Below, piece after piece: positions 1 to 64,000 of a stretch of 64,000 nt of DNA (positions are counted from its first letter, which is position 1; every line of letters begins with the position of its first letter). This DNA comes from Paenibacillus sp. EZ-K15 (GTDB lineage: Bacteria > Bacillota > Bacilli > Paenibacillales > Paenibacillaceae), in the NCBI RefSeq assembly GCF_002573715.1, contig NZ_PDHM01000012.1, positions 435,368-499,367 of the forward strand, written 5' to 3'. A program made the translations under genes and the position numbers. Under the pieces are notes generated by a model. The model ran no database searches. It worked only from the letters and a program-made list of their open reading frames with translations, and was not told the DNA's origin.

Positions 1-1
1 A

Positions 2-1984
2 TATCAGCAAATCAAGGATAAACTGCAGAAAAAAACGGTGAAGGCGGTAGAGCTTGCCGTATCGAGCGAGGAAGCGCATCTGGCGCTTGCTTCATTTCCG
101 GCCAAGGCCCAGCGCCAGAAGGAAGTGCTCCAGTATATATTGGAAATGGAAGCATTTCTGCCGATATCGCAGAAGGATCTGCTGCAGACGCTGGGCGTCA
201 CCGCAGGCACCGTGAAGGCGCTGGCGGACAAAGGGCTGATTACCCTTGAGGATATCGAAGTGTTCCGCGACCCCTATCGGGGGCGGCATTTTACGCCTAG
301 CACCCCATTGGCGCTCACACCGGAGCAGCAAGCGGTGTACCGCAGCATCGTGCACAAGCTGGATGAACGCAAGCATGGCGTGTTTCTTCTCCACGGGGTA
401 ACAGGTAGCGGCAAGACCGAAATCTACCTGCAGACGATTCAGCGATGCCTTGAACAGGAGCGCCAGGCGATTGTCCTGGTGCCTGAAATATCGCTGACAC
501 CCCAAATGGTGGAACGGTTTAAAGCCCGTTTTGGCGACCGTGTAGCTGTCATGCACAGCCGGCTTTCAGATGGGGAGCGTTACGATGAATGGCGGAAAAT
601 AAGGGAAGGTCGGGCATCCGTTGTGGTGGGCGCACGATCGGCAGTATTTGCGCCGTTTGACCGTCTGGGCTTGATCATTATGGATGAGGAGCATGAAGGC
701 TCTTATAAGCAGGAAGAGACGCCGAAGTACCATGCCAGGGATGTTGCGATTCACCGTGCCCAGCTGACCGGTGCAGCCGTCATTTTGGGTTCGGCAACGC
801 CTTCGCTGGAGAGTTATCATGCGGCGAGATCGCAAGCTCAGGATGATTTTGCGCCTCATCTGCTGGAGATGCCGAGCCGTGCGCTGGGCAACAAGCTGCC
901 TGAGGTCCAGGTCGTGGATATGCGAGAGGAGCTGCGAGAAGGAAATCGCTCGATGTTTAGCCGCTCCCTGCATGCCGCGATTTCGGCAAGGCTGGAACGC
1001 GGGGAACAGACGGTGCTGCTGCTGAATCGGCGGGGCTACTCCACGTTTGTCATGTGCCGGAGCTGCGGATATGTGGCAGGCTGTCCGGAATGCGACATAT
1101 CGCTAACCTATCATCAGAAATCGAATAATTTGCGCTGCCACTATTGCGGTTATGCCGCACAGGCGCCGGAGGTTTGCCCGGATTGCGGAAGTGAACATAT
1201 ACGCTATTTCGGTACGGGAACGCAGCGTGTCGAGGAAGAATTGGCCAAGCTGTTTCCCGGCATTCGCGTCATTCGGATGGACGTTGATACCACGACCGAG
1301 AAGGGCTCCCATGAGAAGCTGCTGAAGCAGTTTCGAGATAAAAAAGGGGACGTGCTGCTAGGCACCCAGATGGTCGCCAAAGGCCTGGATTTCCCCGATG
1401 TCACCTTGGTCGGTGTCATTACAGCCGATTCGGCGCTGAACCTCCCCGATTTCCGGGCGGCTGAGAAGACGTTTCAGCTGCTTACGCAGGTTGCCGGAAG
1501 AGCAGGACGCCATCATCTGCCGGGTGAAGTGGTTATCCAATCCTATACGCCCGAGCATTATTCGATTATTCATGCAAGCAGCCATGATTATTTATCCTTT
1601 GTCAAGGACGAGCTGAAGCACCGCAAAGCGCTCCATTATCCGCCATATTGCAGGCTGATCCTGGTGACGCTGTCGCATGAACAGCTGCCGCTGCTGGTAA
1701 GAATGGCGGAGAATTTTGCTGCGACCATCAAAAGCGAATCCGACCGCCGGGGATGGTTTGGAAGTCTGGACCGCTTCGACGCTAGCGCGCTCGATATACT
1801 GGGTCCGGTAGCCTCCCCTATTCCGCGGTTGAAAAATAGATACAGATTTCAATGTATGATAAAATGGCGGGGAACGATGGATGCTGTCTCGCTGGTGCGT
1901 TCGGTTGCCGAGAAGCTTCAGGATTCGGCGCGGGACAGCAAGCTCCAGGTCAGTATTGACGTAGATCCGCAAATGTTAATGTAA
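2..1984 (+). CDS. priA: Primosomal protein N' (PriA helicase), 5' end outside window
   Basis: PriA is the 3'-to-5' DNA helicase that restarts stalled replication forks by loading the primosome. The frame is open from base 2, so the gene starts upstream; about 660 codons are visible, and the N-terminal DNA-binding part (roughly 150 residues by comparison with the 805-residue B. subtilis protein) is missing. Visible motifs are Walker A GVTGSGKTE, the DEEH box, and a zinc-binding region with paired cysteines (CRSCGY, CPEC, CHYCGY, CPDCG) in the helicase insert. It heads the conserved priA-def-fmt-rsmB run, all on the same strand. Identification is secure; only the start is unseen. Confidence 0.97.
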   Translation, partial: YQQIKDKLQKKTVKAVELAVSSEEAHLALASFPAKAQRQKEVLQYILEMEAFLPISQKDLLQTLGVTAGTVKALADKGLITLEDIEVFRDPYRGRHFTPSTPLALTPEQQAVYRSIVHKLDERKHGVFLLHGVTGSGKTEIYLQTIQRCLEQERQAIVLVPEISLTPQMVERFKARFGDRVAVMHSRLSDGERYDEWRKIREGRASVVVGARSAVFAPFDRLGLIIMDEEHEGSYKQEETPKYHARDVAIHRAQLTGAAVILGSATPSLESYHAARSQAQDDFAPHLLEMPSRALGNKLPEVQVVDMREELREGNRSMFSRSLHAAISARLERGEQTVLLLNRRGYSTFVMCRSCGYVAGCPECDISLTYHQKSNNLRCHYCGYAAQAPEVCPDCGSEHIRYFGTGTQRVEEELAKLFPGIRVIRMDVDTTTEKGSHEKLLKQFRDKKGDVLLGTQMVAKGLDFPDVTLVGVITADSALNLPDFRAAEKTFQLLTQVAGRAGRHHLPGEVVIQSYTPEHYSIIHASSHDYLSFVKDELKHRKALHYPPYCRLILVTLSHEQLPLLVRMAENFAATIKSESDRRGWFGSLDRFDASALDILGPVASPIPRLKNRYRFQCMIKWRGTMDAVSLVRSVAEKLQDSARDSKLQVSIDVDPQMLM

Positions 1985-2027
1985 TACAGCATATAATGAT
2001 GAAAAGCACAAGGATGGTGTCATAGAC

Positions 2028-2522
2028 ATGGCGATTCGTATTATCGTTAAAGAACCGGATGAGGTTCTTCATAAAAAGGCAAAGGAAGTTACCAAAATTA
2101 CCCCGAACGTTCAAAAACTCCTGGACGATATGGCCGATACCATGTACGATGCGGAAGGCGTTGGATTAGCTGCGCCGCAGGTCGGCATTCTGAAGCGTCT
2201 GATCGTGATTGATGCCGGTGACGAGCACGGTTTGATCAAGATGATCAATCCGGAGATCGTGGAGAGCGAAGGCGAGCAATTCGGACCGGAGGGCTGCCTG
2301 AGCATTCCGGGATGGAACGGGGATGTGCGCCGTGCGGAGAAAGTGACGGTTAAGGGGCTTGATCGTGAAGGCAAAGAGCTTATCATTACGGGTACCGGGC
2401 TGCTTGCGAGAGCGTTTCAGCATGAAATCGATCATCTGAACGGGGTGCTGTTTACGGAAATCGCTGATCGGGTGTATGAGTATGTTCCGGAACAGCCGAG
2501 AAAAGAGCTGGAGAATCGATGA
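2028..2522 (+). CDS. def: Peptide deformylase
   Basis: This metalloenzyme removes the formyl group from the initiator methionine of new proteins. The 164-residue length fits the Bacillus enzyme. All three family motifs are present in order: GVGLAAPQVG near residue 45, EGCLSIPG with the metal-binding cysteine near residue 90, and the HEIDH metal/catalytic motif near residue 130. The ATG lies just downstream of an AGGATGGTG-like ribosome site. Its stop overlaps the start of fmt by four bases (ATGA), so translation is probably coupled with the gene that adds the formyl group. Confidence 0.96.
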   Translation: MAIRIIVKEPDEVLHKKAKEVTKITPNVQKLLDDMADTMYDAEGVGLAAPQVGILKRLIVIDAGDEHGLIKMINPEIVESEGEQFGPEGCLSIPGWNGDVRRAEKVTVKGLDREGKELIITGTGLLARAFQHEIDHLNGVLFTEIADRVYEYVPEQPRKELENR

Positions 2523-3460
2523 ATATTGTATTTATGGGCACCCCGGCCTTTGCAGTACCCAGTCTGGAAATGTTGATTGCCGAAGGTTATTCTATAGCTG
2601 CCGTCGTTACGCAGCCTGACCGTCCGCAAGGGCGTAAAAAAGTGCTGACCCCAACACCGGTTAAGGAAGCCGCTCTTCGTCACGGCATCCCGGTTCTGCA
2701 GCCTCAGCGGCTGCGGAATCCGGAAGCCGTGGCCGAGCTGGCCCAATATAAGCCTGATTTGATCGTCACGGCCGCCTATGGCCAAATCCTGCCAAAATCA
2801 GTGCTGGATATGCCGTCACTCGGCTGTCTTAATGTCCACGGCTCGCTGCTCCCCGCTTATCGGGGAGGAGCTCCGATTCAGCGCAGCATCATCAACGGAG
2901 AATCCGTAACAGGCATCACCCTGATGTATATGGCGGAGGGGCTCGACACGGGTGACATGATTGCCAAGGCCGAGGTTCCCATTGAAGATGACGATACGGC
3001 CGGAACGATGTTCGAGAAGCTGAGCCAAGCCGGTGCGGAGCTGCTGATGCGGGAGCTGCCGCGGCTCGTGAAGGGCAAGGTAGATGCGGAGTCCCAGGAT
3101 GAAACGAAGGCAACGTATGCTCCGAATCTGACCCGGGATGATGAGAGAATCGACTGGACGCGCACTTCCCGCGAAATTTACAATCAAATTCGCGGTCTGG
3201 TTCCTTACTCCGGTGGATTTACGCTGTGGAACGGGGATGTGTTTAAAGTATGGGCAGCGGCTAAGCCGGACAGCGCACAGACCCCATCTAGCGATGCACA
3301 GCCCGGAACTGTGCTTGAGCTCCATGAAAAGGGGATCGTCGTGAAAACTGGCGACGGCACGCTGACGCTGTTAACAGTTCAACCCAGCGGCAAGAAGGCG
3401 ATGGATGCGGCGCAATTCGTGCGCGGGAGGAGCCTGACGGTCGGGACGGTGTTGACGTGA
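2519..3460 (+). CDS. fmt: Methionyl-tRNA formyltransferase
   Basis: The enzyme transfers a formyl group from 10-formyl-tetrahydrofolate to methionyl-tRNA(fMet). The 313-residue product shows the N-terminal formyltransferase fold with the folate-site motif HGSLLPAYRGGAPIQ near residue 110 and a downstream conserved Asp (GLDTGDM). A C-terminal tRNA-binding OB domain follows, containing the conserved VPYSGGFT segment. The start overlaps the def stop by ATGA and the end overlaps the GTG start of rsmB by four bases, so three translation-related genes are tightly coupled. Confidence 0.96.
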   Translation: MNIVFMGTPAFAVPSLEMLIAEGYSIAAVVTQPDRPQGRKKVLTPTPVKEAALRHGIPVLQPQRLRNPEAVAELAQYKPDLIVTAAYGQILPKSVLDMPSLGCLNVHGSLLPAYRGGAPIQRSIINGESVTGITLMYMAEGLDTGDMIAKAEVPIEDDDTAGTMFEKLSQAGAELLMRELPRLVKGKVDAESQDETKATYAPNLTRDDERIDWTRTSREIYNQIRGLVPYSGGFTLWNGDVFKVWAAAKPDSAQTPSSDAQPGTVLELHEKGIVVKTGDGTLTLLTVQPSGKKAMDAAQFVRGRSLTVGTVLT

Positions 3461-4839
3461 GCGGCAACCGCAGCCCGAAGGGGCGCCAAGACTCCCCGAG
3501 AGAGCTGGCGATGAATGTATTAACACAGGTTGAGCAGGAGGGGGCGTACAGTAATCTTCTGCTCAACACCGCCCTGCAGAAGTCCTCGCTTGCGAAGAGC
3601 GACGCGGGACTTGCCACAGAGCTGATCTATGGCACGATCTCTCGGCTGAACACGCTCGATTATTTTTTGGACAAGTTTGTCAATAAAGGGGTACAGAAGC
3701 TTCAGCCGTGGGTAAGGGCACTGCTTCGCATCAGTCTGTATCAGGTCGTATATCTGGATCGGATTCCGGATCACGCGGTTGTCAGCGAGGCCGTTAATCT
3801 GGCGAAGCGCCGCGGGCATCAAGGGATTTCCGGTATGGTGAACGGGGTGCTTCGGAATATTTTGCGTCAGAAGGAAAGCTTGGCGATCCCTGGGAATATG
3901 CCGGCGGCCCAGCGCATTTCTCTGCTGCATTCCCATCCGCAGTGGCTGGTGGAGCGCTGGATATCCCAGTATGGGATCGAGACCGCAGAGGCAATCTGTG
4001 GCGCGAATAATGAACCGCCGGCTGTCAGCGTCAGGGTGAACACCACGATGATCAGCCGGGAGGACATGTTGGCATTAATGAGCAGCCACGGCCTCAATGC
4101 CACCCCTTCGTCGCTTAGCCCCTATGGGATTGTCGTAAAAGGAGCGGGCAATATGGCCTTGACCGATTGGTATCGGGACGGGATGATCTCGATTCAGGAT
4201 GAAAGCTCCATGCTGGTCGCCGAGGCTGTACAGCCAGAGGCGGGAATGCGGGTGCTGGATTGCTGCGCAGCCCCGGGCGGGAAAAGTGCCCACATGGGCG
4301 AGCTGATGAAGGATGAAGGCAGCATTGTTGCCAACGACATCCATGCCCATAAAGGCAAGCTGATATCGGATCAGGCCAGCCGTTTGGGACTGGACAGCAT
4401 TTCGATCGTGACCGGTGACGCGCTGGATTTGGTTGACCGCTTCGAGCCTGCGTCTTTTGACCGAATTTTGCTGGATGCTCCATGCTCCGGCCTTGGCGTA
4501 ATCCGTCGCAAGCCTGATCTGAAGTGGGGCAAGTCACAGGAGGACATACATGAAATTGCGGAGCTGCAGCTAAGGCTGCTGGAGTCGGTCTCCACCTTGC
4601 TTCGTCCCGGAGGACTCTTGGTGTACAGCACGTGTACGATTGAGCCGCTGGAGAATGAAGGCGTTGTATCTGCTTTTCTGGAAAGCCATTCCGAGTTTGA
4701 CATCGCGAAAGATGGCCTCGGAGCCTTAAGCCGGCTGGAAGAGAAATCGCTTCAGCGTGGAGGCGGGATTCAAATTCTGCCCCAGCACTATCATAGTGAC
4801 GGCTTTTACATTGCAAGACTCGGCAGACGCCCCTCTTAG
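3457..4839 (+). CDS. rsmB: 16S rRNA (cytosine(967)-C5)-methyltransferase
   Basis: RsmB (Sun) methylates C967 of 16S rRNA using S-adenosylmethionine. At 460 residues it has the usual two-part layout: an N-terminal NusB-like RNA-binding domain (about residues 10-140) and a Rossmann methyltransferase domain. The SAM site reads DCCAAPGGKSAHM, and the two catalytic cysteines lie in APCSGLGVIRRKPDLKW and YSTCTIEPLENE. The GTG start overlaps the fmt stop. A rho-independent terminator follows at 4869-4890 and closes the operon. Confidence 0.95.
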   Translation: MSGNRSPKGRQDSPRELAMNVLTQVEQEGAYSNLLLNTALQKSSLAKSDAGLATELIYGTISRLNTLDYFLDKFVNKGVQKLQPWVRALLRISLYQVVYLDRIPDHAVVSEAVNLAKRRGHQGISGMVNGVLRNILRQKESLAIPGNMPAAQRISLLHSHPQWLVERWISQYGIETAEAICGANNEPPAVSVRVNTTMISREDMLALMSSHGLNATPSSLSPYGIVVKGAGNMALTDWYRDGMISIQDESSMLVAEAVQPEAGMRVLDCCAAPGGKSAHMGELMKDEGSIVANDIHAHKGKLISDQASRLGLDSISIVTGDALDLVDRFEPASFDRILLDAPCSGLGVIRRKPDLKWGKSQEDIHEIAELQLRLLESVSTLLRPGGLLVYSTCTIEPLENEGVVSAFLESHSEFDIAKDGLGALSRLEEKSLQRGGGIQILPQHYHSDGFYIARLGRRPS

Positions 4840-4868
4840 GGTGTCCGCCGCCATGACTATAGTCGTAT

Positions 4869-4890
4869 CCCGCCAATGCCGGCGGGTTTT
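4869..4890 (+). terminator. Terminator after rsmB
   Basis: The arms CCCGCC and GGCGGG are separated by six bases and followed by TTTT and a T-rich stretch. It ends the priA-def-fmt-rsmB transcript before the rlmN promoter. Confidence 0.7.
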
Positions 4891-4895
4891 CCTCT

Positions 4896-4924
4896 TTTAC
4901 CGTCTCTTTTATTTATGTTAGAAT
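4896..4924 (+). promoter_or_regulatory. Probable sigma-A promoter for the rlmN operon
   Basis: A TAGAAT -10 hexamer at 4919-4924 lies 17 bases after a weak -35 (TTTACC at 4896-4901), directly downstream of the rsmB terminator. It would drive rlmN-prpC-prkC-rsgA-rpe. The assignment rests on sequence similarity only. Confidence 0.4.
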
Positions 4925-5019
4925 AGGAAGAATGAAAAAAGAGATGCATATGAATGTAATAGGGAGAGTTCGGAAGAATGCTGACTGGACTTCCTCTAAA
5001 TTAGACAGGTGTGGTGAGA

Positions 5020-6060
5020 ATGAAACCTTTTATATATGATTATTCACTGGAAGAGCTTCAAGCATGGGCTCAAGAGAATGGGGAACCGGCGTTTCGCGGA
5101 ACCCAGATTTATGACTGGCTGTACGTAAAGCGGGTGAACGACTTTGCGGAAATGACGAATCTGTCCAAGGAGCTTCGGACGAAGCTGGAGCAGGAGTTTA
5201 GTTTCGTTACCCTGACGGAAATCACCAAGCTGGAGTCAAAGGACGGAACGGTCAAGTTTCTGTTCGGTCTGCATGATGACCATGCGATCGAGACCGTCAT
5301 CATGAGGCATAATTACGGCAACAGCATCTGCGTTACAACGCAGGTAGGCTGCCGTATCGGATGTACGTTCTGCGCATCCACATTGGGTGGCTTGAAGCGG
5401 AATCTGACCTCCGGCGAGATTGTTGCCCAGGTGGTTCAGGCGCAGAAGATTCTCGATAAAACGGGAGAACGTGTCGGCAGCATCGTGATCATGGGCTCAG
5501 GCGAACCGTTTGAGAACTATGAAGCGACCATGAAGTTTCTGCGCACGATGATCCATGAAAAAGGATTGAATATCGGCCAGCGCCACATTACCGTTTCGAC
5601 GAGTGGCATTGTGCCTAACATCTATAAATTCACGGAAGAGGATACCCAGATTAATCTGGCCATCTCCATCCATGCACCGAACGATAAGCTGCGCTCCAAG
5701 CTAATGCCTGTTAACCGCCGGTTCCCGTTTGATGACGTGATTGAGTCGCTTCGTTATTACCAAGCAAAAACCGGACGGCGCATTACGTTTGAATACGCCT
5801 TGATCGGCGGCGTAAACGATCAGGTTGAGCATGCCGAAGAGCTTGCGGATGTCATTAAGGATATGAACTGCTTCGTCAATCTGATTCCGGTTAACCATGT
5901 GCCGGAACGGAAATATGTTCGCACATCGCGTAACGATATTTTCAAATTTCAACGTGCGTTAGCAGACAAGGGGGTCAATGTGACCATCCGTCGTGAACAA
6001 GGCCATGATATCGCTGCCGCTTGCGGTCAGCTGCGGGCCAAGCATATGGAGTTGGGGTGA
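5020..6060 (+). CDS. rlmN: Dual-specificity 23S rRNA/tRNA adenine-C2 methyltransferase
   Basis: RlmN is a radical-SAM enzyme that methylates C2 of A2503 in 23S rRNA and A37 in some tRNAs. The cluster motif is CRIGCTFC (CxxxCxxC), followed by a GEP motif (GSGEPFENY) and a C-terminal conserved Cys in AAACGQL. I chose the ATG at 5020 (346 residues) because AGGTG sits seven bases upstream; an in-frame GTG at 5011 would add three residues. Cfr resistance enzymes are relatives, but the position before prpC-prkC-rsgA matches B. subtilis rlmN (yloN). Confidence 0.93.
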
Positions 6061-6066
6061 GAAGAT

Positions 6067-6843
6067 TTGATCAAGACGGTTCATGTAAGCCATGTGGGAC
6101 GCGTTCGTCCTGTTAATGAAGATTCGGTATTTGTTAGCACACTGGAGCATGGCTATACCTTGGGTGTGGTTGCTGACGGTATGGGAGGTCACCTTGCGGG
6201 TGACACCGCCAGCAGGCTTGCGGTAGATACCGTAGCCGAGGATTTGTCCTCTTTGGAACAGGACATGTCCATGGAAAGTATTCGGGCTGCGCTTGGTGAT
6301 GCCATATTGCATGCCAATGCCGTTATCTATCGTGAAGCCTCGGCTGATGAGCGGCTTCACAATATGGGCACGACGATTGTAGCGGTGCTGCTGCGAGGTT
6401 CCGAAGGTTATATCGGACATATCGGGGATAGCAGGGCTTACAAAGTCGTTCCCGGACAAGTGATTCGACTCACAGATGACCACACATTGGTCAATGAGCT
6501 TTTTAAGAGTGGTCAGATTACGGAAGATCAACTGGAAACCCATCCCCGGAAAAATGTATTAAGCCGGGCACTTGGAACGGATGTGGATGTGACGGTTGAG
6601 CTAACACCGGTTACGATCGGAGAAGGCGAAGTGCTGCTGCTCTGCAGTGACGGGCTCAGCAACCGGGTCAGCCGAGAGCTGATCGGTCAGATTTCCGGTT
6701 CACTTGACCTTCCTCTGGAAGAAAGAGCGGATCGCCTGCTTCAACTGGCACTTCTTGCTGGCGGTGAGGACAACATCACGGTCGCTATGTTTGAACATCA
6801 AGAAGAAGTTGTCGGGCAACGTATAAAGGGGTGGGATTCATGA
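6067..6843 (+). CDS. prpC: PP2C-type Ser/Thr protein phosphatase PrpC
   Basis: PrpC removes phosphate from Ser/Thr on proteins, including the partner kinase PrkC. The 258-residue product carries the PP2C metal-site motifs: RPVNEDS near residue 15, VADGMGGHLAGD near residue 40, HIGDSRAY, TDDH, LCSDGLSNRV, and GGEDNITV near the C-terminus. Translation begins at TTG, with GGGGTGA about six bases upstream overlapping the end of rlmN. The gene overlaps prkC by ATGA, so phosphatase and kinase are probably made together. Confidence 0.95.
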   Translation: MIKTVHVSHVGRVRPVNEDSVFVSTLEHGYTLGVVADGMGGHLAGDTASRLAVDTVAEDLSSLEQDMSMESIRAALGDAILHANAVIYREASADERLHNMGTTIVAVLLRGSEGYIGHIGDSRAYKVVPGQVIRLTDDHTLVNELFKSGQITEDQLETHPRKNVLSRALGTDVDVTVELTPVTIGEGEVLLLCSDGLSNRVSRELIGQISGSLDLPLEERADRLLQLALLAGGEDNITVAMFEHQEEVVGQRIKGWDS

Positions 6844-8972
6844 TCGGACATGAATTGGCTGGTCGTTATAAAATTATAGAGCGCATCGGTGGCGGTGGCA
6901 TGGCGCTAGTCTACAAGGCTCAGGATATTTTGCTGAACCGGAATGTAGCGATCAAAGTGCTGCGCCAGCAGTTTGTGCATGACGAGGAATTTATTCGCCG
7001 TTTCCGGCGTGAGGCACAGTCAGCGGCTTCGTTGTCGCATTCCAACGTGGTCAGCATCTATGATGTGGGCCAAGAGGAAGAAGTGCATTACATCGTCATG
7101 GAATATATCGAAGGTCAGAATTTGAATGAAATTATAAAAGAACGGGCACCGCTGCAGGTGGAAGAAGCTGTGCGGATTGCTATCCAGATCTGCGATGCAC
7201 TGGGGCACGCCCATCATAACCAGATCATTCACCGGGATATTAAACCGCATAATATTCTGATTGGCCGGAATGGGAGGGTCAAAGTAACCGACTTTGGCAT
7301 TGCCAGGGCGGTCACGTCGACAACCATTACGCAGACAGGCTCTGTTGTGGGCTCTGTGCATTATTTTTCGCCGGAGCACGCCAAGGGCGTCGTTACTGGC
7401 GAGAAATCGGATTTATACTCACTTGGTATTGTGTTATATCAAATGCTCACGGCCCGTCTTCCATTTCTGGGCGAGAGCCCGATTAGCGTTGCGCTGAAAC
7501 ATCTCCAGGAGGAATTTGATGAGCCTAGAGAAGTGAATCCGCTTATTCCTCAAAGCGTGGAGAACATCATCCTGAAGTCCATGCGCAAAAACCCGGAGGA
7601 GCGTTACCAGTCTGCGGAAGAGATGATGGACGATCTCGAGACGTGCTTGATGCCGATGCGACTCAACGAACCGAAGATGGAGTTCGAGGACGATGCCGAT
7701 TCTACCCTGGTCATGCCGGCGCTCAAAACGATGCAGCGCAGCAGTCAGCATCAGCATAACCCGGACGATGACTCGGATGACGAGGAATTTGAGGAAAAGC
7801 CGACCGGTAAACCGAAGAAAAAATGGGTCAAGCCGACCATCATCATCGGTTCGGTGCTCCTGTTCCTCGGCATCATGGCTGGTGTCGTCATGTATGTGAG
7901 CAACATGCTGGAGGTACCTGAGGTTAAGGTGCCCCCAGTTGTAGGCATGACGGAAGAGGAAGCGATCCGCGAGCTTGAGGCCCAAGGTTTGACGGTGAAT
8001 GAGGAAGTGATCCGGAAATATAAACCGGATGTCGATGAAGGCATCGTGTTTGCACAGGACAAGGAAGCTGAGACCATGCTGAAGAAGGGGTCTCCGGTTC
8101 AATTGTCGGTTGGGGATGCGAAGCCGCTTCCGGAAATGCCGGACCTTAATGGAAAGACGTTTGATGAGGCTGTTGCTGCGTTAAAAGAAATTGGCGTTAA
8201 GGAAACCTCCATTAAACGATCGTCCGAAAAAAATGATGAAGTTCCTCAAGGCAAGATCTTTAAACAAAGTCCAGAAGCCACTACAAAAATCGATCCGGAA
8301 ACGGAAGTAATCAACGTAACGGTAAGCGAGGGCAAGAATTTTGTCCCTATGCCGGGCGTGGTTGGCTTAGAGCAGGAGAATGCCGTCAATATATTGGAGT
8401 CCAATGGCTTTAAGGTTGAGGCAATCAAAGAGAGATCCAGTTATGAAGTGAAGAAGGGCATCGTAGTAGAGCAGTGGCCGCATGAGGCCAATGAACAGGT
8501 TCCTCCAGGCTCCAAAATCACATTATTCGTAAGCTCCGGCTATCCTTCCGATGCGCTTGAGTATAATTACAGTGTACCGGTCTCGCCAAGCATGGAAGGC
8601 CAGGAAAGCAAAATTCGGGTCGTTTTCACCGATGCGCTGGGAGAAAACCAGGAAGCTGTGAACAAGGTCATTACAACCTCGGAAATGGTACCTGTGAAGC
8701 TGCTGCTGGCTCCTGACAAACATGCAACGGTCATGATCTTCCGTGACGGTCGCCAAGTGGATACGTACAGCGTAAGTTACAGCGATGTCAAGAATGGCAC
8801 CGTGCCGCAGCCGACCTTTGAACAACCGCCTGTTGAGCCTGATGTACCGGTGGACACCAATCCGGATGAAGGAACTGGCGAGGAAGGTTCGAATGAGGAA
8901 GATGATGCAGCTTACCATTGGGATAACGGGAACAATGGAAATGGCAAGGGCAAAGGTAAAGATAACGATTAG
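6840..8972 (+). CDS. prkC: PASTA-domain Ser/Thr protein kinase PrkC
   Basis: This membrane kinase senses muropeptides or cell-wall fragments and phosphorylates cytoplasmic targets; in B. subtilis it promotes spore germination. The 710-residue product has a kinase domain (residues about 8-270, glycine loop IGGGGMALVYKA, catalytic HRDIKPHN, DFG), then an acidic linker, one membrane helix near residue 335, three extracellular PASTA repeats (about 360-560), and a Gly/Asn/Lys-rich tail. The ATG at 6840 overlaps the prpC stop and has AAAGGGG eight bases upstream; an in-frame GTG at 6831 is less likely. Confidence 0.95.
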   Translation: MIGHELAGRYKIIERIGGGGMALVYKAQDILLNRNVAIKVLRQQFVHDEEFIRRFRREAQSAASLSHSNVVSIYDVGQEEEVHYIVMEYIEGQNLNEIIKERAPLQVEEAVRIAIQICDALGHAHHNQIIHRDIKPHNILIGRNGRVKVTDFGIARAVTSTTITQTGSVVGSVHYFSPEHAKGVVTGEKSDLYSLGIVLYQMLTARLPFLGESPISVALKHLQEEFDEPREVNPLIPQSVENIILKSMRKNPEERYQSAEEMMDDLETCLMPMRLNEPKMEFEDDADSTLVMPALKTMQRSSQHQHNPDDDSDDEEFEEKPTGKPKKKWVKPTIIIGSVLLFLGIMAGVVMYVSNMLEVPEVKVPPVVGMTEEEAIRELEAQGLTVNEEVIRKYKPDVDEGIVFAQDKEAETMLKKGSPVQLSVGDAKPLPEMPDLNGKTFDEAVAALKEIGVKETSIKRSSEKNDEVPQGKIFKQSPEATTKIDPETEVINVTVSEGKNFVPMPGVVGLEQENAVNILESNGFKVEAIKERSSYEVKKGIVVEQWPHEANEQVPPGSKITLFVSSGYPSDALEYNYSVPVSPSMEGQESKIRVVFTDALGENQEAVNKVITTSEMVPVKLLLAPDKHATVMIFRDGRQVDTYSVSYSDVKNGTVPQPTFEQPPVEPDVPVDTNPDEGTGEEGSNEEDDAAYHWDNGNNGNGKGKGKDND

Positions 8973-9023
8973 AAACAAGTTGTGAGCACACTAAATTTCA
9001 ACAAGAAAGGTGAGGCCTATTAT

Positions 9024-9932
9024 ATGCTAGAGGGACTGATCGTGAAGGCACTAAGCGGATATTATTATGTCAAACCAATGCAGGATGGCAACATTATATC
9101 CGGGGAGGACCCAGCGGTTCAATGCAGAGCCCGCGGCATTTTCAAAAAGAAAGGTATCTCTCCGCTCGTTGGAGATCACGTGATGTACTCATTGACTGAA
9201 AATGGGGAAGGGACCGTGGACGAAATTCTTCCACGGTCTTCCCAATTAATTCGCCCGCCTGTCGCGAACGTCGACCTGGCGGTGCTGTTGTTTTCGGTCA
9301 AAGAACCGAATCTGAGCCTGCATCTGCTGGACAAGTTTCTGGTACATATTGAGCATGAGAGCCTTGAGGCATTGATCTGTCTGACGAAGCAGGATCTTGT
9401 GGACGCCTCCGACGGTGTACTGGAGCAGGTGAAGCGCCAGTATGAAGAGATTGGTTATGAAGTGCTGATTACCAGCTCTCTGCAAGGGATCGGGACCGAA
9501 GAGGTGAAGAAACGCCTGGCCGGTCGAATCAGTGTCTTCTCCGGTCAATCCGGTGTCGGGAAATCGTCCCTGCTGAATGCGTTGATGCCAGGCCTCTCGC
9601 TGGAGACGAGTGAAATTAGTCTGCGTCTTGGCCGCGGTCGACATACGACACGCCATGTGGAGCTGATTGAGCTTGATAACGGAGGGTATGTAGCCGATAC
9701 ACCCGGCTTTAGCCAGTTGGATTTTCTGGAGCTGGGTGTCGAGGAGTTATCGACCTGTTTCAGAGAATTTGCTCCTTATGCTGCGGAATGTAAATTCAGA
9801 GGCTGCAGTCATCTGCAGGAGCCGGGCTGCCGGGTGATCCAAGCCAAAGAGGATGGAATCATCCTGGCTAGCCGTTATGAGCATTATGTGGAGTTTTATA
9901 CAGAGATGAAAGACAAGAAGCGGAGGTACTGA
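9024..9932 (+). CDS. rsgA: Ribosome small-subunit-dependent GTPase A
   Basis: RsgA (CpgA) is a GTPase that checks late maturation of the 30S subunit. The 302-residue protein has an N-terminal OB fold, a circularly permuted GTPase domain (TKQD G4 before the G1 loop GQSGVGKSSLLNAL and G3 DTPG), and a zinc finger whose ligands lie in CKFRGCSHLQEPGC. The ATG at 9024 is preceded at good distance by AAAGGTGAGG and gives the N-terminus typical of the family (EG-I-KALSG-YYV); an upstream GTG at 8982 lacks this support. Confidence 0.95.
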   Translation: MLEGLIVKALSGYYYVKPMQDGNIISGEDPAVQCRARGIFKKKGISPLVGDHVMYSLTENGEGTVDEILPRSSQLIRPPVANVDLAVLLFSVKEPNLSLHLLDKFLVHIEHESLEALICLTKQDLVDASDGVLEQVKRQYEEIGYEVLITSSLQGIGTEEVKKRLAGRISVFSGQSGVGKSSLLNALMPGLSLETSEISLRLGRGRHTTRHVELIELDNGGYVADTPGFSQLDFLELGVEELSTCFREFAPYAAECKFRGCSHLQEPGCRVIQAKEDGIILASRYEHYVEFYTEMKDKKRRY

Positions 9933-10595
9933 ATGATGATTAAAATTGCGCCATCCATATTGTCAGCGGATTTTGCGAAGCTGGGACAAGAAATTAAGGA
10001 AGCCGAGGCTGGCGGAGCCGACTGGATTCATGTGGACGTCATGGACGGACACTTTGTACCTAATATTACGCTGGGACCGCCGATCGTCCAAGCCATCAGA
10101 CCCCATACAAGCCTGCTGCTTGACGTACACTTGATGATTGAACAGCCTGAGCTGTATATTGCGGACTTTGTCAAGGCTGGAGCCGATCTGATCACCGTTC
10201 ATGCCGAGACCTGCCCGCATCTTCATCGAGTCATCCATCTGATCAAAGAGTTTGGCGTGAAGGCCGGCGTCGCGATCAATCCGGCTACGCCGGCCAATGT
10301 CCTTCAGGAAGTGCTGCCTGACTTGGATTTGGTGCTGGTGATGACCGTGAACCCGGGGTTTGGCGGACAAGCATTTATCGAGCGGACTGTAAACAAGATC
10401 TCACAGCTGCGTGAATGGATTTCAAACTCCGACTACCCGAATATCCATATTGAAGTGGATGGCGGCATTACAGCGGAGACAGCGCCGCTTGTAGTGGAAG
10501 CGGGAGCGGATGTCCTGGTTGCGGGCAGCGCCGTATTCAGCAAGCCGGATCGCGCGGCAGCCATTGCAGTAATCCGTGACAGCGTAACATCTTGA
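9933..10595 (+). CDS. rpe: Ribulose-phosphate 3-epimerase
   Basis: The enzyme interconverts ribulose 5-phosphate and xylulose 5-phosphate in the pentose phosphate pathway. The 220-residue TIM barrel shows the expected motifs: APSILSADF at the N-terminus, [12 protein letters not shown] with metal and catalytic residues, DVHLMI, and a phosphate site in VNPGFGGQ and VDGGI. A GGAGGT ribosome site lies just before the ATG, which immediately follows the rsgA stop. It is the last gene of the rlmN-rpe run; a strong terminator follows at 10647. Confidence 0.96.
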
Positions 10596-10646
10596 CCAGA
10601 ACGTGAGCAACGGGATGCATAGGGCGCGGGGTTCCCGCATAAATAT

Positions 10647-10681
10647 GGTTACATGAGCTGGGTTCTCATGTAGCCTTTTTT
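10647..10681 (+). terminator. Terminator after rpe
   Basis: An 11-base stem (GGTTACATGAG pairing with CTCATGTAGCC, with one G-U pair) and a seven-base loop is followed by a run of T residues. It separates the housekeeping operon from spoVM. Confidence 0.85.
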
Positions 10682-10755
10682 GTCTGTGTTCACATCTATG
10701 GGCTTGGTGCATAACATAATCTAGGAAGGCATGAGAATGATGGGGAGGGTGAGAC

Positions 10756-10836
10756 ATGAAATTCTATACGTTCAAGCTGCCGAAGTTTTTGGGAGGTTTT
10801 GTGAAGGCCATCTTAAATACGTTTCACAAGAGCTGA
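10756..10836 (+). CDS. spoVM: Stage V sporulation protein M (26 residues)
   Basis: SpoVM is a tiny amphipathic-helix protein that recognises the positive curvature of the forespore membrane and anchors the coat protein SpoIVA. The frame encodes 26 residues and begins MKFYTFKLPKFLGG, nearly the same as the B. subtilis N-terminus (MKFYTIKLPKFLGG). A GGGAGGGTGAG ribosome site precedes the ATG. Its place between rpe and rpmB matches the B. subtilis order. CATAACAT at 10710 resembles a sigma-E -10 element, as expected for a mother-cell gene, but this is weak. Confidence 0.93.
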   Translation: MKFYTFKLPKFLGGFVKAILNTFHKS

Positions 10837-10955
10837 CAGCTTGTCCCGGCGTAACAAAACCTCCGCCTGGGACTGACGCCGCCTAGCCGGTTCTGGGGAA
10901 AGAGGCAAGAACACTCCGATAGAGCGCGCATGGAGGACATACCGCATCTGTGTGC

Positions 10956-11020
10956 GGAGGTTTTTCTTGCGGTATAAGAAAGCCATAAAGTGCGGGAGTT
11001 CTCCTTCGCTTTCTTATATC
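10956..11020. repeat. Dispersed intergenic repeat, copy 1
   Basis: The unit begins with a variant of GGAAGTTTTTCTTGCG and then holds a 13-base inverted repeat, roughly GATATAAGAAAGC at 10971-10983 against GCTTTCTTATATC at 11008-11020, with one mismatch. Similar copies follow at 11072 and in inverse form at 11198 and 46315. There is no transposase, so it looks like a small non-autonomous or structural RNA/DNA element. Confidence 0.6.
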
Positions 11021-11071
11021 AAAAGAAGAGTGTCTAGCGACGTACTTATCGAGGACAGACTGCGTTCGACC

Positions 11072-11130
11072 GGAAGTTTTTCTTGCGATATAAGAAAGCG
11101 GAAGTTTTGCTCTTTCATTTTTCTTATATC
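11072..11130. repeat. Dispersed intergenic repeat, copy 2
   Basis: It contains GGAAGTTTTTCTTGCG at 11072-11087, running directly into GATATAAGAAAGC. An 11-base inverted partner (TTTCTTATATC) ends at 11130. It is the best-preserved copy in the window and lies in the gap between the convergent genes spoVM and rpmB. Confidence 0.65.
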
Positions 11131-11135
11131 TAAAT

Positions 11136-11172
11136 AAAAAAAGCACCTGCTATCTGCTAAGGGTGCTTTTTG
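11136..11172. terminator. Bidirectional terminator between spoVM and rpmB
   Basis: AAAAAGCACC pairs with GGTGCTTTTT around a 14-base loop, with A-rich and T-rich flanks on the two sides. It can therefore end transcription from spoVM (+) and from rpmB (-). Confidence 0.75.
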
Positions 11173-11197
11173 TTTAGAAGGAGAATATGTATCTAAA

Positions 11198-11270
11198 CGC
11201 AAGAAAAACTTCCTTGTCCCGGATCGCCCACAAATGGTGCCTGGAGATTAAGAAGTTTTTCTTCATATAA
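11198..11270. repeat. Dispersed intergenic repeat, paired inverted copies
   Basis: CGCAAGAAAAACTTCC at 11198-11213 is the exact reverse complement of the head of copy 2. A partial copy in the other orientation, GAAGTTTTTCTTCATATAA, lies at 11252-11270. Together they form a perfect 12-base inverted repeat (AAGAAAAACTTC / GAAGTTTTTCTT) just past the 3' end of rpmB. Confidence 0.55.
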
Positions 11271-11280
11271 CACAAGATGA

Positions 11281-11469
11281 TTATACGCGAGTCACTTTAC
11301 CGGATTTCAAAGCGCGAGTGCTGACGTATACACGTTTTGGCTTGCCATCCACCAAAATGCGAACCTTTTGAACGTTGACACCCCAAGAACGCTTGTTGTG
11401 ATTGTTAGCGTGAGAAACATGGTTACCACTGCTTGGTTTCTTGCCAGTTACATAACATTTGCGAGCCAT
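11281..11469 (-). CDS. rpmB: 50S ribosomal protein L28
   Basis: L28 is a structural protein of the large ribosomal subunit. The 62-residue product starts [16 protein letters not shown] and ends with the typical basic segment [11 protein letters not shown]. It has a perfect AGGAGGT ribosome site on the minus strand at 11478-11484. Only one Cys (residue 5) remains, so this is the zinc-free form. As in B. subtilis it lies between spoVM and fakA and is transcribed against its neighbours; the yloU (Asp23 family) gene found next to it in B. subtilis is absent. Confidence 0.96.
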
Positions 11470-11516
11470 TTATTACACCTCCTTGTTCCTAACCCTGCAT
11501 GAAACAATACTTAAAT

Positions 11517-11546
11517 ATAATATCACAGTAAAAATTGCTCCGTCAA
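11517..11546 (-). promoter_or_regulatory. rpmB promoter
   Basis: On the minus strand TTGACG (11541-11546) is followed after 18 bases by TATTAT (11517-11522), about 50 bases upstream of the rpmB start codon. This is a good sigma-A match and explains the independent expression of rpmB. Confidence 0.6.
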
Positions 11547-11835
11547 CTGTCTTAAAAACATTTATTTCTCTTTGCCATTATAGTACAATGTTGATTAGTC
11601 CATAATATTTCCGAAGAAATAGTTCGTGGGCTTGTCGGCATGGCTCTCAAAAGGCTTGGGAACCGCCGGAAAGCGTAGAGGACGAGAGGATAGCCCATCA
11701 TAGATTTATGATCCATTAATCATGGTAAGTCTTTTATTTACTGCCTGGGCATTTCGTCAGCTATAAGCTATGAAATAGATATGAAATTTACAACAAGAAG
11801 TGTTATGGGTATCAAGCCAGGAAGGGGAATTCTCA
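11547..11835. other. Intergenic region upstream of fakA
   Basis: This stretch lies between the divergent rpmB and fakA genes. I see no convincing reading frame, repeat or riboswitch in it. It must hold the fakA promoter, but no clear -35/-10 pair stands out. Confidence 0.5.
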
Positions 11836-13614
11836 TTGAGTAAGCGTTCTTTGAATGGAACAGAATTTACCGCGATGGTCCTAGCCGGAGCGGAGCAGCT
11901 GCAGCAGCATGCAGAACACGTCAATTCCCTGAATGTATTCCCGGTGCCGGACGGCGACACGGGGACCAACATGAATTTGACGATGACTGCAGGTGTGGCA
12001 GAACTGAAGAGTAAGTACTCGGAGTCCGTCGGGCATAGTGCCGGTGTGCTGTCCAAGGGGCTTCTGATGGGAGCCAGAGGGAACTCGGGGGTTATTCTGT
12101 CCCAGCTGTTCCGTGGTTTCAGCCGATATGCTGCACCTTATACAGAACTAAATTCTCATCAATTCGCCGCAGCACTGCAGACAGGCGTAGAAGCTGCGTA
12201 TAAAGCTGTCGTGAAGCCTGTTGAAGGTACCATTCTTACCGTAGCTAAAGAAGCGGCCAAGCATGCGGTCTATTTCTCCCGCCGCAACAACGATATCGTG
12301 GAATTGATGGAGCAGGTGTTGGCCAAAGCCAAAGAAACACTGTCCCAGACCCCGGATATGCTTCCTGTTCTGAAGCAGGTTGGCGTCGTGGACTCGGGTG
12401 GCCAGGGCCTGGTTTACATTTATGAAGGTTTCTTGCAGGCGCTGAGAAAAGACGCTCCGTTCGGATCGCTTGCTGTTGCCGAAGGACAAGCTGAACAGAG
12501 CAACACGGCACCGGCCTTTCAAGCAGTCCCTGACTTCTCGGCGGTTCAAGCTCCGGCTTCTGCCCAGTCCAGACTGTCCACAGAGGATATTGAATTTTTA
12601 TATGACATGGAATTCTTTATTAATCGGCAGCTCGGAGAAGGAACGAACGCAGACTTTGATGAAGATAAGTTCCGGAAAGCGCTTGCAGTGAATGGTGATT
12701 CCATCATTGTCATCGCCGATGACGAGACCATCAAAGTTCATGTGCATTCCAAGGCTCCGGGCGAAGTGTTGAATTTGGCGCTAATGTATGGAGAGATCAC
12801 TCAGATCCATATATTGAATATGCGCGAGCAGCACCGTGATTTGCTGACAACGGGAATGGATATCGCACCGATGCCTGAGTTATTTGCGGATATTCCGGCA
12901 GAGACCGTGACTCCGGAAGCTCCGGCTGTTCCTCCGGCAGACGAGATCGCACCGTACGGTTTCATTGCGGTATCGTCAGGGGAAGGCATATCCGACATAT
13001 TCAAAAGCCTTGGCGTTGACGTCGTTCTCTCCGGAGGACAGACAATGAACCCGAGCACCGAGGATTTTGTTAATGCGATTTCTTCGATCTCGGCGCAGCA
13101 GATTTACATCCTGCCGAATAACTCCAACATCGTGCTGGCTGCCCAGCAGGCAAGAGAGCTTCTCGAAGGCGAGCGCAGCGTAACGGTTATTCCGAGCAAG
13201 ACGATTCCGCAGGGGATCGCGGCAGCATTTGCTTTCCAGGAAGACGAGAATGCGGATATGAATACCGACAATATGCTGGATGCGATCACTCGTGTGCAAT
13301 CGGGGCAGGTAACCTATGCCGTTCGGGACACAACGATCGATGATCTCGAGATCAAGGCTGGCCAGTTCATCGGTATTCGCAATTCCAACATCGTTGCAGC
13401 AAACGCGGATCTGATTACGACCTCCCAGGATTTGCTGAGTAAAATGCTGGAATCCGGGGATGAAATCGTGACTCTGCTTACCGGCGCGGACGCAACCGAG
13501 GAATCGACCAACGCACTCACGGAGTGGCTTGGTGAGCAGTACCCTAACGCAGAGGTTGAGGTACACTACGGCGGACAACCGATCTATTCCTATCTGTTCT
13601 CCGTGGAGTCTTGA
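11836..13614 (+). CDS. fakA: Fatty acid kinase catalytic subunit FakA (DAK2/DegV-binding protein)
   Basis: FakA phosphorylates FakB-bound fatty acids so that exogenous fatty acids can enter phospholipid synthesis. The 592-residue product has an N-terminal DhaL-like ATP domain with NVFPVPDGDTGTNM near residue 35 and GARGNSGVILSQL near residue 75, a central linker, and a C-terminal FakB-interacting domain. I chose TTG 11836 because GAAGGGGAA lies about seven bases upstream and the N-terminus then matches B. subtilis YloV; a GTG at 11800 would add 12 residues without a ribosome site. A DegV/FakB gene follows directly. Confidence 0.9.
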   Translation: MSKRSLNGTEFTAMVLAGAEQLQQHAEHVNSLNVFPVPDGDTGTNMNLTMTAGVAELKSKYSESVGHSAGVLSKGLLMGARGNSGVILSQLFRGFSRYAAPYTELNSHQFAAALQTGVEAAYKAVVKPVEGTILTVAKEAAKHAVYFSRRNNDIVELMEQVLAKAKETLSQTPDMLPVLKQVGVVDSGGQGLVYIYEGFLQALRKDAPFGSLAVAEGQAEQSNTAPAFQAVPDFSAVQAPASAQSRLSTEDIEFLYDMEFFINRQLGEGTNADFDEDKFRKALAVNGDSIIVIADDETIKVHVHSKAPGEVLNLALMYGEITQIHILNMREQHRDLLTTGMDIAPMPELFADIPAETVTPEAPAVPPADEIAPYGFIAVSSGEGISDIFKSLGVDVVLSGGQTMNPSTEDFVNAISSISAQQIYILPNNSNIVLAAQQARELLEGERSVTVIPSKTIPQGIAAAFAFQEDENADMNTDNMLDAITRVQSGQVTYAVRDTTIDDLEIKAGQFIGIRNSNIVAANADLITTSQDLLSKMLESGDEIVTLLTGADATEESTNALTEWLGEQYPNAEVEVHYGGQPIYSYLFSVES

Positions 13615-13663
13615 TATACAACGCTTTGACATTATGCAAGGTACATTTATAGGAGGGGTTCCG

Positions 13664-14521
13664 GTGAATAAGACCGTTATTGTGACAGACAGCACAGCGG
13701 ATATTCCGGCAGACCTGGCGAAGCAACACAACATTCATATTGTGCCGCTGAAACTCATGTTCGGGGAAGATTCGTATTTGGACGGAGTCGAAATCACGCC
13801 GGGAGAGTTCTACAAAAAGCTGGTTGAGTCGCCGCAGCTTCCGACGACCTCTCAGCCTTCACCCGCAGATTTTGCGGCTGCGTATGAGTCCATCTTGGAA
13901 CAGCACCCAGGCTGCTCTATTGTGTCGATTCACATCTCATCCGGCATGAGCGGGACGTATCAGTCCGCGTTGCTTGCCACCTCTCTAATCGAAGGAGAAG
14001 CGGATATAACCGTGTGGGATTCCAAATCGGCCTCCTATGGTTTCGGATTATTGGTGGTCCATGCAGCGAAGCTCGCACAAGAAGGAGCCTCTGTTTCTGA
14101 TATTATTTCGTCACTCGAAGACCTTCGTTCCAAGCGCCGCCTCTACTTCTTGGTAGATACGCTGGAATATTTGCAGAAGGGCGGACGGATCGGTAAGGCT
14201 TCGGCTGTGCTGGGCACGCTGCTTAACATTAAGCCGATCTTGTCCATTGATGGCGAAGGAATCATATTTCCGGTAGACAAGGTCCGCGGTCGCAAGAAAG
14301 CGACAGCGAAAATTATTGAACTGTTTCAACAGGATTTAACCGGTGTGAAAAATATTAAAGTGGCTGTGGGTCATACGGCTGACCCTGCTCAGGTTGAGGA
14401 TTTTCTGCAGCAGCTGTCCGCTGTGTTTACGATTGAGGAAACCGTATTTTCCGAGATCGGTCCGGTTGTCGGTACGCACGTTGGACCGGGAACCATTGCA
14501 GCATATATATGGCCTGCTTAA
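13664..14521 (+). CDS. DegV family fatty-acid-binding protein (FakB-like)
   Basis: DegV/FakB proteins bind a fatty acid and present it to FakA for phosphorylation. The 285-residue sequence has the family start VIVTDSTADIPADLA, the HISSGMSGTYQSA segment around the fatty-acid carboxylate site, and LQKGGRIGKASA near residue 170. GTG 13664 is chosen because AGGAGGGG sits immediately upstream; longer in-frame starts run into fakA. Being adjacent to fakA supports a kinase-binder pair. Which fatty acid type it prefers cannot be told from sequence. Confidence 0.88.
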   Translation: MNKTVIVTDSTADIPADLAKQHNIHIVPLKLMFGEDSYLDGVEITPGEFYKKLVESPQLPTTSQPSPADFAAAYESILEQHPGCSIVSIHISSGMSGTYQSALLATSLIEGEADITVWDSKSASYGFGLLVVHAAKLAQEGASVSDIISSLEDLRSKRRLYFLVDTLEYLQKGGRIGKASAVLGTLLNIKPILSIDGEGIIFPVDKVRGRKKATAKIIELFQQDLTGVKNIKVAVGHTADPAQVEDFLQQLSAVFTIEETVFSEIGPVVGTHVGPGTIAAYIWPA

Positions 14522-14535
14522 GTGAGGTAGATGAT

Positions 14536-16587
14536 ATGAGTCTCAAACTCGATCAAATATCCGTCAGACAGATCAACGGCGTGAGCGCCCTGAAAGAGGG
14601 GGAGCTTCACGCCTTTGGCGTCTCTACGGTCAAGGATCTTTTGGAGTATTACCCTTTCCGATATGAGGATTACCGGCTCCGTTCCCTAAGTGAAGTCAAG
14701 GACGGTGACAAAATCACCATTCAAGCCAAGATAGCCAGCGTACCGGTACTGCAGCGCTACGGGCGTAAATCCCGTCTCACCTGCAAAATGCTGGCTGAAA
14801 ACTGGATGTTCACCGCGACCTGGTTTAACCGGCATTTTCTGAAGGACCAGCTTGCGGCTGGCCGGGAGATTGTGCTGACAGGCAAGTGGGATCAACGCAG
14901 AATGCAGCTTACGGTGTCCGAATCCGAATTCCCGGATAAGGGTGCCTTCCGCAGCGGGACGCTGCAGCCGGTGTATTCCATCGGCGGTAAGATCACGCAA
15001 TCGTGGATCCGAAAAACGATGGGACAGGCATTGGAGCAGTACGGGGAGATGATCCCCGAGATTTTGCCGCAATCCCTGCTTAGGAAATATGATCTGATGC
15101 CCCGTAAAGCGGCAATCATGACGATCCATCAGCCTGTCGATTCCCGGGAAGGTCAGGAAGGGCGGCGCCGGATGGTGTATGAGGAGCTCTTCTTGTTCCA
15201 GTTGAAAATGCAGGCGTTCCGCGCGCTGAACCGGAGTCGGATGGACGGTGTTGTACATACGACTGACAATGCAACGATCCGGGAGTTCGTGCGCAGCTTC
15301 CCTTTTGAGCTCACTGATGCGCAGAAGAAGGTGGAGCTGGAGATTTTGCATGATATGCGTTCCCCTTACTGCATGAACCGTTTGCTTCAAGGGGATGTCG
15401 GCTCGGGAAAAACGATTGTTGCCGCCATCGCACTGTTTACAACGGTGCGCTCAGGCTTTCAAGGGGCCTTAATGGTGCCGACAGAGATTCTCGCCGAACA
15501 GCATATGCGTTCGCTGCAGAAGCTGTTTGAGCCCTTTGGCATTACCGTTGGCCTGTTGACAGGCAGTGTCACGGGTAAGAAGCGCAAAGACCTGCTGGCT
15601 TCCTTACAGATGGGGTTGACGGACGTTGTCGTGGGCACCCATGCTCTCATTCAGGATGATGTATACTTCCGGGAGCTGGGACTCGTCGTGACGGATGAAC
15701 AGCACCGTTTTGGCGTGAATCAGCGAAGCGTACTCCGCCGTAAAGGCTACAACCCGGATGTGCTAACGATGACGGCGACGCCGATTCCACGGACGCTGGC
15801 CATTACCGCCTTCGGGGATATGGATGTATCCACGCTGTCGGAGCGTCCGAAAGGCCGTATTCCCATTACGACCTATTGGGTCAAACATGAACTCATGGAC
15901 CGTGTGCTCGGATTTATTTCCCGGGAAGTAAATCAAGGACGTCAGGCATATCTGATTGCTCCTCTGATTGAAGAATCGGACAAGCTGGACGTTCAGAATG
16001 CGATTGATCTGCATGTTCAGATGCAGCAGGCCTTTCCTACGTATGCTGTGGGTCTGCTGCACGGCCGTATGACGCCTGCCGAGAAGGATGAGGTTATGCG
16101 CCAATTCTACAGCAATGAGGTCCAGCTGCTGATTTCCACGACGGTTGTTGAGGTTGGCGTCGATGTGCCGAATGCCACGTTGATGATCATTATGGACGCC
16201 GATCGCTTCGGTCTGTCCCAGCTGCACCAGCTTCGGGGCCGCGTAGGCCGTGGGCAGCATGCATCCTACTGTGTTCTTGTGGCCGATCCGAAATCGGAAG
16301 TGGGCCAGGAACGGATGCAGGTGATGACCGAAACCGAAGACGGCTTCGAGGTATCCCGGAGGGATTTGGAGCTTCGGGGCCCTGGCGACTTTTTCGGTAC
16401 GAAGCAGAGCGGACTGCCGGAGTTCCGGCTGGCCGATATGGTCGCCGACTTCAAAGTAGTGGAAGAGGCTAGGGGCGATGCAGCGGCCCTTGTCAGCGAC
16501 AGTTCCTTCTGGACGTCTCCTGAATATGAGCCATTGCGCGACTTTCTTCAGCAGGAGAAGATCTTCCAGGGCGATATCATGGACTAA
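14536..16587 (+). CDS. recG: ATP-dependent DNA helicase RecG
   Basis: RecG reverses stalled forks and migrates Holliday junctions. The 683-residue protein has an N-terminal wedge OB domain (residues about 50-150), helicase motif I GDVGSGKTIVAAI, motif II DEQH, motif III TATPIPRTLA, and the C-terminal RGRVGRG and GPGDFFGTKQSG segments. ATG 14536 follows GAGGT at seven bases; the ORF could extend to 14509, but that overlaps the DegV gene. It appears to be part of the fakA-DegV-recG transcript. Confidence 0.96.
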   Translation: MSLKLDQISVRQINGVSALKEGELHAFGVSTVKDLLEYYPFRYEDYRLRSLSEVKDGDKITIQAKIASVPVLQRYGRKSRLTCKMLAENWMFTATWFNRHFLKDQLAAGREIVLTGKWDQRRMQLTVSESEFPDKGAFRSGTLQPVYSIGGKITQSWIRKTMGQALEQYGEMIPEILPQSLLRKYDLMPRKAAIMTIHQPVDSREGQEGRRRMVYEELFLFQLKMQAFRALNRSRMDGVVHTTDNATIREFVRSFPFELTDAQKKVELEILHDMRSPYCMNRLLQGDVGSGKTIVAAIALFTTVRSGFQGALMVPTEILAEQHMRSLQKLFEPFGITVGLLTGSVTGKKRKDLLASLQMGLTDVVVGTHALIQDDVYFRELGLVVTDEQHRFGVNQRSVLRRKGYNPDVLTMTATPIPRTLAITAFGDMDVSTLSERPKGRIPITTYWVKHELMDRVLGFISREVNQGRQAYLIAPLIEESDKLDVQNAIDLHVQMQQAFPTYAVGLLHGRMTPAEKDEVMRQFYSNEVQLLISTTVVEVGVDVPNATLMIIMDADRFGLSQLHQLRGRVGRGQHASYCVLVADPKSEVGQERMQVMTETEDGFEVSRRDLELRGPGDFFGTKQSGLPEFRLADMVADFKVVEEARGDAAALVSDSSFWTSPEYEPLRDFLQQEKIFQGDIMD

Positions 16588-16673
16588 TAACATGAATCTG
16601 TTGGCACAATGGACAGACCTTCGTCATATACTCAAAAAAGGTAGCAGCATTTATGACTGGAGGTGCTTCAACA

Positions 16674-16961
16674 TTGAGTTATCAGCAGTACGGGATTAGT
16701 CCGCAGCTGGTAGAACGAATCAAGCTAAAAATGAAAAACCCGGCAGTCAAGGAAAGAATCAAAGGGCTGACTCAGGGTTTAACCAAGGCAGATCTTCAAA
16801 ATAGCGCAAAAGTGCATCAAATGATCCGGACGGCCAGCGGCATCTTGAATGAAAAGCTGAGCTCCACGCAGGAGCAGCAAATGGTTCAGTTTGTGCTTGC
16901 ACAGCGCATCGATCCGAACAACACCTTCCATTTGATCAAGCTGTGGGGGATGTTTCGATAA
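16674..16961 (+). CDS. spoVIF: Stage VI sporulation protein F-like
   Basis: The product is small (95 residues), mostly helical and basic at the N-terminus (MSYQQYGISPQLVERIKLKM), and resembles the SpoVIF/YjcC proteins involved in late spore coat assembly. TTG 16674 follows GGAGG by ten bases. It lies between recG and a terminator at 16999. The family call is from memory of similar Paenibacillus proteins and is less certain than the surrounding genes. Confidence 0.7.
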   Translation: MSYQQYGISPQLVERIKLKMKNPAVKERIKGLTQGLTKADLQNSAKVHQMIRTASGILNEKLSSTQEQQMVQFVLAQRIDPNNTFHLIKLWGMFR

Positions 16962-16998
16962 CAATTGGATGACATCAAGGAATTACTTTGCATAGAAG

Positions 16999-17043
16999 AA
17001 GCCCCTCTCGGGAGTGTTTTCTCCTTATGAGCAGGGGCTTTTG
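16999..17043 (+). terminator. Terminator after spoVIF
   Basis: AAGCCCCT pairs with AGGGGCTT around a loop that can form extra pairs (CTCGGGAG). A TTTT tail follows the stem. It separates spoVIF from the convergent HMCES-type gene. Confidence 0.65.
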
Positions 17044-17118
17044 ATTTCGCGTATGCAGGGATGCAACATTCCTGGCGGACTCCCGTAAAAGGAATCCCTT
17101 AGTTTGTGGTCAACGGAT

Positions 17119-17826
17119 TTAGCTGCCTGTAATAGAACGGATGCAATCTTCCGTGTCATTTTTAACGGAATTTACGGTTGTGCTAACCGGAATGGCTTGC
17201 ATGTCCTCCGCGGGGTAAGGCCTCAGAAGCTCTTTGAGGGATTGCAGGAGGGAGGGGCTACCTTCATGGGTATGGGAAGACGTCTGCCGTTCAAGCCATA
17301 ACGCTTCGTCTGCGGGTCTCAGAATGACCGGCATCCGGTTATGGATCGGCACCATGAGTTGATTGGGTTCGGTTGTAATGACGGTGCAGGTGCTAAGCTT
17401 ATCTTCGCTTGGGGTAATCCAGGTATCATACAGACCTGCCATGCTGAATACTTCGCCGTTCTTCAAGCTGATGCGAAAGGGCTGCTTGCCATTGCCGTTT
17501 TTTTGCCATTCGTAAAAACCGTCTGCAGGAATTAGGCATCTTTTCCGATAAAAGGGCATCCTATAAGCAGGCTTGTCTTCCAGCGTTTCACTACGCGCAT
17601 TGATCATTTTGGCTCCGGCTGAGGAATCCTTGGCCCAGGATGGGACAAGCCCCCATTGCAGCTGACCGATCCGATTGGTGCTGCCGTCGTTGATAATAGC
17701 CGTGACCATCTGCGTAGGCGCGATGTTGTACCTAGGAATGTGAAAGGGAGAGACCGATTCGGGATCGATGAGATACCTGGTCATCAGTTCTTCCCAAGTG
17801 ACCGTGAGTGTAAAGCGTCCGCACAT
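17119..17826 (-). CDS. HMCES/YedK-type abasic-site shielding protein (SRAP peptidase family)
   Basis: SRAP proteins form a covalent DNA-protein crosslink to abasic sites in single-stranded DNA through Cys2 exposed after removal of Met1. The 235-residue product has Cys2 in MCGRFTLTV, an Asn/Arg active-site segment (NARSET), the Glu in DGFYEWQK and the His in IHNRMPV, all expected for the family (B. subtilis YoqW, E. coli YedK). A GGAGG site precedes the ATG on the minus strand. No LexA box is visible in the upstream region despite the family's DNA-damage role. Confidence 0.9.
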   Translation of the reverse strand: MCGRFTLTVTWEELMTRYLIDPESVSPFHIPRYNIAPTQMVTAIINDGSTNRIGQLQWGLVPSWAKDSSAGAKMINARSETLEDKPAYRMPFYRKRCLIPADGFYEWQKNGNGKQPFRISLKNGEVFSMAGLYDTWITPSEDKLSTCTVITTEPNQLMVPIHNRMPVILRPADEALWLERQTSSHTHEGSPSLLQSLKELLRPYPAEDMQAIPVSTTVNSVKNDTEDCIRSITGS

Positions 17827-18010
17827 CGTTTCAAGCCTCCTGTCATTTGCTGTCGCTTAAGATTTAAATATATCGTTTTATCGAGTTCAGAAATAAATTG
17901 CTACGTAGAGATTTACAGTACATTTGTGTTTGAGTATATCAAATATTGCGTAACTAACCAAAAGGGCCTAGCGCATAGCCAGGCCAAGCATCATGAATGG
18001 AGGATTTTTT

Positions 18011-19312
18011 GTGTTTGATTTAAAAGCTAACGGGACCTCGGTTAAGACAGAAGTTGTTGCCGGGGCGACGACGTTTTTCACGATGGCGTATGTGACAGTT
18101 GTGAATCCGCTGATTCTGTCACAAGCGGGTGTGCCTTTTGAGCAGAGCTTCACGGCTACTATTATTGCCGCTGTGATTGGTACACTGCTGATGGGGCTCG
18201 TAGCCCGCTATCCGATCGCTGTCGCACCGGGGATGGGCTTGAATGCCTACTTCACCTATTCCGTTGTTCAAGGACATGCCGGACTTGGGTATATTGAAGC
18301 TTTCTCGGCCGTTTTTATAGCCGGTATTCTGTTTCTGGTGTTATCGATGACTTCCCTGCGGCGCAGGCTGATCGAGATGATCCCGGCGAATTTGAAGCAT
18401 GCGATCACGGTCGGAATCGGCTTGTTTATTGCTTTTATCGGTCTGCGCATGAGCGGCATCATTACAGCGCATCCGGACAATCTGGTAGCGCTCGGTGATC
18501 TGCACCAGCCATCGGTTGTGCTTGCCTTGGTAGGACTTGCGGTTACGCTTGTGCTGCTGTCGCGCGATGTGAAGGGTGCCTTGTTTATCGGGATGATTAT
18601 TACCGGGATTATCGCTTATTTTGCCGATATGCTGTCTTTTACGAACGGGATTATGTCGCTTCCCACGTTACCGGAAGGCATTCTGGTATGGAACCCGATT
18701 ACCGCTGCCTCGGATGTGATCAGTCATGGACTCTATGCTGTTGTGTTCTCGTTCCTCCTGGTGACCCTGTTTGATACCACAGGTACGGTAGTTGGTGTGG
18801 CAGAACAGGCGGGGCTAATGAAGGATAACAAGCTGCCTCGTGCGGATCGTGCCATGTTCTCCGATTCGGTGGCAACCGTGGCCGGATCCATGGTCGGTAC
18901 AAGCCCGACCACCGCTTATGTTGAATCTGCAGCCGGCGTCGGTGCAGGCGGTCGGACAGGATTAACGGCGGTCGTCGTTGCCGCATTGTTTGTGGTTGCT
19001 GCCTTCTTCAGCCCGCTGATCGGCGCGGTTTCCGGGTTATCCGCCATCACCGCACCTTCGCTCATCGTAGTGGGTTGCCTGATGCTAAGCAATGTTCAGC
19101 ATATCCGGTGGAATGATTTTGATGAAGCGTTCCCCGCGTTTCTCGTGATCTTGACCATGCCGCTTACGTCCAGCATCGCGACTGGGATCGCGCTCGGTTT
19201 TATCTCATATCCGCTGATGAAAATCGTGAAGGGCAAGTGGAAGGCGGTTCACCCGCTGATGTATATTTTTGCTGTGCTGTTCGTACTGCAGCTTGTCTTT
19301 GTCCCGCATTGA
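18011..19312 (+). CDS. pbuO: NCS2 family purine permease (PbuO/PbuG-like)
   Basis: The gene encodes a membrane transporter of the AzgA subfamily of NCS2, importing guanine or hypoxanthine by proton symport. The 433 residues contain about 12-14 hydrophobic helices, the family motif APGMGLNAYF near residue 75, and FDTTGTVVGVA and GTSPTTAYVESAAGV in the substrate region. Sequence resembles B. subtilis PbuO more than PbuG. GTG 18011 follows GGAGG by seven bases; the ATG at 17993 has no ribosome site. I looked for a purine riboswitch upstream and found none. Confidence 0.88.
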   Translation: MFDLKANGTSVKTEVVAGATTFFTMAYVTVVNPLILSQAGVPFEQSFTATIIAAVIGTLLMGLVARYPIAVAPGMGLNAYFTYSVVQGHAGLGYIEAFSAVFIAGILFLVLSMTSLRRRLIEMIPANLKHAITVGIGLFIAFIGLRMSGIITAHPDNLVALGDLHQPSVVLALVGLAVTLVLLSRDVKGALFIGMIITGIIAYFADMLSFTNGIMSLPTLPEGILVWNPITAASDVISHGLYAVVFSFLLVTLFDTTGTVVGVAEQAGLMKDNKLPRADRAMFSDSVATVAGSMVGTSPTTAYVESAAGVGAGGRTGLTAVVVAALFVVAAFFSPLIGAVSGLSAITAPSLIVVGCLMLSNVQHIRWNDFDEAFPAFLVILTMPLTSSIATGIALGFISYPLMKIVKGKWKAVHPLMYIFAVLFVLQLVFVPH

Positions 19313-19329
19313 TTCAGGAGCATTAGAAG

Positions 19330-19379
19330 CATGACAATCCCCTGCAAGGTCTAAGGAGACCCGGCAGGGGATTGTCATG
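19330..19379 (+). terminator. Long perfect hairpin after pbuO (possible terminator)
   Basis: A 16-base arm starting CATGACAATCCCC is repeated as its exact reverse complement at 19364-19379. The loop itself can pair GGTC with GACC. No T-run follows, so it is either an atypical terminator or an mRNA-stabilising hairpin. Confidence 0.5.
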
Positions 19380-19509
19380 TCGATAAACCCGCGTATAAGC
19401 TTAAACATTGTTTGTGCACGGATCGAGAAATGCTGCAACGGCTACAAGTTGTTAATTTTCGCCCGGTTAAAGGGACATGCCTTCTTATGGCCGTGTAGAT
19501 GCACCGAGC

Positions 19510-20130
19510 TTAGCGAGTTCGGCTCCATACGTCCGCGTACCTCGTGACGAGGCCGTGCTCGTCAACCTCCAGATCCGCTTGATAAGCTCCATTGTTACTC
19601 TCATAAAGGTAGGCATACTCGCTCGTACGCGTATATTGTTGGGCAAGGGGGGCGATGGTTAGACTCGGGAACTGAATCCAGACTGCCGTCATGGACGCGC
19701 TCTGACCAGGCTTCAGCTTCAAGCGTCGAATCGGGAGCGTGTTGGTGGATGGGGTGATCCCTAGATCAATGTCGGTCATACCAGCAAATGCTGTAAGCTC
19801 GGTATTGCCGTTCCACCAGTGACCATCATCATCCCGCTCCAGGTGAAGGGACCGTTCTTCCGTGCCGCTTGTGAGCTTAATCTTTACCATCCGGGTCTGC
19901 CAGCTGCTGGTGGTTTCAACCTCATAGGAGCAGTGGAGCTGCCGGCCTTCCAGGCTGGCTACGACCGTTCCGGTGAGCGTAAATCCTTCATGATGCTGAT
20001 AGAGCCGGCCATGCTCCAGGGAAGGAAGATCGTGCCTGTTCCATAGCAGCGATTGCAGAAGCTGACCTGGGCTTGAGGTCTTTTGTCCGATGGGCTGTTT
20101 GTCTGCTTCAGCATGGATATGGTCGTTCAA
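19510..20130 (-). CDS. Putative glycolipid-binding domain protein (DUF1089/PF06475)
   Basis: The 206-residue soluble protein matches the 'putative glycolipid-binding' family, whose fold resembles lipoprotein localisation factors but whose role is unknown. Recognisable features are WNRHDLPSLEHGRL near the N-terminus, the W-TR segment (SSWQTRMV), and the hallmark TPSTNTLPIRRLKL near residue 130. Translation likely starts at TTG 20130, with AAAGGA about 12 bases upstream on the minus strand. A LexA/DinR-type box lies in its upstream promoter region at 20193, so DNA-damage control is possible. Confidence 0.8.
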   Translation of the reverse strand: MNDHIHAEADKQPIGQKTSSPGQLLQSLLWNRHDLPSLEHGRLYQHHEGFTLTGTVVASLEGRQLHCSYEVETTSSWQTRMVKIKLTSGTEERSLHLERDDDGHWWNGNTELTAFAGMTDIDLGITPSTNTLPIRRLKLKPGQSASMTAVWIQFPSLTIAPLAQQYTRTSEYAYLYESNNGAYQADLEVDEHGLVTRYADVWSRTR

Positions 20131-20192
20131 AATGAAATCACGTCCTTTATCAAAAAGAGTATGAATAGATACTACTCCTCTACATTATATAA

Positions 20193-20206
20193 CGAACATA
20201 TGTTTG
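20193..20206. promoter_or_regulatory. LexA (DinR) SOS box
   Basis: CGAACATATGTTTG fits the Bacillus SOS consensus CGAAC-N4-GTTYG, and sits within a longer near-palindrome (TATAAC...GTTATA). On the minus strand a TATAAT follows directly downstream, so a LexA dimer would cover the spacer between -35 and -10 of the glycolipid-binding-domain gene. It could also affect the divergent diguanylate cyclase. Confidence 0.65.
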
Positions 20207-20408
20207 TTATAAAGTGATAAATACCGTGTGTGATAACCGATGATAAATCGGGGACTTCCACATAATACGCTTATTCCATATATGGACGCAAAATCGTTTG
20301 TGAAGTAATATGTAAAGATCATATACTAATCCGGCAGTATTTTTCATCAAGAGTAGGGGTGCAGCGGTCATAAACATACCTAAACAACGCATCAAAATCA
20401 GTCTAGCC

Positions 20409-21959
20409 ATGCTCATGCCTGCGCTGGTTTCCTTATCCATTCTCATGACGATGTCCATTATGATCTACATTCAGTATAAAAATGAGAAACGATCCCTATA
20501 CAACAATACCATGTCACTTAATTTATCCTCCGCACAAAAAATGGCGGTTACCATTGAAGCGCTTTTCTCAGGGATGCGCCAAAGTCTTCGCGCCTCTGCC
20601 AACAACCCGGCAATTGAGGCTAGTGCGACATCCGATGAGAGGGAGTTGCAGGTCATTTTTGATCTTATGCTTCAGAGCAGCCCTTACTTCAACTCCGTAT
20701 TTTGGGCCGATCAAACGGGTACCATTCGCGTGGTTTCTCCTGTGGGAAACAATTTGAATCAGGCCCGATTAAAAACGGTGGGGACCACGGAGGCGCTAAA
20801 GGAGAGGAAGTCCTATATATCGGCACCGTATAGAAGCCCTACCGGCCGCTGGATTGTTCTTGCGAGTGAGCCGATTTTTGACAGCTCCGGTAAGTATCAC
20901 GGGATGATTGCCGGCACAATCTACTTGGAAGAAAATAATATATTGCATCGGATTTTCGGAAGCGGCGCGGGGAATATCGAAGACTCATACTCGTATATCG
21001 TTGATTCCGGCGGGAAGCTGCTCTATCATCTGGATAAAAGCCGGGTAGGGGAAGATGTAAGCTCTAATGTCGTGGTACAGCAGCTCATGAGCGGCGAGAG
21101 CGGTATGCAACGTGTCATGAATACGCAAGGTGAAGATTACTTAACAGGGTACGCCAGTGTTTCGATGAATGGCTGGGGGATTGTCATGCAGACATCGGTA
21201 AGTTCCATTCTGGCCGATGTCGATCGCAACTTGCGTGACCAGCTGAGAAGTATGCTTTTTCCGATCGTGATCATGCTGGTCATTGCCGCATATATGGCTG
21301 CAAGAATTGCTGCTCCATTTACCCAGCTGTATAAATTAACAAAAGCGGTAGCAGCCGGCCAAACGGTGTCTCCCGAGGAATTCCAGCCGCATTGGAATCG
21401 GGAAGCTGATCAATTGAACCAGATTATGGGGGCAGCTGCCGAAACGCTTGCCAAACAGGCCTATTCGTTACAGCAGGAAGCCAGCACGGATCCATTGACA
21501 GGGCTGACCAATCGCAGAGAACTGGAACGCTGCCTTGATTCGTGGGATTTGCTTGGGGATCCGTATGCCGTTTTAATGCTGGACATTGACCATTTTAAGA
21601 ACGTTAACGATACATATGGCCACCAAACCGGCGACCAAGTCCTGAAACTGGTAGCGGTGGTCATGAGCGATTGTGTTCCTGAGGGTGCAGTCTGCTCCCG
21701 TTTTGGCGGGGAGGAGTTTGTCATTCTTCTTCGCAAGCATCGTATGGATGAAGCCTACCGAATGGCTGAGCGGATACGCAACGCGATTCTGATATCCAAA
21801 ACCCCGTACTCTCTAACACTTACCGTATCGATCGGCGTATCCTTATATCCTGAACATGGCAGAAACCGCGAAGATGTATTCCAGGCAGCGGATATGGCGT
21901 TATACCAGGCGAAGGCCGAAGGCCGTAACCGGACGATCGCGGTAGAGATATCGGCGTAA
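20409..21959 (+). CDS. Membrane diguanylate cyclase with dCache-like sensor and GGDEF domain
   Basis: The protein probably makes cyclic di-GMP. Order: an N-terminal membrane helix, an extracellular dCache/PAS-like sensor (about residues 40-280), a second helix near 290, a HAMP-like linker, and a C-terminal GGDEF domain (about 350-510) with DPLTGLTNRR and an intact RFGGEEF active site. The inhibitory RxxD site before it is absent. ATG 20409 gives 516 residues but lacks a ribosome site and would start inside the hydrophobic helix; the frame is open upstream, and AGGGGTG at 20355 points to an earlier start, possibly a non-standard codon near 20370. Confidence 0.88.
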   Translation: MLMPALVSLSILMTMSIMIYIQYKNEKRSLYNNTMSLNLSSAQKMAVTIEALFSGMRQSLRASANNPAIEASATSDERELQVIFDLMLQSSPYFNSVFWADQTGTIRVVSPVGNNLNQARLKTVGTTEALKERKSYISAPYRSPTGRWIVLASEPIFDSSGKYHGMIAGTIYLEENNILHRIFGSGAGNIEDSYSYIVDSGGKLLYHLDKSRVGEDVSSNVVVQQLMSGESGMQRVMNTQGEDYLTGYASVSMNGWGIVMQTSVSSILADVDRNLRDQLRSMLFPIVIMLVIAAYMAARIAAPFTQLYKLTKAVAAGQTVSPEEFQPHWNREADQLNQIMGAAAETLAKQAYSLQQEASTDPLTGLTNRRELERCLDSWDLLGDPYAVLMLDIDHFKNVNDTYGHQTGDQVLKLVAVVMSDCVPEGAVCSRFGGEEFVILLRKHRMDEAYRMAERIRNAILISKTPYSLTLTVSIGVSLYPEHGRNREDVFQAADMALYQAKAEGRNRTIAVEISA

Positions 21960-22190
21960 TGGTATAAGGCATTGGTATGGCAAAGGTCCCTGTTGGATGA
22001 AGCTGTACTATTTTATAAAAGTCATTTTCCTTAGCAATTGTCTCAAGGCGTTGAAGCAGCATGCTTCCAATTCCTTTGCTTCGGAATGCTCGATCGATTT
22101 ATATAGATAGGTCGGCAATACCATCATAGGCGCAACGCTGTGAATAAGGGTTGAGGGAAGCTCAGCCGACCAATGGGCCGCATCATTGAT
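21960..22190 (-). pseudogene. Decayed GNAT acetyltransferase fragment
   Basis: On the minus strand one frame reads FRSKGIGSMLLQRLETIA, the acetyl-CoA loop and following helix of a GNAT N-acetyltransferase. It is interrupted upstream by a TAA at 22098-22100, and the preceding part (HSVAPMMVL) continues in another frame. The N-terminal half is missing. This fits a frameshifted remnant left between the cyclase and the arsenic genes. Confidence 0.5.
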
Positions 22191-22192
22191 GC

Positions 22193-22221
22193 TTGACGTG
22201 TCAATGATGGCTTGCTACAAT
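22193..22221 (+). promoter_or_regulatory. arsR1 promoter
   Basis: TTGACG at 22193-22198 and TACAAT at 22216-22221 are 17 bases apart, a good sigma-A promoter. The ArsR operator at 22227 would cover the transcription start. Confidence 0.75.
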
Positions 22222-22226
22222 CAACA

Positions 22227-22244
22227 CATCAAAATAATTTGATG
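22227..22244. promoter_or_regulatory. ArsR-type operator O1 before arsR1
   Basis: CATCAAAATAATTTGATG is a perfect palindrome with seven-base arms, located over the predicted start of transcription. The same arms recur at 22592 in front of the flavoprotein gene, so one regulator probably controls both. Confidence 0.75.
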
Positions 22245-22262
22245 GAAAGTTGTGGTGTCAAC

Positions 22263-22577
22263 ATGAGGGTCTCTATTATACAAGATGACGTATTAAGCCT
22301 GTATGAACAGAAATTTAAAGCGTTATCCGATAAGAATCGCTTAAGAATCATCTATGAATTGAACCAGCGAGGGAAAGTGTGTGTATGTGACCTCACCGAC
22401 TTGCTGGATCTTCCTCAATCAAAACTGTCTTACCATCTAAAAATGTTGCTGGATGCAAATATTATAGTGATGGAACGCATCGGAAAATGGAACTATTATG
22501 AGCTTAACGATGAAGAGGTTAAAGGACTGTTATCCGAGAAGCTGTGCTGCGTTTTTTATCCGAATTCAAAAGCATAA
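22263..22577 (+). CDS. arsR: ArsR/SmtB family regulator, CxC type (ArsR1)
   Basis: This is a winged-helix repressor that leaves DNA on binding arsenite or a similar thiophilic metal. The 104-residue protein has the sensor motif KVCVCDLTDLL at the start of the recognition-helix region, SKLSYHLKML as DNA-recognition helix, and a C-terminal KLCCVFYP cysteine pair. ATG 22263 is taken; an earlier in-frame TTG at 22212 lies within the promoter. Two matching palindromes (22227, 22592) suggest autoregulation and control of the next gene. Confidence 0.88.
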   Translation: MRVSIIQDDVLSLYEQKFKALSDKNRLRIIYELNQRGKVCVCDLTDLLDLPQSKLSYHLKMLLDANIIVMERIGKWNYYELNDEEVKGLLSEKLCCVFYPNSKA

Positions 22578-22591
22578 TTTTTTAACTAATG

Positions 22592-22609
22592 CATCAAGAA
22601 AAGTTGATG
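22592..22609. promoter_or_regulatory. ArsR-type operator O2 before the flavoprotein gene
   Basis: CATCAA and TTGATG flank GAAAAG, giving an 18-base site of the same length and outer arms as O1. It lies in the short gap between arsR1 and the FAD protein gene and suggests that the latter has its own ArsR1-controlled promoter. Confidence 0.65.
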
Positions 22610-22642
22610 GATTATAAATTATTCTATTAGGAGGGCATATGT

Positions 22643-24052
22643 ATGAAAAACATTGAATTTAAGGTGGCTTCAACTTCCTGCTGTACACCCCAAGCGCCGA
22701 CAATTGCTGAGGAAAAAGTGAAGGAAGAGTATGTTCGGTATAACGGGACCCTTCCAGTCGCGATTATCGGTGGCGGACCCATTGGCTTGGCTGCAGCAGC
22801 TCATTTGGCCGAAAGAGGGCAACAATTCATTCTATTTGAAGCCGGACCTAGTATAGGTCAAAACATCCTGCAATGGGGACATGTACGACTTTTTTCACCA
22901 TGGCAATATAACATTGACAAAGCAGCTGAGCGTCTTTTGCTTAAGCATGGATGGCAGCCACCCGTCCTAAAGGAATTACCTTTTGGTCAAGAGATTGTTC
23001 ATCAATATTTAGAGCCTTTAGCGAAATTGCCTGAACTGAATCCTTATATTATGTTGAATGCTAGAGTGGTTTCCATATCGAGGAAGAACACAGATAAAAT
23101 GAAATCCCCTAATCGCGCAGCTGCTCCGTTTGTACTTTATGTTGAAAGAAACGGCAAAACCGAACGTTTTGAAGCCCGGGCAGTGATTGATGCCTCCGGA
23201 ACGTGGGCACATTCGAATCCGCTGCATGCTGACGGGATATGGACTCGTGAAGAGCGTGATCTGAAAGATCGCATCTATTACGGGATTCCAGACTTATCTG
23301 CAGCAGAACAAAGGCAGAAGTACGCAGGGAAGCGTATCGCAGTAGCAGGAGGCGGTCACTCGGCAATAAATACATTACTGGATTTAGTGAACCTCAAAAA
23401 AAGCGATGCAAACACAGAGATTCTCTGGTTGATGAGAAAGCGAAACGTGGAGGAAGCGTACGGCGGGGAAGAGAATGATCAACTCGAGGCTCGCGGAGCC
23501 TTGGGAAGCCAGATTCATCAATGGATTGATGCTGGGCAAATCCAAGTGGTTACTCCATATATGATCGAGGGGCTCTCCCATAAGGATGGGAAAATAAACA
23601 TCAAAGGGACAATTCATGGTGAGGACAAGGAAATCCAAGGAATCGATGAAATAATCGTTAATACGGGAAGCCGGCCTGATTTTTCATTTCTAAGTGAGAT
23701 CAGACTTAGCATTGACCCTGCAACCGAGAGTGTCGAGGCGCTAGCTCCACTAATTGATCCCAATGTTCACAGCTGCGGTACCGTGAGACCTCATGGCGAG
23801 AAAGAACTTCGTCATGTAGAGAAGAACTTTTATCTTGTTGGGATGAAGAGTTATGGCCGGGCTCCTACTTTCCTCATGGCAACAGGGTATGAGCAGGTGA
23901 GATCCATTGCCGCATATTTGGATGGCGATATGGAAGCTGCTATAAAAGTTGAATTAGAGCTGCCGGAAACCGGTGTATGTGGTATTAGCAGTGCCCCGAA
24001 TGCCAACGATTGCTGCATGCCCACTGACTCATCTACTTCGAGATGCAACTAA
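22643..24052 (+). CDS. FAD/NAD(P)-binding oxidoreductase with cysteine-rich ends, arsenic-linked (ArsO-like)
   Basis: The 469-residue protein is a flavin-containing monooxygenase-type oxidoreductase. It has an FAD-binding loop (IIGGGPIGLAAAAHLAERG, residues about 40-58) and a second nucleotide-binding loop (VAGGGHSAINTL near residue 233). Vicinal cysteines sit at the N-terminus (Cys13-Cys14) and near the C-terminus (Cys446, Cys457, Cys458, Cys468), which could bind arsenite or another soft metal. It lies behind an ArsR1 operator with AGGAGG upstream of the ATG. ArsO flavoproteins occur in other ars operons, but the reaction is unknown; the arsenic role here is inferred from context. Confidence 0.75.
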   Translation: MKNIEFKVASTSCCTPQAPTIAEEKVKEEYVRYNGTLPVAIIGGGPIGLAAAAHLAERGQQFILFEAGPSIGQNILQWGHVRLFSPWQYNIDKAAERLLLKHGWQPPVLKELPFGQEIVHQYLEPLAKLPELNPYIMLNARVVSISRKNTDKMKSPNRAAAPFVLYVERNGKTERFEARAVIDASGTWAHSNPLHADGIWTREERDLKDRIYYGIPDLSAAEQRQKYAGKRIAVAGGGHSAINTLLDLVNLKKSDANTEILWLMRKRNVEEAYGGEENDQLEARGALGSQIHQWIDAGQIQVVTPYMIEGLSHKDGKINIKGTIHGEDKEIQGIDEIIVNTGSRPDFSFLSEIRLSIDPATESVEALAPLIDPNVHSCGTVRPHGEKELRHVEKNFYLVGMKSYGRAPTFLMATGYEQVRSIAAYLDGDMEAAIKVELELPETGVCGISSAPNANDCCMPTDSSTSRCN

Positions 24053-24143
24053 TATATATGAAGGGGGAATGAAAAACTGGTTCTCCCTGATATATCAATG
24101 AGTTGAGCTCTATCCACTTGTAATCAGGACCATTTTCCATTAA

Positions 24144-24165
24144 CATATAAGCATTAGGTTATATG
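24144..24165. promoter_or_regulatory. ArsR2 operator O1 before arsR2
   Basis: CATATAA and TTATATG are perfect inverted arms separated by eight bases, about 50 bases before the arsR2 start. An almost identical site lies before arsB at 24592. These arms differ from the ArsR1 sites, suggesting separate regulons. Confidence 0.65.
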
Positions 24166-24211
24166 GGGATGATATCGCAAGATGTATTTTTTAGTAAAGG
24201 GATGAATTTGA

Positions 24212-24535
24212 ATGGAGCAAATGAACGAAATGGCCGAGAAACTCAAATTGCTTGGGGATAAAACAAGGCTTACCATGTTAACGCTCCTTAAGGAAAGAGA
24301 ATGGTGCGTTTGCGAGTTCGTGGAAATTTTCGACATGTCACAGCCCGCAATCAGCCAGCACTTAAGAAAGCTTAAATCTCAAGGCATCGTAAATGAGGCC
24401 AGGCGAGGTCAATGGGTTTATTATTCATTGCATGTTAAGGATAAACCGTATCTTCAAGCAGTGTTGAATGAGATGCCAAGCTCTCAAGAAGTACTGTCAT
24501 CGTTAAATAAGAAAATAAACTGTTCCTGCGAATAA
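24212..24535 (+). CDS. arsR: ArsR/SmtB family regulator, CxC type (ArsR2)
   Basis: This is a second winged-helix metalloregulator of 107 residues. It carries the arsenite-type motif WCVCEFVEIF, the recognition helix QPAISQHLRKL and the wing RRGQWVYYSL, and ends with a Cys pair (NCSCE). An AAGGGA ribosome site precedes the ATG by about nine bases. Flanking palindromes with CATATAA arms before it and before arsB suggest that it represses itself and the arsB-arsC unit. Confidence 0.88.
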   Translation: MEQMNEMAEKLKLLGDKTRLTMLTLLKEREWCVCEFVEIFDMSQPAISQHLRKLKSQGIVNEARRGQWVYYSLHVKDKPYLQAVLNEMPSSQEVLSSLNKKINCSCE

Positions 24536-24591
24536 CCGGTAACCTGCCAGAAATATCATAAGGTTCGAGGCCATAGGTAATCGCTGTTCAT

Positions 24592-24613
24592 CATATAAGG
24601 ATATAGTTATATA
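24592..24613. promoter_or_regulatory. ArsR2 operator O2 before arsB
   Basis: CATATAA, eight bases, then TTATATA repeat the arms and spacing of the site before arsR2. It lies about 65 bases before the arsB start, in the expected promoter zone. Confidence 0.65.
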
Positions 24614-24676
24614 TTGATTGAAAGAAAGCAGCCATGACTGTATTCAAGTTCAACACGTAATTGGAGGGTTTATACA

Positions 24677-25972
24677 TTGGTTTCTGTTGTTTTGGCCAGC
24701 ATCATTTTTTTAATTACATTGGTCTTTGTCATTTGGCAGCCTAAAAATCTGTCCGTTGGATGGTCCGCTTGCGGAGGTGCGGTACTGGCACTGCTCGTTG
24801 GCGTCGTTGACTTTCAGGATGTGTGGGATGTCACCCAGATCGTATGGAATGCTACGCTTGCCTTTGTCGCGATTATTATTATTTCGTTGATTCTGGATAA
24901 AATCGGTTTATTCGAATGGGCTGCATTACATATGGCGAATGCCGCTCGAGGCAACGGTATCCGGATGTTTGTGTATGTATCCGTACTTGGAGCTGTTGTC
25001 TCCGCATTTTTTGCAAATGACGGTGCCGCTCTAATCTTAACGCCGATTGTGCTTGCCATGGTGCGGGCGCTCCATTTCGACGAGAAGAAGGTATTCCCGT
25101 TTATCATCGCAAGCGGCTTTATTGCGGACACGACTTCACTCCCGCTTGTGGTCAGCAATCTGGTGAATATCGTCTCGGCCGATTTTTTTGGCATTACTTT
25201 TACCGAATACGCGAGCCGAATGCTGGTTCCCAATCTATTCTCGTTAGTAGCGAGTGTCCTTGTGCTTTACTTGTTTTTTCGCAAAAGCATTCCGCGGAAG
25301 TTTGACGGGACCGAGCTTAAGCAACCGTCAACGGCAATACAAGACCCTGCCATGTTCCGTTTATCCTGGATCGTATTGAGTATGCTGCTGATCGGTTACT
25401 TTGTGTGTGAATTTGTGGGGATTCCAGTATCGATCGTGGCGGGAGTTATCGCGATTCTGTTTCTGTTGATGGCGAGAAAAAGTCCAGCAGTGCAAACCAA
25501 AGAAGTGCTCAAGGGTGCACCATGGGCGATCGTATTTTTCTCGATTGGCATGTATGTCGTGGTCTATGGCTTGCGTAACGCAGGTCTTACTGATCTTCTG
25601 GCTAGCGTCATACAGAGCATAGCGGATCAAGGTCTGTTTGCCGCAACCATGGGGATGGGATTTATTGCTGCGATGATTTCTTCCATCATGAACAATATGC
25701 CGACGGTGATGATTGATGCGTTAGCGATCGATGCGACAAACACTACAGCTGCCATTAGAGAGGGATTAATCTATGCGAATGTCATTGGTTCAGACTTAGG
25801 TCCCAAAATCACGCCGATCGGTTCGCTGGCAACCCTGCTATGGCTGCATGTCCTTTCGACCAAAGGGGTGAAGATCAGCTGGGGGACTTACTTGAAGACA
25901 GGGATTATATTGACTATCCCGACATTGTTTATAACCCTCTTAGGTTTATATATTTGGTTAACTGTACTGTAA
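24677..25972 (+). CDS. arsB: Arsenite efflux permease ArsB
   Basis: ArsB expels arsenite (and antimonite) using the proton gradient. The 431-residue protein is very hydrophobic with about 12 membrane helices and matches the ArsB/NhaD ion transporter superfamily, including [18 protein letters not shown] near residue 115 and [13 protein letters not shown] near residue 340. Translation starts at TTG 24677, nine bases after GGAGG. arsC follows after 33 bases, so the two form one operon turning arsenate into exportable arsenite. Confidence 0.9.
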
Positions 25973-26005
25973 TTCAAGCGATAAGGGAGAAAGGAGAGGA
26001 CCAAT

Positions 26006-26425
26006 ATGACGAAAAAGACGATGTACTTCTTGTGCACAGGCAACTCCTGCCGCAGCCAAATGGCCGAGGGATGGGCCAAAAAACATTTAGGTGATGATTG
26101 GAACGTCTACAGTGCCGGCATTGAAGCTCATGGCCTAAACCCGAATGCCGTCAAAGCGATGAATGAGGTTGGTATTGATATATCGAAACAAACTTCCGAT
26201 ATCATTGATCCGGAGTTGTTAAATCAATCCGACCTGGTGGTCACCTTGTGCGGCGATGCAGCCGATCGTTGCCCGATGACGCCTCCGCATGTTCGCCGAG
26301 AGCATTGGGGCTTTGACGATCCAGCCAAGGCACAGGGGACCGACGAAGAAAAATGGGCTGTTTTCCAGCGCGTTCGTGATCAAATCGGCGAGCGCATTCA
26401 ACAATTCGCTGAAACCGGCGAATAA
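26006..26425 (+). CDS. arsC: Arsenate reductase, thioredoxin-coupled
   Basis: ArsC reduces arsenate to arsenite. The 139-residue protein belongs to the low-molecular-weight phosphatase-like type of B. subtilis and plasmid pI258. The catalytic loop CTGNSCRS gives Cys10 and Cys15, and the disulfide cascade residues fall exactly at Cys82 and Cys89 ([16 protein letters not shown]). AAAGGAGAGG precedes the ATG. A terminator at 26438 ends the arsB-arsC transcript. Confidence 0.96.
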
Positions 26426-26437
26426 TATCAAATAGTC

Positions 26438-26464
26438 AAGTCGGGACCTTTCCCGGCTTTTTTC
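26438..26464 (+). terminator. Terminator after arsC
   Basis: AAGTCGGGA pairs with TTCCCGGCTT around a three-base loop, followed by a T-run. It closes the arsenic block. Confidence 0.8.
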
Positions 26465-26540
26465 ATTAGAATGAGGAAAAGGTTAAACCGATCCAAGGGA
26501 ATCCAAGGAGTGAAGGTACATGAATAATGTTTTAGGTGAA

Positions 26541-27446
26541 TTATGGGCTAACAGGCTTCTTATGAGCCACTTGGTTCTTGTAAGTTAAGGGCGTCATGTT
26601 CATGGAATCTCGAAACTTGTCTATAAAATAGCTTGTGCTGTTAAAACCGACTCGATAACCGACATCTGTCACATTCGATTCAGGATCGTGAAGCAGCACC
26701 AGACTTTGTTTGATCCGATATTCGATGACATATTGCATCGGCGATGTATTTAGTATTTGCTTGAAATAACGGCAGGTTTCGGAGCGACTCAAGTTCCCCG
26801 CTTTTGCAATATCCTCCAATTTGATTTTCTCCGCATAATGCATATGGATCCAGTTCAGCATTTCCTTCATACGCTGGTTCTTTATTATTTCGGTCTGATT
26901 GTATTCCAGCTGAATTCCATTAAGCGTGAAGTTTCTCCATATGGATGCCAGATGTTCAACGATATGGATTTCATAGCAGGGTGGTTGTTGCTGGATGCAT
27001 GTGTTAATGGTCACAATGGAACTTAGAATATTATGCGCCCATGGTTCGGAGGGGGCAAGAAACAGAAAAGGCAGGTTTGTTGCATTGACGTAAGGATATA
27101 CATAGGTTGTAAATAATTCTTGGGGAAGGACAAACAAAGGCGCAACATTTAAACAAAGGTAAACACAGCCTGAATGATGCTGATCTTCGGCCATATGCAA
27201 GCTTCCGCTGTTTATAAATATGCCTTCGCCTTGTTTGACCACCTGCCGGTCTTCGTTGACGTGAAAGACAGCTGCTCCTTCAACAACATAAACAAACTGC
27301 AACTCGTTATGCCAATGAAGCGGTATATGACCGTGTATGTTTTGCTTAATGATGGTTTCATAGCAGGCAACGGGCAGCACAACGGTACGGTGGTCCGTAA
27401 GCTCTCTTAAGTTGTTCGTATCGATCATAATCTCTTTATGCTGCAA
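26541..27446 (-). CDS. AraC family regulator with N-terminal cupin
   Basis: This is a probable transcription activator of 301 residues. The N-terminal half is a cupin-like ligand pocket ([14 protein letters not shown] near residue 44; [13 protein letters not shown]). The C-terminal 100 residues form the two AraC helix-turn-helix units, with [19 protein letters not shown] and [21 protein letters not shown] 27446 follows GAGGTGG closely; an in-frame ATG lies six codons later. It is transcribed away from the EamA exporter gene with about 100 bases between, so it may control that gene. Confidence 0.88.
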
Positions 27447-27552
27447 GTTACCACCTCAATATTCTTATATTTTTATATCGTATTTTAATATCATAGCAGC
27501 AGACCAACATTTACAATATCAATATTATTATATTTTGAATGGGGTCATCAAC

Positions 27553-28503
27553 ATGGAAACAACTGAACGGAGGACGGGATTATTTCTTGTCATAATCGGA
27601 GCATTATGTTGGGGAGTAGGAGGGACCGTAGCGCAAAAGCTCATGCAGCATTACGCTATAGATGTGAATTGGCTCGTGACGACCCGTCTATGGTTAGCCG
27701 GCATTTTGTTGTTAGTCATACAGTTTTTAATAAAAGACCGTTCCCAGATATGGAGTATTTGGAAGAATGGTAAGGCCGCGATGCAATTGATTGTTTTCGG
27801 ATTGCTTGGCATGCTAGCGGTTCAATATACATATATGGCATCGATTAAACATGGAAATTCTGCTGTTGCGACACTATTACAGTATTTAGCACCTGTAATG
27901 ATCATCATGTACCTCTCTTTAAAGAAACGGACGCCGTTAACCGGACAAGATATGATTACAGCTTCGCTTGTTTTAATAGGTTGTTTCTTGTTGTTGTCCA
28001 ATGGCTCCATCTCACAGCTATCTGTGCCGACACTTGCGATCGTATGGGGAGTCCTATCCGGTCTTGCATTGGCCTTTTACACGATTTATGCAGTTCCTTT
28101 ACTGGAAGAATACGATTCGCTTGTAATTGTTGGCTGGGCCATGTTGATTGGAGGAAGTGCTCTTGCTTGGTTCCATCCGCCTTGGAGGATAGATCTGGAA
28201 GGTTTACAATTTGACGCTTATTTATATTTATTCTTCGTGATCGTATTCGGTACGATGATTGCATTTTGGTTCTACATCGAAAGTTTGCAAAGTCTTTCAC
28301 CGAAAGAAACAAGCTTGCTCGGAAGTCTCGAGCCGCTGGCGGCTGTATTAACAACCGTTTTTTGGTTGAAAGAGCCTTTCGGAGTTTTTCAGTGGGTTGG
28401 GACGGCCTGTATTATCGGAATGATTTTGTTATTGGCACTGAACAAAAAAACGATTGTAAAAGAAAAAACAAGCAAGGAGCCGTTTAACATGACAGAGCGT
28501 TGA
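27553..28503 (+). CDS. EamA/DMT family transporter
   Basis: The 316-residue protein has ten predicted membrane helices in two EamA repeats (about residues 10-140 and 155-290), the usual design of drug/metabolite exporters. The second repeat ends with the typical [19 protein letters not shown] segment. ATG 27553 is used because upstream starts fall in the divergent regulator's promoter; ATGGGGTC lies about ten bases before it. The substrate cannot be named from sequence. The divergent AraC regulator suggests inducible expression. Confidence 0.85.
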
Positions 28504-28612
28504 GGCTAAGCGAACTTGAGAAGCCGGGAATCCATGCCGGGCTTCGTGCAATAACTTGAATAGGATAAAAGACAGTTTCAAGGCCAGATTTGATCCTGCA
28601 TCCATGTATACC

Positions 28613-28645
28613 AAGAACGCCCTTAACCGGGGCGTTCTTTTTTTT
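28613..28645 (+). terminator. Terminator between the EamA gene and ctaA
   Basis: AAGAACGCCC and GGGCGTTCTT form a perfect ten-base stem with a seven-base loop and a long T-run. It isolates ctaA from the upstream gene. Confidence 0.88.
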
Positions 28646-28784
28646 GTCAACAACGTGAAGCGGATGGCCGGAAACAGCCCCATAATGGAGGGTCACGGAT
28701 CATGTGTAATTCTTTATCCTGTGCAATGGGATAGGTCTTGAACCTTGTACCTGTTCCAACATTAAATTCAGACACAAGAGGTGG

Positions 28785-29711
28785 ATGATATTGTTCGTAG
28801 TAGCCTTAAAGCACCGTTTGCTGGTATGGTCCTCATTTCTCGGTATGTTCTTAGTATTGCTGGCTGGGGCGCTTGTAACCAAGACTGGATCCGGCCTTGG
28901 TTGTGGCGATGATTGGCCGCTTTGCAACGGGAAATTCATCCCGGCTTATACACTGGAATCCATGATTGAATATTCGCACCGGATGATAACCGGCGTGGTC
29001 GGAATTCTGGTGCTTGCCACTTATATCGTGATCCGGAAATATTACCGGGGCCATAGGGAGGCGAGTTATTATGCTGGCGGTACTTTATTGTTCACCGTGA
29101 TTCAAGCTCTAATGGGGGCCGCGGCTGTCATGTGGCCGCAGCAGCCGGCGGTCATGGCACTTCATTTTGGGATTTCCTTGTTTGCAGTGGCCAGCAGTAT
29201 GCTGCTCGTGGTATGGATGCGTGGACTCCATAGAGCACAGGATTATCGTACTAACGTTACGGTTCCGCGATCTATCCGCTTCTTGGGCTGGGGGATCTGG
29301 CTGTATAGCTGCGGCGTGGTATACCTTGGTGCCTATATCCGGCATACGGAGTCAGAGGCCGGCTGTATGGGCTGGCCGCTATGTAATGGCCAGGTCATAC
29401 CGTATCTGGGCGGAGCTTCCGGCATTGTCTTTCTTCATCGGGTCGCCGCAGCGGTTTTACTAATATGGCTGATTCTTCTGCTTGTAGCTGTAAGAAGTTA
29501 TGAGACAAGGGTGCGTTCAACAGGTCTGACAACGCTGGTAACCGGTCTTAATCTCGTAGTGCTAGCACAAATTTTAAGCGGGGCGTGGCTGACGCTAGCC
29601 ATGAACAATCATCATATTTTTATTTTTGCAAGTCTTGTTCACAATGTGTTAGCGACCTTGCTCTTTAGCATGCTCACGGTTTTTGGGATTCGTACATGGA
29701 AGAGAAGATGA
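28785..29711 (+). CDS. ctaA: Heme A synthase (COX15/CtaA)
   Basis: CtaA oxidises heme O to heme A for aa3-type oxidases. The 308-residue protein has eight membrane helices and the two cysteine pairs of Gram-positive CtaA: GCGDDWPLCNG (Cys40, Cys47) and GCMGWPLCNG in the second half, plus conserved His residues (YSHRMITG; FLHRVAA). ATG 28785 is listed, but TTG 28791 is better spaced from AAGAGGTGG and may be the true start. It stands upstream of qoxABCD-ctaB, so both heme A steps are encoded near their oxidase. Confidence 0.93.
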   Translation: MILFVVALKHRLLVWSSFLGMFLVLLAGALVTKTGSGLGCGDDWPLCNGKFIPAYTLESMIEYSHRMITGVVGILVLATYIVIRKYYRGHREASYYAGGTLLFTVIQALMGAAAVMWPQQPAVMALHFGISLFAVASSMLLVVWMRGLHRAQDYRTNVTVPRSIRFLGWGIWLYSCGVVYLGAYIRHTESEAGCMGWPLCNGQVIPYLGGASGIVFLHRVAAAVLLIWLILLLVAVRSYETRVRSTGLTTLVTGLNLVVLAQILSGAWLTLAMNNHHIFIFASLVHNVLATLLFSMLTVFGIRTWKRR

Positions 29712-29863
29712 GACGTAAAGACGAAAAATCTGAATTTGTATGTGAAATTTGTTACAGAATCTTGAACTTGGCCTGCATATTTAGTGAACGAACGGCTGGT
29801 GACACCAACTGCCTTGTCAACTAAAGTAAGTCAGGACAAGTGAGCAGATTGGAGCTGAATGTA

Positions 29864-30784
29864 ATGAAACGACCCAAAACACTTCGAATCATGGGGTTAG
29901 CGGTTCTGCTGACCATCATGCTGCTGGCCATGACCGGATGCAGCGAGAACATCATTATTTTGAATCCGAAAGGACCCATTGCCGAGCAGCAGCGCGATTT
30001 GATGATCATCTCGACCTTGCTGTGCAGCATTGTCATCGTTCCGGTGTTGATACTGACAGCCGTCATTGTGTGGCGGTACCGGGACAAAAAGGGAAGGAAA
30101 GCAGCGTATACCCCGGAGTGGGAGCATAGCACAAAGCTGGAACTGATTTGGTGGGGAATTCCCATCTTGATCATATTGACGCTGGCAATTATCACGGTAA
30201 AAGCAACGTATGCACTGGAACCGTCGAAGCCCATTGCTTCCAGTGAGAAACCGCTGACCGTACAGGTAACCTCCTTGAACTGGAAATGGCTGTTTCAGTA
30301 CCCCGAGCAGGGCATAGCATCGGTCAATGAGTTGAAGATTCCGGAAGACGTGCCTGTCCGCTTCGAGATTACGGCCGATTCGCCAATGAACTCGTTCTGG
30401 ATTCCGCAGCTTGGCGGCCAGATGTACGCGATGTCGGGGATGGCGATGACGCTGTATTTGCAAGCCGATGAGGCTGGGGATTATTGGGGGTCCGGCGCGA
30501 ACTTTACGGGCACGGATTTTGCCAAGATGTATTTTGATGTGGAGGCCACCTCCAAGGAGGAGTTTGACGCATGGGTGGAGGAAGTGAAGGCAGAGTCGCC
30601 CAAGCTGACATTGGAGGGCTACAAACAGCTGAGGGAGCCGTCCGCATCCGAGGTTCATACGTATTCCGCTTTTCCGGAAGGGTTGTTCGAGATGACGGTG
30701 ACAAAATATGCCGCTTCCCACAACCATGGTTTGTCATGGAAAAACACGCAAAACTTCAATTTCGAGGACCAGGTGACTAGGTAA
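29864..30784 (+). CDS. qoxA: Cytochrome aa3 quinol oxidase subunit II
   Basis: Subunit II of the terminal menaquinol oxidase. The 306-residue precursor is a lipoprotein (lipobox MTGC, Cys26) with two membrane helices and an extracellular cupredoxin domain. The domain keeps NSFWIPQLGGQMYAMSGM but has no Cys or His in the CuA positions, so electrons come from quinol rather than cytochrome c. ATG 29864 follows GGAG by nine bases. It heads qoxABCD-ctaB. Confidence 0.93.
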   Translation: MKRPKTLRIMGLAVLLTIMLLAMTGCSENIIILNPKGPIAEQQRDLMIISTLLCSIVIVPVLILTAVIVWRYRDKKGRKAAYTPEWEHSTKLELIWWGIPILIILTLAIITVKATYALEPSKPIASSEKPLTVQVTSLNWKWLFQYPEQGIASVNELKIPEDVPVRFEITADSPMNSFWIPQLGGQMYAMSGMAMTLYLQADEAGDYWGSGANFTGTDFAKMYFDVEATSKEEFDAWVEEVKAESPKLTLEGYKQLREPSASEVHTYSAFPEGLFEMTVTKYAASHNHGLSWKNTQNFNFEDQVTR

Positions 30785-30798
30785 GGAGAGAGCTTCTA

Positions 30799-32772
30799 AT
30801 GTGGGAAAAGATAAAAGAATTTGCTTCCGGATTTTTCGTGACGGGCGATCCGTTAATCTATGGCGCGGATGTCACCATCGTTCTAACGTTGATCGCCATT
30901 GTAAGCGGCTTGACGTACTTCAAGAAGTGGAAGTGGTTATGGCGGGATTGGCTGACCACTGTCGATCATAAAAAAATCGGCATTATGTACATTTTGTCCG
31001 CATTCCTGATGCTGTTTCGGGGCGGAGTAGACGCGCTTCTCATGAGGGCGCAGCTGGCAATGCCGGAGCTTGATTTGTTGCCGCCGGATCATTATAACCA
31101 GATCTTCACCACGCATGGGGTGATCATGATTCTGTTCATGGCCATGCCGTTCATGTTCGGTTTGTTTAACATCATGGTGCCGCTGCAGCTCGGAGCTAGA
31201 GACGTAGCCTATCCGTTTCTGAATTCGCTCAGCTTCTGGCTGTTCTTCTCAGGGGCGATGCTGTTTAACCTGTCGTTTGTCATTGGTGGCTCGCCCGACG
31301 CCGGGTGGCTGGCGTATCCGCCTTATTCGGGTTCCATGTACAATCCGGGTGTAGGGCAGGACTTTTATATATGGGGAATCCAAATCTCGGGGCTCGGCAG
31401 CTTGATGACCGGGGTTAACTTCCTGGTGACGATTCTGAAAATGCGGGCGCCGGGCATGAAACTTATGAAAATGCCGATGTTTTCCTGGTCGGTCCTATCC
31501 AGCTGCATCGCCATTATATTTTCGTTTCCGATTTTGACGGCAACGCTGGCACTGCTATTCCTGGATCGTTATGCCGGGGCGCATTTCTTCACGCTTGACG
31601 GCGGGGGGAACCCGATGATGTATATCAACCTGATCTGGATGTGGGGACATCCTGAGGTGTATATCATTGTCCTGCCGGCCTTCGGCATATTTTCAGAGAT
31701 CGTCTCCACGTTCTCGAAGAAAAAGCTGTTCGGCTACAAGTCCATGGTGTGGGCGATGATGATCATCAGCGTCCTGTCTTTTCTGGTATGGGCCCACCAT
31801 TTCTTTACGATGGGGTCAGGCGCGGACGTCAATGCTTTCTTTGCTTTAACAACCATGCTGATCGCAATCCCAACTGGCGTGAAAGTGTTCAACTGGCTGT
31901 TCACCATGTTCCGTGGAAAAATCACGTTCGAAACGCCGATGTTATGGACGATTGGATTCATTCCATGTTTTATCGTAGGGGGGTTGACCGGGGTTCTGTT
32001 ATCTGTAGCTCCGGCGGATTTTCAGTTCCATAACAGTTACTTTCTGGTCGCGCATTTCCATCAGGTGATTATTGGGGGTGTCGTATTCGGTTACTTTGCC
32101 GGGCTGTACTATTGGTGGCCGAAAATGTTTGGCTTCAAGCTGAACGAACGCATCGGGAAGTGGGCATTCTGGTTCTGGAACATCGGTTTCTATTGCTGCT
32201 TCATGCCGCAGTATGTGCTCGGTCTGATGGGAATGACCCGCCGGGTCGTTTCGTATAGCTGGGACAAAGGCTGGTGGGAGCTGAATCTGGTGTCCACGAT
32301 CGGTGCCGTGCTCATGGCGATTGCCTTTCTGTTTCAGGTTTGGCAGATCGTGGATGGGTTTAAGCACCAGGCAAAGAACCGGGATACCACGGGGGATCCG
32401 TGGAATGGCCGTACGCTCGAGTGGTCCATTCCTTCGCCGGCACCGGTCTACAACTTTGCCGTATTGCCGAACGTCTCCCATCAAGACGAATGGTGGGAGC
32501 AGAAACAAGCGTCAGGGGAACATCGGACCAAGAAACAGCACCTGGAACCGATTCATATGCCTAGAAATTCCGGTGTTCCGATTGTTATGTCGGCTTTCTG
32601 GTTTATAGCAGGGTTTGGCTTCATATTCGATTGGACCGGATTTATCTATACCGGATTGGCAGGCGTGGTAGGCTGTTTACTATATCATTCCTTTAATTAT
32701 GACACGGATTATTATATTCCGGTTGACGAAATCGAGCGAACTGAAGCTGCCATAAGGAAGGTGAATATCTAA
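30799..32772 (+). CDS. qoxB: Cytochrome aa3 quinol oxidase subunit I
   Basis: This is the catalytic subunit carrying both hemes and CuB, reducing oxygen to water and pumping protons. The 657-residue protein has about 14-15 membrane helices. Visible ligands are THGVIMILF (low-spin heme His), WMWGHPEVYI (CuB His and cross-linked Tyr), AHHFF (CuB His pair) and HFHQVI (heme ligands). The segment RGGVDALLMRAQLAMP matches the quinol-site region of B. subtilis QoxB. TAAGGAGAG precedes the ATG. Confidence 0.97.
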   Translation: MWEKIKEFASGFFVTGDPLIYGADVTIVLTLIAIVSGLTYFKKWKWLWRDWLTTVDHKKIGIMYILSAFLMLFRGGVDALLMRAQLAMPELDLLPPDHYNQIFTTHGVIMILFMAMPFMFGLFNIMVPLQLGARDVAYPFLNSLSFWLFFSGAMLFNLSFVIGGSPDAGWLAYPPYSGSMYNPGVGQDFYIWGIQISGLGSLMTGVNFLVTILKMRAPGMKLMKMPMFSWSVLSSCIAIIFSFPILTATLALLFLDRYAGAHFFTLDGGGNPMMYINLIWMWGHPEVYIIVLPAFGIFSEIVSTFSKKKLFGYKSMVWAMMIISVLSFLVWAHHFFTMGSGADVNAFFALTTMLIAIPTGVKVFNWLFTMFRGKITFETPMLWTIGFIPCFIVGGLTGVLLSVAPADFQFHNSYFLVAHFHQVIIGGVVFGYFAGLYYWWPKMFGFKLNERIGKWAFWFWNIGFYCCFMPQYVLGLMGMTRRVVSYSWDKGWWELNLVSTIGAVLMAIAFLFQVWQIVDGFKHQAKNRDTTGDPWNGRTLEWSIPSPAPVYNFAVLPNVSHQDEWWEQKQASGEHRTKKQHLEPIHMPRNSGVPIVMSAFWFIAGFGFIFDWTGFIYTGLAGVVGCLLYHSFNYDTDYYIPVDEIERTEAAIRKVNI

Positions 32773-33398
32773 TGGCTGAGTCCCAAATATCAGAACCCAT
32801 AACTGAAGCACACTTGCAGGAAGCACATCATGACCATCCGGATATGGAGGAAGTACGAACGTTCGGCTTCTGGATTTATCTCATGACCGACGTTATTATA
32901 TTTGGCACATTGTTTGCCACCTACATTGTTCTGCAACGCAACACGGACGGAGGTCCGGGACCCGCAGACCTGTTTCAGATGGGCGGAATTATAGCCAGTA
33001 CGTTCATATTGCTTGCGAGCAGTTATACTTGCGGCCTTGCGCTGCTATCGATGCACAAGCATAACGTTAAAGGCCTCATATCCTGGCTGGCGATTACAGC
33101 TGGGCTGGGCGCCATATTTATCGGGATGGAGATTGCTGAATTCAATCATCTGGTACATGAAGGCGCGACGATAGGAACCAGTGCATTTTTATCCGCCTTC
33201 TTCACGTTGGTGGGAACGCATGGATTGCACGTATTGTTCGGACTGGTCTGGATGATCGCCCTGATCCTTCAGATCGCCAAGCGGGGAATTACCCCCGTGA
33301 CCAAACGGAAGGTCAATGTGATCAGCTTGTTCTGGCATTTTCTCGATGTGGTATGGATCTTTGTATTTACAGTCGTGTACTTAATGGGGGTGAGTTAA
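32772..33398 (+). CDS. qoxC: Quinol oxidase subunit III
   Basis: Subunit III stabilises the oxidase core and lacks cofactors. The 208-residue protein has five predicted membrane helices and the family segments GFWIYLMTD near residue 34, FFTLVGTHGLHVLFGL near 140 and FWHFLDVVWIFVFTVVYL at the end. Its ATG shares one base with the qoxB stop, so translation is coupled. Confidence 0.93.
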   Translation: MAESQISEPITEAHLQEAHHDHPDMEEVRTFGFWIYLMTDVIIFGTLFATYIVLQRNTDGGPGPADLFQMGGIIASTFILLASSYTCGLALLSMHKHNVKGLISWLAITAGLGAIFIGMEIAEFNHLVHEGATIGTSAFLSAFFTLVGTHGLHVLFGLVWMIALILQIAKRGITPVTKRKVNVISLFWHFLDVVWIFVFTVVYLMGVS

Positions 33399-33399
33399 T

Positions 33400-33723
33400 A
33401 TGGTGCCGTCCAATACGCATCAAGCCCCGGAAGGGCACGGTTCTTTCAAATCGTATACCATCGGATTCATCTGCTCGATCATTCTGACACTTATTCCTAT
33501 CATAATTGTCATGAATGACTGGTTGGATGGAACCTGGAACACCGTTGTGTTGATGATTGCGGCCGTGCTGCAGCTCATGGTTCAGCTCTTATTCTTCATG
33601 CACTTACGTGAAGAGAATAAGCCGAGGTACAACCTGATCTCGCTGGTTCTGGGCCTGGTCATTTTGCTGGTCATCGTAGCAGGGTCCATGTGGATCATGC
33701 TGTACAACATGGTGGCTGTATGA
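33400..33723 (+). CDS. qoxD: Quinol oxidase subunit IV
   Basis: The product is a small accessory subunit of 107 residues with three membrane helices, typical of QoxD/CyoD, including the motif LMVQLLFFMHLREENK around residue 62-77. It follows qoxC by one base and overlaps ctaB (ATGA). Confidence 0.9.
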   Translation: MVPSNTHQAPEGHGSFKSYTIGFICSIILTLIPIIIVMNDWLDGTWNTVVLMIAAVLQLMVQLLFFMHLREENKPRYNLISLVLGLVILLVIVAGSMWIMLYNMVAV

Positions 33724-34592
33724 GGAAGCGCACCGTACTGGGAGATTGGATACAGCTCGTCAAACCGCGCATTATCCAGCTAAATCTGGTTGCAGCATTC
33801 GGAGGCTACTGGCTGGCTTCTAAATGGGTCATAGACTGGGGATTGTTATGCTGGATGCTGCTTGGTACAACGCTAACGATGGCATCTTCCTGTATCTTCA
33901 ATAATATTTGGGATCATAAATTGGACCGCAAAATGGTTCGAACGAACGGCAGGCCTCTTGCCACGGGGCGGATTCAGTTAACCCATGCCTTATGGTGTGC
34001 TCTGGTCCTTGGTATCTTAGGAGAATGGATCCTGTTCTTAAACGTGAACCGGATTGCAGGTTGGCTCGGTTTGCTGGGGATGTTCTTTTATATTGTCATA
34101 TACACGGTGTGGCTTAAACGGAAGTCAACCTGGAGTACCGCTGTCGGTGGCGTATCGGGAGCGGTTCCGCCGGTTATCGGATACTGTGCCAGTACGGGAA
34201 CGGTAGATATCGGAGCTGTTTTGTTATTCTGCTTGCTGTTTTTGTGGCAGCCCGCGCATTTTTGGTCGCTGGCCATCCGGCGGGTGGAGGAGTACAGAGC
34301 GGCTGGTTTTCCTTTACTTCCTGTACGAAAAGGGGTCAGGCGCACCAAGCTGCAGATGATTCCTTATGTAACGCTGCTGCTCCCAACCGTCATTTTACTG
34401 TACGTTACCGGTTTTTCCGGTCCCGTATTCCTGACAGTGTCTGTGATCGGTGGCGTTATATGGCTATGGCATACGCTGCGCGGAATGATCGTTTCACTGG
34501 ATGAACGCTGGGCCAGGACCAATTTTCTGATTTCCGTGAATTATTTGATGATTGTGTTCATTGTTATGATTCTGGATACGCCTGCGATTTAA
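33720..34592 (+). CDS. ctaB: Protoheme IX farnesyltransferase (heme O synthase)
   Basis: CtaB attaches a farnesyl chain to heme B, giving heme O, the substrate of CtaA. The 290-residue membrane protein has the UbiA-type Asp-rich motif NNIWDHKLDRKM near residue 60 and a second polar loop (RRVEEYRAAGFPLLP). The start overlaps the qoxD stop by ATGA; longer in-frame starts would lie inside qoxD. Its presence at the end of qoxABCD supports a heme A-containing (aa3) oxidase. Confidence 0.93.
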   Translation: MRKRTVLGDWIQLVKPRIIQLNLVAAFGGYWLASKWVIDWGLLCWMLLGTTLTMASSCIFNNIWDHKLDRKMVRTNGRPLATGRIQLTHALWCALVLGILGEWILFLNVNRIAGWLGLLGMFFYIVIYTVWLKRKSTWSTAVGGVSGAVPPVIGYCASTGTVDIGAVLLFCLLFLWQPAHFWSLAIRRVEEYRAAGFPLLPVRKGVRRTKLQMIPYVTLLLPTVILLYVTGFSGPVFLTVSVIGGVIWLWHTLRGMIVSLDERWARTNFLISVNYLMIVFIVMILDTPAI

Positions 34593-34623
34593 TGAAAAGC
34601 ATTGCAAAAACGAGGTGAGGCTT

Positions 34624-35025
34624 ATGAGGAGACTAGGGTTATTTGTCCTTTTGGCGTGTGTACTTCTGTTAGTGTCGTGTTCTCCGGCTCCTGCGTCCGA
34701 TCCAGAGGTTGAAGCATTGATTCAGGTTGATCTGATTTTACCGACCGGCCCGGTGGAGACCTTGCAATCGGTTCCCTTTGAGGCGCGAGTGACGCAAGGT
34801 GAAGAACCGGTAGCAGACGCGCAAGAGGTGAGTTTTGAATTCCGGCTGGTCGGTCAGGACGAACATGATTTGATCGACGCTAATCATGTTGAAAACGGCA
34901 GTTACCGGATCGATAAGACATTTGAAGCGGAAGGGACCTATGAAGTGACTGCGCATGTTACGGCAAGAGGCATGCATGTGATGCCGAAGAAAGAGATCGT
35001 TGTAGGAAATCCGGGGAAAAAGTGA
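34624..35025 (+). CDS. FixH/YtkA-like domain lipoprotein
   Basis: This is a secreted lipoprotein of 133 residues with lipobox VSC (Cys19). The mature part is a single beta-sandwich like the YtkA/FixH domains found beside oxidase and copper genes; AEGTYEVTAHVTARGMHVMPKKEI resembles their C-terminal strand pair, split here as AEGTYEVTAHVTARG followed by MHVMPKKEI. GAGGTGAGG precedes ATG 34624. Function is inferred only from position between ctaB and the cytochrome c gene; it may help supply copper to the oxidase. Confidence 0.65.
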   Translation: MRRLGLFVLLACVLLLVSCSPAPASDPEVEALIQVDLILPTGPVETLQSVPFEARVTQGEEPVADAQEVSFEFRLVGQDEHDLIDANHVENGSYRIDKTFEAEGTYEVTAHVTARGMHVMPKKEIVVGNPGKK

Positions 35026-35062
35026 ACTTAAGGTTGCCATGATCCGGTAAGAAGGGTGGCAG

Positions 35063-35428
35063 ATGAAGTTGATCCGAAAATATATATGGATTGTTGTCAT
35101 GCTGGCTATGCTGACGTTGTCTGCATGCAGTGAACGGACCGAGGATGATTCGGTGCTTCGTGCCAGCATCGCCACAACGGAGGATGAAGAGGCGGTTGCG
35201 CTGTACAAGAGCCAGTGCCTGTCATGCCATGCCGTCGACTTAAGCGGAAGGGTTGGCCCAAGTCTGAAGGATGTCGGGACGAGGCTATCTGAGGATCAAA
35301 TCGCGGATATCGTAATGGAGGGTTATCAAGGCATGCCATCATATAAAAAGATTCTGGAGGAGAGCGAGATCAAGTCCATTGCGATGTGGCTTTCGAACAT
35401 GAAGGAGCAACAGGAGGGGGATACATGA
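35063..35428 (+). CDS. Lipoprotein cytochrome c (monoheme, c551-type)
   Basis: The product is a membrane-anchored small c-type cytochrome. The 121-residue precursor has lipobox LSAC (Cys22), the heme-binding motif CLSCH at residues 52-56 and a probable axial Met91 in GYQGMPSY. It overlaps the Sco gene by ATGA. The adjacent oxidase lacks CuA and should not need a cytochrome c donor, so its electron partner is unclear. Confidence 0.88.
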   Translation: MKLIRKYIWIVVMLAMLTLSACSERTEDDSVLRASIATTEDEEAVALYKSQCLSCHAVDLSGRVGPSLKDVGTRLSEDQIADIVMEGYQGMPSYKKILEESEIKSIAMWLSNMKEQQEGDT

Positions 35429-36000
35429 AAAAGATTGTGTTTATAGGCGTAATCATGGTGTTCATGTTGGTGGCAGCCGCATGCGGCAACTCTAAACCAA
35501 GTCAGCTGAGCATTCCGATCCAGCCTTTTGAATATATCAACCAAGATGAAGAGCCGATTTCTTTAGCCGATCTGGAAGGCAAGGTATGGATCGCAGACTT
35601 TGTGTTCACGCGGTGCATTACGGTATGTCCGACCATGACCGCTAATATGGCCGAGCTGCAGCAGCGGCTGGATGACGCGGGGCTTGAAGCCACGCTGGTA
35701 TCTTTTTCGGTGGATCCCGAGCGGGATGACCCTGCAGCACTGAAGGGCTATCTGAGTAAATTCGATGCGAATTTCACGAACTGGCATGCGTTAACAGGCT
35801 ATACGTTTGATGAAATTAAAACGTTTGTGCTGCAATCCTTCAAAGCGCCTATCGCCATGGATACTGCAGCGGATCAGGTCATCCATGGGACGTCCTTCTA
35901 CTTGGTCGATCCATCAGGTACAGTCGTTGCAAAGTATGATGGTAACACGGATCCTCCATATGACAAGATCCTGAAGGACGTCAAATCGCTGCTGAAGTAG
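35425..36000 (+). CDS. SCO1/SenC family copper-binding thioredoxin-fold protein
   Basis: Sco proteins deliver copper to, or reduce, the CuA site of cytochrome c oxidase; some serve in redox defence. The 191-residue lipoprotein has a lipobox-like AAAC (Cys20) and the copper ligands CITVCP (Cys64, Cys68) and His154 in VIHGTSF. GGAGGGGG precedes the ATG, which overlaps the cytochrome c stop. With a CuA-less oxidase upstream, its client may be encoded elsewhere. Confidence 0.9.
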   Translation: MKKIVFIGVIMVFMLVAAACGNSKPSQLSIPIQPFEYINQDEEPISLADLEGKVWIADFVFTRCITVCPTMTANMAELQQRLDDAGLEATLVSFSVDPERDDPAALKGYLSKFDANFTNWHALTGYTFDEIKTFVLQSFKAPIAMDTAADQVIHGTSFYLVDPSGTVVAKYDGNTDPPYDKILKDVKSLLK

Positions 36001-36026
36001 CGGCGAATATCGTGAGGTGGAGTGAG

Positions 36027-36548
36027 ATGAACTTTATCGCTCGTTCAACATGGGTCCGAGGGCTGATTCTGGCAATTCTTCTGGCAGCCGCTGCATATGC
36101 ACTCTTTCAATCCATGATGAAGGATGGTCAGAGTACAGAGATTGGGCATGCCGCGCCTGGCTTTGAAGCGGTGAATCTTCAGGGTGAGCCGGTCCGGCTC
36201 TCCGATTATAAAGGGCAGGCCGTGCTGCTGAACTTCTGGGCGTCCTGGTGCGGTCCCTGCGTGAACGAAATGCCGATTCTGAACGAAGCGTATGCACAGG
36301 AGCCAGGTGTTGAGATAATTGCCGTTAATATAGGCGAAAACCGCGAGAAAGCAGAGGCATTCGTTCGGAAGCATCAACTGGATATACCGATCGTGTTGGA
36401 CCAACAGAATAAAATCAAAGGGAAATACGGCATAAGCGGCCTGCCGGTAACCGTGTTGATCGATGACCAAGGCAACATCGTGGATCGCGTAACCGGTGAG
36501 CTGCCGAGCCTTGAATTTATCAGAGAAATGATGGACAGGATTCGATAG
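36027..36548 (+). CDS. ResA/TlpA-like thiol-disulfide oxidoreductase
   Basis: The product is a membrane-anchored thioredoxin-fold protein of 173 residues. One N-terminal helix (residues about 10-28) is followed by an extracellular domain with the active site WASWCGPCVNEMP and the cis-Pro segment GLPVTVLI. ResA-type proteins reduce apocytochrome c before heme attachment, which fits the cytochrome c gene two places upstream. ATG 36027 is preferred over GTG 36012 because of AGGTGGAG. Confidence 0.88.
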   Translation: MNFIARSTWVRGLILAILLAAAAYALFQSMMKDGQSTEIGHAAPGFEAVNLQGEPVRLSDYKGQAVLLNFWASWCGPCVNEMPILNEAYAQEPGVEIIAVNIGENREKAEAFVRKHQLDIPIVLDQQNKIKGKYGISGLPVTVLIDDQGNIVDRVTGELPSLEFIREMMDRIR

Positions 36549-36568
36549 GATGGAGCCTGTCGGGATAC

Positions 36569-36604
36569 GAAAAAAGGTTAGCTTCTGGTAAGCTAACCTT
36601 TTTC
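36569..36604. terminator. Terminator after the resA-like gene, probably bidirectional
   Basis: AAAAAGGTTAGCTT pairs perfectly with AAGCTAACCTTTTT around a five-base loop. The A-run and T-run on both sides suit termination from the oxidase operon and from the convergent mocR gene. Confidence 0.88.
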
Positions 36605-36648
36605 TTGATTCCGGGGAAGGGGGCTGTTCCTGTTCCAGCTGGTTTGCC

Positions 36649-38094
36649 CTATTGGATCGTGGCGTGCAGAGCTTCAGCGAACCTGGATATTCCGGATGGA
36701 ATATCCTCGGCCCTGGCACGAGCATAAGTGAATCTCACATAACCTGAAGCTGAACCGTATACGCTGCCCGGTGCAAAAATCACGCCTTTTTGAATGGAGC
36801 TTTCCAGCAGCTTGCTGTCATTCACGTCCGGAACGACTTTGCACCAGAGATGCAGGCCGCCCTCGGGCACATGGAAATGGACCAGGCCTTGCAGTTCCTT
36901 CTGAAGGGCCTCGATCAGTAAATCCCGCTTGTATAGCAGGCTTGCTCTCAGCCTGTCCAGGTGCGGAGCAAAATGGGAAGAATTGAGGAACTGTCCGGCC
37001 AAGCTTTGGGGCACTACGCTCAATCCGAAATCCATCTGCTGCCTGGCGTCCGCAAGCCGCTCCACCACCGAATTAGGGGCGACCATCCAGCCTACGCGGA
37101 GACCGGATGCGGCTATTTTCGAGAAAGACCCGATGTACACCACCGACCCGACAGAATCCACGGATTTCAAAGGGGCAGGCGGAGAACATTGATAGGCCGT
37201 TAAACTGAAGGGGTCATCCTCCACGATCGGAAGCCCGAGCTCACTTGCCGTATCCAGCAGCTGGGCCCTTCTCTCATGATCCATGACGGTGCCTGTCGGG
37301 TTCTGAAAATTCGGATTAATGAAAATCATCTTGATCCGGTGTTTCTTGTACAGGGAGCGGATGTCTTCCGGTTGTACCCCTCGTTCATCGACCGGGAGTC
37401 TGAACAATCGCAGACCTGCGGATTGAAACATCGGCAGTGAATAACAATAGGATGGATCTTCGATGGCAACCGCGTCACCAGGTGACAGCAAGCACTGAGT
37501 AATGAGATACAGCGATTGCTGGGATCCCGACGTGATCAGGATGGACGATTCGGTAGTATGAATCCCGCGATATTTTTTGAGATACGTAACCAATGCTTGT
37601 CTAAGTGGTTCATATCCTTGTGGATTGTCATAACCGAAATAGGACATATTGGGTTTCTGACTCATCAACGTATTCATCTCTTGGATCGGCGCCAAATCCC
37701 CGGCGAGCTCCCCGCTGGCAAAATCAATCAAAGAAGGATCATGCGCCAACGCCTCCCGAATCCGGCGGAGAAAAGGGGGATTAGGCAGAAAATTTCCTCC
37801 CTCAGCGTAACGGCGCCAGTTCGGCGTATGTTTTGGCGTGGCGCCCCACTTGAAACTGCTGACCCGCGTACCGCTCCCGGAACGGCTCTCTATGATTCCA
37901 AGCGCCCGAAGCTCCGAGTAAGCCAGAACCACGGTGCTTCGATTAACTCCGATTTGCTCCGCCAGTTTTCGTTCGGAGGGGAGTAAGCTGCCTGGTGGAA
38001 ATTCTCCATACGATATTCTTTGCTCCAGATCATCAGCAATTTGCTGATATAGAGGTTGTGTGCTGTTGCGATCCGGCTTCCACACCTTCCTCAT
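36649..38094 (-). CDS. MocR/PdxR-type GntR regulator with aminotransferase-like domain
   Basis: The 481-residue protein joins an N-terminal GntR winged helix (residues about 10-80, LPSERKLAEQIGVNRSTVVLAY) to a fold-type I aminotransferase-like domain that binds pyridoxal phosphate. The PLP lysine is in YIGSFSKIAASGLRVGW. Such proteins sense PLP or amino compounds; PdxR controls vitamin B6 genes, but no pdx genes are adjacent here, so the target is unknown. Confidence 0.9.
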   Translation of the reverse strand: MRKVWKPDRNSTQPLYQQIADDLEQRISYGEFPPGSLLPSERKLAEQIGVNRSTVVLAYSELRALGIIESRSGSGTRVSSFKWGATPKHTPNWRRYAEGGNFLPNPPFLRRIREALAHDPSLIDFASGELAGDLAPIQEMNTLMSQKPNMSYFGYDNPQGYEPLRQALVTYLKKYRGIHTTESSILITSGSQQSLYLITQCLLSPGDAVAIEDPSYCYSLPMFQSAGLRLFRLPVDERGVQPEDIRSLYKKHRIKMIFINPNFQNPTGTVMDHERRAQLLDTASELGLPIVEDDPFSLTAYQCSPPAPLKSVDSVGSVVYIGSFSKIAASGLRVGWMVAPNSVVERLADARQQMDFGLSVVPQSLAGQFLNSSHFAPHLDRLRASLLYKRDLLIEALQKELQGLVHFHVPEGGLHLWCKVVPDVNDSKLLESSIQKGVIFAPGSVYGSASGYVRFTYARARAEDIPSGISRFAEALHATIQ

Positions 38095-38302
38095 CCTTTC
38101 ATGAACATATTCAGGCTGTTTCTGTCTGTAATGTTAATCATATCATTATGCATAAATGAAGGGTTTTCATAATTTTATCATTACGATGACAAATATCCTG
38201 CAATCCGTTGAACATGGATGGTGTATCTGATTGTAAATTGGATGGGTCAACGTAATTCCCCTTACTGGGATGTGGCTGTAATTCGCTTGCGCTTTCGGTT
38301 TC

Positions 38303-38365
38303 TTGACAAAATTTAAAAAGAGGAATAAAGTATGGTTTGACACTAATCGTAATTGTTACGATTAA
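38303..38365 (+). promoter_or_regulatory. Candidate rpmG promoters around the Zur box
   Basis: Two TTGACA -35 hexamers occur, at 38303 and 38337. The second is followed at 17 bases by GATTAA (38360-38365), so the Zur palindrome fills the spacer; the first would use TAAAGT at 38326. Either way bound Zur would block transcription. Confidence 0.45.
38344..38364. promoter_or_regulatory. Zur box
   Basis: Perfect nine-base arms TAATCGTAA and TTACGATTA are separated by TTG. This closely fits the Bacillus Zur operator core (TCGTAAT-N-ATTACGA type) and lies 30 bases before the rpmG start. Confidence 0.85.
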
Positions 38366-38393
38366 ACAAACGCAAGAATAGGAGGTGCTGACT

Positions 38394-38543
38394 ATGCGAG
38401 TGACGGTAACATTGGCATGCACGGAAACCGGCGACCGTAACTATACAACGACTAAAAATAAAAGGAATCACCCGGAGCGAATGGAATTGCGCAAATATTG
38501 TCCACGGTTGAAGCGGGTAACGCTTCATCGGGAAACCCGATAG
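38394..38543 (+). CDS. rpmG: 50S ribosomal protein L33, zinc-independent paralog
   Basis: The product is a ribosomal protein of 49 residues, starting [17 protein letters not shown] and ending [10 protein letters not shown], typical of L33. Of the four zinc-ligand positions only Cys9 and Cys36 remain; positions 12 and 39 are Thr and Leu, so zinc is not held. GGAGGTG precedes the ATG. With the Zur box upstream, this is the spare L33 made under zinc starvation so that zinc-holding copies can be replaced. Confidence 0.93.
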
Positions 38544-38556
38544 TGAATACGGACCG

Positions 38557-38584
38557 TAAGCCGGACCTATCATCCGGCTTATTT
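38557..38584 (+). terminator. Terminator after rpmG
   Basis: TAAGCCGGA and TCCGGCTTA form a perfect nine-base stem around seven bases with a short T tail (TTT). It may be partial, allowing some read-through into the next gene. Confidence 0.6.
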
Positions 38585-38655
38585 GACTTCAGGCGAAATG
38601 GGATTACACTAAAAGTAGCAGTAGTGCAGCCATGTGAATGAGGGGGATGGATGGG

Positions 38656-39129
38656 ATGAACCAGGAACGACATGATTCCAGCGGTGAGCTGCTCCTGAGC
38701 ACACATACCCCGGAACAGTGGAAACGGAGAAGACAGGAGCTAAATGAGTGGATCAACAGACCTAAGGTGCGCAAACAGCCCAAACGGACGAGGATATTCG
38801 TCAATACCCCTGTCGATGAGCAGTTATACCCGATATTGATTCGGCTGCAGCAGGCCGGATTGGAGACCGAGTTTTCCTGCGCGGGTGTAAGCCCGCTTGA
38901 TGAACCCGTTGATCATTCCCTGTACGCCTACCTAACTTTTTTCTCGAGTGGTCCTGCGGAGCAGTTCGCTAACATTTTGAAGGAAAACATGAGGCATCGA
39001 GCGCTGATTACCTATGAGCCTGCCCGTCACCGCTATGACGTCTCATCGTTCTTTATCGGACATAACCGTTCCTTTTGTCTACTTCTTCAGCACAGTGCGG
39101 ATCAGTTACTGAAAGATTTAGTCCAGTAG
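38656..39129 (+). CDS. Uncharacterised 157-residue protein
   Basis: I do not recognise this family with confidence. The N-terminal 50 residues are very basic and hydrophilic (KRRRQELNEWINRPKVRKQ); the rest looks like a small alpha/beta domain with RIFVNTPVDEQLYPILIRL and a striking FSCAGVSPLDEP segment whose Cys could be functional. No signal peptide or membrane helix is visible. ATG 38656 follows AGGGGG by nine bases. It lies just after the Zur-controlled rpmG, so shared control by read-through is possible. Confidence 0.7.
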   Translation: MNQERHDSSGELLLSTHTPEQWKRRRQELNEWINRPKVRKQPKRTRIFVNTPVDEQLYPILIRLQQAGLETEFSCAGVSPLDEPVDHSLYAYLTFFSSGPAEQFANILKENMRHRALITYEPARHRYDVSSFFIGHNRSFCLLLQHSADQLLKDLVQ

Positions 39130-39234
39130 AAAATGGGGATTTTACATAAAATAACATTGCTTTGCCGGCCTAGAGTCCCTTGAGCAGCTTAGCTTCGAAC
39201 AACCCTATTAGGGGAAATAAGGAGTTGTGATCGA

Positions 39235-39843
39235 ATGACGAAACGGAGAATTGCTTGGAATTCAGGTCAATGGACAACCGAACCGGTATCGATGGCAGAG
39301 GAAGGGTTGCATCTGAAGGTTGAGTCCAGAGAAGGCAGTGATTATTGGGAGAAAACCCTGTATGGGTTTCAACGTGACAGCGGTCATTCACTGCTTGCGG
39401 CGTGGGATAAGGATGCGGCCATAGAGGTCACCTTTGAATTGGATGCCTTTACGGAGCTATATGATCAGGCCGGGCTTATGCTAATGAATGCTCCGGGACA
39501 GTGGATCAAAGCTGGGATCGAAATCAATGACGGAATCCCCCAGCTGGCCACGGTTGTCACCCATGAATATTCGGATTGGTCACTCGCACCCGTGCCGGAG
39601 TGGGTTGGCGAGCGTGTCACGATCCGTGCCTCCAGGCTGAATGATGCGGTCATCATTAGGGCGAGAACCGGGAAGCATCCTTGGCGCACCGTTCGCGTGG
39701 CACCTTTTCCCGCCCGAACAGCAAGTCAGGCAGGGCCTTTTGTCTGTTCGCCTACCCGCTCCGGTCTGATCGTGACCTTTACGCGTTGGGTGAGCACGCT
39801 GCCGGACAGCGACATTCATGTTGACCCGCCGGTGGAAGAGTAA
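39235..39843 (+). CDS. DUF1349 domain protein
   Basis: The 202-residue soluble protein matches DUF1349, a concanavalin-like beta-sandwich domain often linked to sugar recognition, though no function is established. Typical segments are LYDQAGLMLMNAPGQWIKAG, which spans the conserved core, followed by VVTHEYSDWS. AAGGAGTTG lies just before the ATG. It stands alone, with a terminator at 39887. Confidence 0.8.
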   Translation: MTKRRIAWNSGQWTTEPVSMAEEGLHLKVESREGSDYWEKTLYGFQRDSGHSLLAAWDKDAAIEVTFELDAFTELYDQAGLMLMNAPGQWIKAGIEINDGIPQLATVVTHEYSDWSLAPVPEWVGERVTIRASRLNDAVIIRARTGKHPWRTVRVAPFPARTASQAGPFVCSPTRSGLIVTFTRWVSTLPDSDIHVDPPVEE

Positions 39844-39886
39844 AGGTAGGGCCTAGACTCCTGAGATTAACCAACAGTCATAGAGG

Positions 39887-39933
39887 TAAAGAGACTTCAC
39901 CCATCATTTCGTGATCGGTGAGGTCTCTTTTTA
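39887..39933 (+). terminator. Terminator after the DUF1349 gene
   Basis: AAAGAGAC-TTCACC pairs with GGTGAGGTCTCTTT around a 15-base loop and is followed by a T-run. Confidence 0.8.
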
Positions 39934-40054
39934 TATGCAGACCGTTTCTGTATCAATTGCCACAGCGGCCATGCGGCGTGTGGTGGTATATTGAGGCTGG
40001 ATACACACTAATCTGCCATATATTGATCACGTCCAGCAAAGGGGATAAAACCAT

Positions 40055-40951
40055 ATGCCGAGCAAAGAAAGTTTTGCTATAAAGGAACTGCTGACCGCAG
40101 AGGGATTCAATCATAAATGGGAAAATGCCGGAACGATTCGGCAATATATCGAAACGCTGCCTCCATATCCTGCACTTTCAGTGGAACAGGAGGGATTTGA
40201 AACCCGCTGTTTTGAAAGTGGATCCGGCTTGAGTATGAATTATTATATATCGCATGGTGCGATGGAACAGGGGATTGTTGTTTATTTACACGGTGGAGCT
40301 TATATCGAAGAGATTCTACCGCCCCATTTTGCTTTTGCCAAACAGTGGACGAAGCGAACCGGATTCACCGTAATTATACCCAATTACCCTACCGTCCCGG
40401 CTATTGATGCGAAGAAGCTGACAGGGCTAATGCGCGAATTTTACAAGTACATCTGCGCCGAGGCGGGGAGTGCTGTATTTCTAATGGGCGATTCGGCCGG
40501 TAGTGCGCTGGCTCTCGATATGGCCCAATCGGTAAAAGAAACGCCGCTTGCACCAAAAGGGTTAATCCTCCTCTCGCCATGGGTGGATGCAGCTACGGAC
40601 AATCCCCAGATTGCTGCGCTCGGTATACCGGAGCGTGACGTCTTTCTGCAGCCGGCCGGGCTCGGTGAGGTTGGAAGGATGTATGCAGGAAGTCTTCCTA
40701 TGGACGACCCGGCGGTCAGTCCGTTGTTCGGCGAGATGGGAAGCCTTCCCCGCACGGTCATTCTCGTCGGAACCGATGATTCCCTGCTGCCGGACGCTCG
40801 TCTGCTGCGCGATAAACTGGTCCGAGAAGGCGTTGATTCCGAGTACTGGGAATACGAGAACATGATGCATGTGTGGCCTCTGTTTCCGATGCCTGAAGCC
40901 GTAGAGGCGCTGGAGCGGCTGCATCAATGGGTGGCGTGCGGTGGAGGATAG
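40055..40951 (+). CDS. Alpha/beta hydrolase, hormone-sensitive-lipase type esterase
   Basis: This is a carboxylesterase-like enzyme of 298 residues. The oxyanion motif HGGAY lies at residues 79-83, the nucleophile elbow GDSAGS gives Ser147, and the acid and base are probably Asp242 (GTDDSLLPD) and His272 (MHVWPLFP). There is no signal peptide, so it acts in the cytoplasm. AAAGGGG precedes the ATG. The substrate is not predictable. Confidence 0.88.
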   Translation: MPSKESFAIKELLTAEGFNHKWENAGTIRQYIETLPPYPALSVEQEGFETRCFESGSGLSMNYYISHGAMEQGIVVYLHGGAYIEEILPPHFAFAKQWTKRTGFTVIIPNYPTVPAIDAKKLTGLMREFYKYICAEAGSAVFLMGDSAGSALALDMAQSVKETPLAPKGLILLSPWVDAATDNPQIAALGIPERDVFLQPAGLGEVGRMYAGSLPMDDPAVSPLFGEMGSLPRTVILVGTDDSLLPDARLLRDKLVREGVDSEYWEYENMMHVWPLFPMPEAVEALERLHQWVACGGG

Positions 40952-41073
40952 CCATGATGGAGGATGACGGACGAGCCAATTGGATGGTCACAACTGTCGC
41001 GCAATTGGATGGTGTGCATTAGCCGATTGTTCATTATAATGAGGCAGAAATGACAAATGAATGATGATTACTG

Positions 41074-41101
41074 TTGATCCTGATGCCTCAGGTTCTATAA
41101 T
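41074..41101 (+). promoter_or_regulatory. Promoter of the 66-residue membrane protein gene
   Basis: TTGATC (41074-41079) and a perfect TATAAT (41096-41101) are spaced by 16 bases, about 35 bases before the predicted start codon. Confidence 0.6.
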
Positions 41102-41135
41102 AGAGTGTATATAATGAATAATCGAATGGGGTTGT

Positions 41136-41336
41136 TTGTGGTTGGTTATGTATATTATCGTCATCGCGCTGGCATTAATTGGAGGAGTTTCAACGCTTCT
41201 AGTAGGATTATCTCAGGAGAATAAGAAGGCAAACCCGAACTATGAGCGAAAAACAAAAACCAATCTTACGAAGCTGCTCATCATTTATCTTGCATCGTTA
41301 ATTGTGTTTATTGTGATATGGATGATTTTTAGATAA
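41136..41336 (+). CDS. Small membrane protein (66 residues)
   Basis: This is an unrecognised small protein with two hydrophobic helices (residues about 3-24 and 45-65) joined by a charged loop (QENKKANPNYERKTK). Translation may start at TTG 41136 close to GGGG, or at ATG 41148. It has its own promoter at 41074 and a terminator at 41341, so it is expressed as a single gene. Confidence 0.6.
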   Translation: MWLVMYIIVIALALIGGVSTLLVGLSQENKKANPNYERKTKTNLTKLLIIYLASLIVFIVIWMIFR

Positions 41337-41340
41337 CTAT

Positions 41341-41387
41341 AAAGGCCGTTTCCTGGAACAATGACCGGGGAGCGGCCTTTTTTATTC
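41341..41387 (+). terminator. Terminator after the small membrane protein gene
   Basis: AAAGGCCG pairs with CGGCCTTT, with inner CCTGG/CCGGG pairing, followed by a T-run. Confidence 0.75.
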
Positions 41388-41647
41388 AGATAAAGTACTC
41401 GGGGGTGTCCAAATGACCATCTCGTGATAGGTGCTTCTAAAGTTCAAACCGAGTACACACGATGTACACAGCACTTCTCTATACTAGGTCTTGAACTTAG
41501 AGACGAAAGGTGTGGAGGACAGATGCTCGGTATGGCGAAATATGGATCGCTTGTCGGTCATACAGGATGAACGTGATTCGCAGTTCATTGTGTTAACATG
41601 AGGGTATATGGAAACTTCAGCTTATGACAGATGCGGAGTGTTATGCA
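41388..41647. other. Intergenic region before the two-component operon
   Basis: The stretch contains a short dyad (GTACA-N5-TGTAC at 41452) and a 15-codon frame after GGAGG at 41514, but no convincing gene or promoter. The promoter for the response regulator should lie here. Confidence 0.4.
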
Positions 41648-42328
41648 ATGAAACGGAGTCTATTGTTGGTCGAGGATGACCTGCTGATGCGGGAATTCAT
41701 AACGGACTATTTCAAAAAGGAACAATGGGAAGTGCATGAAGCGGAGAATGGAAGGATTGCGCTTGAAATTTTCGAGCAGACCTCCATCGATCTGATGGTA
41801 CTGGATATCATGATGCCGGAAATGGATGGGTGGTCGGTATGCCGACGCATTCGAGAGAAGTCGGACGTGCCGATCATCATGATTACGGCAAGGGCCGAGG
41901 ACGATGATCACATTATGGGGTTCGAGCTAGGGGCCGATGAATACGTGACAAAGCCGTTAAGCCCAAGAGTACTGGTAGCCCGTGCCGCTGCTTTAATTAA
42001 GAGAAAGGAAGGCACGGTTGGACGTGAGGGAGATCGTCTGGTCTACGGCGATTTATACGTGAACAGAACGGCGCATACCGTCTCGGTTGCGGGCAATAAA
42101 GTTAATCTGTCCCCGAAGGAGTATGACCTGCTTCTCTTTCTGATCAAGCATTACGGGAAAGTTCTGTCCCGTGATTATATTCTGGATGCGGTCTGGGGTT
42201 ACGATTATTTGGGCGATCTGCGTACCGTTGACACGCATATCAAAAAGCTAAGAGCCAAGCTCGGGGATGAAGGCCGCTATATAGGCACGGTTATCCGTTC
42301 AGGATACAAATTCGAGATGGAATCATGA
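41648..42328 (+). CDS. OmpR-family response regulator
   Basis: This is a DNA-binding response regulator of 226 residues. The receiver domain (1-120) has the acidic pair ED10-D11, phospho-acceptor Asp53 (VLDIMMPEMDG) and Lys in TKPLSP; the winged-helix effector domain (about 130-225) ends with TVDTHIKKLRAKL and IRSGYKF. ATG 41648 follows GGAG by eight bases. It overlaps the histidine kinase by ATGA. The regulon is unknown. Confidence 0.93.
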   Translation: MKRSLLLVEDDLLMREFITDYFKKEQWEVHEAENGRIALEIFEQTSIDLMVLDIMMPEMDGWSVCRRIREKSDVPIIMITARAEDDDHIMGFELGADEYVTKPLSPRVLVARAAALIKRKEGTVGREGDRLVYGDLYVNRTAHTVSVAGNKVNLSPKEYDLLLFLIKHYGKVLSRDYILDAVWGYDYLGDLRTVDTHIKKLRAKLGDEGRYIGTVIRSGYKFEMES

Positions 42329-44085
42329 GAAGAAGCAGCGTTGTTTTTAAATTGTTTATGGTGACGTCTGTTATGATATTGATCGTTTTTTCACTGGTGA
42401 TGGTAGCGGAAGGACTGTTTTTCGAGCGGTTCTACCGGACTTCCAAGATCCATGCATTAGAGCGGAATATGAATCAATTCGCATTGCAGCTTAAAGAGAC
42501 AGAGGCGGGAGAAAGACAGACCGCACGGCTGCTCGGTCATTTCATGAATGAGAATGATGCCAGCATCTCGATGCTGAACGAACGGTTTGCGCGCCTGCAT
42601 ATCAATCCATATTTTCTGGAGATGCAGGCAGACGGCAAGACGTTAACGATTCCTCTTCCAATGGAAGGCATGGCCCTGGAGGATATCCCGCAGGGAATCA
42701 AGGTGGGGGATATGCTGGTGGTCGATGGAATCTTTATGGACGAGGAAGACACGATTATGCAGCCCGTGGTCTTACAGCAAACAGATTCGGAAACGGAAGA
42801 GGGATTGGTGCGGGTCAGAGGGAAGGTCACGGACCTGATGCTTCCGGAGAAGCGGTCGTATAACCCGTTATATCAGGATGCGCTCATTGACGATGCCCTT
42901 TTGGATTGGATGCAGGAAGCCGAACAGGATCTTACTCGCTTGCAAAAGGGTTCGCCGGTTCAGATGTCATGGACCGACAAGTGGAGCGGGGTCGATTATG
43001 TGGTGCTGGTTCGCTTGCTTTCAGAAGAGGGGCAGAGGGATCGTTATTTGTTTGTCATGACCTCGATGCAGCCGGTCGGGGAAGCCGTTGGAACACTCAA
43101 GCGGTATTTTATCTATATAGCGCCGATTATAGTGGTGCTTGTCATCATCCTGTCCTTGATCTATTCCCGAATGGTCTCACGCCCGTTGGTGCAGTTAAAC
43201 CGTTCGGCGGCACGTCTGGCGAAGCTGGATTTTTCCGCGCAGGCGGAAATCCGTTCCAAGGATGAATTCGGGGAGCTGTCACGCAGCATGATTGCATTGT
43301 CGCAGAATCTGGATGAAGCACTGAAGGAGCTTACCCGCGCGAATACCAAACTGCAGGAAGACGTAGAGGAGAAGCTGAGGTCCGAACAGCTCCGCAAAGA
43401 GCTGATCGCGAACATTTCCCACGAATTAAAGACCCCGCTGGGGATTGTCAAAGGATTTGCGGAAGGGCTGCAGGATAGCGTGGCGGACGATAAAAGAGAA
43501 CGGTACCTTGCCTTCATCGTCAATGAAACGGATCGAATGAATGCGCTGATTATGGATATGCTGGAGCTTTCCAAATTCGAAGTGAAGGCTATAAGGCTGC
43601 AGCCCCGAAGTTTTTCGCTCACTGATCTTATCCAACAGGCAGCGGATTCGTTTACCCGGCAGTTGGAGGACAAACGTCTGCTGGTTAACATCCATTACGG
43701 TCAAGAAGAGGCGATCGTTCAGGCGGATTCCAGACGGGTTGAGCAGGTTGTGCTCAATTTATTGAGCAATGCCATCCGGCATGCCGAGGAAGACAGCGCT
43801 GTTACCATTAGGATACTGCGGATGTCTCCCGGAAAGGTTACCACGATGATTGAAAATGCAGGCTCTCCCATTGCAAAAGCGGATATGGGGCGGATATGGG
43901 ACCAATTCTACCGGGCGGAGCGTTCCCGGGATCGCAAATCGGGAGGTACGGGCCTTGGACTCGCGATTGTCAAACATATTCTGGAGCTTCATGAAAGCGA
44001 ATATGGCGTTATGAATACAGACCGAGGCGTAGCTTTTTATTTTACTTTGAACGAAAGCAGAGGGGACATTCATGTTCATGAATAA
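42325..44085 (+). CDS. Membrane sensor histidine kinase
   Basis: This 586-residue sensor kinase has a first membrane helix at about residues 10-30, a large extracellular domain (about 31-260), a second helix (262-282), a HAMP domain, HisKA with His366 in NISHELKTPLGIVKGF, and an HATPase_c domain (N box LLSNAIRHAEED, G box GTGLGLAIVKHI). The extracellular domain is long, without a family I recognise. It forms one unit with the response regulator before it and the lipoprotein after it. Confidence 0.93.
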   Translation: MRRSSVVFKLFMVTSVMILIVFSLVMVAEGLFFERFYRTSKIHALERNMNQFALQLKETEAGERQTARLLGHFMNENDASISMLNERFARLHINPYFLEMQADGKTLTIPLPMEGMALEDIPQGIKVGDMLVVDGIFMDEEDTIMQPVVLQQTDSETEEGLVRVRGKVTDLMLPEKRSYNPLYQDALIDDALLDWMQEAEQDLTRLQKGSPVQMSWTDKWSGVDYVVLVRLLSEEGQRDRYLFVMTSMQPVGEAVGTLKRYFIYIAPIIVVLVIILSLIYSRMVSRPLVQLNRSAARLAKLDFSAQAEIRSKDEFGELSRSMIALSQNLDEALKELTRANTKLQEDVEEKLRSEQLRKELIANISHELKTPLGIVKGFAEGLQDSVADDKRERYLAFIVNETDRMNALIMDMLELSKFEVKAIRLQPRSFSLTDLIQQAADSFTRQLEDKRLLVNIHYGQEEAIVQADSRRVEQVVLNLLSNAIRHAEEDSAVTIRILRMSPGKVTTMIENAGSPIAKADMGRIWDQFYRAERSRDRKSGGTGLGLAIVKHILELHESEYGVMNTDRGVAFYFTLNESRGDIHVHE

Positions 44086-44683
44086 CAAAAAAACCATCTA
44101 TCTTATGTCGGCACTGCTTGTGCTGCTTCTGACCAGCGCGTGCGGCGTAAAACCGGACACGGAGTCTCCGGCGACCCAGACGGGTTCGCCGATTGGAACG
44201 GATCAAGGCGGCGAGGTTGGTCCTGAAACGCCGTCTGCTCAAGACGGGACCGATGCTTCAGCGGAGTCCGAATCGGATCAAGAGGGCACGGAAGCGGCCA
44301 AAGAGTCGGATAAGGATCAGCAAAGCAACGATACCAAGGATCCGTCCGCCGATGAGGATCAGGTGATCCTCATCGTGATCGATCAGACACCGAAGCCGAT
44401 TACGGGCAACAGCTTCGATTTTGCGGTAAAGCAAGTTCCGGAGGGGTATTCCCTGAGTGAAATGCAGTGGAAATCGGACACAACCGAGATCAAGAGCACG
44501 TGGCAGGAAGCGATTGAACACGGGCAGACCGGAGAGGACGGATTTTATTTCAGCGGCAACGGCCAATTTTCCGGGTTTATCTATCCCGACGAGATGAAGG
44601 GCGAGGAAGGCCAGGTGATGTTTCGGTTCATCGATGAACAGGGGCACGAGTTAACTTGGGAGAAAAAATTGACTCTGAAATAG
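44072..44683 (+). CDS. Lipoprotein co-transcribed with the two-component system
   Basis: The 203-residue lipoprotein (lipobox TSAC, Cys24) has a long low-complexity acidic linker (about residues 30-90, rich in Asp, Glu, Ser, Gly) and a compact C-terminal domain of unknown family (about 95-203). Its start overlaps the kinase gene by 14 bases, with AGAGGGG six bases upstream, so it may act as an extracellular partner of the sensor. That role is inference from gene order. Confidence 0.78.
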   Translation: MFMNNKKTIYLMSALLVLLLTSACGVKPDTESPATQTGSPIGTDQGGEVGPETPSAQDGTDASAESESDQEGTEAAKESDKDQQSNDTKDPSADEDQVILIVIDQTPKPITGNSFDFAVKQVPEGYSLSEMQWKSDTTEIKSTWQEAIEHGQTGEDGFYFSGNGQFSGFIYPDEMKGEEGQVMFRFIDEQGHELTWEKKLTLK

Positions 44684-44707
44684 CGTGGAACAAGTAATAC
44701 AGACAGA

Positions 44708-44738
44708 AGGGCGGCCGGATGCGGCTGCCTCTTTGTTT
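44708..44738 (+). terminator. Possible terminator after the lipoprotein gene
   Basis: AGGGCGGCCG and CGGCTGCCT form an imperfect stem around GATG, followed by CTTTGTTTT. Confidence 0.5.
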
Positions 44739-44824
44739 TCCAATCGCATAAAGGCATGATCTTCAGCATCGTCCGCTAACATCTTCTATAATAGGAATAG
44801 AATCATTCAGTAAGGAGTGAGGTT

Positions 44825-45286
44825 TTGGAGCTTTTTTTGAGAAAAAACAAATACAGCTTGATTGTATTGGCGCCGTTAATCGGAGGCTGGTTGTTTAATT
44901 CATTGATGGTGATGCTGCCCTTTTCTGGTTTTTTGCTCTGGACGGTTAATATAGGGTTCATGCTGTTCTGGTTCTGGGCCGGGCGGCAGTTCGCCCTGCT
45001 TCCGCGGCATAACATGTACAGCTTCCTGCTGGGCAACCTGGTCTGGCTGCCATCCTTCCTGCTCTACGTTTGGCAGTTCGTGCTTGTGGACGAAGCCTCC
45101 AGAAACATGATGCTCGCCGGTCTGTCCCAATACTATGTGTTATTCATGATTATCATTGGAACCCAGGTCCATTTGATGTATTCTGGAGACATCAGCTCCA
45201 CGGAGATCGTCATCATCGCTTACGTCCTGATGCTGGTTGTGTTCGCTGCAGGATTTGTATATCAATGTCTGAGAAGAAAACCATAG
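44825..45286 (+). CDS. Membrane protein, four helices, unknown function
   Basis: This is a very hydrophobic 153-residue protein with four predicted membrane helices and short polar loops; the C-terminus is basic (CLRRKP). Translation starts at TTG 44825, seven bases after AAGGAG. A TATAAT lies about 40 bases upstream. I do not recognise the family. The Gfo/Idh gene follows after 33 bases and may be co-transcribed. Confidence 0.7.
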   Translation: MELFLRKNKYSLIVLAPLIGGWLFNSLMVMLPFSGFLLWTVNIGFMLFWFWAGRQFALLPRHNMYSFLLGNLVWLPSFLLYVWQFVLVDEASRNMMLAGLSQYYVLFMIIIGTQVHLMYSGDISSTEIVIIAYVLMLVVFAAGFVYQCLRRKP

Positions 45287-45319
45287 CATCTCTAATCGAA
45301 GGGGAGGTCTTAGGATTAC

Positions 45320-46294
45320 ATGGCATTGCGAATTGGAATCATAGGCACAGGCTGGTTTAGCAAAGTACATGCAGATATATTATCCAACATGGACGGAGTA
45401 CAAGTTGCTGCTTTTGTCGGGACAAGTCAGGAGAAGGCGGCACGAGCGGTGCAGGGCTATGCCTCGGCCAAGGCGTATAGCAACACTGAGCAGATGCTGG
45501 ATGAAACCAAGCCCGATGCGGTTTATATCTGCGTTCCGCCGTTTGCGCATGGAGAGATCGAATCCCAGCTCGTGCAGAGGGGCATTCCTTTTCTGGTTGA
45601 GAAGCCGCTGGGCACTAACCTCGATACGCCAAGGCAGATTCTTCATGGGGTGAAGAAGGCCGGTTTGATTACGTCCGCAGGGTACCATTTCCGTTATACG
45701 GATGCAGCCATCAAGGCTGCCGAGCTGCTGGAAGGCAGGAAGATCGGGATGGCGCTTGGCTACTGGATGGGAGACATGCCGCAGGTATACTGGTGGAGAC
45801 AGCAGGAAGGCTCCGGGGGGCAATTTATCGAGCAAACCACTCATATGGTTGACCTGCTTCGCTGCCTGCTGGGTGAAGTGGATGAAGTGTATGCGGCGTT
45901 CGCCTATAGAGCCATGAAGGACATTCATGAGGGGGTAACGGTACACGACGTGGGTACCGCGACGCTGAAATTAAGGAGCGGGGCCGTGGCAACGATCTCC
46001 AATACCTGCATGCTGCCGGAATCGGATAAGGTAGGCTTGGCTATCTATACGGAGCAGGGAGTCATTGACATTCAACCCGATAAACTCATTGTCAAAGAAA
46101 AAGGAAGATTGACGGATATTCGCAATGCAGCTAATCCTTATCTTCGAGAGAATGAAGCTTTCATCCATGCACTGCGCACAGGCGATGCTTCCGGAATCTT
46201 ATCGACCTATGAGGATGCCGTCAAAACCATGGAAGTTACCTATGCGGCTTTGCGGTCAGCCGAAACGGGGATACCGGTGAAGGTCGGGGAATGA
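45320..46294 (+). CDS. Gfo/Idh/MocA family oxidoreductase
   Basis: This is a probable NAD(P)-dependent sugar or cyclitol dehydrogenase of 324 residues. The N-terminal Rossmann domain has GIIGTGWFSKVHADIL, and the family motif LVEKPLGTN (EKP) lies near residue 95. The C-terminal domain contains the candidate catalytic region GGQFIEQTTHMVDLLRCLL, whose His is expected to act as base. The substrate is not predictable. A terminator follows at 46410. Confidence 0.88.
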   Translation: MALRIGIIGTGWFSKVHADILSNMDGVQVAAFVGTSQEKAARAVQGYASAKAYSNTEQMLDETKPDAVYICVPPFAHGEIESQLVQRGIPFLVEKPLGTNLDTPRQILHGVKKAGLITSAGYHFRYTDAAIKAAELLEGRKIGMALGYWMGDMPQVYWWRQQEGSGGQFIEQTTHMVDLLRCLLGEVDEVYAAFAYRAMKDIHEGVTVHDVGTATLKLRSGAVATISNTCMLPESDKVGLAIYTEQGVIDIQPDKLIVKEKGRLTDIRNAANPYLRENEAFIHALRTGDASGILSTYEDAVKTMEVTYAALRSAETGIPVKVGE

Positions 46295-46314
46295 TGAGGC
46301 TATCATCCTTATCT

Positions 46315-46330
46315 CGCAAGAAAAACTTCC
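46315..46330. repeat. Dispersed intergenic repeat core, distant copy
   Basis: CGCAAGAAAAACTTCC is an exact 16-base match to the core at 11198, and the reverse complement of 11072-11087, 35 kb away. It sits directly after the Gfo/Idh gene, again at a 3' end. Confidence 0.65.
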
Positions 46331-46409
46331 ATTATATGCGGTCTGTCTGAAAAAGTACGTCGATCGACGTTTTTCATATGTTCGTCAACCAGATTCATAA
46401 TGAAAGCCA

Positions 46410-46457
46410 TAGGAATGTCCCATAAGATCTTCAGGTCTTAGGGGCGTTCCTTTTTTT
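46410..46457 (+). terminator. Terminator before narG
   Basis: AGGAATGTCCC pairs with GGGGCGTTCCT, with an inner TAAGA/TCTTA stem, followed by seven T residues. It isolates the nar operon from the upstream gene. Confidence 0.82.
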
Positions 46458-46547
46458 CGTTCCAAAAAACGCTCCGTGTACGACTCGTTCCTCCGATGGG
46501 GCGCTCTGGGGACAATCCACCAACCAAGGGAATTCTCGAAGGAATAT

Positions 46548-46590
46548 AGGTGTTTCCCTAATAGGAACGAAAGAAGAGGCCACTCATAAT
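46548..46590 (+). promoter_or_regulatory. Candidate NreC-activated narG promoter
   Basis: AGGTGTTTCCCTAAT (46548-46562) resembles the narK arm GGGAACTTCCCTATT. The first potential -10 (CATAAT, 46585-46590) lies 26 bases after the CCC, against 25 at narK. No good -35 is visible, as expected for an activated promoter. The start codon is about 70 bases further on. Confidence 0.45.
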
Positions 46591-46661
46591 TAAGTTATAC
46601 GAAGGACGGCACATTGATTCCCCAATCATTGTCATTCAAGCAGAAGGAGTTGAACTGTCCT

Positions 46662-49600
46662 ATGAAACGAAAGTCGGGGCTGAAGTTCTTCAAGAGGATG
46701 GAAAGCTATTCTGACAATTGGTCCGTTCTGGAGGAGAAAAGCAGGGAATGGGAAGATATGTACCGCAAGCGCTGGTCGCATGACAAAGTGGTACGGACGA
46801 CGCATGGCGTGAACTGCACAGGCTCCTGCAGTTGGAAGGTTTTCGTCAAGAACGGAATCATCACTTGGGAAAATCAGCAGATTGATTATCCTTCCTGCGG
46901 GCCGGATATGCCGGAATTCGAACCGCGCGGATGCCCGCGTGGAGCTTCATTTTCCTGGTATGAATACAGTCCGCTGCGAGTGAAATACCCTTATATGCGC
47001 GGCAGGCTATGGCATATGTGGAAAGAGGCCTTAAGCCAACACAGCGATCCGATCGCCGCTTGGGCCAGCATCGTCGAAGATCCGGAGAAATCCGGGTCCT
47101 ATAAACAAGCACGGGGTAAAGGCGGTCATGTCCGTGTGTCCTGGCAGGAGGCCACGAAGCTGATCTCCGCGCAGCTCATTTATACGATCCGCAAATACGG
47201 GCCCGACCGGATTGCCGGGTTTACGCCCATTCCGGCCATGTCGATGATCAGCTATGCATCAGGAGCCAGATTTATTTCCCTGCTTGGTGGAGAAATGCTC
47301 AGCTTCTATGACTGGTATGCGGACTTGCCGCCGGCATCTCCACAAATCTGGGGAGAGCAGACGGATGTGCCGGAATCCAGCGATTGGTACAATGCCGGTT
47401 ACCTTATTATGTGGGGCTCGAACGTGCCGTTAACTCGCACGCCGGATGCTCACTTCATGACAGAAGTTCGATATAAAGGCACCAAGGTCGTGTCGGTCGC
47501 GCCGGATTATGCCGAGAACGTCAAATTCGCCGACAACTGGCTGGCTCCGAACCCCGGAACCGATGCCGCAATTGCACAGGCCATGACGCATGTTATCTTA
47601 AAAGAATTCTATCATGAGCGTCAGGAACCGATGTTCCTGAATTATGCGAAACAATATACGGATATGCCTTTCCTCATTCTATTGGATGAGTTTGAGGGAG
47701 GATACAAGGCGGGACGCTTCCTGCGGGCAAGCGATCTAGGCGATACCACGCAGCATGCCGAGTGGAAGCCGGTGATTATCGACGAGAACACCAATGAAAT
47801 CACGGTTCCGAACGGCACGATGGGACAGCGCTGGGAGCAGGACAAGAAATGGAACCTGATCCTGGAGCGCGAGGACGGCTCGGTCATTGCGCCGGCGCTG
47901 TCCGTGGAGCCTCAGGGTGGGGAGCTACAGACGATTTCCTTCCCGTTCTTCGATAACAACGCCAACGGCACCTTCGAACGCCATATTCCGGCGAAGACCA
48001 TTCAGCTGGCGGACGGGACGCAGCGTCTGGTGGTAACGGTATACGATCTGATGCTGAGCCAATATGGCATTGGACAGGCAGACAGCGGGCTGGATGCAGA
48101 CGGATATAAGAATGCCGACTCCTTCTATACCCCGGCCTGGCAGGAAAAAATCACGGGTGTGAAGCCATCCATCGTGGTTCAGATTGCCCGGGAGTTTGCG
48201 CAGAATTCGCTGGAAACCGGCGGTCGCTCGATGATCATCATGGGCGCCGGGATTAACCACTGGTTTAACAGTGACACGATCTACCGTTCCATTTTGAATC
48301 TGGTCATTCTAACGGCGTCCCAAGGCGTAAACGGCGGTGGCTGGGCGCATTACGTTGGCCAGGAAAAATGCCGCCCGATCGAAGGCTGGTCTACGGTTGC
48401 CTTCGCTAAAGACTGGCAGGGACCGCCGCGTCAGCAAAACGCGACATCGTTCTTTTATTTTGCGACCGACCAATGGAAGTACGAAGAAATGGGAGCCGAT
48501 TCTCTGAAATCGCCAACGGGCGGGGAGATCCGTTACCAGCATCCGGCGGATTACAATGTGCTTGCCGCGAGACTTGGATGGCTTCCATCTTACCCGCAGT
48601 TTAACAAAAACAGCCTGAAGTTTGCGGAGGAAGCAGCGCAGCAGGGGAAAACCACCCATGAGGAAATTGTGAAGCATACGCTTGCGCAAATTATCTCTGG
48701 AGAGACCCGGTTTGCGGCAGAGGATCCGGGTGCGCCGGAAAATTATCCGCGTTCGCTGTTCGTATGGCGCTCGAATCTGATTTCGAGCTCCGCCAAGGGT
48801 CAGGAATATTTCATGAAGCATTTACTGGGCGCTTCGGACAGCCTGCTCTCGACGCCGAATGAAGAGGATAAGCCGGAAGAAATGGTCTGGCGCGAAGAAG
48901 TCGAAGGCAAGCTGGATCTGCTTGTTGCCTTGGACTTCCGGATGACATCAACTCCGATGTACGCGGATGTAGTCCTTCCTGCAGCAACCTGGTATGAGAA
49001 AACGGACTTATCTTCAACCGATATGCATCCTTTTGTGCATCCGTTTAATCCGGCAGTGGATCCCCTCTGGGAATCCCGGTCGGACTGGGATATATACCGA
49101 ACGATTGCCGAAGTTTTCTCAGACATGGCGAAGACCCATCTTCCGGGAATATATAAGGACCTGGTCACAACACCGCTCTCTCATGACTCCATAAGCGAGA
49201 TCGCCCAGCCATATGGTGAAGTGAAGGATTGGCGCAAGGGGGAGATTGAGGCCGTACCTGGCAAAACGATGCCGAATTTGACGGTGGTCGAGCGGGACTA
49301 TACGAAAATTCACGACAAATATATTACGCTCGGTCCGAACCTGGCTACAGGTAAAGTCGGAGCGCATGGCGTCAGCTTCTCGGTCGCCGAGGAGTATGAA
49401 GAGCTGAAGCGTTTGAACGGAACTTATTATGACGACACCATCAAGAATGGCCTGCCCAAACTTCATACGGCACGAAATGCGGCGGACGCCATTTTGAATC
49501 TGTCTTCGGCCACGAATGGCAGGGTATCGCAGCGAGCCTGGGAATCGGCGGAGCAAGACACCGGCGTGCAGCTGAAAGACATTTCCGCGGACCGCGCCGC

Positions 49601-50336
49601 AGAGCGCATCACGTTCCAGAGCATCACGGCCCAGCCGCGGGAAGTCATTCCGACGCCGGTATTCAGCGGATCGAACAAAATGGGCAGAAGATACTCCCCG
49701 TTCACAACGAATATTGAACGGCTTGTGCCGTTCCGTACGCTGACCGGCAGACAGCATTTTTATATCGATCACGAAATTTTCCTGCAGTTTGGAGAGGCGC
49801 TGCCGGTGTATAAACCGACGCTTCCGCCAATGGTGTTCGGACCGCGCGACAAGCAGATTACCGGGGGAAAGGATACACTCGTGCTCCGATATCTGACGCC
49901 GCATGGCAAATGGAACATTCACAGCACCTATCAGGATAATCTGCACATGCTGACGCTGTTCCGCGGAGGACCGACAGTATGGATTAACAACGATGACGCA
50001 GCGGCTCACGACATTCAGGACAACGATTGGCTGGAAGTATACAACCGCAACGGCGTCGTCACCGCCCGCGCCGTCGTCAGTCACCGGATGCCGAAAGGCA
50101 CGATGTACATGTATCACGCGCAGGATAAACACATCAACGTGCCGGGCTCGGAAATTACGAAGGATCGCGGCGGCAGCCACAACGCGCCGACGAGAATCCA
50201 TGTGAAGCCGACCCAGATGGTTGGGGGCTATGCACAGCTCAGCTATGGATTTAACTACTACGGACCGATCGGCAACCAGCGGGATGTGTACGTGGCTGTC
50301 CGCAAAATGAAAGAGGTGGATTGGCTTGAAGATTAA
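46662..50336 (+). CDS. narG: Respiratory nitrate reductase alpha subunit
   Basis: NarG is the catalytic subunit reducing nitrate to nitrite with a bis-MGD molybdenum cofactor on the cytoplasmic side of the membrane. The 1224-residue length fits B. subtilis NarG. The N-terminal FS0 cluster ligands are His48, Cys52, Cys56 and Cys91 with the exact family spacing. The segment WGSNVPLTRTPDAHF carries the Mo-ligand Asp region. ATG 46662 follows AAGGAG by 12 bases. It leads narGHJI. Confidence 0.97.
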   Translation: MKRKSGLKFFKRMESYSDNWSVLEEKSREWEDMYRKRWSHDKVVRTTHGVNCTGSCSWKVFVKNGIITWENQQIDYPSCGPDMPEFEPRGCPRGASFSWYEYSPLRVKYPYMRGRLWHMWKEALSQHSDPIAAWASIVEDPEKSGSYKQARGKGGHVRVSWQEATKLISAQLIYTIRKYGPDRIAGFTPIPAMSMISYASGARFISLLGGEMLSFYDWYADLPPASPQIWGEQTDVPESSDWYNAGYLIMWGSNVPLTRTPDAHFMTEVRYKGTKVVSVAPDYAENVKFADNWLAPNPGTDAAIAQAMTHVILKEFYHERQEPMFLNYAKQYTDMPFLILLDEFEGGYKAGRFLRASDLGDTTQHAEWKPVIIDENTNEITVPNGTMGQRWEQDKKWNLILEREDGSVIAPALSVEPQGGELQTISFPFFDNNANGTFERHIPAKTIQLADGTQRLVVTVYDLMLSQYGIGQADSGLDADGYKNADSFYTPAWQEKITGVKPSIVVQIAREFAQNSLETGGRSMIIMGAGINHWFNSDTIYRSILNLVILTASQGVNGGGWAHYVGQEKCRPIEGWSTVAFAKDWQGPPRQQNATSFFYFATDQWKYEEMGADSLKSPTGGEIRYQHPADYNVLAARLGWLPSYPQFNKNSLKFAEEAAQQGKTTHEEIVKHTLAQIISGETRFAAEDPGAPENYPRSLFVWRSNLISSSAKGQEYFMKHLLGASDSLLSTPNEEDKPEEMVWREEVEGKLDLLVALDFRMTSTPMYADVVLPAATWYEKTDLSSTDMHPFVHPFNPAVDPLWESRSDWDIYRTIAEVFSDMAKTHLPGIYKDLVTTPLSHDSISEIAQPYGEVKDWRKGEIEAVPGKTMPNLTVVERDYTKIHDKYITLGPNLATGKVGAHGVSFSVAEEYEELKRLNGTYYDDTIKNGLPKLHTARNAADAILNLSSATNGRVSQRAWESAEQDTGVQLKDISADRAAERITFQSITAQPREVIPTPVFSGSNKMGRRYSPFTTNIERLVPFRTLTGRQHFYIDHEIFLQFGEALPVYKPTLPPMVFGPRDKQITGGKDTLVLRYLTPHGKWNIHSTYQDNLHMLTLFRGGPTVWINNDDAAAHDIQDNDWLEVYNRNGVVTARAVVSHRMPKGTMYMYHAQDKHINVPGSEITKDRGGSHNAPTRIHVKPTQMVGGYAQLSYGFNYYGPIGNQRDVYVAVRKMKEVDWLED

Positions 50337-51861
50337 GGCACAAGTCGCCATGGTCATGAATCTGGATAAATGCATTGGCTGCCATACGTGCAGCGTCACC
50401 TGCAAGAGCACCTGGACGAACCGTCCGGGTGCGGAATATATGTGGTTCAACAACGTGGAAACGAAGCCGGGCGTAGGCTATCCGATCCGCTGGGAAGACC
50501 AGGAGAAATACAAGGGAGGCTGGACGCTGAAAAAGGGGAAGCTGCAGCTGAAATCCGGCAGCAAGCTGTCCAAAATCGCGCTCGGCAAAATCTTTTACAA
50601 TCCGGATATGCCGGAAATGAAAGATTACTATGAGCCGTGGACTTATAACTATGAGCATCTAACGAATGCCGGAGAGAAGAAGCATCAGCCGGTGGCCCGT
50701 CCGAAATCGGCGGTAACCGGCGAGACGATGAATCTGGAATGGGGTCCGAACTGGGAAGATGATCTGGCAGGAGCCCATGTGACCGGCCCGAAGGATCCAA
50801 ATATCGAAAAGATCGAGGAAGAAATCAAGTTCAACTTTGAGCAGGCATTCATGATGTATCTGCCCCGACTGTGCGAGCATTGCCTGAATCCGAGCTGCGT
50901 AGCGTCCTGTCCTTCAGGTGCCATGTACAAGCGGGATGAAGACGGCATCGTACTGGTAGACCAGGAAGCCTGCCGCGGCTGGCGGTACTGCATGACGGGC
51001 TGTCCGTACAAAAAGGTGTATTTCAACTGGAAAACAAATAAAGCCGAGAAATGCACCTTCTGTTTTCCGAGAATTGAAGCCGGGCTGCCTACGGTATGCT
51101 CCGAAACCTGTACAGGACGTATCCGATACTTGGGCGTGCTGCTGTACGATGCCGACAAGGTACAGGAGGCAGCCTCCACGCCGGATGAGAAGGATCTCTA
51201 TCAGGCCCAGTGCGATCTGTTCCTGGATCCGCATGATCCGGCAGTGATCGAGCAGGCGCGCAAGGACGGATTAACCGAAGAATGGATCGAAGCTGCCCAA
51301 AACTCGCCCGTATATAAACTGGCCATTGAGTACAAGCTGGCCTTTCCGCTCCATCCGGAGTATCGGACGCTGCCAATGGTTTGGTACGTACCACCGCTCA
51401 GTCCGATCATGAACTATTTTGAAGGCAGGAATTCGATCGAGAATCCGGACATGATTTTCCCGGCGATCGAGGAGATGCGTACACCGATTCAGTATCTCGC
51501 GAATCTGCTCACGGCAGGGGACACGGTTACGGTGAAAGATGCCCTGCAAAAAATGGCGATGATGCGTTCTTATATGCGCGCGCAATCGTCGGGGACTGAG
51601 TTTGATGAGACACGGCTAGAACGGGTTGGGTTGACCGCCCATCAAATGACGCAGATGTATCGGCTGCTCGCTATCGCTAAATACGATGACCGGTTTGTGG
51701 TCCCGACTTCGCATAAAGAAAGCCATATGGATGTTTACCGTTCACAGGGCTCCGAAGGCTTTAGCGCAAGCTGCGGCGGCTGCGGTCCGGAAGGACTGCA
51801 GGGCAAAACAGGCAAAGAGCTGTACGAAGAAAACTTCTACGGGGGGATCTGGCGTGATTAA
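50326..51861 (+). CDS. narH: Nitrate reductase beta subunit (iron-sulfur)
   Basis: NarH passes electrons through four Fe-S clusters from NarI to NarG. The 511-residue protein has cysteine groups CIGCHTCSVTCKSTW near residue 16, CEHCLNPSCVASCPSG near 185, CRGWRYCMTGCPYKK near 217 and CTFCFPR...CSETCTGR near 245; the Trp in CRGWRYC marks the [3Fe-4S] site. The TTG start at 50326 follows AGAGGTGG and overlaps the end of narG. Confidence 0.96.
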   Translation: MKIKAQVAMVMNLDKCIGCHTCSVTCKSTWTNRPGAEYMWFNNVETKPGVGYPIRWEDQEKYKGGWTLKKGKLQLKSGSKLSKIALGKIFYNPDMPEMKDYYEPWTYNYEHLTNAGEKKHQPVARPKSAVTGETMNLEWGPNWEDDLAGAHVTGPKDPNIEKIEEEIKFNFEQAFMMYLPRLCEHCLNPSCVASCPSGAMYKRDEDGIVLVDQEACRGWRYCMTGCPYKKVYFNWKTNKAEKCTFCFPRIEAGLPTVCSETCTGRIRYLGVLLYDADKVQEAASTPDEKDLYQAQCDLFLDPHDPAVIEQARKDGLTEEWIEAAQNSPVYKLAIEYKLAFPLHPEYRTLPMVWYVPPLSPIMNYFEGRNSIENPDMIFPAIEEMRTPIQYLANLLTAGDTVTVKDALQKMAMMRSYMRAQSSGTEFDETRLERVGLTAHQMTQMYRLLAIAKYDDRFVVPTSHKESHMDVYRSQGSEGFSASCGGCGPEGLQGKTGKELYEENFYGGIWRD

Positions 51862-52432
51862 TCTCGGAATGCTGCATGATTATAAACATGTTTTCGGTTT
51901 TTTCGCTCAGCAGCTCACGTATCCGGAAAAGCTGGATTTCCATCCGTCGGTCATGGAGGAGTCGCTTGGCTCCTCAGACCCGGCCTATGAATCAGTCAGA
52001 ATGTACTGGACGGCCATGCATGAATACAGCATGGAAGAGATTGAAGAGCTGTATGTCCAGACCTTCGACTTTCAGGCGAAATCTACATTGTACATGACCT
52101 TTTATAAATTTGAGGATGGCCGGGAACGTGGCCAGATGCTCGCCAAACTTAAAGAGACGTATGAGATGTTTGGCCTGGGCATCGAGGGCTCGGAATTATC
52201 GGATTATCTTCCGCTGATGTGCGAGTTCATATATGCGGCGAATTGGCAGGGTCGCGAGAAGGAAGTGGCAGCGAGCCTGGATTTGATGATGGCTGTAATG
52301 GAAGACGGCACCTATCATCTGCTAAAAGCTTTGGAGAAGTATAAGAGTCCGTATCTTTATCTCATTCAAGGTCTGCGTGAGACGTTCAAAGCATGTTTCA
52401 ATCAGGAGGCGGCAGATCATGAGCATGGTTAA
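51854..52432 (+). CDS. narJ: Nitrate reductase assembly chaperone
   Basis: NarJ is a TorD-family chaperone needed for cofactor insertion and membrane docking of NarGH. The 192-residue helical protein has the core YVQTFDFQAKSTLYMTFYKF near residue 70 and LPLMCEFIYAA near 120. GTG 51854 overlaps narH by eight bases and follows GGGGGGAT; the frame is open further upstream, but only inside narH. Confidence 0.92.
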   Translation: MINLGMLHDYKHVFGFFAQQLTYPEKLDFHPSVMEESLGSSDPAYESVRMYWTAMHEYSMEEIEELYVQTFDFQAKSTLYMTFYKFEDGRERGQMLAKLKETYEMFGLGIEGSELSDYLPLMCEFIYAANWQGREKEVAASLDLMMAVMEDGTYHLLKALEKYKSPYLYLIQGLRETFKACFNQEAADHEHG

Positions 52433-53111
52433 TCAGTTTCTGTGGGTCATCTTTCCTTATATCTGCCTTGCTGTGTTTATTGTCGGTCATATTTACCGTT
52501 ACCGTACAGACCAATTCAACTGGACGGCAAAATCCAGCGAGTTTATCGAGAAGAAACATCTCAAGCTGGGCAGTCTCATGTTTCATTTAGGCATCATACC
52601 GGTTATCGGGGGTCACGTCGCAGGCTTGGCCATCCCTCAATCCTGGATGGAGTCGCTGGGCATCAGTGATCATATGTACCACATCGGGGCGGTGTATATC
52701 GGAAGCGCATTTGGCTTTCTAACCCTGGCAGGTATGGTATTGTTAACAGCCAGGCGGTTCACCATTCGAAATGTGCGAAAACTGAGCAGCGCTTCCGATA
52801 TGATGGTTAATGTCCTCCTGCTGTTTATCGTATTTATGGGGATGTACAGCACGCTGGTTACGAATGCGGTACAGCCGGAATTCAATTATCGGGAGTCGGT
52901 CTCCGTGTGGTTCCGTGGATTGTTTATGCTCCGTCCGGATGCTTCGTTGATGTTGAATGTGCCGCTATCGTTTAAAATTCACATTTTGGCCGGATTTGGC
53001 ATTTTTGGCTTATGGCCGTTTACCCGATTGGTGCATGTGTGGAGTGTTCCGTTGAATTATGTGGGTAGAAGATATATCCTGTATAGAAAGCACCGTAAAT
53101 TTGAATCGTAG
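52419..53111 (+). CDS. narI: Nitrate reductase gamma subunit (diheme cytochrome b)
   Basis: NarI takes electrons from menaquinol and anchors NarGH in the membrane. The 230-residue protein has five membrane helices. The heme-ligand histidines fall at His56, His66, His187 and His205, the same numbers as in E. coli NarI. ATG 52419 follows AGGAGG by nine bases and overlaps narJ by 14 bases. Confidence 0.96.
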   Translation: MSMVNQFLWVIFPYICLAVFIVGHIYRYRTDQFNWTAKSSEFIEKKHLKLGSLMFHLGIIPVIGGHVAGLAIPQSWMESLGISDHMYHIGAVYIGSAFGFLTLAGMVLLTARRFTIRNVRKLSSASDMMVNVLLLFIVFMGMYSTLVTNAVQPEFNYRESVSVWFRGLFMLRPDASLMLNVPLSFKIHILAGFGIFGLWPFTRLVHVWSVPLNYVGRRYILYRKHRKFES

Positions 53112-53114
53112 AGC

Positions 53115-53142
53115 GGAAGAAGGCTTTTTGGCCTTCTTTTCT
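53115..53142 (+). terminator. Possible terminator between narI and nreA
   Basis: AAGAAGGC and GCCTTCTT form a short stem with a TTTTTG loop followed by TT and C. It is weak, so read-through from narGHJI into nreABC is likely. Confidence 0.5.
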
Positions 53143-53162
53143 ACGTCAGAGGAGTAATGGAA

Positions 53163-53627
53163 ATGAAGAATCAGCCGATCTTTAACTACCAAAGTGAAAT
53201 GGATAAGCTTCGTGCCCGGTTTCAATTCGATTTCGTGTCCATGGCATTGGTGCAGCCGGCTGAAGACCGATTTGTATTAACCTGGCAGTATGCCTCGGGA
53301 AATATAAACGAGAGGTATAAGCGCATCGTTTTACATTCCGGCAAAGGCATCGCCGGCATGGTGTTTAAGACAGGAAAGCCGATGCTGATTCAAAACGTGA
53401 ATGCTGATATTGAATCAAGGGACTTGTATAATTATCCGATTATCGTTGCCGAGCAGTTGAAGAGCCTTGGCGCAGTACCCCTGTGGGAAGGCTCTCGCGT
53501 CAAGGGGGTTTTGCTTGTTGGATATCGCAAGGAAAACGTGCTGGATCCAAAGTCCTTTGAGTCGTTTCAGGAAGGAATAGGAACGGAATTTGGTGCTTTT
53601 TATGCCAAGGAGGTATCACAGCCTTGA
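53163..53627 (+). CDS. nreA: Nitrate receptor NreA (GAF domain)
   Basis: In Staphylococcus NreA binds nitrate and, when empty, inhibits phosphorylation of NreB. The 154-residue protein is a single GAF domain, with SGKGIAGMVFKTGKPMLI around residue 60 and LKSLGAVPLWEG around 105. ATG 53163 follows GAGG by eight bases; ATG 53157 is too close to it. The stop overlaps nreB, which supports function in one sensory complex. Confidence 0.88.
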   Translation: MKNQPIFNYQSEMDKLRARFQFDFVSMALVQPAEDRFVLTWQYASGNINERYKRIVLHSGKGIAGMVFKTGKPMLIQNVNADIESRDLYNYPIIVAEQLKSLGAVPLWEGSRVKGVLLVGYRKENVLDPKSFESFQEGIGTEFGAFYAKEVSQP

Positions 53628-54706
53628 TTCAGATGACGGATGAGCATTTAAGCGAATTGCTTAGAAACATGTATCATAATAGCATGGAAGCTATTTTTTT
53701 TATTGATGAAAAGGGCAGCGTGGTGGCTATGAATCCGGCCGCAGAGGACATTCTTGACATTGAAGTGATCGAGAGGATGCAGTCTGGTACGGATGGCTCC
53801 TTCTGCCAAACCTGCAAAGGGTACACCGATGATCAGGATCTCATAACCTGCTCCACATGCTATCTGGATTATCCGGATGGCGAGTTTTCGTCGTTCCAAG
53901 TCTATCTTAAGACACGCGGCGAAGGAATCGTTCCCTATGCGGCCAGTTACCATATCATCGATGAAGCTCGCGGCATCCGGGTGATGATGCTCCTCGATCT
54001 GACGAAGCAGCAGAAGACGCAGGAAATGCTGCAGCGGACGAATATGCTGAAATATGTCATCAAGGCACAGGAGGACGAGCGCAAGCGGATATCCCGCGAA
54101 CTGCATGATAGCGTGGCTCAAGAGCTATTGAGTTCACTGGTCGACCTGCGTGTCGTTAAATATATGAATGTAGGCGAGGATGTGCTACAAAAGCTGCACC
54201 AGACCGAGGTGTCTTTAACCAGGCTTCTGGATGATATCCGTCATTTATCCGTTGAACTCAGGCCGGCTTCATTAGATGATTTGGGGCTTGAGGCTGCCTT
54301 CCGCTCCCATTTTAAATGGATCGGGAAGAATTATGGTATGCTGGTTGAATTCTCTGCCGAGTTAGCGGCAGCCCGCTATGGCAGCGAGATTGAAACGGTT
54401 GTGTACCGGGTTTGCCAGGAAGCGGTGCTGAATGCCATGAAATATTCAGGAACGGATGAGGTGCATGTACGATTATGCGAAGTGAATGGCTATCTTCAGT
54501 TAACCGTCCGGGACCTTGGAGTCGGGTTTAACAAAGTCATAGATGAAGCTAAGGGAACCGGACTGGGACTGTATGGGATGCGGGAACGCGCAGAGCTCGT
54601 TGGTGGTCAGTTTATTTTGCTATCCGCTCCCGGTGAGGGTACAACGATTCAGCTTAACATTCCGCTTACGAATGGTGACGACAAGCCGGAGGTGATGATT
54701 ACATGA
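53624..54706 (+). CDS. nreB: Oxygen sensor histidine kinase NreB (PAS, Fe-S)
   Basis: NreB senses oxygen through a [4Fe-4S] cluster in a PAS domain and phosphorylates NreC. The 360-residue protein has Cys61, Cys64, Cys76 and Cys79 (CQTC-x11-CSTC), the same spacing as S. carnosus Cys59/62/74/77, and His161 in the HisKA_3 box [12 protein letters not shown], again offset by two from S. carnosus His159. A C-terminal HATPase domain carries [14 protein letters not shown]. It starts at TTG 53624 after AAGGAGG and overlaps both neighbours. Confidence 0.95.
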
Positions 54707-55350
54707 AAATTGTGATTGCGGATGATCATGCCGTGGTCCGCAGCGGATTTTCCATGATTCTGAATTACCAGGAAGATATGGAGGTCGTCGCGACGGCGGC
54801 AGACGGTATGGAGGCTTACACCATGGTGGCGAAGCACCGGCCGAATGTGCTGTTGATGGATTTAAGCATGCCTCCCGGCGAAAGCGGACTGATTGCAACC
54901 GGCAAGATCAGCAGTGAATTTCCGGAAACGAAAATTCTGATTCTAACCATGTATGATGATGACGATTACCTGTTTCATGTTTTAAAAAACGGTGCCTCAG
55001 GTTACGTACTGAAAAATGCGCCGGATGATGAATTAATCTCCGCCATCCGCATGGTGCATAAGGGAGGGACCTATATCCATCCCCAGATGGCTACTTCCCT
55101 GGTTCGGGAGTTTATTAAGAAAGATAGCGAGAGCGCGGACCAAGATCCGTTTAACAGTCTGTCCAAACGGGAGATTGAGATCCTGCCCCTGATCGCCAAG
55201 GGTTATGGCAATAAGGAGATTGCGGAAAAACTTTTTGTATCGGTCAAGACGGTGGAAGCGCACAAGGCCAAAATTATGGACAAGCTGAATTTGAAAAGCC
55301 GCCCGGAGTTAGTGGAATATGCATTGAAGAAAAAATTGCTGGATTTTTAG
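54703..55350 (+). CDS. nreC: Nitrate/oxygen response regulator NreC (LuxR type)
   Basis: NreC activates nitrate respiration genes when phosphorylated by NreB. The 215-residue protein has a receiver domain with DD7-8, phospho-acceptor Asp53 ([10 protein letters not shown]) and Lys105-region, then a LuxR-type helix-turn-helix (about 150-210) with [15 protein letters not shown] and [15 protein letters not shown]. It overlaps nreB by ATGA. Likely targets are the dyads before narG and narK. Confidence 0.94.
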
Positions 55351-55396
55351 TCCTTACGTATATAAAAGGGCGCAATAAAGGGTTGTTGCTTTAAGG

Positions 55397-55465
55397 AATA
55401 GGGAAGTTCCCCGGAGAGATTCAGGGAACTTCCCTATTAGCATTGTGAATAGGTGCACGTACAAT
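55397..55465 (+). promoter_or_regulatory. Candidate NreC sites and narK promoter
   Basis: A 15-base arm AATAGGGAAGTTCCC is inversely repeated at 55424-55438 with 12 bases between. Each arm also holds its own dyad (GGGAAGTTCCC, GGGAACTTCCC), like the NreC consensus described in staphylococci. TACAAT at 55460-55465 is a good -10, 25 bases after the second CCC, placing the site near -42. The hairpin could also terminate nreC transcription, although its T content is low. Confidence 0.55.
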
Positions 55466-55516
55466 AGGAGCTGGGGATCAATTGCCATTCATTACGCTTT
55501 AGAAAAGGTGATGGAA

Positions 55517-57031
55517 ATGATCAAAAAGCTGCAGCTTCCGCTGCAAACAATGAATCTGGTGCTTGGCTTTATGGTATGGGTCATCATCTCCGCGCTCCTG
55601 CCGTTTATTCGAGAGGATATCTCCATTCCGGCAGATCGGCTCGCTATTCTGACGGCTATTCCGGTGGTGCTGGGTTCGGTCCTCCGGATTCCGCTTGGCT
55701 ATTACGCCAATGTGGTGGGAGCACGAATTGTTTTTATCGTCAGCTTTATCCTGCTGCTGTTTCCGGTTTATTTTATCAGCTCGGCTTCATCCTTTACGCA
55801 TTTGGTCATCGGTGGCTTGTTTCTGGGGATCGGAGGGGCTGTGTTCTCGGTCGGTGTTACCTCATTGCCTAAATACTATGCGAAAGAAAAGCTAGGACTC
55901 GTAAATGGGATTTACGGGATGGGCAACATTGGCACCGCCATTACCACGTTTGCTGCACCGGTCATCGCGACTCAGATCGGATGGTCCAAAACCGTCCAGC
56001 TGTATTTAGTTCTGCTGCTGATATTTGCCGTGCTGAATGCACTCTTAGGTGACCGCAAAGAAATCAAGGTGAAGACACCGATTATGGAACAGATCAAGGG
56101 TGTATATAAAAATGAAAAACTGTGGTTTTTCTCTCTGTTTTATTTCATTACATTCGGTTCGTTCGTAGCCTTTACGGTGTACTTGCCGAACTTCCTGGTT
56201 ACCCATTTTGAGCTTGCGAAGGTGGACGCCGGGATGCGGACGGCAGGGTTCATTTTGGTAGCCACTTTATTACGTCCTGTAGGCGGCTGGCTTGCAGATA
56301 AATTTAAACCGCTGTTCTTATTAATGGGCGTATTCATAGGGCTCACGGCTGCGGCCATCCTGTTGGCATTCTCTCCGTCCATTGGCTTGTATACGGCCGG
56401 ATGCTTAACCATTGCCGTTGGTGCCGGTCTCGGAAACGGGGTTATTTTCAAACTCGTGCCCCTTTATTTCAACAAGCAGGCCGGCATTGTGAACGGTATC
56501 GTGTCCATGATGGGCGGCCTTGGCGGATTCTTCCCGCCGCTGATGCTTTCCTTTATCCATTCGGCTACGGGGCAGTATTCCATTGGATTCATGGCCTTAT
56601 CGCAGGTTGCGCTTGCCAGTTTCGTTATTGTGGTATGGATGTACTACCAGGACAAACTTTCCGTGCAATCCGAGGTGTTTAACTCCACCGGCCAGGGGAT
56701 TCTGGTTACGGATCCGAACGGTAGGATCAATGCCGTCAATCCGGCATTCACGAAGTTAACCGGATATTCGGAGGAGGAAGTGCTCGGCAAAAATCCGAGC
56801 GTATTGAAGTCCGGAAGACAATCACCGGCGTTTTATCAGGCGATGTGGTCTGAAATCAGGGAACACGGGAGCTGGCAGGGGGAGATTTGGAACCGCCGGA
56901 AAGACGGGGAAGAGTACTTGGAGCTGCTGACGATTAATTCGGTAAAGGACGAGTCGGGTGACATCGTGCAATATGTGGGTACCTTCAGCGATATTACTTA
57001 TCATCCGCCTGGCCGTTGTTCGAATGACTGA
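55517..57031 (+). CDS. narK: NarK-type nitrate/nitrite transporter fused to a C-terminal PAS domain
   Basis: The 504-residue protein has two parts. Residues about 1-375 form a 12-helix MFS transporter of the nitrate/nitrite porter family, with the two nitrate signatures (GIYGMGNIGTAIT near 135; GAGLGNGVIFKLVPLYF near 305) and the substrate arginines in VLRIPLGYY and LLRPVGGWLAD. Residues about 381-495 form a PAS domain (TGQGILVTDPNGRINAVNPA, LTGYSEEEVLGKNP, ending VGTFSDIT). No kinase or GGDEF output follows; the chain ends nine residues later. ATG 55517 follows AAAGGTG by six bases. Confidence 0.92.
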   Translation: MIKKLQLPLQTMNLVLGFMVWVIISALLPFIREDISIPADRLAILTAIPVVLGSVLRIPLGYYANVVGARIVFIVSFILLLFPVYFISSASSFTHLVIGGLFLGIGGAVFSVGVTSLPKYYAKEKLGLVNGIYGMGNIGTAITTFAAPVIATQIGWSKTVQLYLVLLLIFAVLNALLGDRKEIKVKTPIMEQIKGVYKNEKLWFFSLFYFITFGSFVAFTVYLPNFLVTHFELAKVDAGMRTAGFILVATLLRPVGGWLADKFKPLFLLMGVFIGLTAAAILLAFSPSIGLYTAGCLTIAVGAGLGNGVIFKLVPLYFNKQAGIVNGIVSMMGGLGGFFPPLMLSFIHSATGQYSIGFMALSQVALASFVIVVWMYYQDKLSVQSEVFNSTGQGILVTDPNGRINAVNPAFTKLTGYSEEEVLGKNPSVLKSGRQSPAFYQAMWSEIREHGSWQGEIWNRRKDGEEYLELLTINSVKDESGDIVQYVGTFSDITYHPPGRCSND

Positions 57032-57082
57032 AGATATGAATCATGATGGGTATGAGTCGATGGATTGGAGAGGGAGAGACGC

Positions 57083-57808
57083 ATGAAAAAGACGAGGATT
57101 GTCATCCCACGGGAGCATGGTGGCTGGGCCATGGTCAGTGTACCCTATTTCATAGGAATGGCGGCAGCCAAGCCGGTTCTGCTGCACCTTCTGCTATTTT
57201 TGGCCTGGTTATGTTTATACATGGCGTCCTATCCGTTTCTGCAATCCTTAAAGAAGACGTCCCAACGTAAAACTTGGATATCCTGGGGGATCGTTTATGC
57301 CCTTGTCGCCGCCCCGTTTCTGATTCCGGTGCTTGTCTTCAAACCGTCGATGCTCTGGTTTGCACCTGTGCTGCTCATCCTGATCATGGTGAATGTTTGG
57401 CATGTCCTTCAGAAAGCGGAGCGTGCGCTGTTAAATGATATTTGCGCGATTCTGCTGTTCTGTACCGGCGGCGCTGCTGCTTATATGCTGGGGGGCGGTG
57501 GTTTCGATCCGATGCTTGCCGCCGTCGTTGTGTATAATTTCCTATATTTCACGGGCACCGTGTTCTTTGTCAAATCGGTCTTCCGTGAGCGGAAAAACAG
57601 GCGCTGGACGATATACGCAAGAATATATCATGCCGTCATGTTGGTACTGCCGGTAGTCTTCGGGAATCCATGGATGTGTCTGCCATTCCTATTTCCGTTC
57701 ATCAAGACCTTACTGTATTCCGGAAAAGCAATGAAACCGATGAAGGTCGGAATGATCGAGATTGTGGGTTCCGTCCAGTTTTTATTGCTGTCAATGATCT
57801 TGATGTAG
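57083..57808 (+). CDS. ywiC: YwiC-like membrane protein
   Basis: The 241-residue protein has about seven to eight membrane helices and starts with the family motif PREHGGWAMVSVPY, typical of the YwiC-like proteins. In B. subtilis ywiC lies among narK, fnr and narGHJI, so its place after narK here repeats that association, but its biochemical role is unknown. ATG 57083 follows AGGGAGAG. Confidence 0.85.
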   Translation: MKKTRIVIPREHGGWAMVSVPYFIGMAAAKPVLLHLLLFLAWLCLYMASYPFLQSLKKTSQRKTWISWGIVYALVAAPFLIPVLVFKPSMLWFAPVLLILIMVNVWHVLQKAERALLNDICAILLFCTGGAAAYMLGGGGFDPMLAAVVVYNFLYFTGTVFFVKSVFRERKNRRWTIYARIYHAVMLVLPVVFGNPWMCLPFLFPFIKTLLYSGKAMKPMKVGMIEIVGSVQFLLLSMILM

Positions 57809-57888
57809 TTTGCCGTTTTCATAAAAATCGATTCCATCGTCCATTCTGTTATAATAAGTGAAGGTATACAGAAGGGAACGATGTTCAT

Positions 57889-58125
57889 ATGACATATACA
57901 GCGCAGCAGGTGGCCGAATGGATGGTGGAGGAAATCCGGTTTACGGGTAATTTGTATCAGACGGAGGCCATCCGCTATGTACGCGAGAACTTCGGGGAAG
58001 AGTTTGTTTTCGTTAACGAAAACGGTAATGCCTCGCTGTCCAAGGAAGTGAAGAAGGCATTCCGCAAACTGCATGGCGGTCGGATCGCTTGGGATCGTGA
58101 CGGATTCATGTGGGCATGGACGTAG
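57889..58125 (+). CDS. Small conserved protein (DUF6953-like)
   Basis: This is a soluble 78-residue protein with a winged-helix-like look: TAQQVAEWMVEEI, then AIRYVRENFGEEFVF and a C-terminal WDRDGFMWAW. I associate it with a domain of unknown function found in Firmicutes; no role is known. AAGGGA lies 11 bases before the ATG, and TATAAT about 30 bases before. A bidirectional terminator follows. Confidence 0.65.
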   Translation: MTYTAQQVAEWMVEEIRFTGNLYQTEAIRYVRENFGEEFVFVNENGNASLSKEVKKAFRKLHGGRIAWDRDGFMWAWT

Positions 58126-58193
58126 TCTTGCTGTGAAAAAAATAATAAGGGCGAAGAGGGGCCGGTTTGGGCCACCCTGCCTATCATAATGAG

Positions 58194-58227
58194 AACAGCT
58201 GCCCTGAAACCAGGGCAGCTGTTTTTT
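58194..58227. terminator. Bidirectional terminator between the small protein and mannosidase genes
   Basis: AACAGCTGCCCTG pairs perfectly with CAGGGCAGCTGTT around AAAC, with a T-run on the plus side. Two convergent genes meet here. Confidence 0.88.
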
Positions 58228-58235
58228 ATCCTGAC

Positions 58236-60725
58236 TTATTTGATTCGGTGAATCGTGAATTGACCGGTTGAAGCGTGCAGGGCTTTCACAGCCTGCTCCG
58301 GGTCCAGCTGGCGATGCCGCTCTACCGCATAACGGAACTCGTAGAAGCCGCCGAGCGTCGCCTTGAAGTTGGTTTCCCAGTAGTTGGTCAATATCCAGGC
58401 ATACGTGGAAGGACGGCTGTCCGCAGGCTGCATGGTGTGGAGCAGCCGGGGCGCGTGCTCCAGCGTTCCCAGCTGTACGAGCGGTGTGTCTGTCATAGAC
58501 AAGATGAGCGCTTCCCGTTCTTTGGCCGAGTGCCAGAATATTCCCTCTTGGACACTGGTATAATCCAGGCAGGTTCCGGGAATCTGATCCTTCCATGGCC
58601 GGACATGACAGCCGGCTTTTTCTACATATAGCTCGGCTTCAGTGCCCATAGTGAATGGCAAAGCCACGTATACATTTTCCGGCAGCCAGACGCTGTCCTT
58701 GTGGAAGCGGACGGACACCTCGACACGAGGCTGGTTCGCATACATCTTGATGTGGAGGGCATAGTAGCTGAGCCCTTTCACGTCAAAGACCAGCTCCACC
58801 AGGGCAAATAGCGGCCCGTTGTCCAGCACGGTGACTCGGGTCAAGCGTCCGGTATCCCGCTGGACGTTCGTGCCCTTCCGGTTGCGTCCCATGCGGCGGC
58901 GGGTTGAGCATATTTCGGACGGATTATGCTCATCCTGTGCCGGCGTTACCTCGTAGATGGGGGCGAAAGGGGCGTGCTCGCATGTGCCGTCCAGCAGGTC
59001 TGCTGAGCGCGTCTTATCGATCCAGGCCGTAATGCCTTCGTTCATCTCCCATTCGATCCGGAAGGATTCGGATTCGATCGAACGCTTGCCCACCACGATT
59101 GGATAAGGAGTTATGGGCTGAGTCTGGATATCGTCGATTCCTTCGCACGCAATCGGTTCGGTGTTGCGCGCAGTCACCATGTTCCCGGAAGCGGAGAGTG
59201 CATCCGGTGTTTCGTGCGGATGGATGTACAAGATCCTGGACTCATCCGGTTTAAGTGAGAGCTGCGTGACAAGCGCCCCCGTGTGTGCCAATTGGTACGG
59301 TAGCGCCTGCCCGGTCGTTTCGTCGATGAGCTCGAACCTTTTCTTCAGGAGCACATGTTCCCAACCATCCAGCGGGATGGCGACCTGCAGTGTCGCCGCG
59401 GCCGGCTCCGTGTTGATCACCTCGTAGCGCAAGGGACGATGAGGGGCAAGCAGTGCGCCCTGACGGGCAACAAGCGTTTTATCCAGCGCCCGGTAAGCCA
59501 GCTTGCTGGCTTCGGCCGCATAGGCTTGCTTCCGCACCTCCAGCATTTGCACCTGCGGGTGCCATGGCTCATACACGGAGGAATGATAGCCCCATGTATG
59601 CTCCGCGTACATGGTCAGTGCCTGTGAGGCATCCTCGATCTCGGTCAGGCTTGCCGCACCTTGGACCGGATCGAGCCGCTTGACCTTGCGAAGGGTGCGC
59701 TGGGCATCCCGGTAAATCTGGGTATGCATTGCTGTTGAAGCCACCCCATCGGTCCACCAGTCCGGCCAATCCCCCCGGTGTACCGGAAGTGCGGACAGGT
59801 CCTCCTGTTTCAATGCTGCAAAAAATTCGGACAGCGTAGCCATCTTAATGGTGATTTGATCGCCGTATTGTTCATTCCAATTCGTAATCCACTCCGCGAT
59901 ATCCGCATTCGGGGATGCATTGTCCGTGCCTAGGCCTGAGACCATGACCGGAACGAAGGAGTAGGGGTAGGATTCCTGCTCGAGATTCCATAAATACCGG
60001 TTAATCCGTAAAGCAGCGATGTCGTTATGACGTTGTTCAGGCTCCATCAGGTTATGCTGAAGCTCGTCCTTGATGATGTATTTGCCTAGTGCATCCGGAC
60101 AGAACCCGAGCTCGTTGCCGAACATATAATGTTCGCCGTTCCAGACAAGCAGCTTGCCGCCATTGGGACTTTCCCACCAGAACGGCGTTTGTTTGCGGCC
60201 CAGTGGATACATGCCGTGATGCGTATGAATGCAGGAAAACAAATGCTCGATGTTATGTTGCAGCAGGCTTTCGGCATACCCCCAGCTGTACCCGTTAATG
60301 TCGGCGGTCATGGCGCTGTCGATCCGATGTCCGAAGGTCTCCGCGAACCTTTGCGCCTTGCCGTGATTCCGCAGAAGGAGGTCGAAATCCGGAAGCTCGG
60401 TCATATTGAGATAGGTTCCGGACAGTTCGATATCGCCACGTTTCACCGCTTGTTGAAAAGCTTCTTTCTCTGCCGGAGTTGCTGCTTCGAGAAATTTCTC
60501 AACGGCCCAGAAGGTCTCGCAGGTCCAGCGGAATGTTTTCCATTCCGGGCGCTCCCCGCGGTGTGCGGCTTCCGTGATGTCTAGTGCCTGGCGGATAAAA
60601 TCCACATGGTACTGCTCAATTCTTTCTTGGCGCTCGGTGTAGCCGATATCTGTGTGGGAATGATGGATGACATAGATCGTCCAGGGGCGGGCGGGTCGAT
60701 GACCGCCTTGAGTGGATAGGTTCAT
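58236..60725 (-). CDS. Glycoside hydrolase family 38 alpha-mannosidase-like protein
   Basis: The 829-residue protein starts with the GH38 metal motif HHSHTDIGYT (residues 21-30), includes the candidate nucleophile Asp141 in TADINGYSWGYAESL, a three-helix middle domain and a large beta-sandwich C-terminal half. It should release alpha-mannose units from glycans in the cytoplasm, since no signal peptide is visible. The gene is last in the minus-strand operon with ROK and isomerase genes, which suit further metabolism of the mannose. Exact linkage is not predictable. Confidence 0.85.
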   Translation of the reverse strand: MNLSTQGGHRPARPWTIYVIHHSHTDIGYTERQERIEQYHVDFIRQALDITEAAHRGERPEWKTFRWTCETFWAVEKFLEAATPAEKEAFQQAVKRGDIELSGTYLNMTELPDFDLLLRNHGKAQRFAETFGHRIDSAMTADINGYSWGYAESLLQHNIEHLFSCIHTHHGMYPLGRKQTPFWWESPNGGKLLVWNGEHYMFGNELGFCPDALGKYIIKDELQHNLMEPEQRHNDIAALRINRYLWNLEQESYPYSFVPVMVSGLGTDNASPNADIAEWITNWNEQYGDQITIKMATLSEFFAALKQEDLSALPVHRGDWPDWWTDGVASTAMHTQIYRDAQRTLRKVKRLDPVQGAASLTEIEDASQALTMYAEHTWGYHSSVYEPWHPQVQMLEVRKQAYAAEASKLAYRALDKTLVARQGALLAPHRPLRYEVINTEPAAATLQVAIPLDGWEHVLLKKRFELIDETTGQALPYQLAHTGALVTQLSLKPDESRILYIHPHETPDALSASGNMVTARNTEPIACEGIDDIQTQPITPYPIVVGKRSIESESFRIEWEMNEGITAWIDKTRSADLLDGTCEHAPFAPIYEVTPAQDEHNPSEICSTRRRMGRNRKGTNVQRDTGRLTRVTVLDNGPLFALVELVFDVKGLSYYALHIKMYANQPRVEVSVRFHKDSVWLPENVYVALPFTMGTEAELYVEKAGCHVRPWKDQIPGTCLDYTSVQEGIFWHSAKEREALILSMTDTPLVQLGTLEHAPRLLHTMQPADSRPSTYAWILTNYWETNFKATLGGFYEFRYAVERHRQLDPEQAVKALHASTGQFTIHRIK

Positions 60726-60747
60726 AATATTGGTGACCTCCTATAAA

Positions 60748-61752
60748 TTAATTGGGAGCGGAAACATGATGATCCGGATCCCCGAATAACTTCTCAATGC
60801 CGTTAAACACAGCCGCCGTTCCATCTGCGAGACTGTGAACCGGAACGGCATGCCTGCCTAAAGCTAGCTGGATATCCCTTTCCCATAAGGGCAAGCTGTA
60901 CGAGATTTGTCCGCCCAGCACCAGGCGGCTCGGTTTGAACTCGGATAGATAAGGGAGAAGCATCTCCCCTAGCTTGGTGCCGTATTCCCGGAATACATCC
61001 TGAGCTTGCGAGTTACCGCCCTTGGCTGCTTCAGCGAGGTCGGCTACATCGATCCCGTCGGTCAGGAGACCCCGCTCCGAAGCCATGTTCAGAATGCCCC
61101 TTCTCCCGAAATAGCTGTCCACGATGTGATCCCGGTAAGGCTCCGCAAATAGCATTCCGCTGCTTGGGATACCGTGTCTGCCGGCTACGATTTGACCATT
61201 CTCCACAAAGGCAGAGCCAAGGCCTGTACCGAGCGTAAGACATAGGAGACGCTCCGATGGGAACCGGACGCCGACCCCAAGCCCGAACATGAAGGCGTCA
61301 TTCCCGAACCGGATATCGGCCGCAGTCAGACGATTCATCGTGACACCCGGGAAGGATGGCTTGAGTCTCTGAAATTCGAAACGGAGCAGATCCCGAACCG
61401 ACAGCTTGAACAGGGCTTCATATTTGCCGATGCCTTGAAGAAGCGCGATGCCCTTTGCATAATCGAAGGGCCCCGGAAAAGCAAAGCCGATCCGGATCGA
61501 ATCGTAATAATCCAATGGCCGGAAGGCCGAAGCGTAATAGGTGATCAGATCATGACAGGCTTGAGCAAAGCTGGCGATTGTATCCGCTGCGGCTCCTTGG
61601 GATTCTGAAGGCCGGGTTAGGAACGAGCCGGGGATCAGCTGCCCGTTCACGATGAGCGCTCCCTTCAAAGCGGTGCCGCCAGCATCGAGCGCGATCGTGA
61701 TAGGGGCAGGGGAAGGCACGCTTTCTGGATCGGCGCTATCATTGCGGCTCAT
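60748..61752 (-). CDS. ROK family protein (probable sugar kinase)
   Basis: The 334-residue protein has the ROK/ASKHA phosphate-binding motif ALDAGGTALKGAL near residue 20, and LTLGTGLGSAFVENG near 165 as second phosphate loop. The usual Cys-rich ROK zinc motif is missing. It likely phosphorylates mannose or a related hexose set free by the adjacent mannosidase. ATG 61752 overlaps the isomerase stop by ATGA and follows GGGGAGTTTC; the longer frame upstream lies inside that gene. Confidence 0.85.
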   Translation of the reverse strand: MSRNDSADPESVPSPAPITIALDAGGTALKGALIVNGQLIPGSFLTRPSESQGAAADTIASFAQACHDLITYYASAFRPLDYYDSIRIGFAFPGPFDYAKGIALLQGIGKYEALFKLSVRDLLRFEFQRLKPSFPGVTMNRLTAADIRFGNDAFMFGLGVGVRFPSERLLCLTLGTGLGSAFVENGQIVAGRHGIPSSGMLFAEPYRDHIVDSYFGRRGILNMASERGLLTDGIDVADLAEAAKGGNSQAQDVFREYGTKLGEMLLPYLSEFKPSRLVLGGQISYSLPLWERDIQLALGRHAVPVHSLADGTAAVFNGIEKLFGDPDHHVSAPN

Positions 61753-63626
61753 TGAAACTCCCCGCTTTCGGTTGCCCAGTGAGGCGGAAGAAGCGGAAGA
61801 TTCCACTCCGGATTGACTCTGGCGGCGATCAAGGTGCACGGGGAGCCGGACAGGTTCTCCAGACGGTATTCTCCCACACATGCCGGGACAATGTAGGATT
61901 CCGCATAACCCCATTCAACGGCCGCACCCTCGTCCGCTGCCGGTACAAGGCGGACACGTTCACCTTCCACAAGGTTGTACATGACGAATTCTCCTTGTGT
62001 GTCTGCATTCCATGTTTCATGCAGGGTCAGCCTGCTGACCTGGAATAGCAGATCATCCCGTTGACCGAGCAGTTCCTCCGAACTGCTGCCTTGACGGCTT
62101 ATGACGGTTGGCCGGGCGATAAGTCCGCTTTCTACCGCTGACGTATTCATGGCGTCATTGATATTGTGGCGTGCATGCTCAGGGTTCATCGGGCGCGGCT
62201 TGCCATCCGCGTCCATCCGTAAGTAATCGTAGATCTTGAACGTGAACCACCAGGTGGTTGAGGAGATTTCCAGCACCAGATTATCCCTGCCAGAGCAGTG
62301 GACCGTGCCTGGTGGAATGAGGTAAAGATCCCCTGTTTGCGAATCGTACTCGTTAACGTAGGCGGAGAGCTCAAGCGGCTCTTCCTGAAGCTGGGCGTCT
62401 TCCACTGCTTCAAGCAGACGTCCGCCGCTAATTCCTTCCTTCAGCCCGAGATACACCTTGGCTCCCGGGGCATTCCGCATGATGTAGTACGACTCTTGCT
62501 GCGTCATATGTTCATTGAACCGTGACTCGGCATATTCTTGCAGCGGATGCACCTGCAGCGATAGCTCGCCGCCCTGCATTGTATCGAGATAATCAAACCG
62601 GATCGGGAAATAATCGCCGAACAGCCGGACATTACGCGTTCCCATGATCTCCTGAGGCGCTGTCTCCATCAGCAATGTGAACGGAACCTCGAAGGTGATG
62701 TCCTGCACGCGCAGCAGAAGCGTATTCTCGGGAGCGATGGGCTCAAAGCTCCAGGCGCAGTTCGGCCATTCGTCGGGAAGGCCGCATAATTCCTTAAGGT
62801 ATTGACCACCCCATATTCCCGGGGCAAAAAACGGCTTGACCCGAAACGGCTGCTGACTAGCTTTATGCAGTACGTTTGCTAAGGCTGCTGCCGGCAGCCA
62901 CACCGGCTCTTCCGGACGATTGAAGTCCATGTAGAACGCTTTATTGTCCGAGCGTTCGGCATGGGTATAATGGGCTAACCAGTCACGACGATAAGTCTCC
63001 CAGACGGGCCATTCGAGAAATAAACAATTCTTGTAAGTCTCAACCTTGTCGTGGGAGACGCCCAAGCCGAAGCTGCCCATATGCTGGGCATGGCGCCGCT
63101 GCTGGTTTTCGCGGGAATAATCGGCGTAGAAACGAAGGTCGGGGGTCCGGCCTTCAAGCAGCGAAGCGCCGGGCCCCTGCAGTACGTATATGCCGCGCAT
63201 TGCGTCAAATTCAAGCGCACTTTTTTTCAAGGCAGACCGTGCGTCCAGTTGAAAGTATTGAATGGGGCGGACATCGGTTGCTTTATAGCCGAATGCCCGG
63301 TTATCAGTCAGATAAGGAGCCATCTCGGCCCGGAGCTCGGCTTCGGGTTTGACATAATCGGACGTGGAATCGCATGAGAAGGTGATCCCTTCTTGCTTAC
63401 AGGTTTGCTGAAGCTTTGCCAGAAGTTTATCGAAATCCGCGCCGTGTGTTCCGTCAAGCGTAATGAAGATACTGCTCTTTTCTTGCGCTTCATGCTGGGA
63501 TTTTTGTTTGTAGGTCGATAGGATCAACGAACACCATGAGTCGATCCCGCTCTTCATGAATTGGGGTCCGTTTCGAAAGTCCAAGTGGTTGATCGGGTGT
63601 GATTGAAAGGCTGTTGCAGGTTTCAT
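61749..63626 (-). CDS. Class I mannose-6-phosphate isomerase-like protein with extra N-terminal domain
   Basis: The 625-residue protein has a C-terminal cupin half (about residues 250-625) with the metal-site segments LQVHPLQEYAE near 380 and LIPPGTVHCSG near 435 of class I phosphomannose isomerases. The N-terminal 240 residues look like a degenerate nucleoside/uridine-kinase fold without a P-loop (FDAMRGIYVLQGPGASLLEG; LFLEWPVWETYRRDW). It probably interconverts mannose and fructose 6-phosphates within the mannoside operon. GGGAGG lies 12 bases before ATG 63626, inside an inverted repeat. Confidence 0.8.
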   Translation of the reverse strand: MKPATAFQSHPINHLDFRNGPQFMKSGIDSWCSLILSTYKQKSQHEAQEKSSIFITLDGTHGADFDKLLAKLQQTCKQEGITFSCDSTSDYVKPEAELRAEMAPYLTDNRAFGYKATDVRPIQYFQLDARSALKKSALEFDAMRGIYVLQGPGASLLEGRTPDLRFYADYSRENQQRRHAQHMGSFGLGVSHDKVETYKNCLFLEWPVWETYRRDWLAHYTHAERSDNKAFYMDFNRPEEPVWLPAAALANVLHKASQQPFRVKPFFAPGIWGGQYLKELCGLPDEWPNCAWSFEPIAPENTLLLRVQDITFEVPFTLLMETAPQEIMGTRNVRLFGDYFPIRFDYLDTMQGGELSLQVHPLQEYAESRFNEHMTQQESYYIMRNAPGAKVYLGLKEGISGGRLLEAVEDAQLQEEPLELSAYVNEYDSQTGDLYLIPPGTVHCSGRDNLVLEISSTTWWFTFKIYDYLRMDADGKPRPMNPEHARHNINDAMNTSAVESGLIARPTVISRQGSSSEELLGQRDDLLFQVSRLTLHETWNADTQGEFVMYNLVEGERVRLVPAADEGAAVEWGYAESYIVPACVGEYRLENLSGSPCTLIAARVNPEWNLPLLPPHWATESGEFQ

Positions 63627-63634
63627 GGATAGAT

Positions 63635-63692
63635 GGATCCTCCCTTCCGGAATGTCTGTTACGACTTCATTGTAGAAGGCAAGGGAGGATCC
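63635..63692 (-). promoter_or_regulatory. 12-base inverted repeat enclosing the isomerase leader
   Basis: GGATCCTCCCTT at 63635-63646 and AAGGGAGGATCC at 63681-63692 are perfect reverse complements 34 bases apart. On the minus strand the downstream arm contains the Shine-Dalgarno AAGGGAGG of the isomerase gene, so a transcript starting above the first arm could hide its own ribosome site. Confidence 0.55.
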
Positions 63693-63749
63693 GTCTTTAT
63701 AAAAAGAGGAAGTGTTTTTGTACGATCAGGACATCGACGTCTCTAGCCG

Positions 63750-64000
63750 CTAAAGCTCGGAGTCGTAACGACCTTCCGAAAACTGCGACCGCCGGAAGCG
63801 GGCCGGGGTTACACCAAGCTTGGACGTAAACACCCGGGTGAAGTAGTGCACGGACTCGAATCCGCAAGAGATGGCAATCTCTTTGATCTGCCGGTCTGTA
63901 TTCAGAAGCAGGTGTTTAGCCTGCTGCACGCGCTGCTCCTGCACATAATGAACAAAGGATTGATGTCCGTATTTCCGGAACAGTCTTGTCAAATGACGGG
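63750..64000 (-). CDS. AraC family regulator, C-terminal part (start beyond window)
   Basis: The frame is open to the window edge; 83 codons of the C-terminal DNA-binding domain are visible. TRLFRKYGHQSFVHYVQE, KEIAISCGFESVHYFTRVF and GVTPARFRR are typical of the second AraC helix-turn-helix and its closing signature. It lies upstream of the isomerase-ROK-mannosidase genes in the same direction and is the likely regulator of that operon. Confidence 0.9.
   Translation of the reverse strand, partial: RHLTRLFRKYGHQSFVHYVQEQRVQQAKHLLLNTDRQIKEIAISCGFESVHYFTRVFTSKLGVTPARFRRSQFSEGRYDSEL

Follow-up and report, generated by a model that had tools for sequence, protein, structure and literature searches.

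In this study, we showed that a NarK-type carrier encoded downstream of the respiratory nitrate reductase genes of Paenibacillus sp. EZ-K15 ends in a PAS domain, and that this PAS domain, which is kept in many relatives, is under purifying selection. The carrier may be adjusted in cis by a flavin-type PAS domain responding to the redox state, a reading to which we give a probability of about 0.4. The window, i.e. the whole stretch of 64,000 nucleotides that was analysed, contains the gene at the following position.

55517-57031, + strand: narK-PAS, an open reading frame of 504 aa (stop included), with the start placed as in relatives and with Pfam matches to MFS_1 and PAS

The longest open reading frame at this locus begins with GTG at 55445, and the ATG at 55517, with AAAGGTGAT just before it, is the start that agrees with the relatives. 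The encoded protein was divided into two parts.

55517-56641, + strand: NarK-type MFS domain, residues 1-375 (TIGR00886; phmmer matches 4iu8, 4jr9 and 4u4t; fold match 4u4w)
56672-56998, + strand: PAS domain, residues 386-494 (Pfam; PDB relatives MmoS 3ewk and NifL 2gj3)

In the Pfam search of the 504-aa protein, MFS_1 scored 163.3 bits (residues 15-339), PAS_9 72.8 bits (residues 393-494) and PAS 60.7 bits (residues 387-493), all above the gathering scores. No output domain was found by Pfam after the PAS and no kinase domain in the chain, so the protein is not a carrier and kinase in one chain of the CbrA type. The first-pass annotation had described an in-frame fusion of a 12-helix NarK to a PAS with no output domain, which was borne out by the open reading frame, Pfam and the fold matches; it had also placed the PAS close to the stop codon, and ten residues indeed separate the two. 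The extent given there for the domain, residues 381-495, was too wide, since it takes in the end of the linking helix and Pfam places the domain at 387-494; the domain itself stands.

Judged by its sequence, the carrier part is a NarK-type respiratory nitrate/nitrite carrier. TIGR00886 was the best NCBIfam model for it, with 208.7 bits, below the cut-off of 311.7. By phmmer (E up to 0.001) its solved relatives were NarU and NarK alone (4iu8, 4jr9 and 4u4t), and the first nine matches of a fold search with the structure model were NarK or NarU chains, NarK 4u4w among them. R57 and R253 were aligned to arginines of NarU, presumably the substrate-binding arginines of TM2 and TM8, and are invariant in 138 of 138 sequences. 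The NarK2 variants R58S and R259S were reported to be effectively inactive (PMC3445494, excerpt). Elsewhere in the same 7.26-Mb genome, the second-best match to NarK-PAS was 25% identical and ended at residue 383.

A protein search for the NarK and PAS architecture, proposed in the first-pass annotation, was carried out and its distribution was mapped. In the genus sample, PAS-bearing matches (reaching residue 493 or beyond) were present in 58 of 100 genomes, the own genome included, with 59 matches by hand count; 74 genomes had a match, and the remaining 16 had matches only at 31-34% identity, ending by residue 405. NarK-PAS was found in 56 of the 348 genomes of the class sample, belonging to 10 family codes (hand count). 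The family sample gave a match at 1e-70 in 106 of 245 genomes, with PAS-bearing and PAS-less proteins pooled, and the phylum sample any match at 1e-80 in 7 of 398 genomes, all of the same class and with at most three candidates scored per genome. The named relatives nearest at the gene were mostly Paenibacillus. At the named loci, the PAS was present in all of the best 80 of 480 relatives, a set that was ranked by similarity to a PAS-bearing query and is thus biased towards the PAS; among the genera of these best 80 are Paenibacillus, Sporosarcina, Planococcus, Shouchella, Cytobacillus, Metabacillus and Thalassobacillus.

Of six alphaproteobacterial matches reaching residues 441-453, one was opened. 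This match, from Paracoccus seriniphilus, is a 906-codon MFS gene adjoining a nitrate reductase alpha gene; it was read as a double NarK, whose extension we do not regard as a PAS. A Bacilli-type narK-PAS is present in records with the names Arthrobacter and Pseudomonas, and a Shouchella copy is 87% identical to that of the window (L106, L152 and L081 for the three together). These copies may be due to contamination, mislabelling or gene transfer.

A chance fusion or an assembly error has a negligible probability. The PAS was found in every one of the 16 relatives at 88-99% identity, and with this check of close relatives a sequencing artefact, already doubted in the first-pass annotation, was ruled out. 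The fusion also recurs in independent genomes, including single-contig ones, and the selection acting on the PAS argues in the same direction. Median dN/dS was 0.051 for the PAS (maximum 0.139) versus 0.029 for the MFS part over the 43 pairs that passed the filters on identity and dS. The identities of the two parts climb together (Spearman 0.82, over pairs that are not independent of each other). The 138 distinct PAS-bearing sequences, taken from rows longer than 480 aa, are 494-517 aa in length, which leaves no room for an output domain after the PAS.

PAS-less relatives exist at 75-78% identity over the carrier part. When a tree was built from the carrier sequences only, by a quick method and with long branches present, its 86 rows (58 PAS-bearing, 28 PAS-less) required at least 10 label changes, of which 5 are forced by well-supported branches. 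The PAS-less rows are mostly nested in PAS-bearing groups, and outside these groups are only four outgroup rows and L189. The likeliest history suggested by the carrier tree is one early gain of the PAS followed by repeated losses. The small-genome f10 group, which we take to resemble staphylococcal NarT, is possibly among the losses, its placement being one without a support star on the tree. The PAS match of L177 stops after residue 436, perhaps because the domain is being lost or because the sequence contains an error. Because several transporter groups kept the operon but lack the PAS, the PAS is not essential for transport.

The genes upstream of narK-PAS in the window are as follows.

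46614-53111, + strand: narGHJI, the respiratory nitrate reductase genes (open reading frames)
53157-53627, + strand: nreA, a GAF nitrate sensor (NF038250, 155.1 bits, below the cut-off of 175)
53624-54706, + strand: nreB, a histidine kinase with its own Cys-rich PAS (HisKA_3, HATPase_c and PAS_8; Cys read in the translation)
54703-55350, + strand: nreC, a response regulator (Response_reg and GerE)

The gene order is thus narGHJI, nreA, nreB, nreC, narK-PAS and a YwiC-like gene. Among the best 80 of 480 loci, narGHJI and nreABC were located upstream of narK-PAS in 63; the other 17 were divided into narGHJI without nreABC (2, L111 and L136), a different molybdenum oxidoreductase (13) and cuts by contig ends (2). 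For the YwiC-like gene, which encodes a membrane protein directly 3' of narK-PAS (window 57065-57808), a match accompanied the complete narGHJI-nreABC cluster in 31 of the same 80. A third arrangement was observed on a Niallia taxi megaplasmid (L252:845-11479), with narK-PAS on the opposite strand to narGHJI-nreABC. In many relatives a hemerythrin-domain gene lies between narI or nreC and narK-PAS (L136:9416-9949), and none was seen in the nreC-narK interval of the window.

The first-pass annotation had also proposed that the PAS could link the carrier to the NreB/NreA complex, and the gene order weakened this proposal. The nreABC genes are directly upstream, with narGHJI kept, in 11 PAS-less orthologues (L158-L168), and L111 and L136 have NarK-PAS with no nreABC nearby, from which it follows that the PAS and NreABC come and go independently. 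An NreA/NreB partnership was rejected on these loci as the reason for the PAS, and a lineage-specific link is possible. Six genomes were searched for NreA, and three gave none, namely those of L111 (a metagenome bin, which may be incomplete), L136 and L137 (Metabacillus crassostreae). The best NreB-like matches in these three genomes were 35-40% identical, over the kinase core only.

Two elements were located in the gap between nreC and narK-PAS.

55397-55438, + strand: perfect 15-bp inverted repeat (fold z-score -4.59; present in relatives)
55444-55459, + strand: candidate FNR/CRP-like box, TGTGA-N6-GCAC, between the hairpin and narK-PAS (read by eye in the sequence)

Each arm of the repeat is itself palindromic (GGGAA-N-TTCCC), and by eye the repeat is nearly unchanged in 10 of 12 relatives and altered in two (L088 and L099). 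It may act as a terminator, as two sites for a regulator, or in both ways. The motif TGTGA-N6-GCAC, which we take to be FNR/CRP-like, has TGTGA-N6-TCACT at the same place in L081, and this candidate box hints at a separate anaerobic promoter for narK-PAS. The sequence TAGGG-N4-CCCTA, assumed to be the NreC-like box, was not detected near narK; the 64 kb gave two one-mismatch matches, and as many were obtained in 26 of 100 shuffles.

The junction of the two protein parts was examined in an AlphaFold2 model.

56579-56686, + strand: predicted continuous helix, residues 355-390, from TM12 into the PAS (AlphaFold2 model)

The model of NarK-PAS, made with 70 sequences, had a mean pLDDT of 89.6 and a pTM of 0.77. 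The TM12 helix is predicted to be unbroken up to the PAS start (residues 355-390), with pLDDT values of 94, 90, 80 and 91 in blocks of ten across residues 361-400, and an earlier model from nine sequences (mean pLDDT 71.9) had the same helix at 354-390. A continuous helix between TM12 and the PAS is expected if carrier and PAS communicate.

In a single-sequence search of the PDB, the nearest relatives of the PAS were MmoS 3ewk and NifL 2gj3, both FAD redox sensors, and the earlier suggestion of a redox-sensing type is supported by them. Using a 12-sequence profile, MmoS was found at 5.5e-35 and two NifL sequences at 1.4e-23 and 2.8e-23, with LOV domains next, and Aer, also an FAD-PAS, at 1.5e-11, behind many LOV domains. 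The aligned stretch of 9qq6, labelled 'histidine kinase', is identical to that of NifL 2gj3. In NCBIfam, DibA (probably also the family of PA0285, by our assumption) was the best and NifL the second model for the window PAS, and both were matched by 12 of 12 sequences. The own genome contains 16 PAS_9 matches. The NarK PAS, itself one of the sequences behind the family profile, scored 195.6 bits with this profile, compared with 35.6 for the next domain. Two residues of the domain were considered in particular.

56846-56848, + strand: W444, Trp on helix F-alpha (NifL W87 by alignment count), in 138 of 138 sequences and within helix 437-450 of the model
56891-56893, + strand: N459, putative flavin-binding Asn (NifL N102 by alignment), in 138 of 138 sequences

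In the own genome, three other distinct PAS domains were aligned across the W444 and N459 positions, with the Trp and Asn in none of them, and the rest aligned less far. The helix F-alpha Trp was described as the primary determinant of FAD binding in FAD-PAS domains, and the Asn as conserved in two (4 and 14) of the FAD-PAS clusters 4, 9 and 14 and as the second determinant there (PMC10468136, excerpt). W70 and N85 of Aer touch FAD (PMC9668731, excerpt), and FAD binding of AxDGC2 and RmcA was abolished by changing the Asn (PMC12540587, excerpt). Both FAD-PAS marks, the Trp on F-alpha and the Asn, are thus present in NarK-PAS as W444 and N459.

The flavin-lining residues of NifL are S39, E70, N102, Y110 and H133 (PMC12540587, excerpt). 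With positions counted on the single-sequence alignment, N102 and Y110 are kept in the window PAS (N459 and Y467), and S39, E70 and H133 are replaced by L396, P427 and F490. Y467 is Tyr in 68 and Phe in 5 of 73 sequences; of 138 sequences, all have P427 and 137 have F490. At the E70 and H133 positions, NifL and MmoS differ from each other too. PAS2 of PA0285, which has the Trp and the Asn, showed no FAD binding by thermophoresis (PMC10874727, excerpt). Binding of a flavin (FAD) by the NarK PAS thus seems likely, although the three differing NifL pocket residues and PA0285 count against it.

No Cys was found in residues 386-494 of the translated window protein, and among 73 sequences (residues 376-494) neither a Cys nor a His is conserved, the commonest His being present in 13 of 73 at one position. 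Sensing of blue light in the LOV manner was rejected because the window PAS has no Cys and P427, presumably the position of the LOV photoactive Cys, is Pro in all 138 sequences. Fe-S sensing of the NreB type was rejected on the missing Cys in the window PAS and the lack of a conserved one in the 73 sequences, and heme sensing on the lack of a conserved His in the same set.

The best explanation of these results is redox control in cis, with the flavin-type PAS adjusting the respiratory nitrate carrier. The PAS on the cytoplasmic end of the carrier would read the reducing power of the cytoplasm, probably via bound FAD; the signal would travel along the unbroken helix joining TM12 to the PAS and would shift the conformational cycle or the oligomeric state of the carrier. 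Nitrate uptake would be favoured in a reduced cell (no oxygen) and restrained in an oxidised cell. In this scheme we infer that FAD is bound, which way the effect runs and that the carrier is gated at all. The cis reading is supported by the conservation of the fusion, the purifying selection, the invariant Trp and Asn, the absence of a conserved Cys or His and the predicted helix, and also by the two NarK-PAS loci with no nreABC nearby. Against it stand the changed flavin-pocket residues, the PA0285 result, DibA as the nearest family model, the low rank of Aer in the profile search and the PAS-less groups that kept their operon. NarK2, with 12 membrane spans, has a reported oxygen shut-off and no PAS in its description (PMC3445494, excerpt), so a PAS would be one solution and is not needed for oxygen shut-off. 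Feedback on the carrier from its substrate or product, through a PAS that binds a small ligand other than flavin (nitrate, nitrite or an organic acid), is distinctly unlikely. The Leu, Pro and Phe at three flavin-pocket positions of NifL, the PA0285 PAS2 that bound no FAD with the same Trp and Asn, and the nitrate sensor NreA encoded in the same operon are in its favour. Against it, FAD is present in the solved relatives nearest to the PAS, and among many variable positions the two with the strongest connection to FAD do not vary. Lower again we place a PAS that dimerises or stabilises the protein and senses nothing. Dimers are common among PAS domains and an output domain is absent here, but a pocket signature invariant in 138 sequences is hard to explain by dimerisation alone, and other NarKs have no PAS.

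In the molybdenum-oxidoreductase loci a second gene order was observed. The cluster at L150 (4900-15218) opens with genes for a membrane protein (weak NarI-like match), a molybdopterin oxidoreductase, an Fe-S protein, a Rieske protein and a 117-aa protein, and continues with narK-PAS, a sensorless kinase, a regulator, a GAF protein and a multi-PAS kinase. From the oxidoreductase on, the set recurs in L138, L142, L144, L145, L148, L149, L151, L152, L154, L156 and L157. Such a cluster may be an uncharacterised reductase system for nitrate or another oxyanion. In genome G440, two narK-PAS genes (L176:12362-13870 and 18242-19747) flank the sensorless-kinase cluster, and a third copy, on another contig, is PAS-less.

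This gene order bears on a possible, if doubtful, alternative to cis control, a transceptor acting in trans. There the carrier, through its PAS, would supply the input to a separate histidine kinase and so inform gene control of redox state or transport flux. Of the 13 molybdenum-oxidoreductase loci, 12 have directly after narK-PAS a gene for a histidine kinase of about 216 residues, in which HisKA_3 and HATPase_c are present and a sensor domain is absent (domain content determined for L150, other loci assigned by similarity). In 11 of the 12, matches to the regulator, the NreA-like GAF protein and the multi-PAS kinase come next (L157 is cut by a contig end, and in L142 the match to the multi-PAS kinase is partial). 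No such kinase is adjacent at four loci where narK is PAS-less or PAS-broken and stands beside the same oxidoreductase genes (L169, L170, L175 and L177); L170 shows only about 2.2 kb 3' of narK before the contig end, and L175 lies in G440, which has the sensorless kinase elsewhere, beside its two NarK-PAS genes. The association of PAS and sensorless kinase gave a Fisher p of 0.002, uncorrected for kinship, many of the 12 being close Cytobacillus relatives. No kinase more than 40% identical to the sensorless kinase was found in G120, G228 and G350, for which no full-length NarK-PAS is listed. On the other hand, the narK-PAS of L137 has no sensorless kinase in its flanks, and G393 has the sensorless kinase (47%) but nearby only a 28% NarK-like match ending at residue 381; by these two cases, the sensorless kinase as a universal partner of NarK-PAS was rejected as a rule. 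Also against trans signalling, NreB has its own PAS in the window-type order, where the PAS-less orthologues keep nreABC, and L111 and L136 lack nreABC nearby. The NreB-like kinase cores in the genomes without nreABC may provide a kinase partner there, which counts against the cis reading. The second gene order is a lead for trans signalling, short of proof, and a kinase-coupled role suits it at least as well as cis gating.

A wider reading would join both roles: a large Bacilli clade of nitrate carriers would be redox-gated in cis by a flavin PAS, and in one sub-lineage the same PAS would be the detached sensor of the sensorless kinase, a single carrier then controlling uptake and gene expression. 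We regard this as rather unlikely. Reports that oxygen and redox state control respiratory nitrate uptake go back to the 1980s (papers cited in PMC3445494, excerpt), and in the NarK2 work the control point was the transporter, with the mechanism given as unknown (PMC3445494, excerpt). If true, cis gating by a flavin PAS would be a direct molecular answer to the oxygen shut-off of respiratory nitrate uptake, and NarK-PAS may explain how some bacteria lower nitrate uptake under oxygen. Since the suspected sensor domain is separable and close PAS-less relatives provide natural controls, the question is directly testable. A redox PAS on a transporter, and not on a kinase, a cyclase or a chemoreceptor, would be an unusual case.

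In the open-licence literature, no description of a NarK ending in a PAS was found. NarK, PAS and a fusion of carrier, PAS and kinase (CbrA) are known already, and within that literature a NarK ending in a PAS is a new variant. With NarK, NarU and NarT (MFS, TIGR00886; NarK 4u4w, NarU 4iu8), the window protein has in common the fold, the nitrate-operon setting and the two helix arginines; the solved members have no PAS, whereas the window protein has one and scores below the TIGR00886 cut-off. MmoS PAS-A and NifL PAS1 are the nearest PDB relatives of its PAS by profile and have the same Trp and Asn. In MmoS, NifL and Aer, however, the PAS acts on outputs of the kinase type or of chemotaxis, while the window PAS is on the end of a carrier and has three of the five NifL pocket residues changed. 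The nearest family model is that of the DibA-type GGDEF/EAL enzymes, and the PAS of a Cupriavidus PAS-GGDEF-EAL-like protein (L251, domains read by eye) is 54% identical, with the same Trp, Asn, Pro and Phe; in DibA-type enzymes the PAS stands ahead of a c-di-GMP enzyme, whereas in the window it closes a transporter. CbrA of Pseudomonas (SLC5-STAC-PAS-kinase) likewise joins a carrier and, after it, a cytoplasmic PAS in a single chain, but its carrier is of another family and it has STAC and its own kinase, both absent from NarK-PAS (PMC13022988, excerpt). The KCNH potassium channels are likewise membrane transport proteins with a PAS of flavin lineage, and a flavin-analogue drug binds this PAS and modulates the channel (PMC10468136, excerpt); they are, unlike NarK-PAS, eukaryotic, and their PAS belongs to a LOV-like cluster in which the polar flavin residues are replaced by hydrophobic ones (PMC10468136, excerpt).
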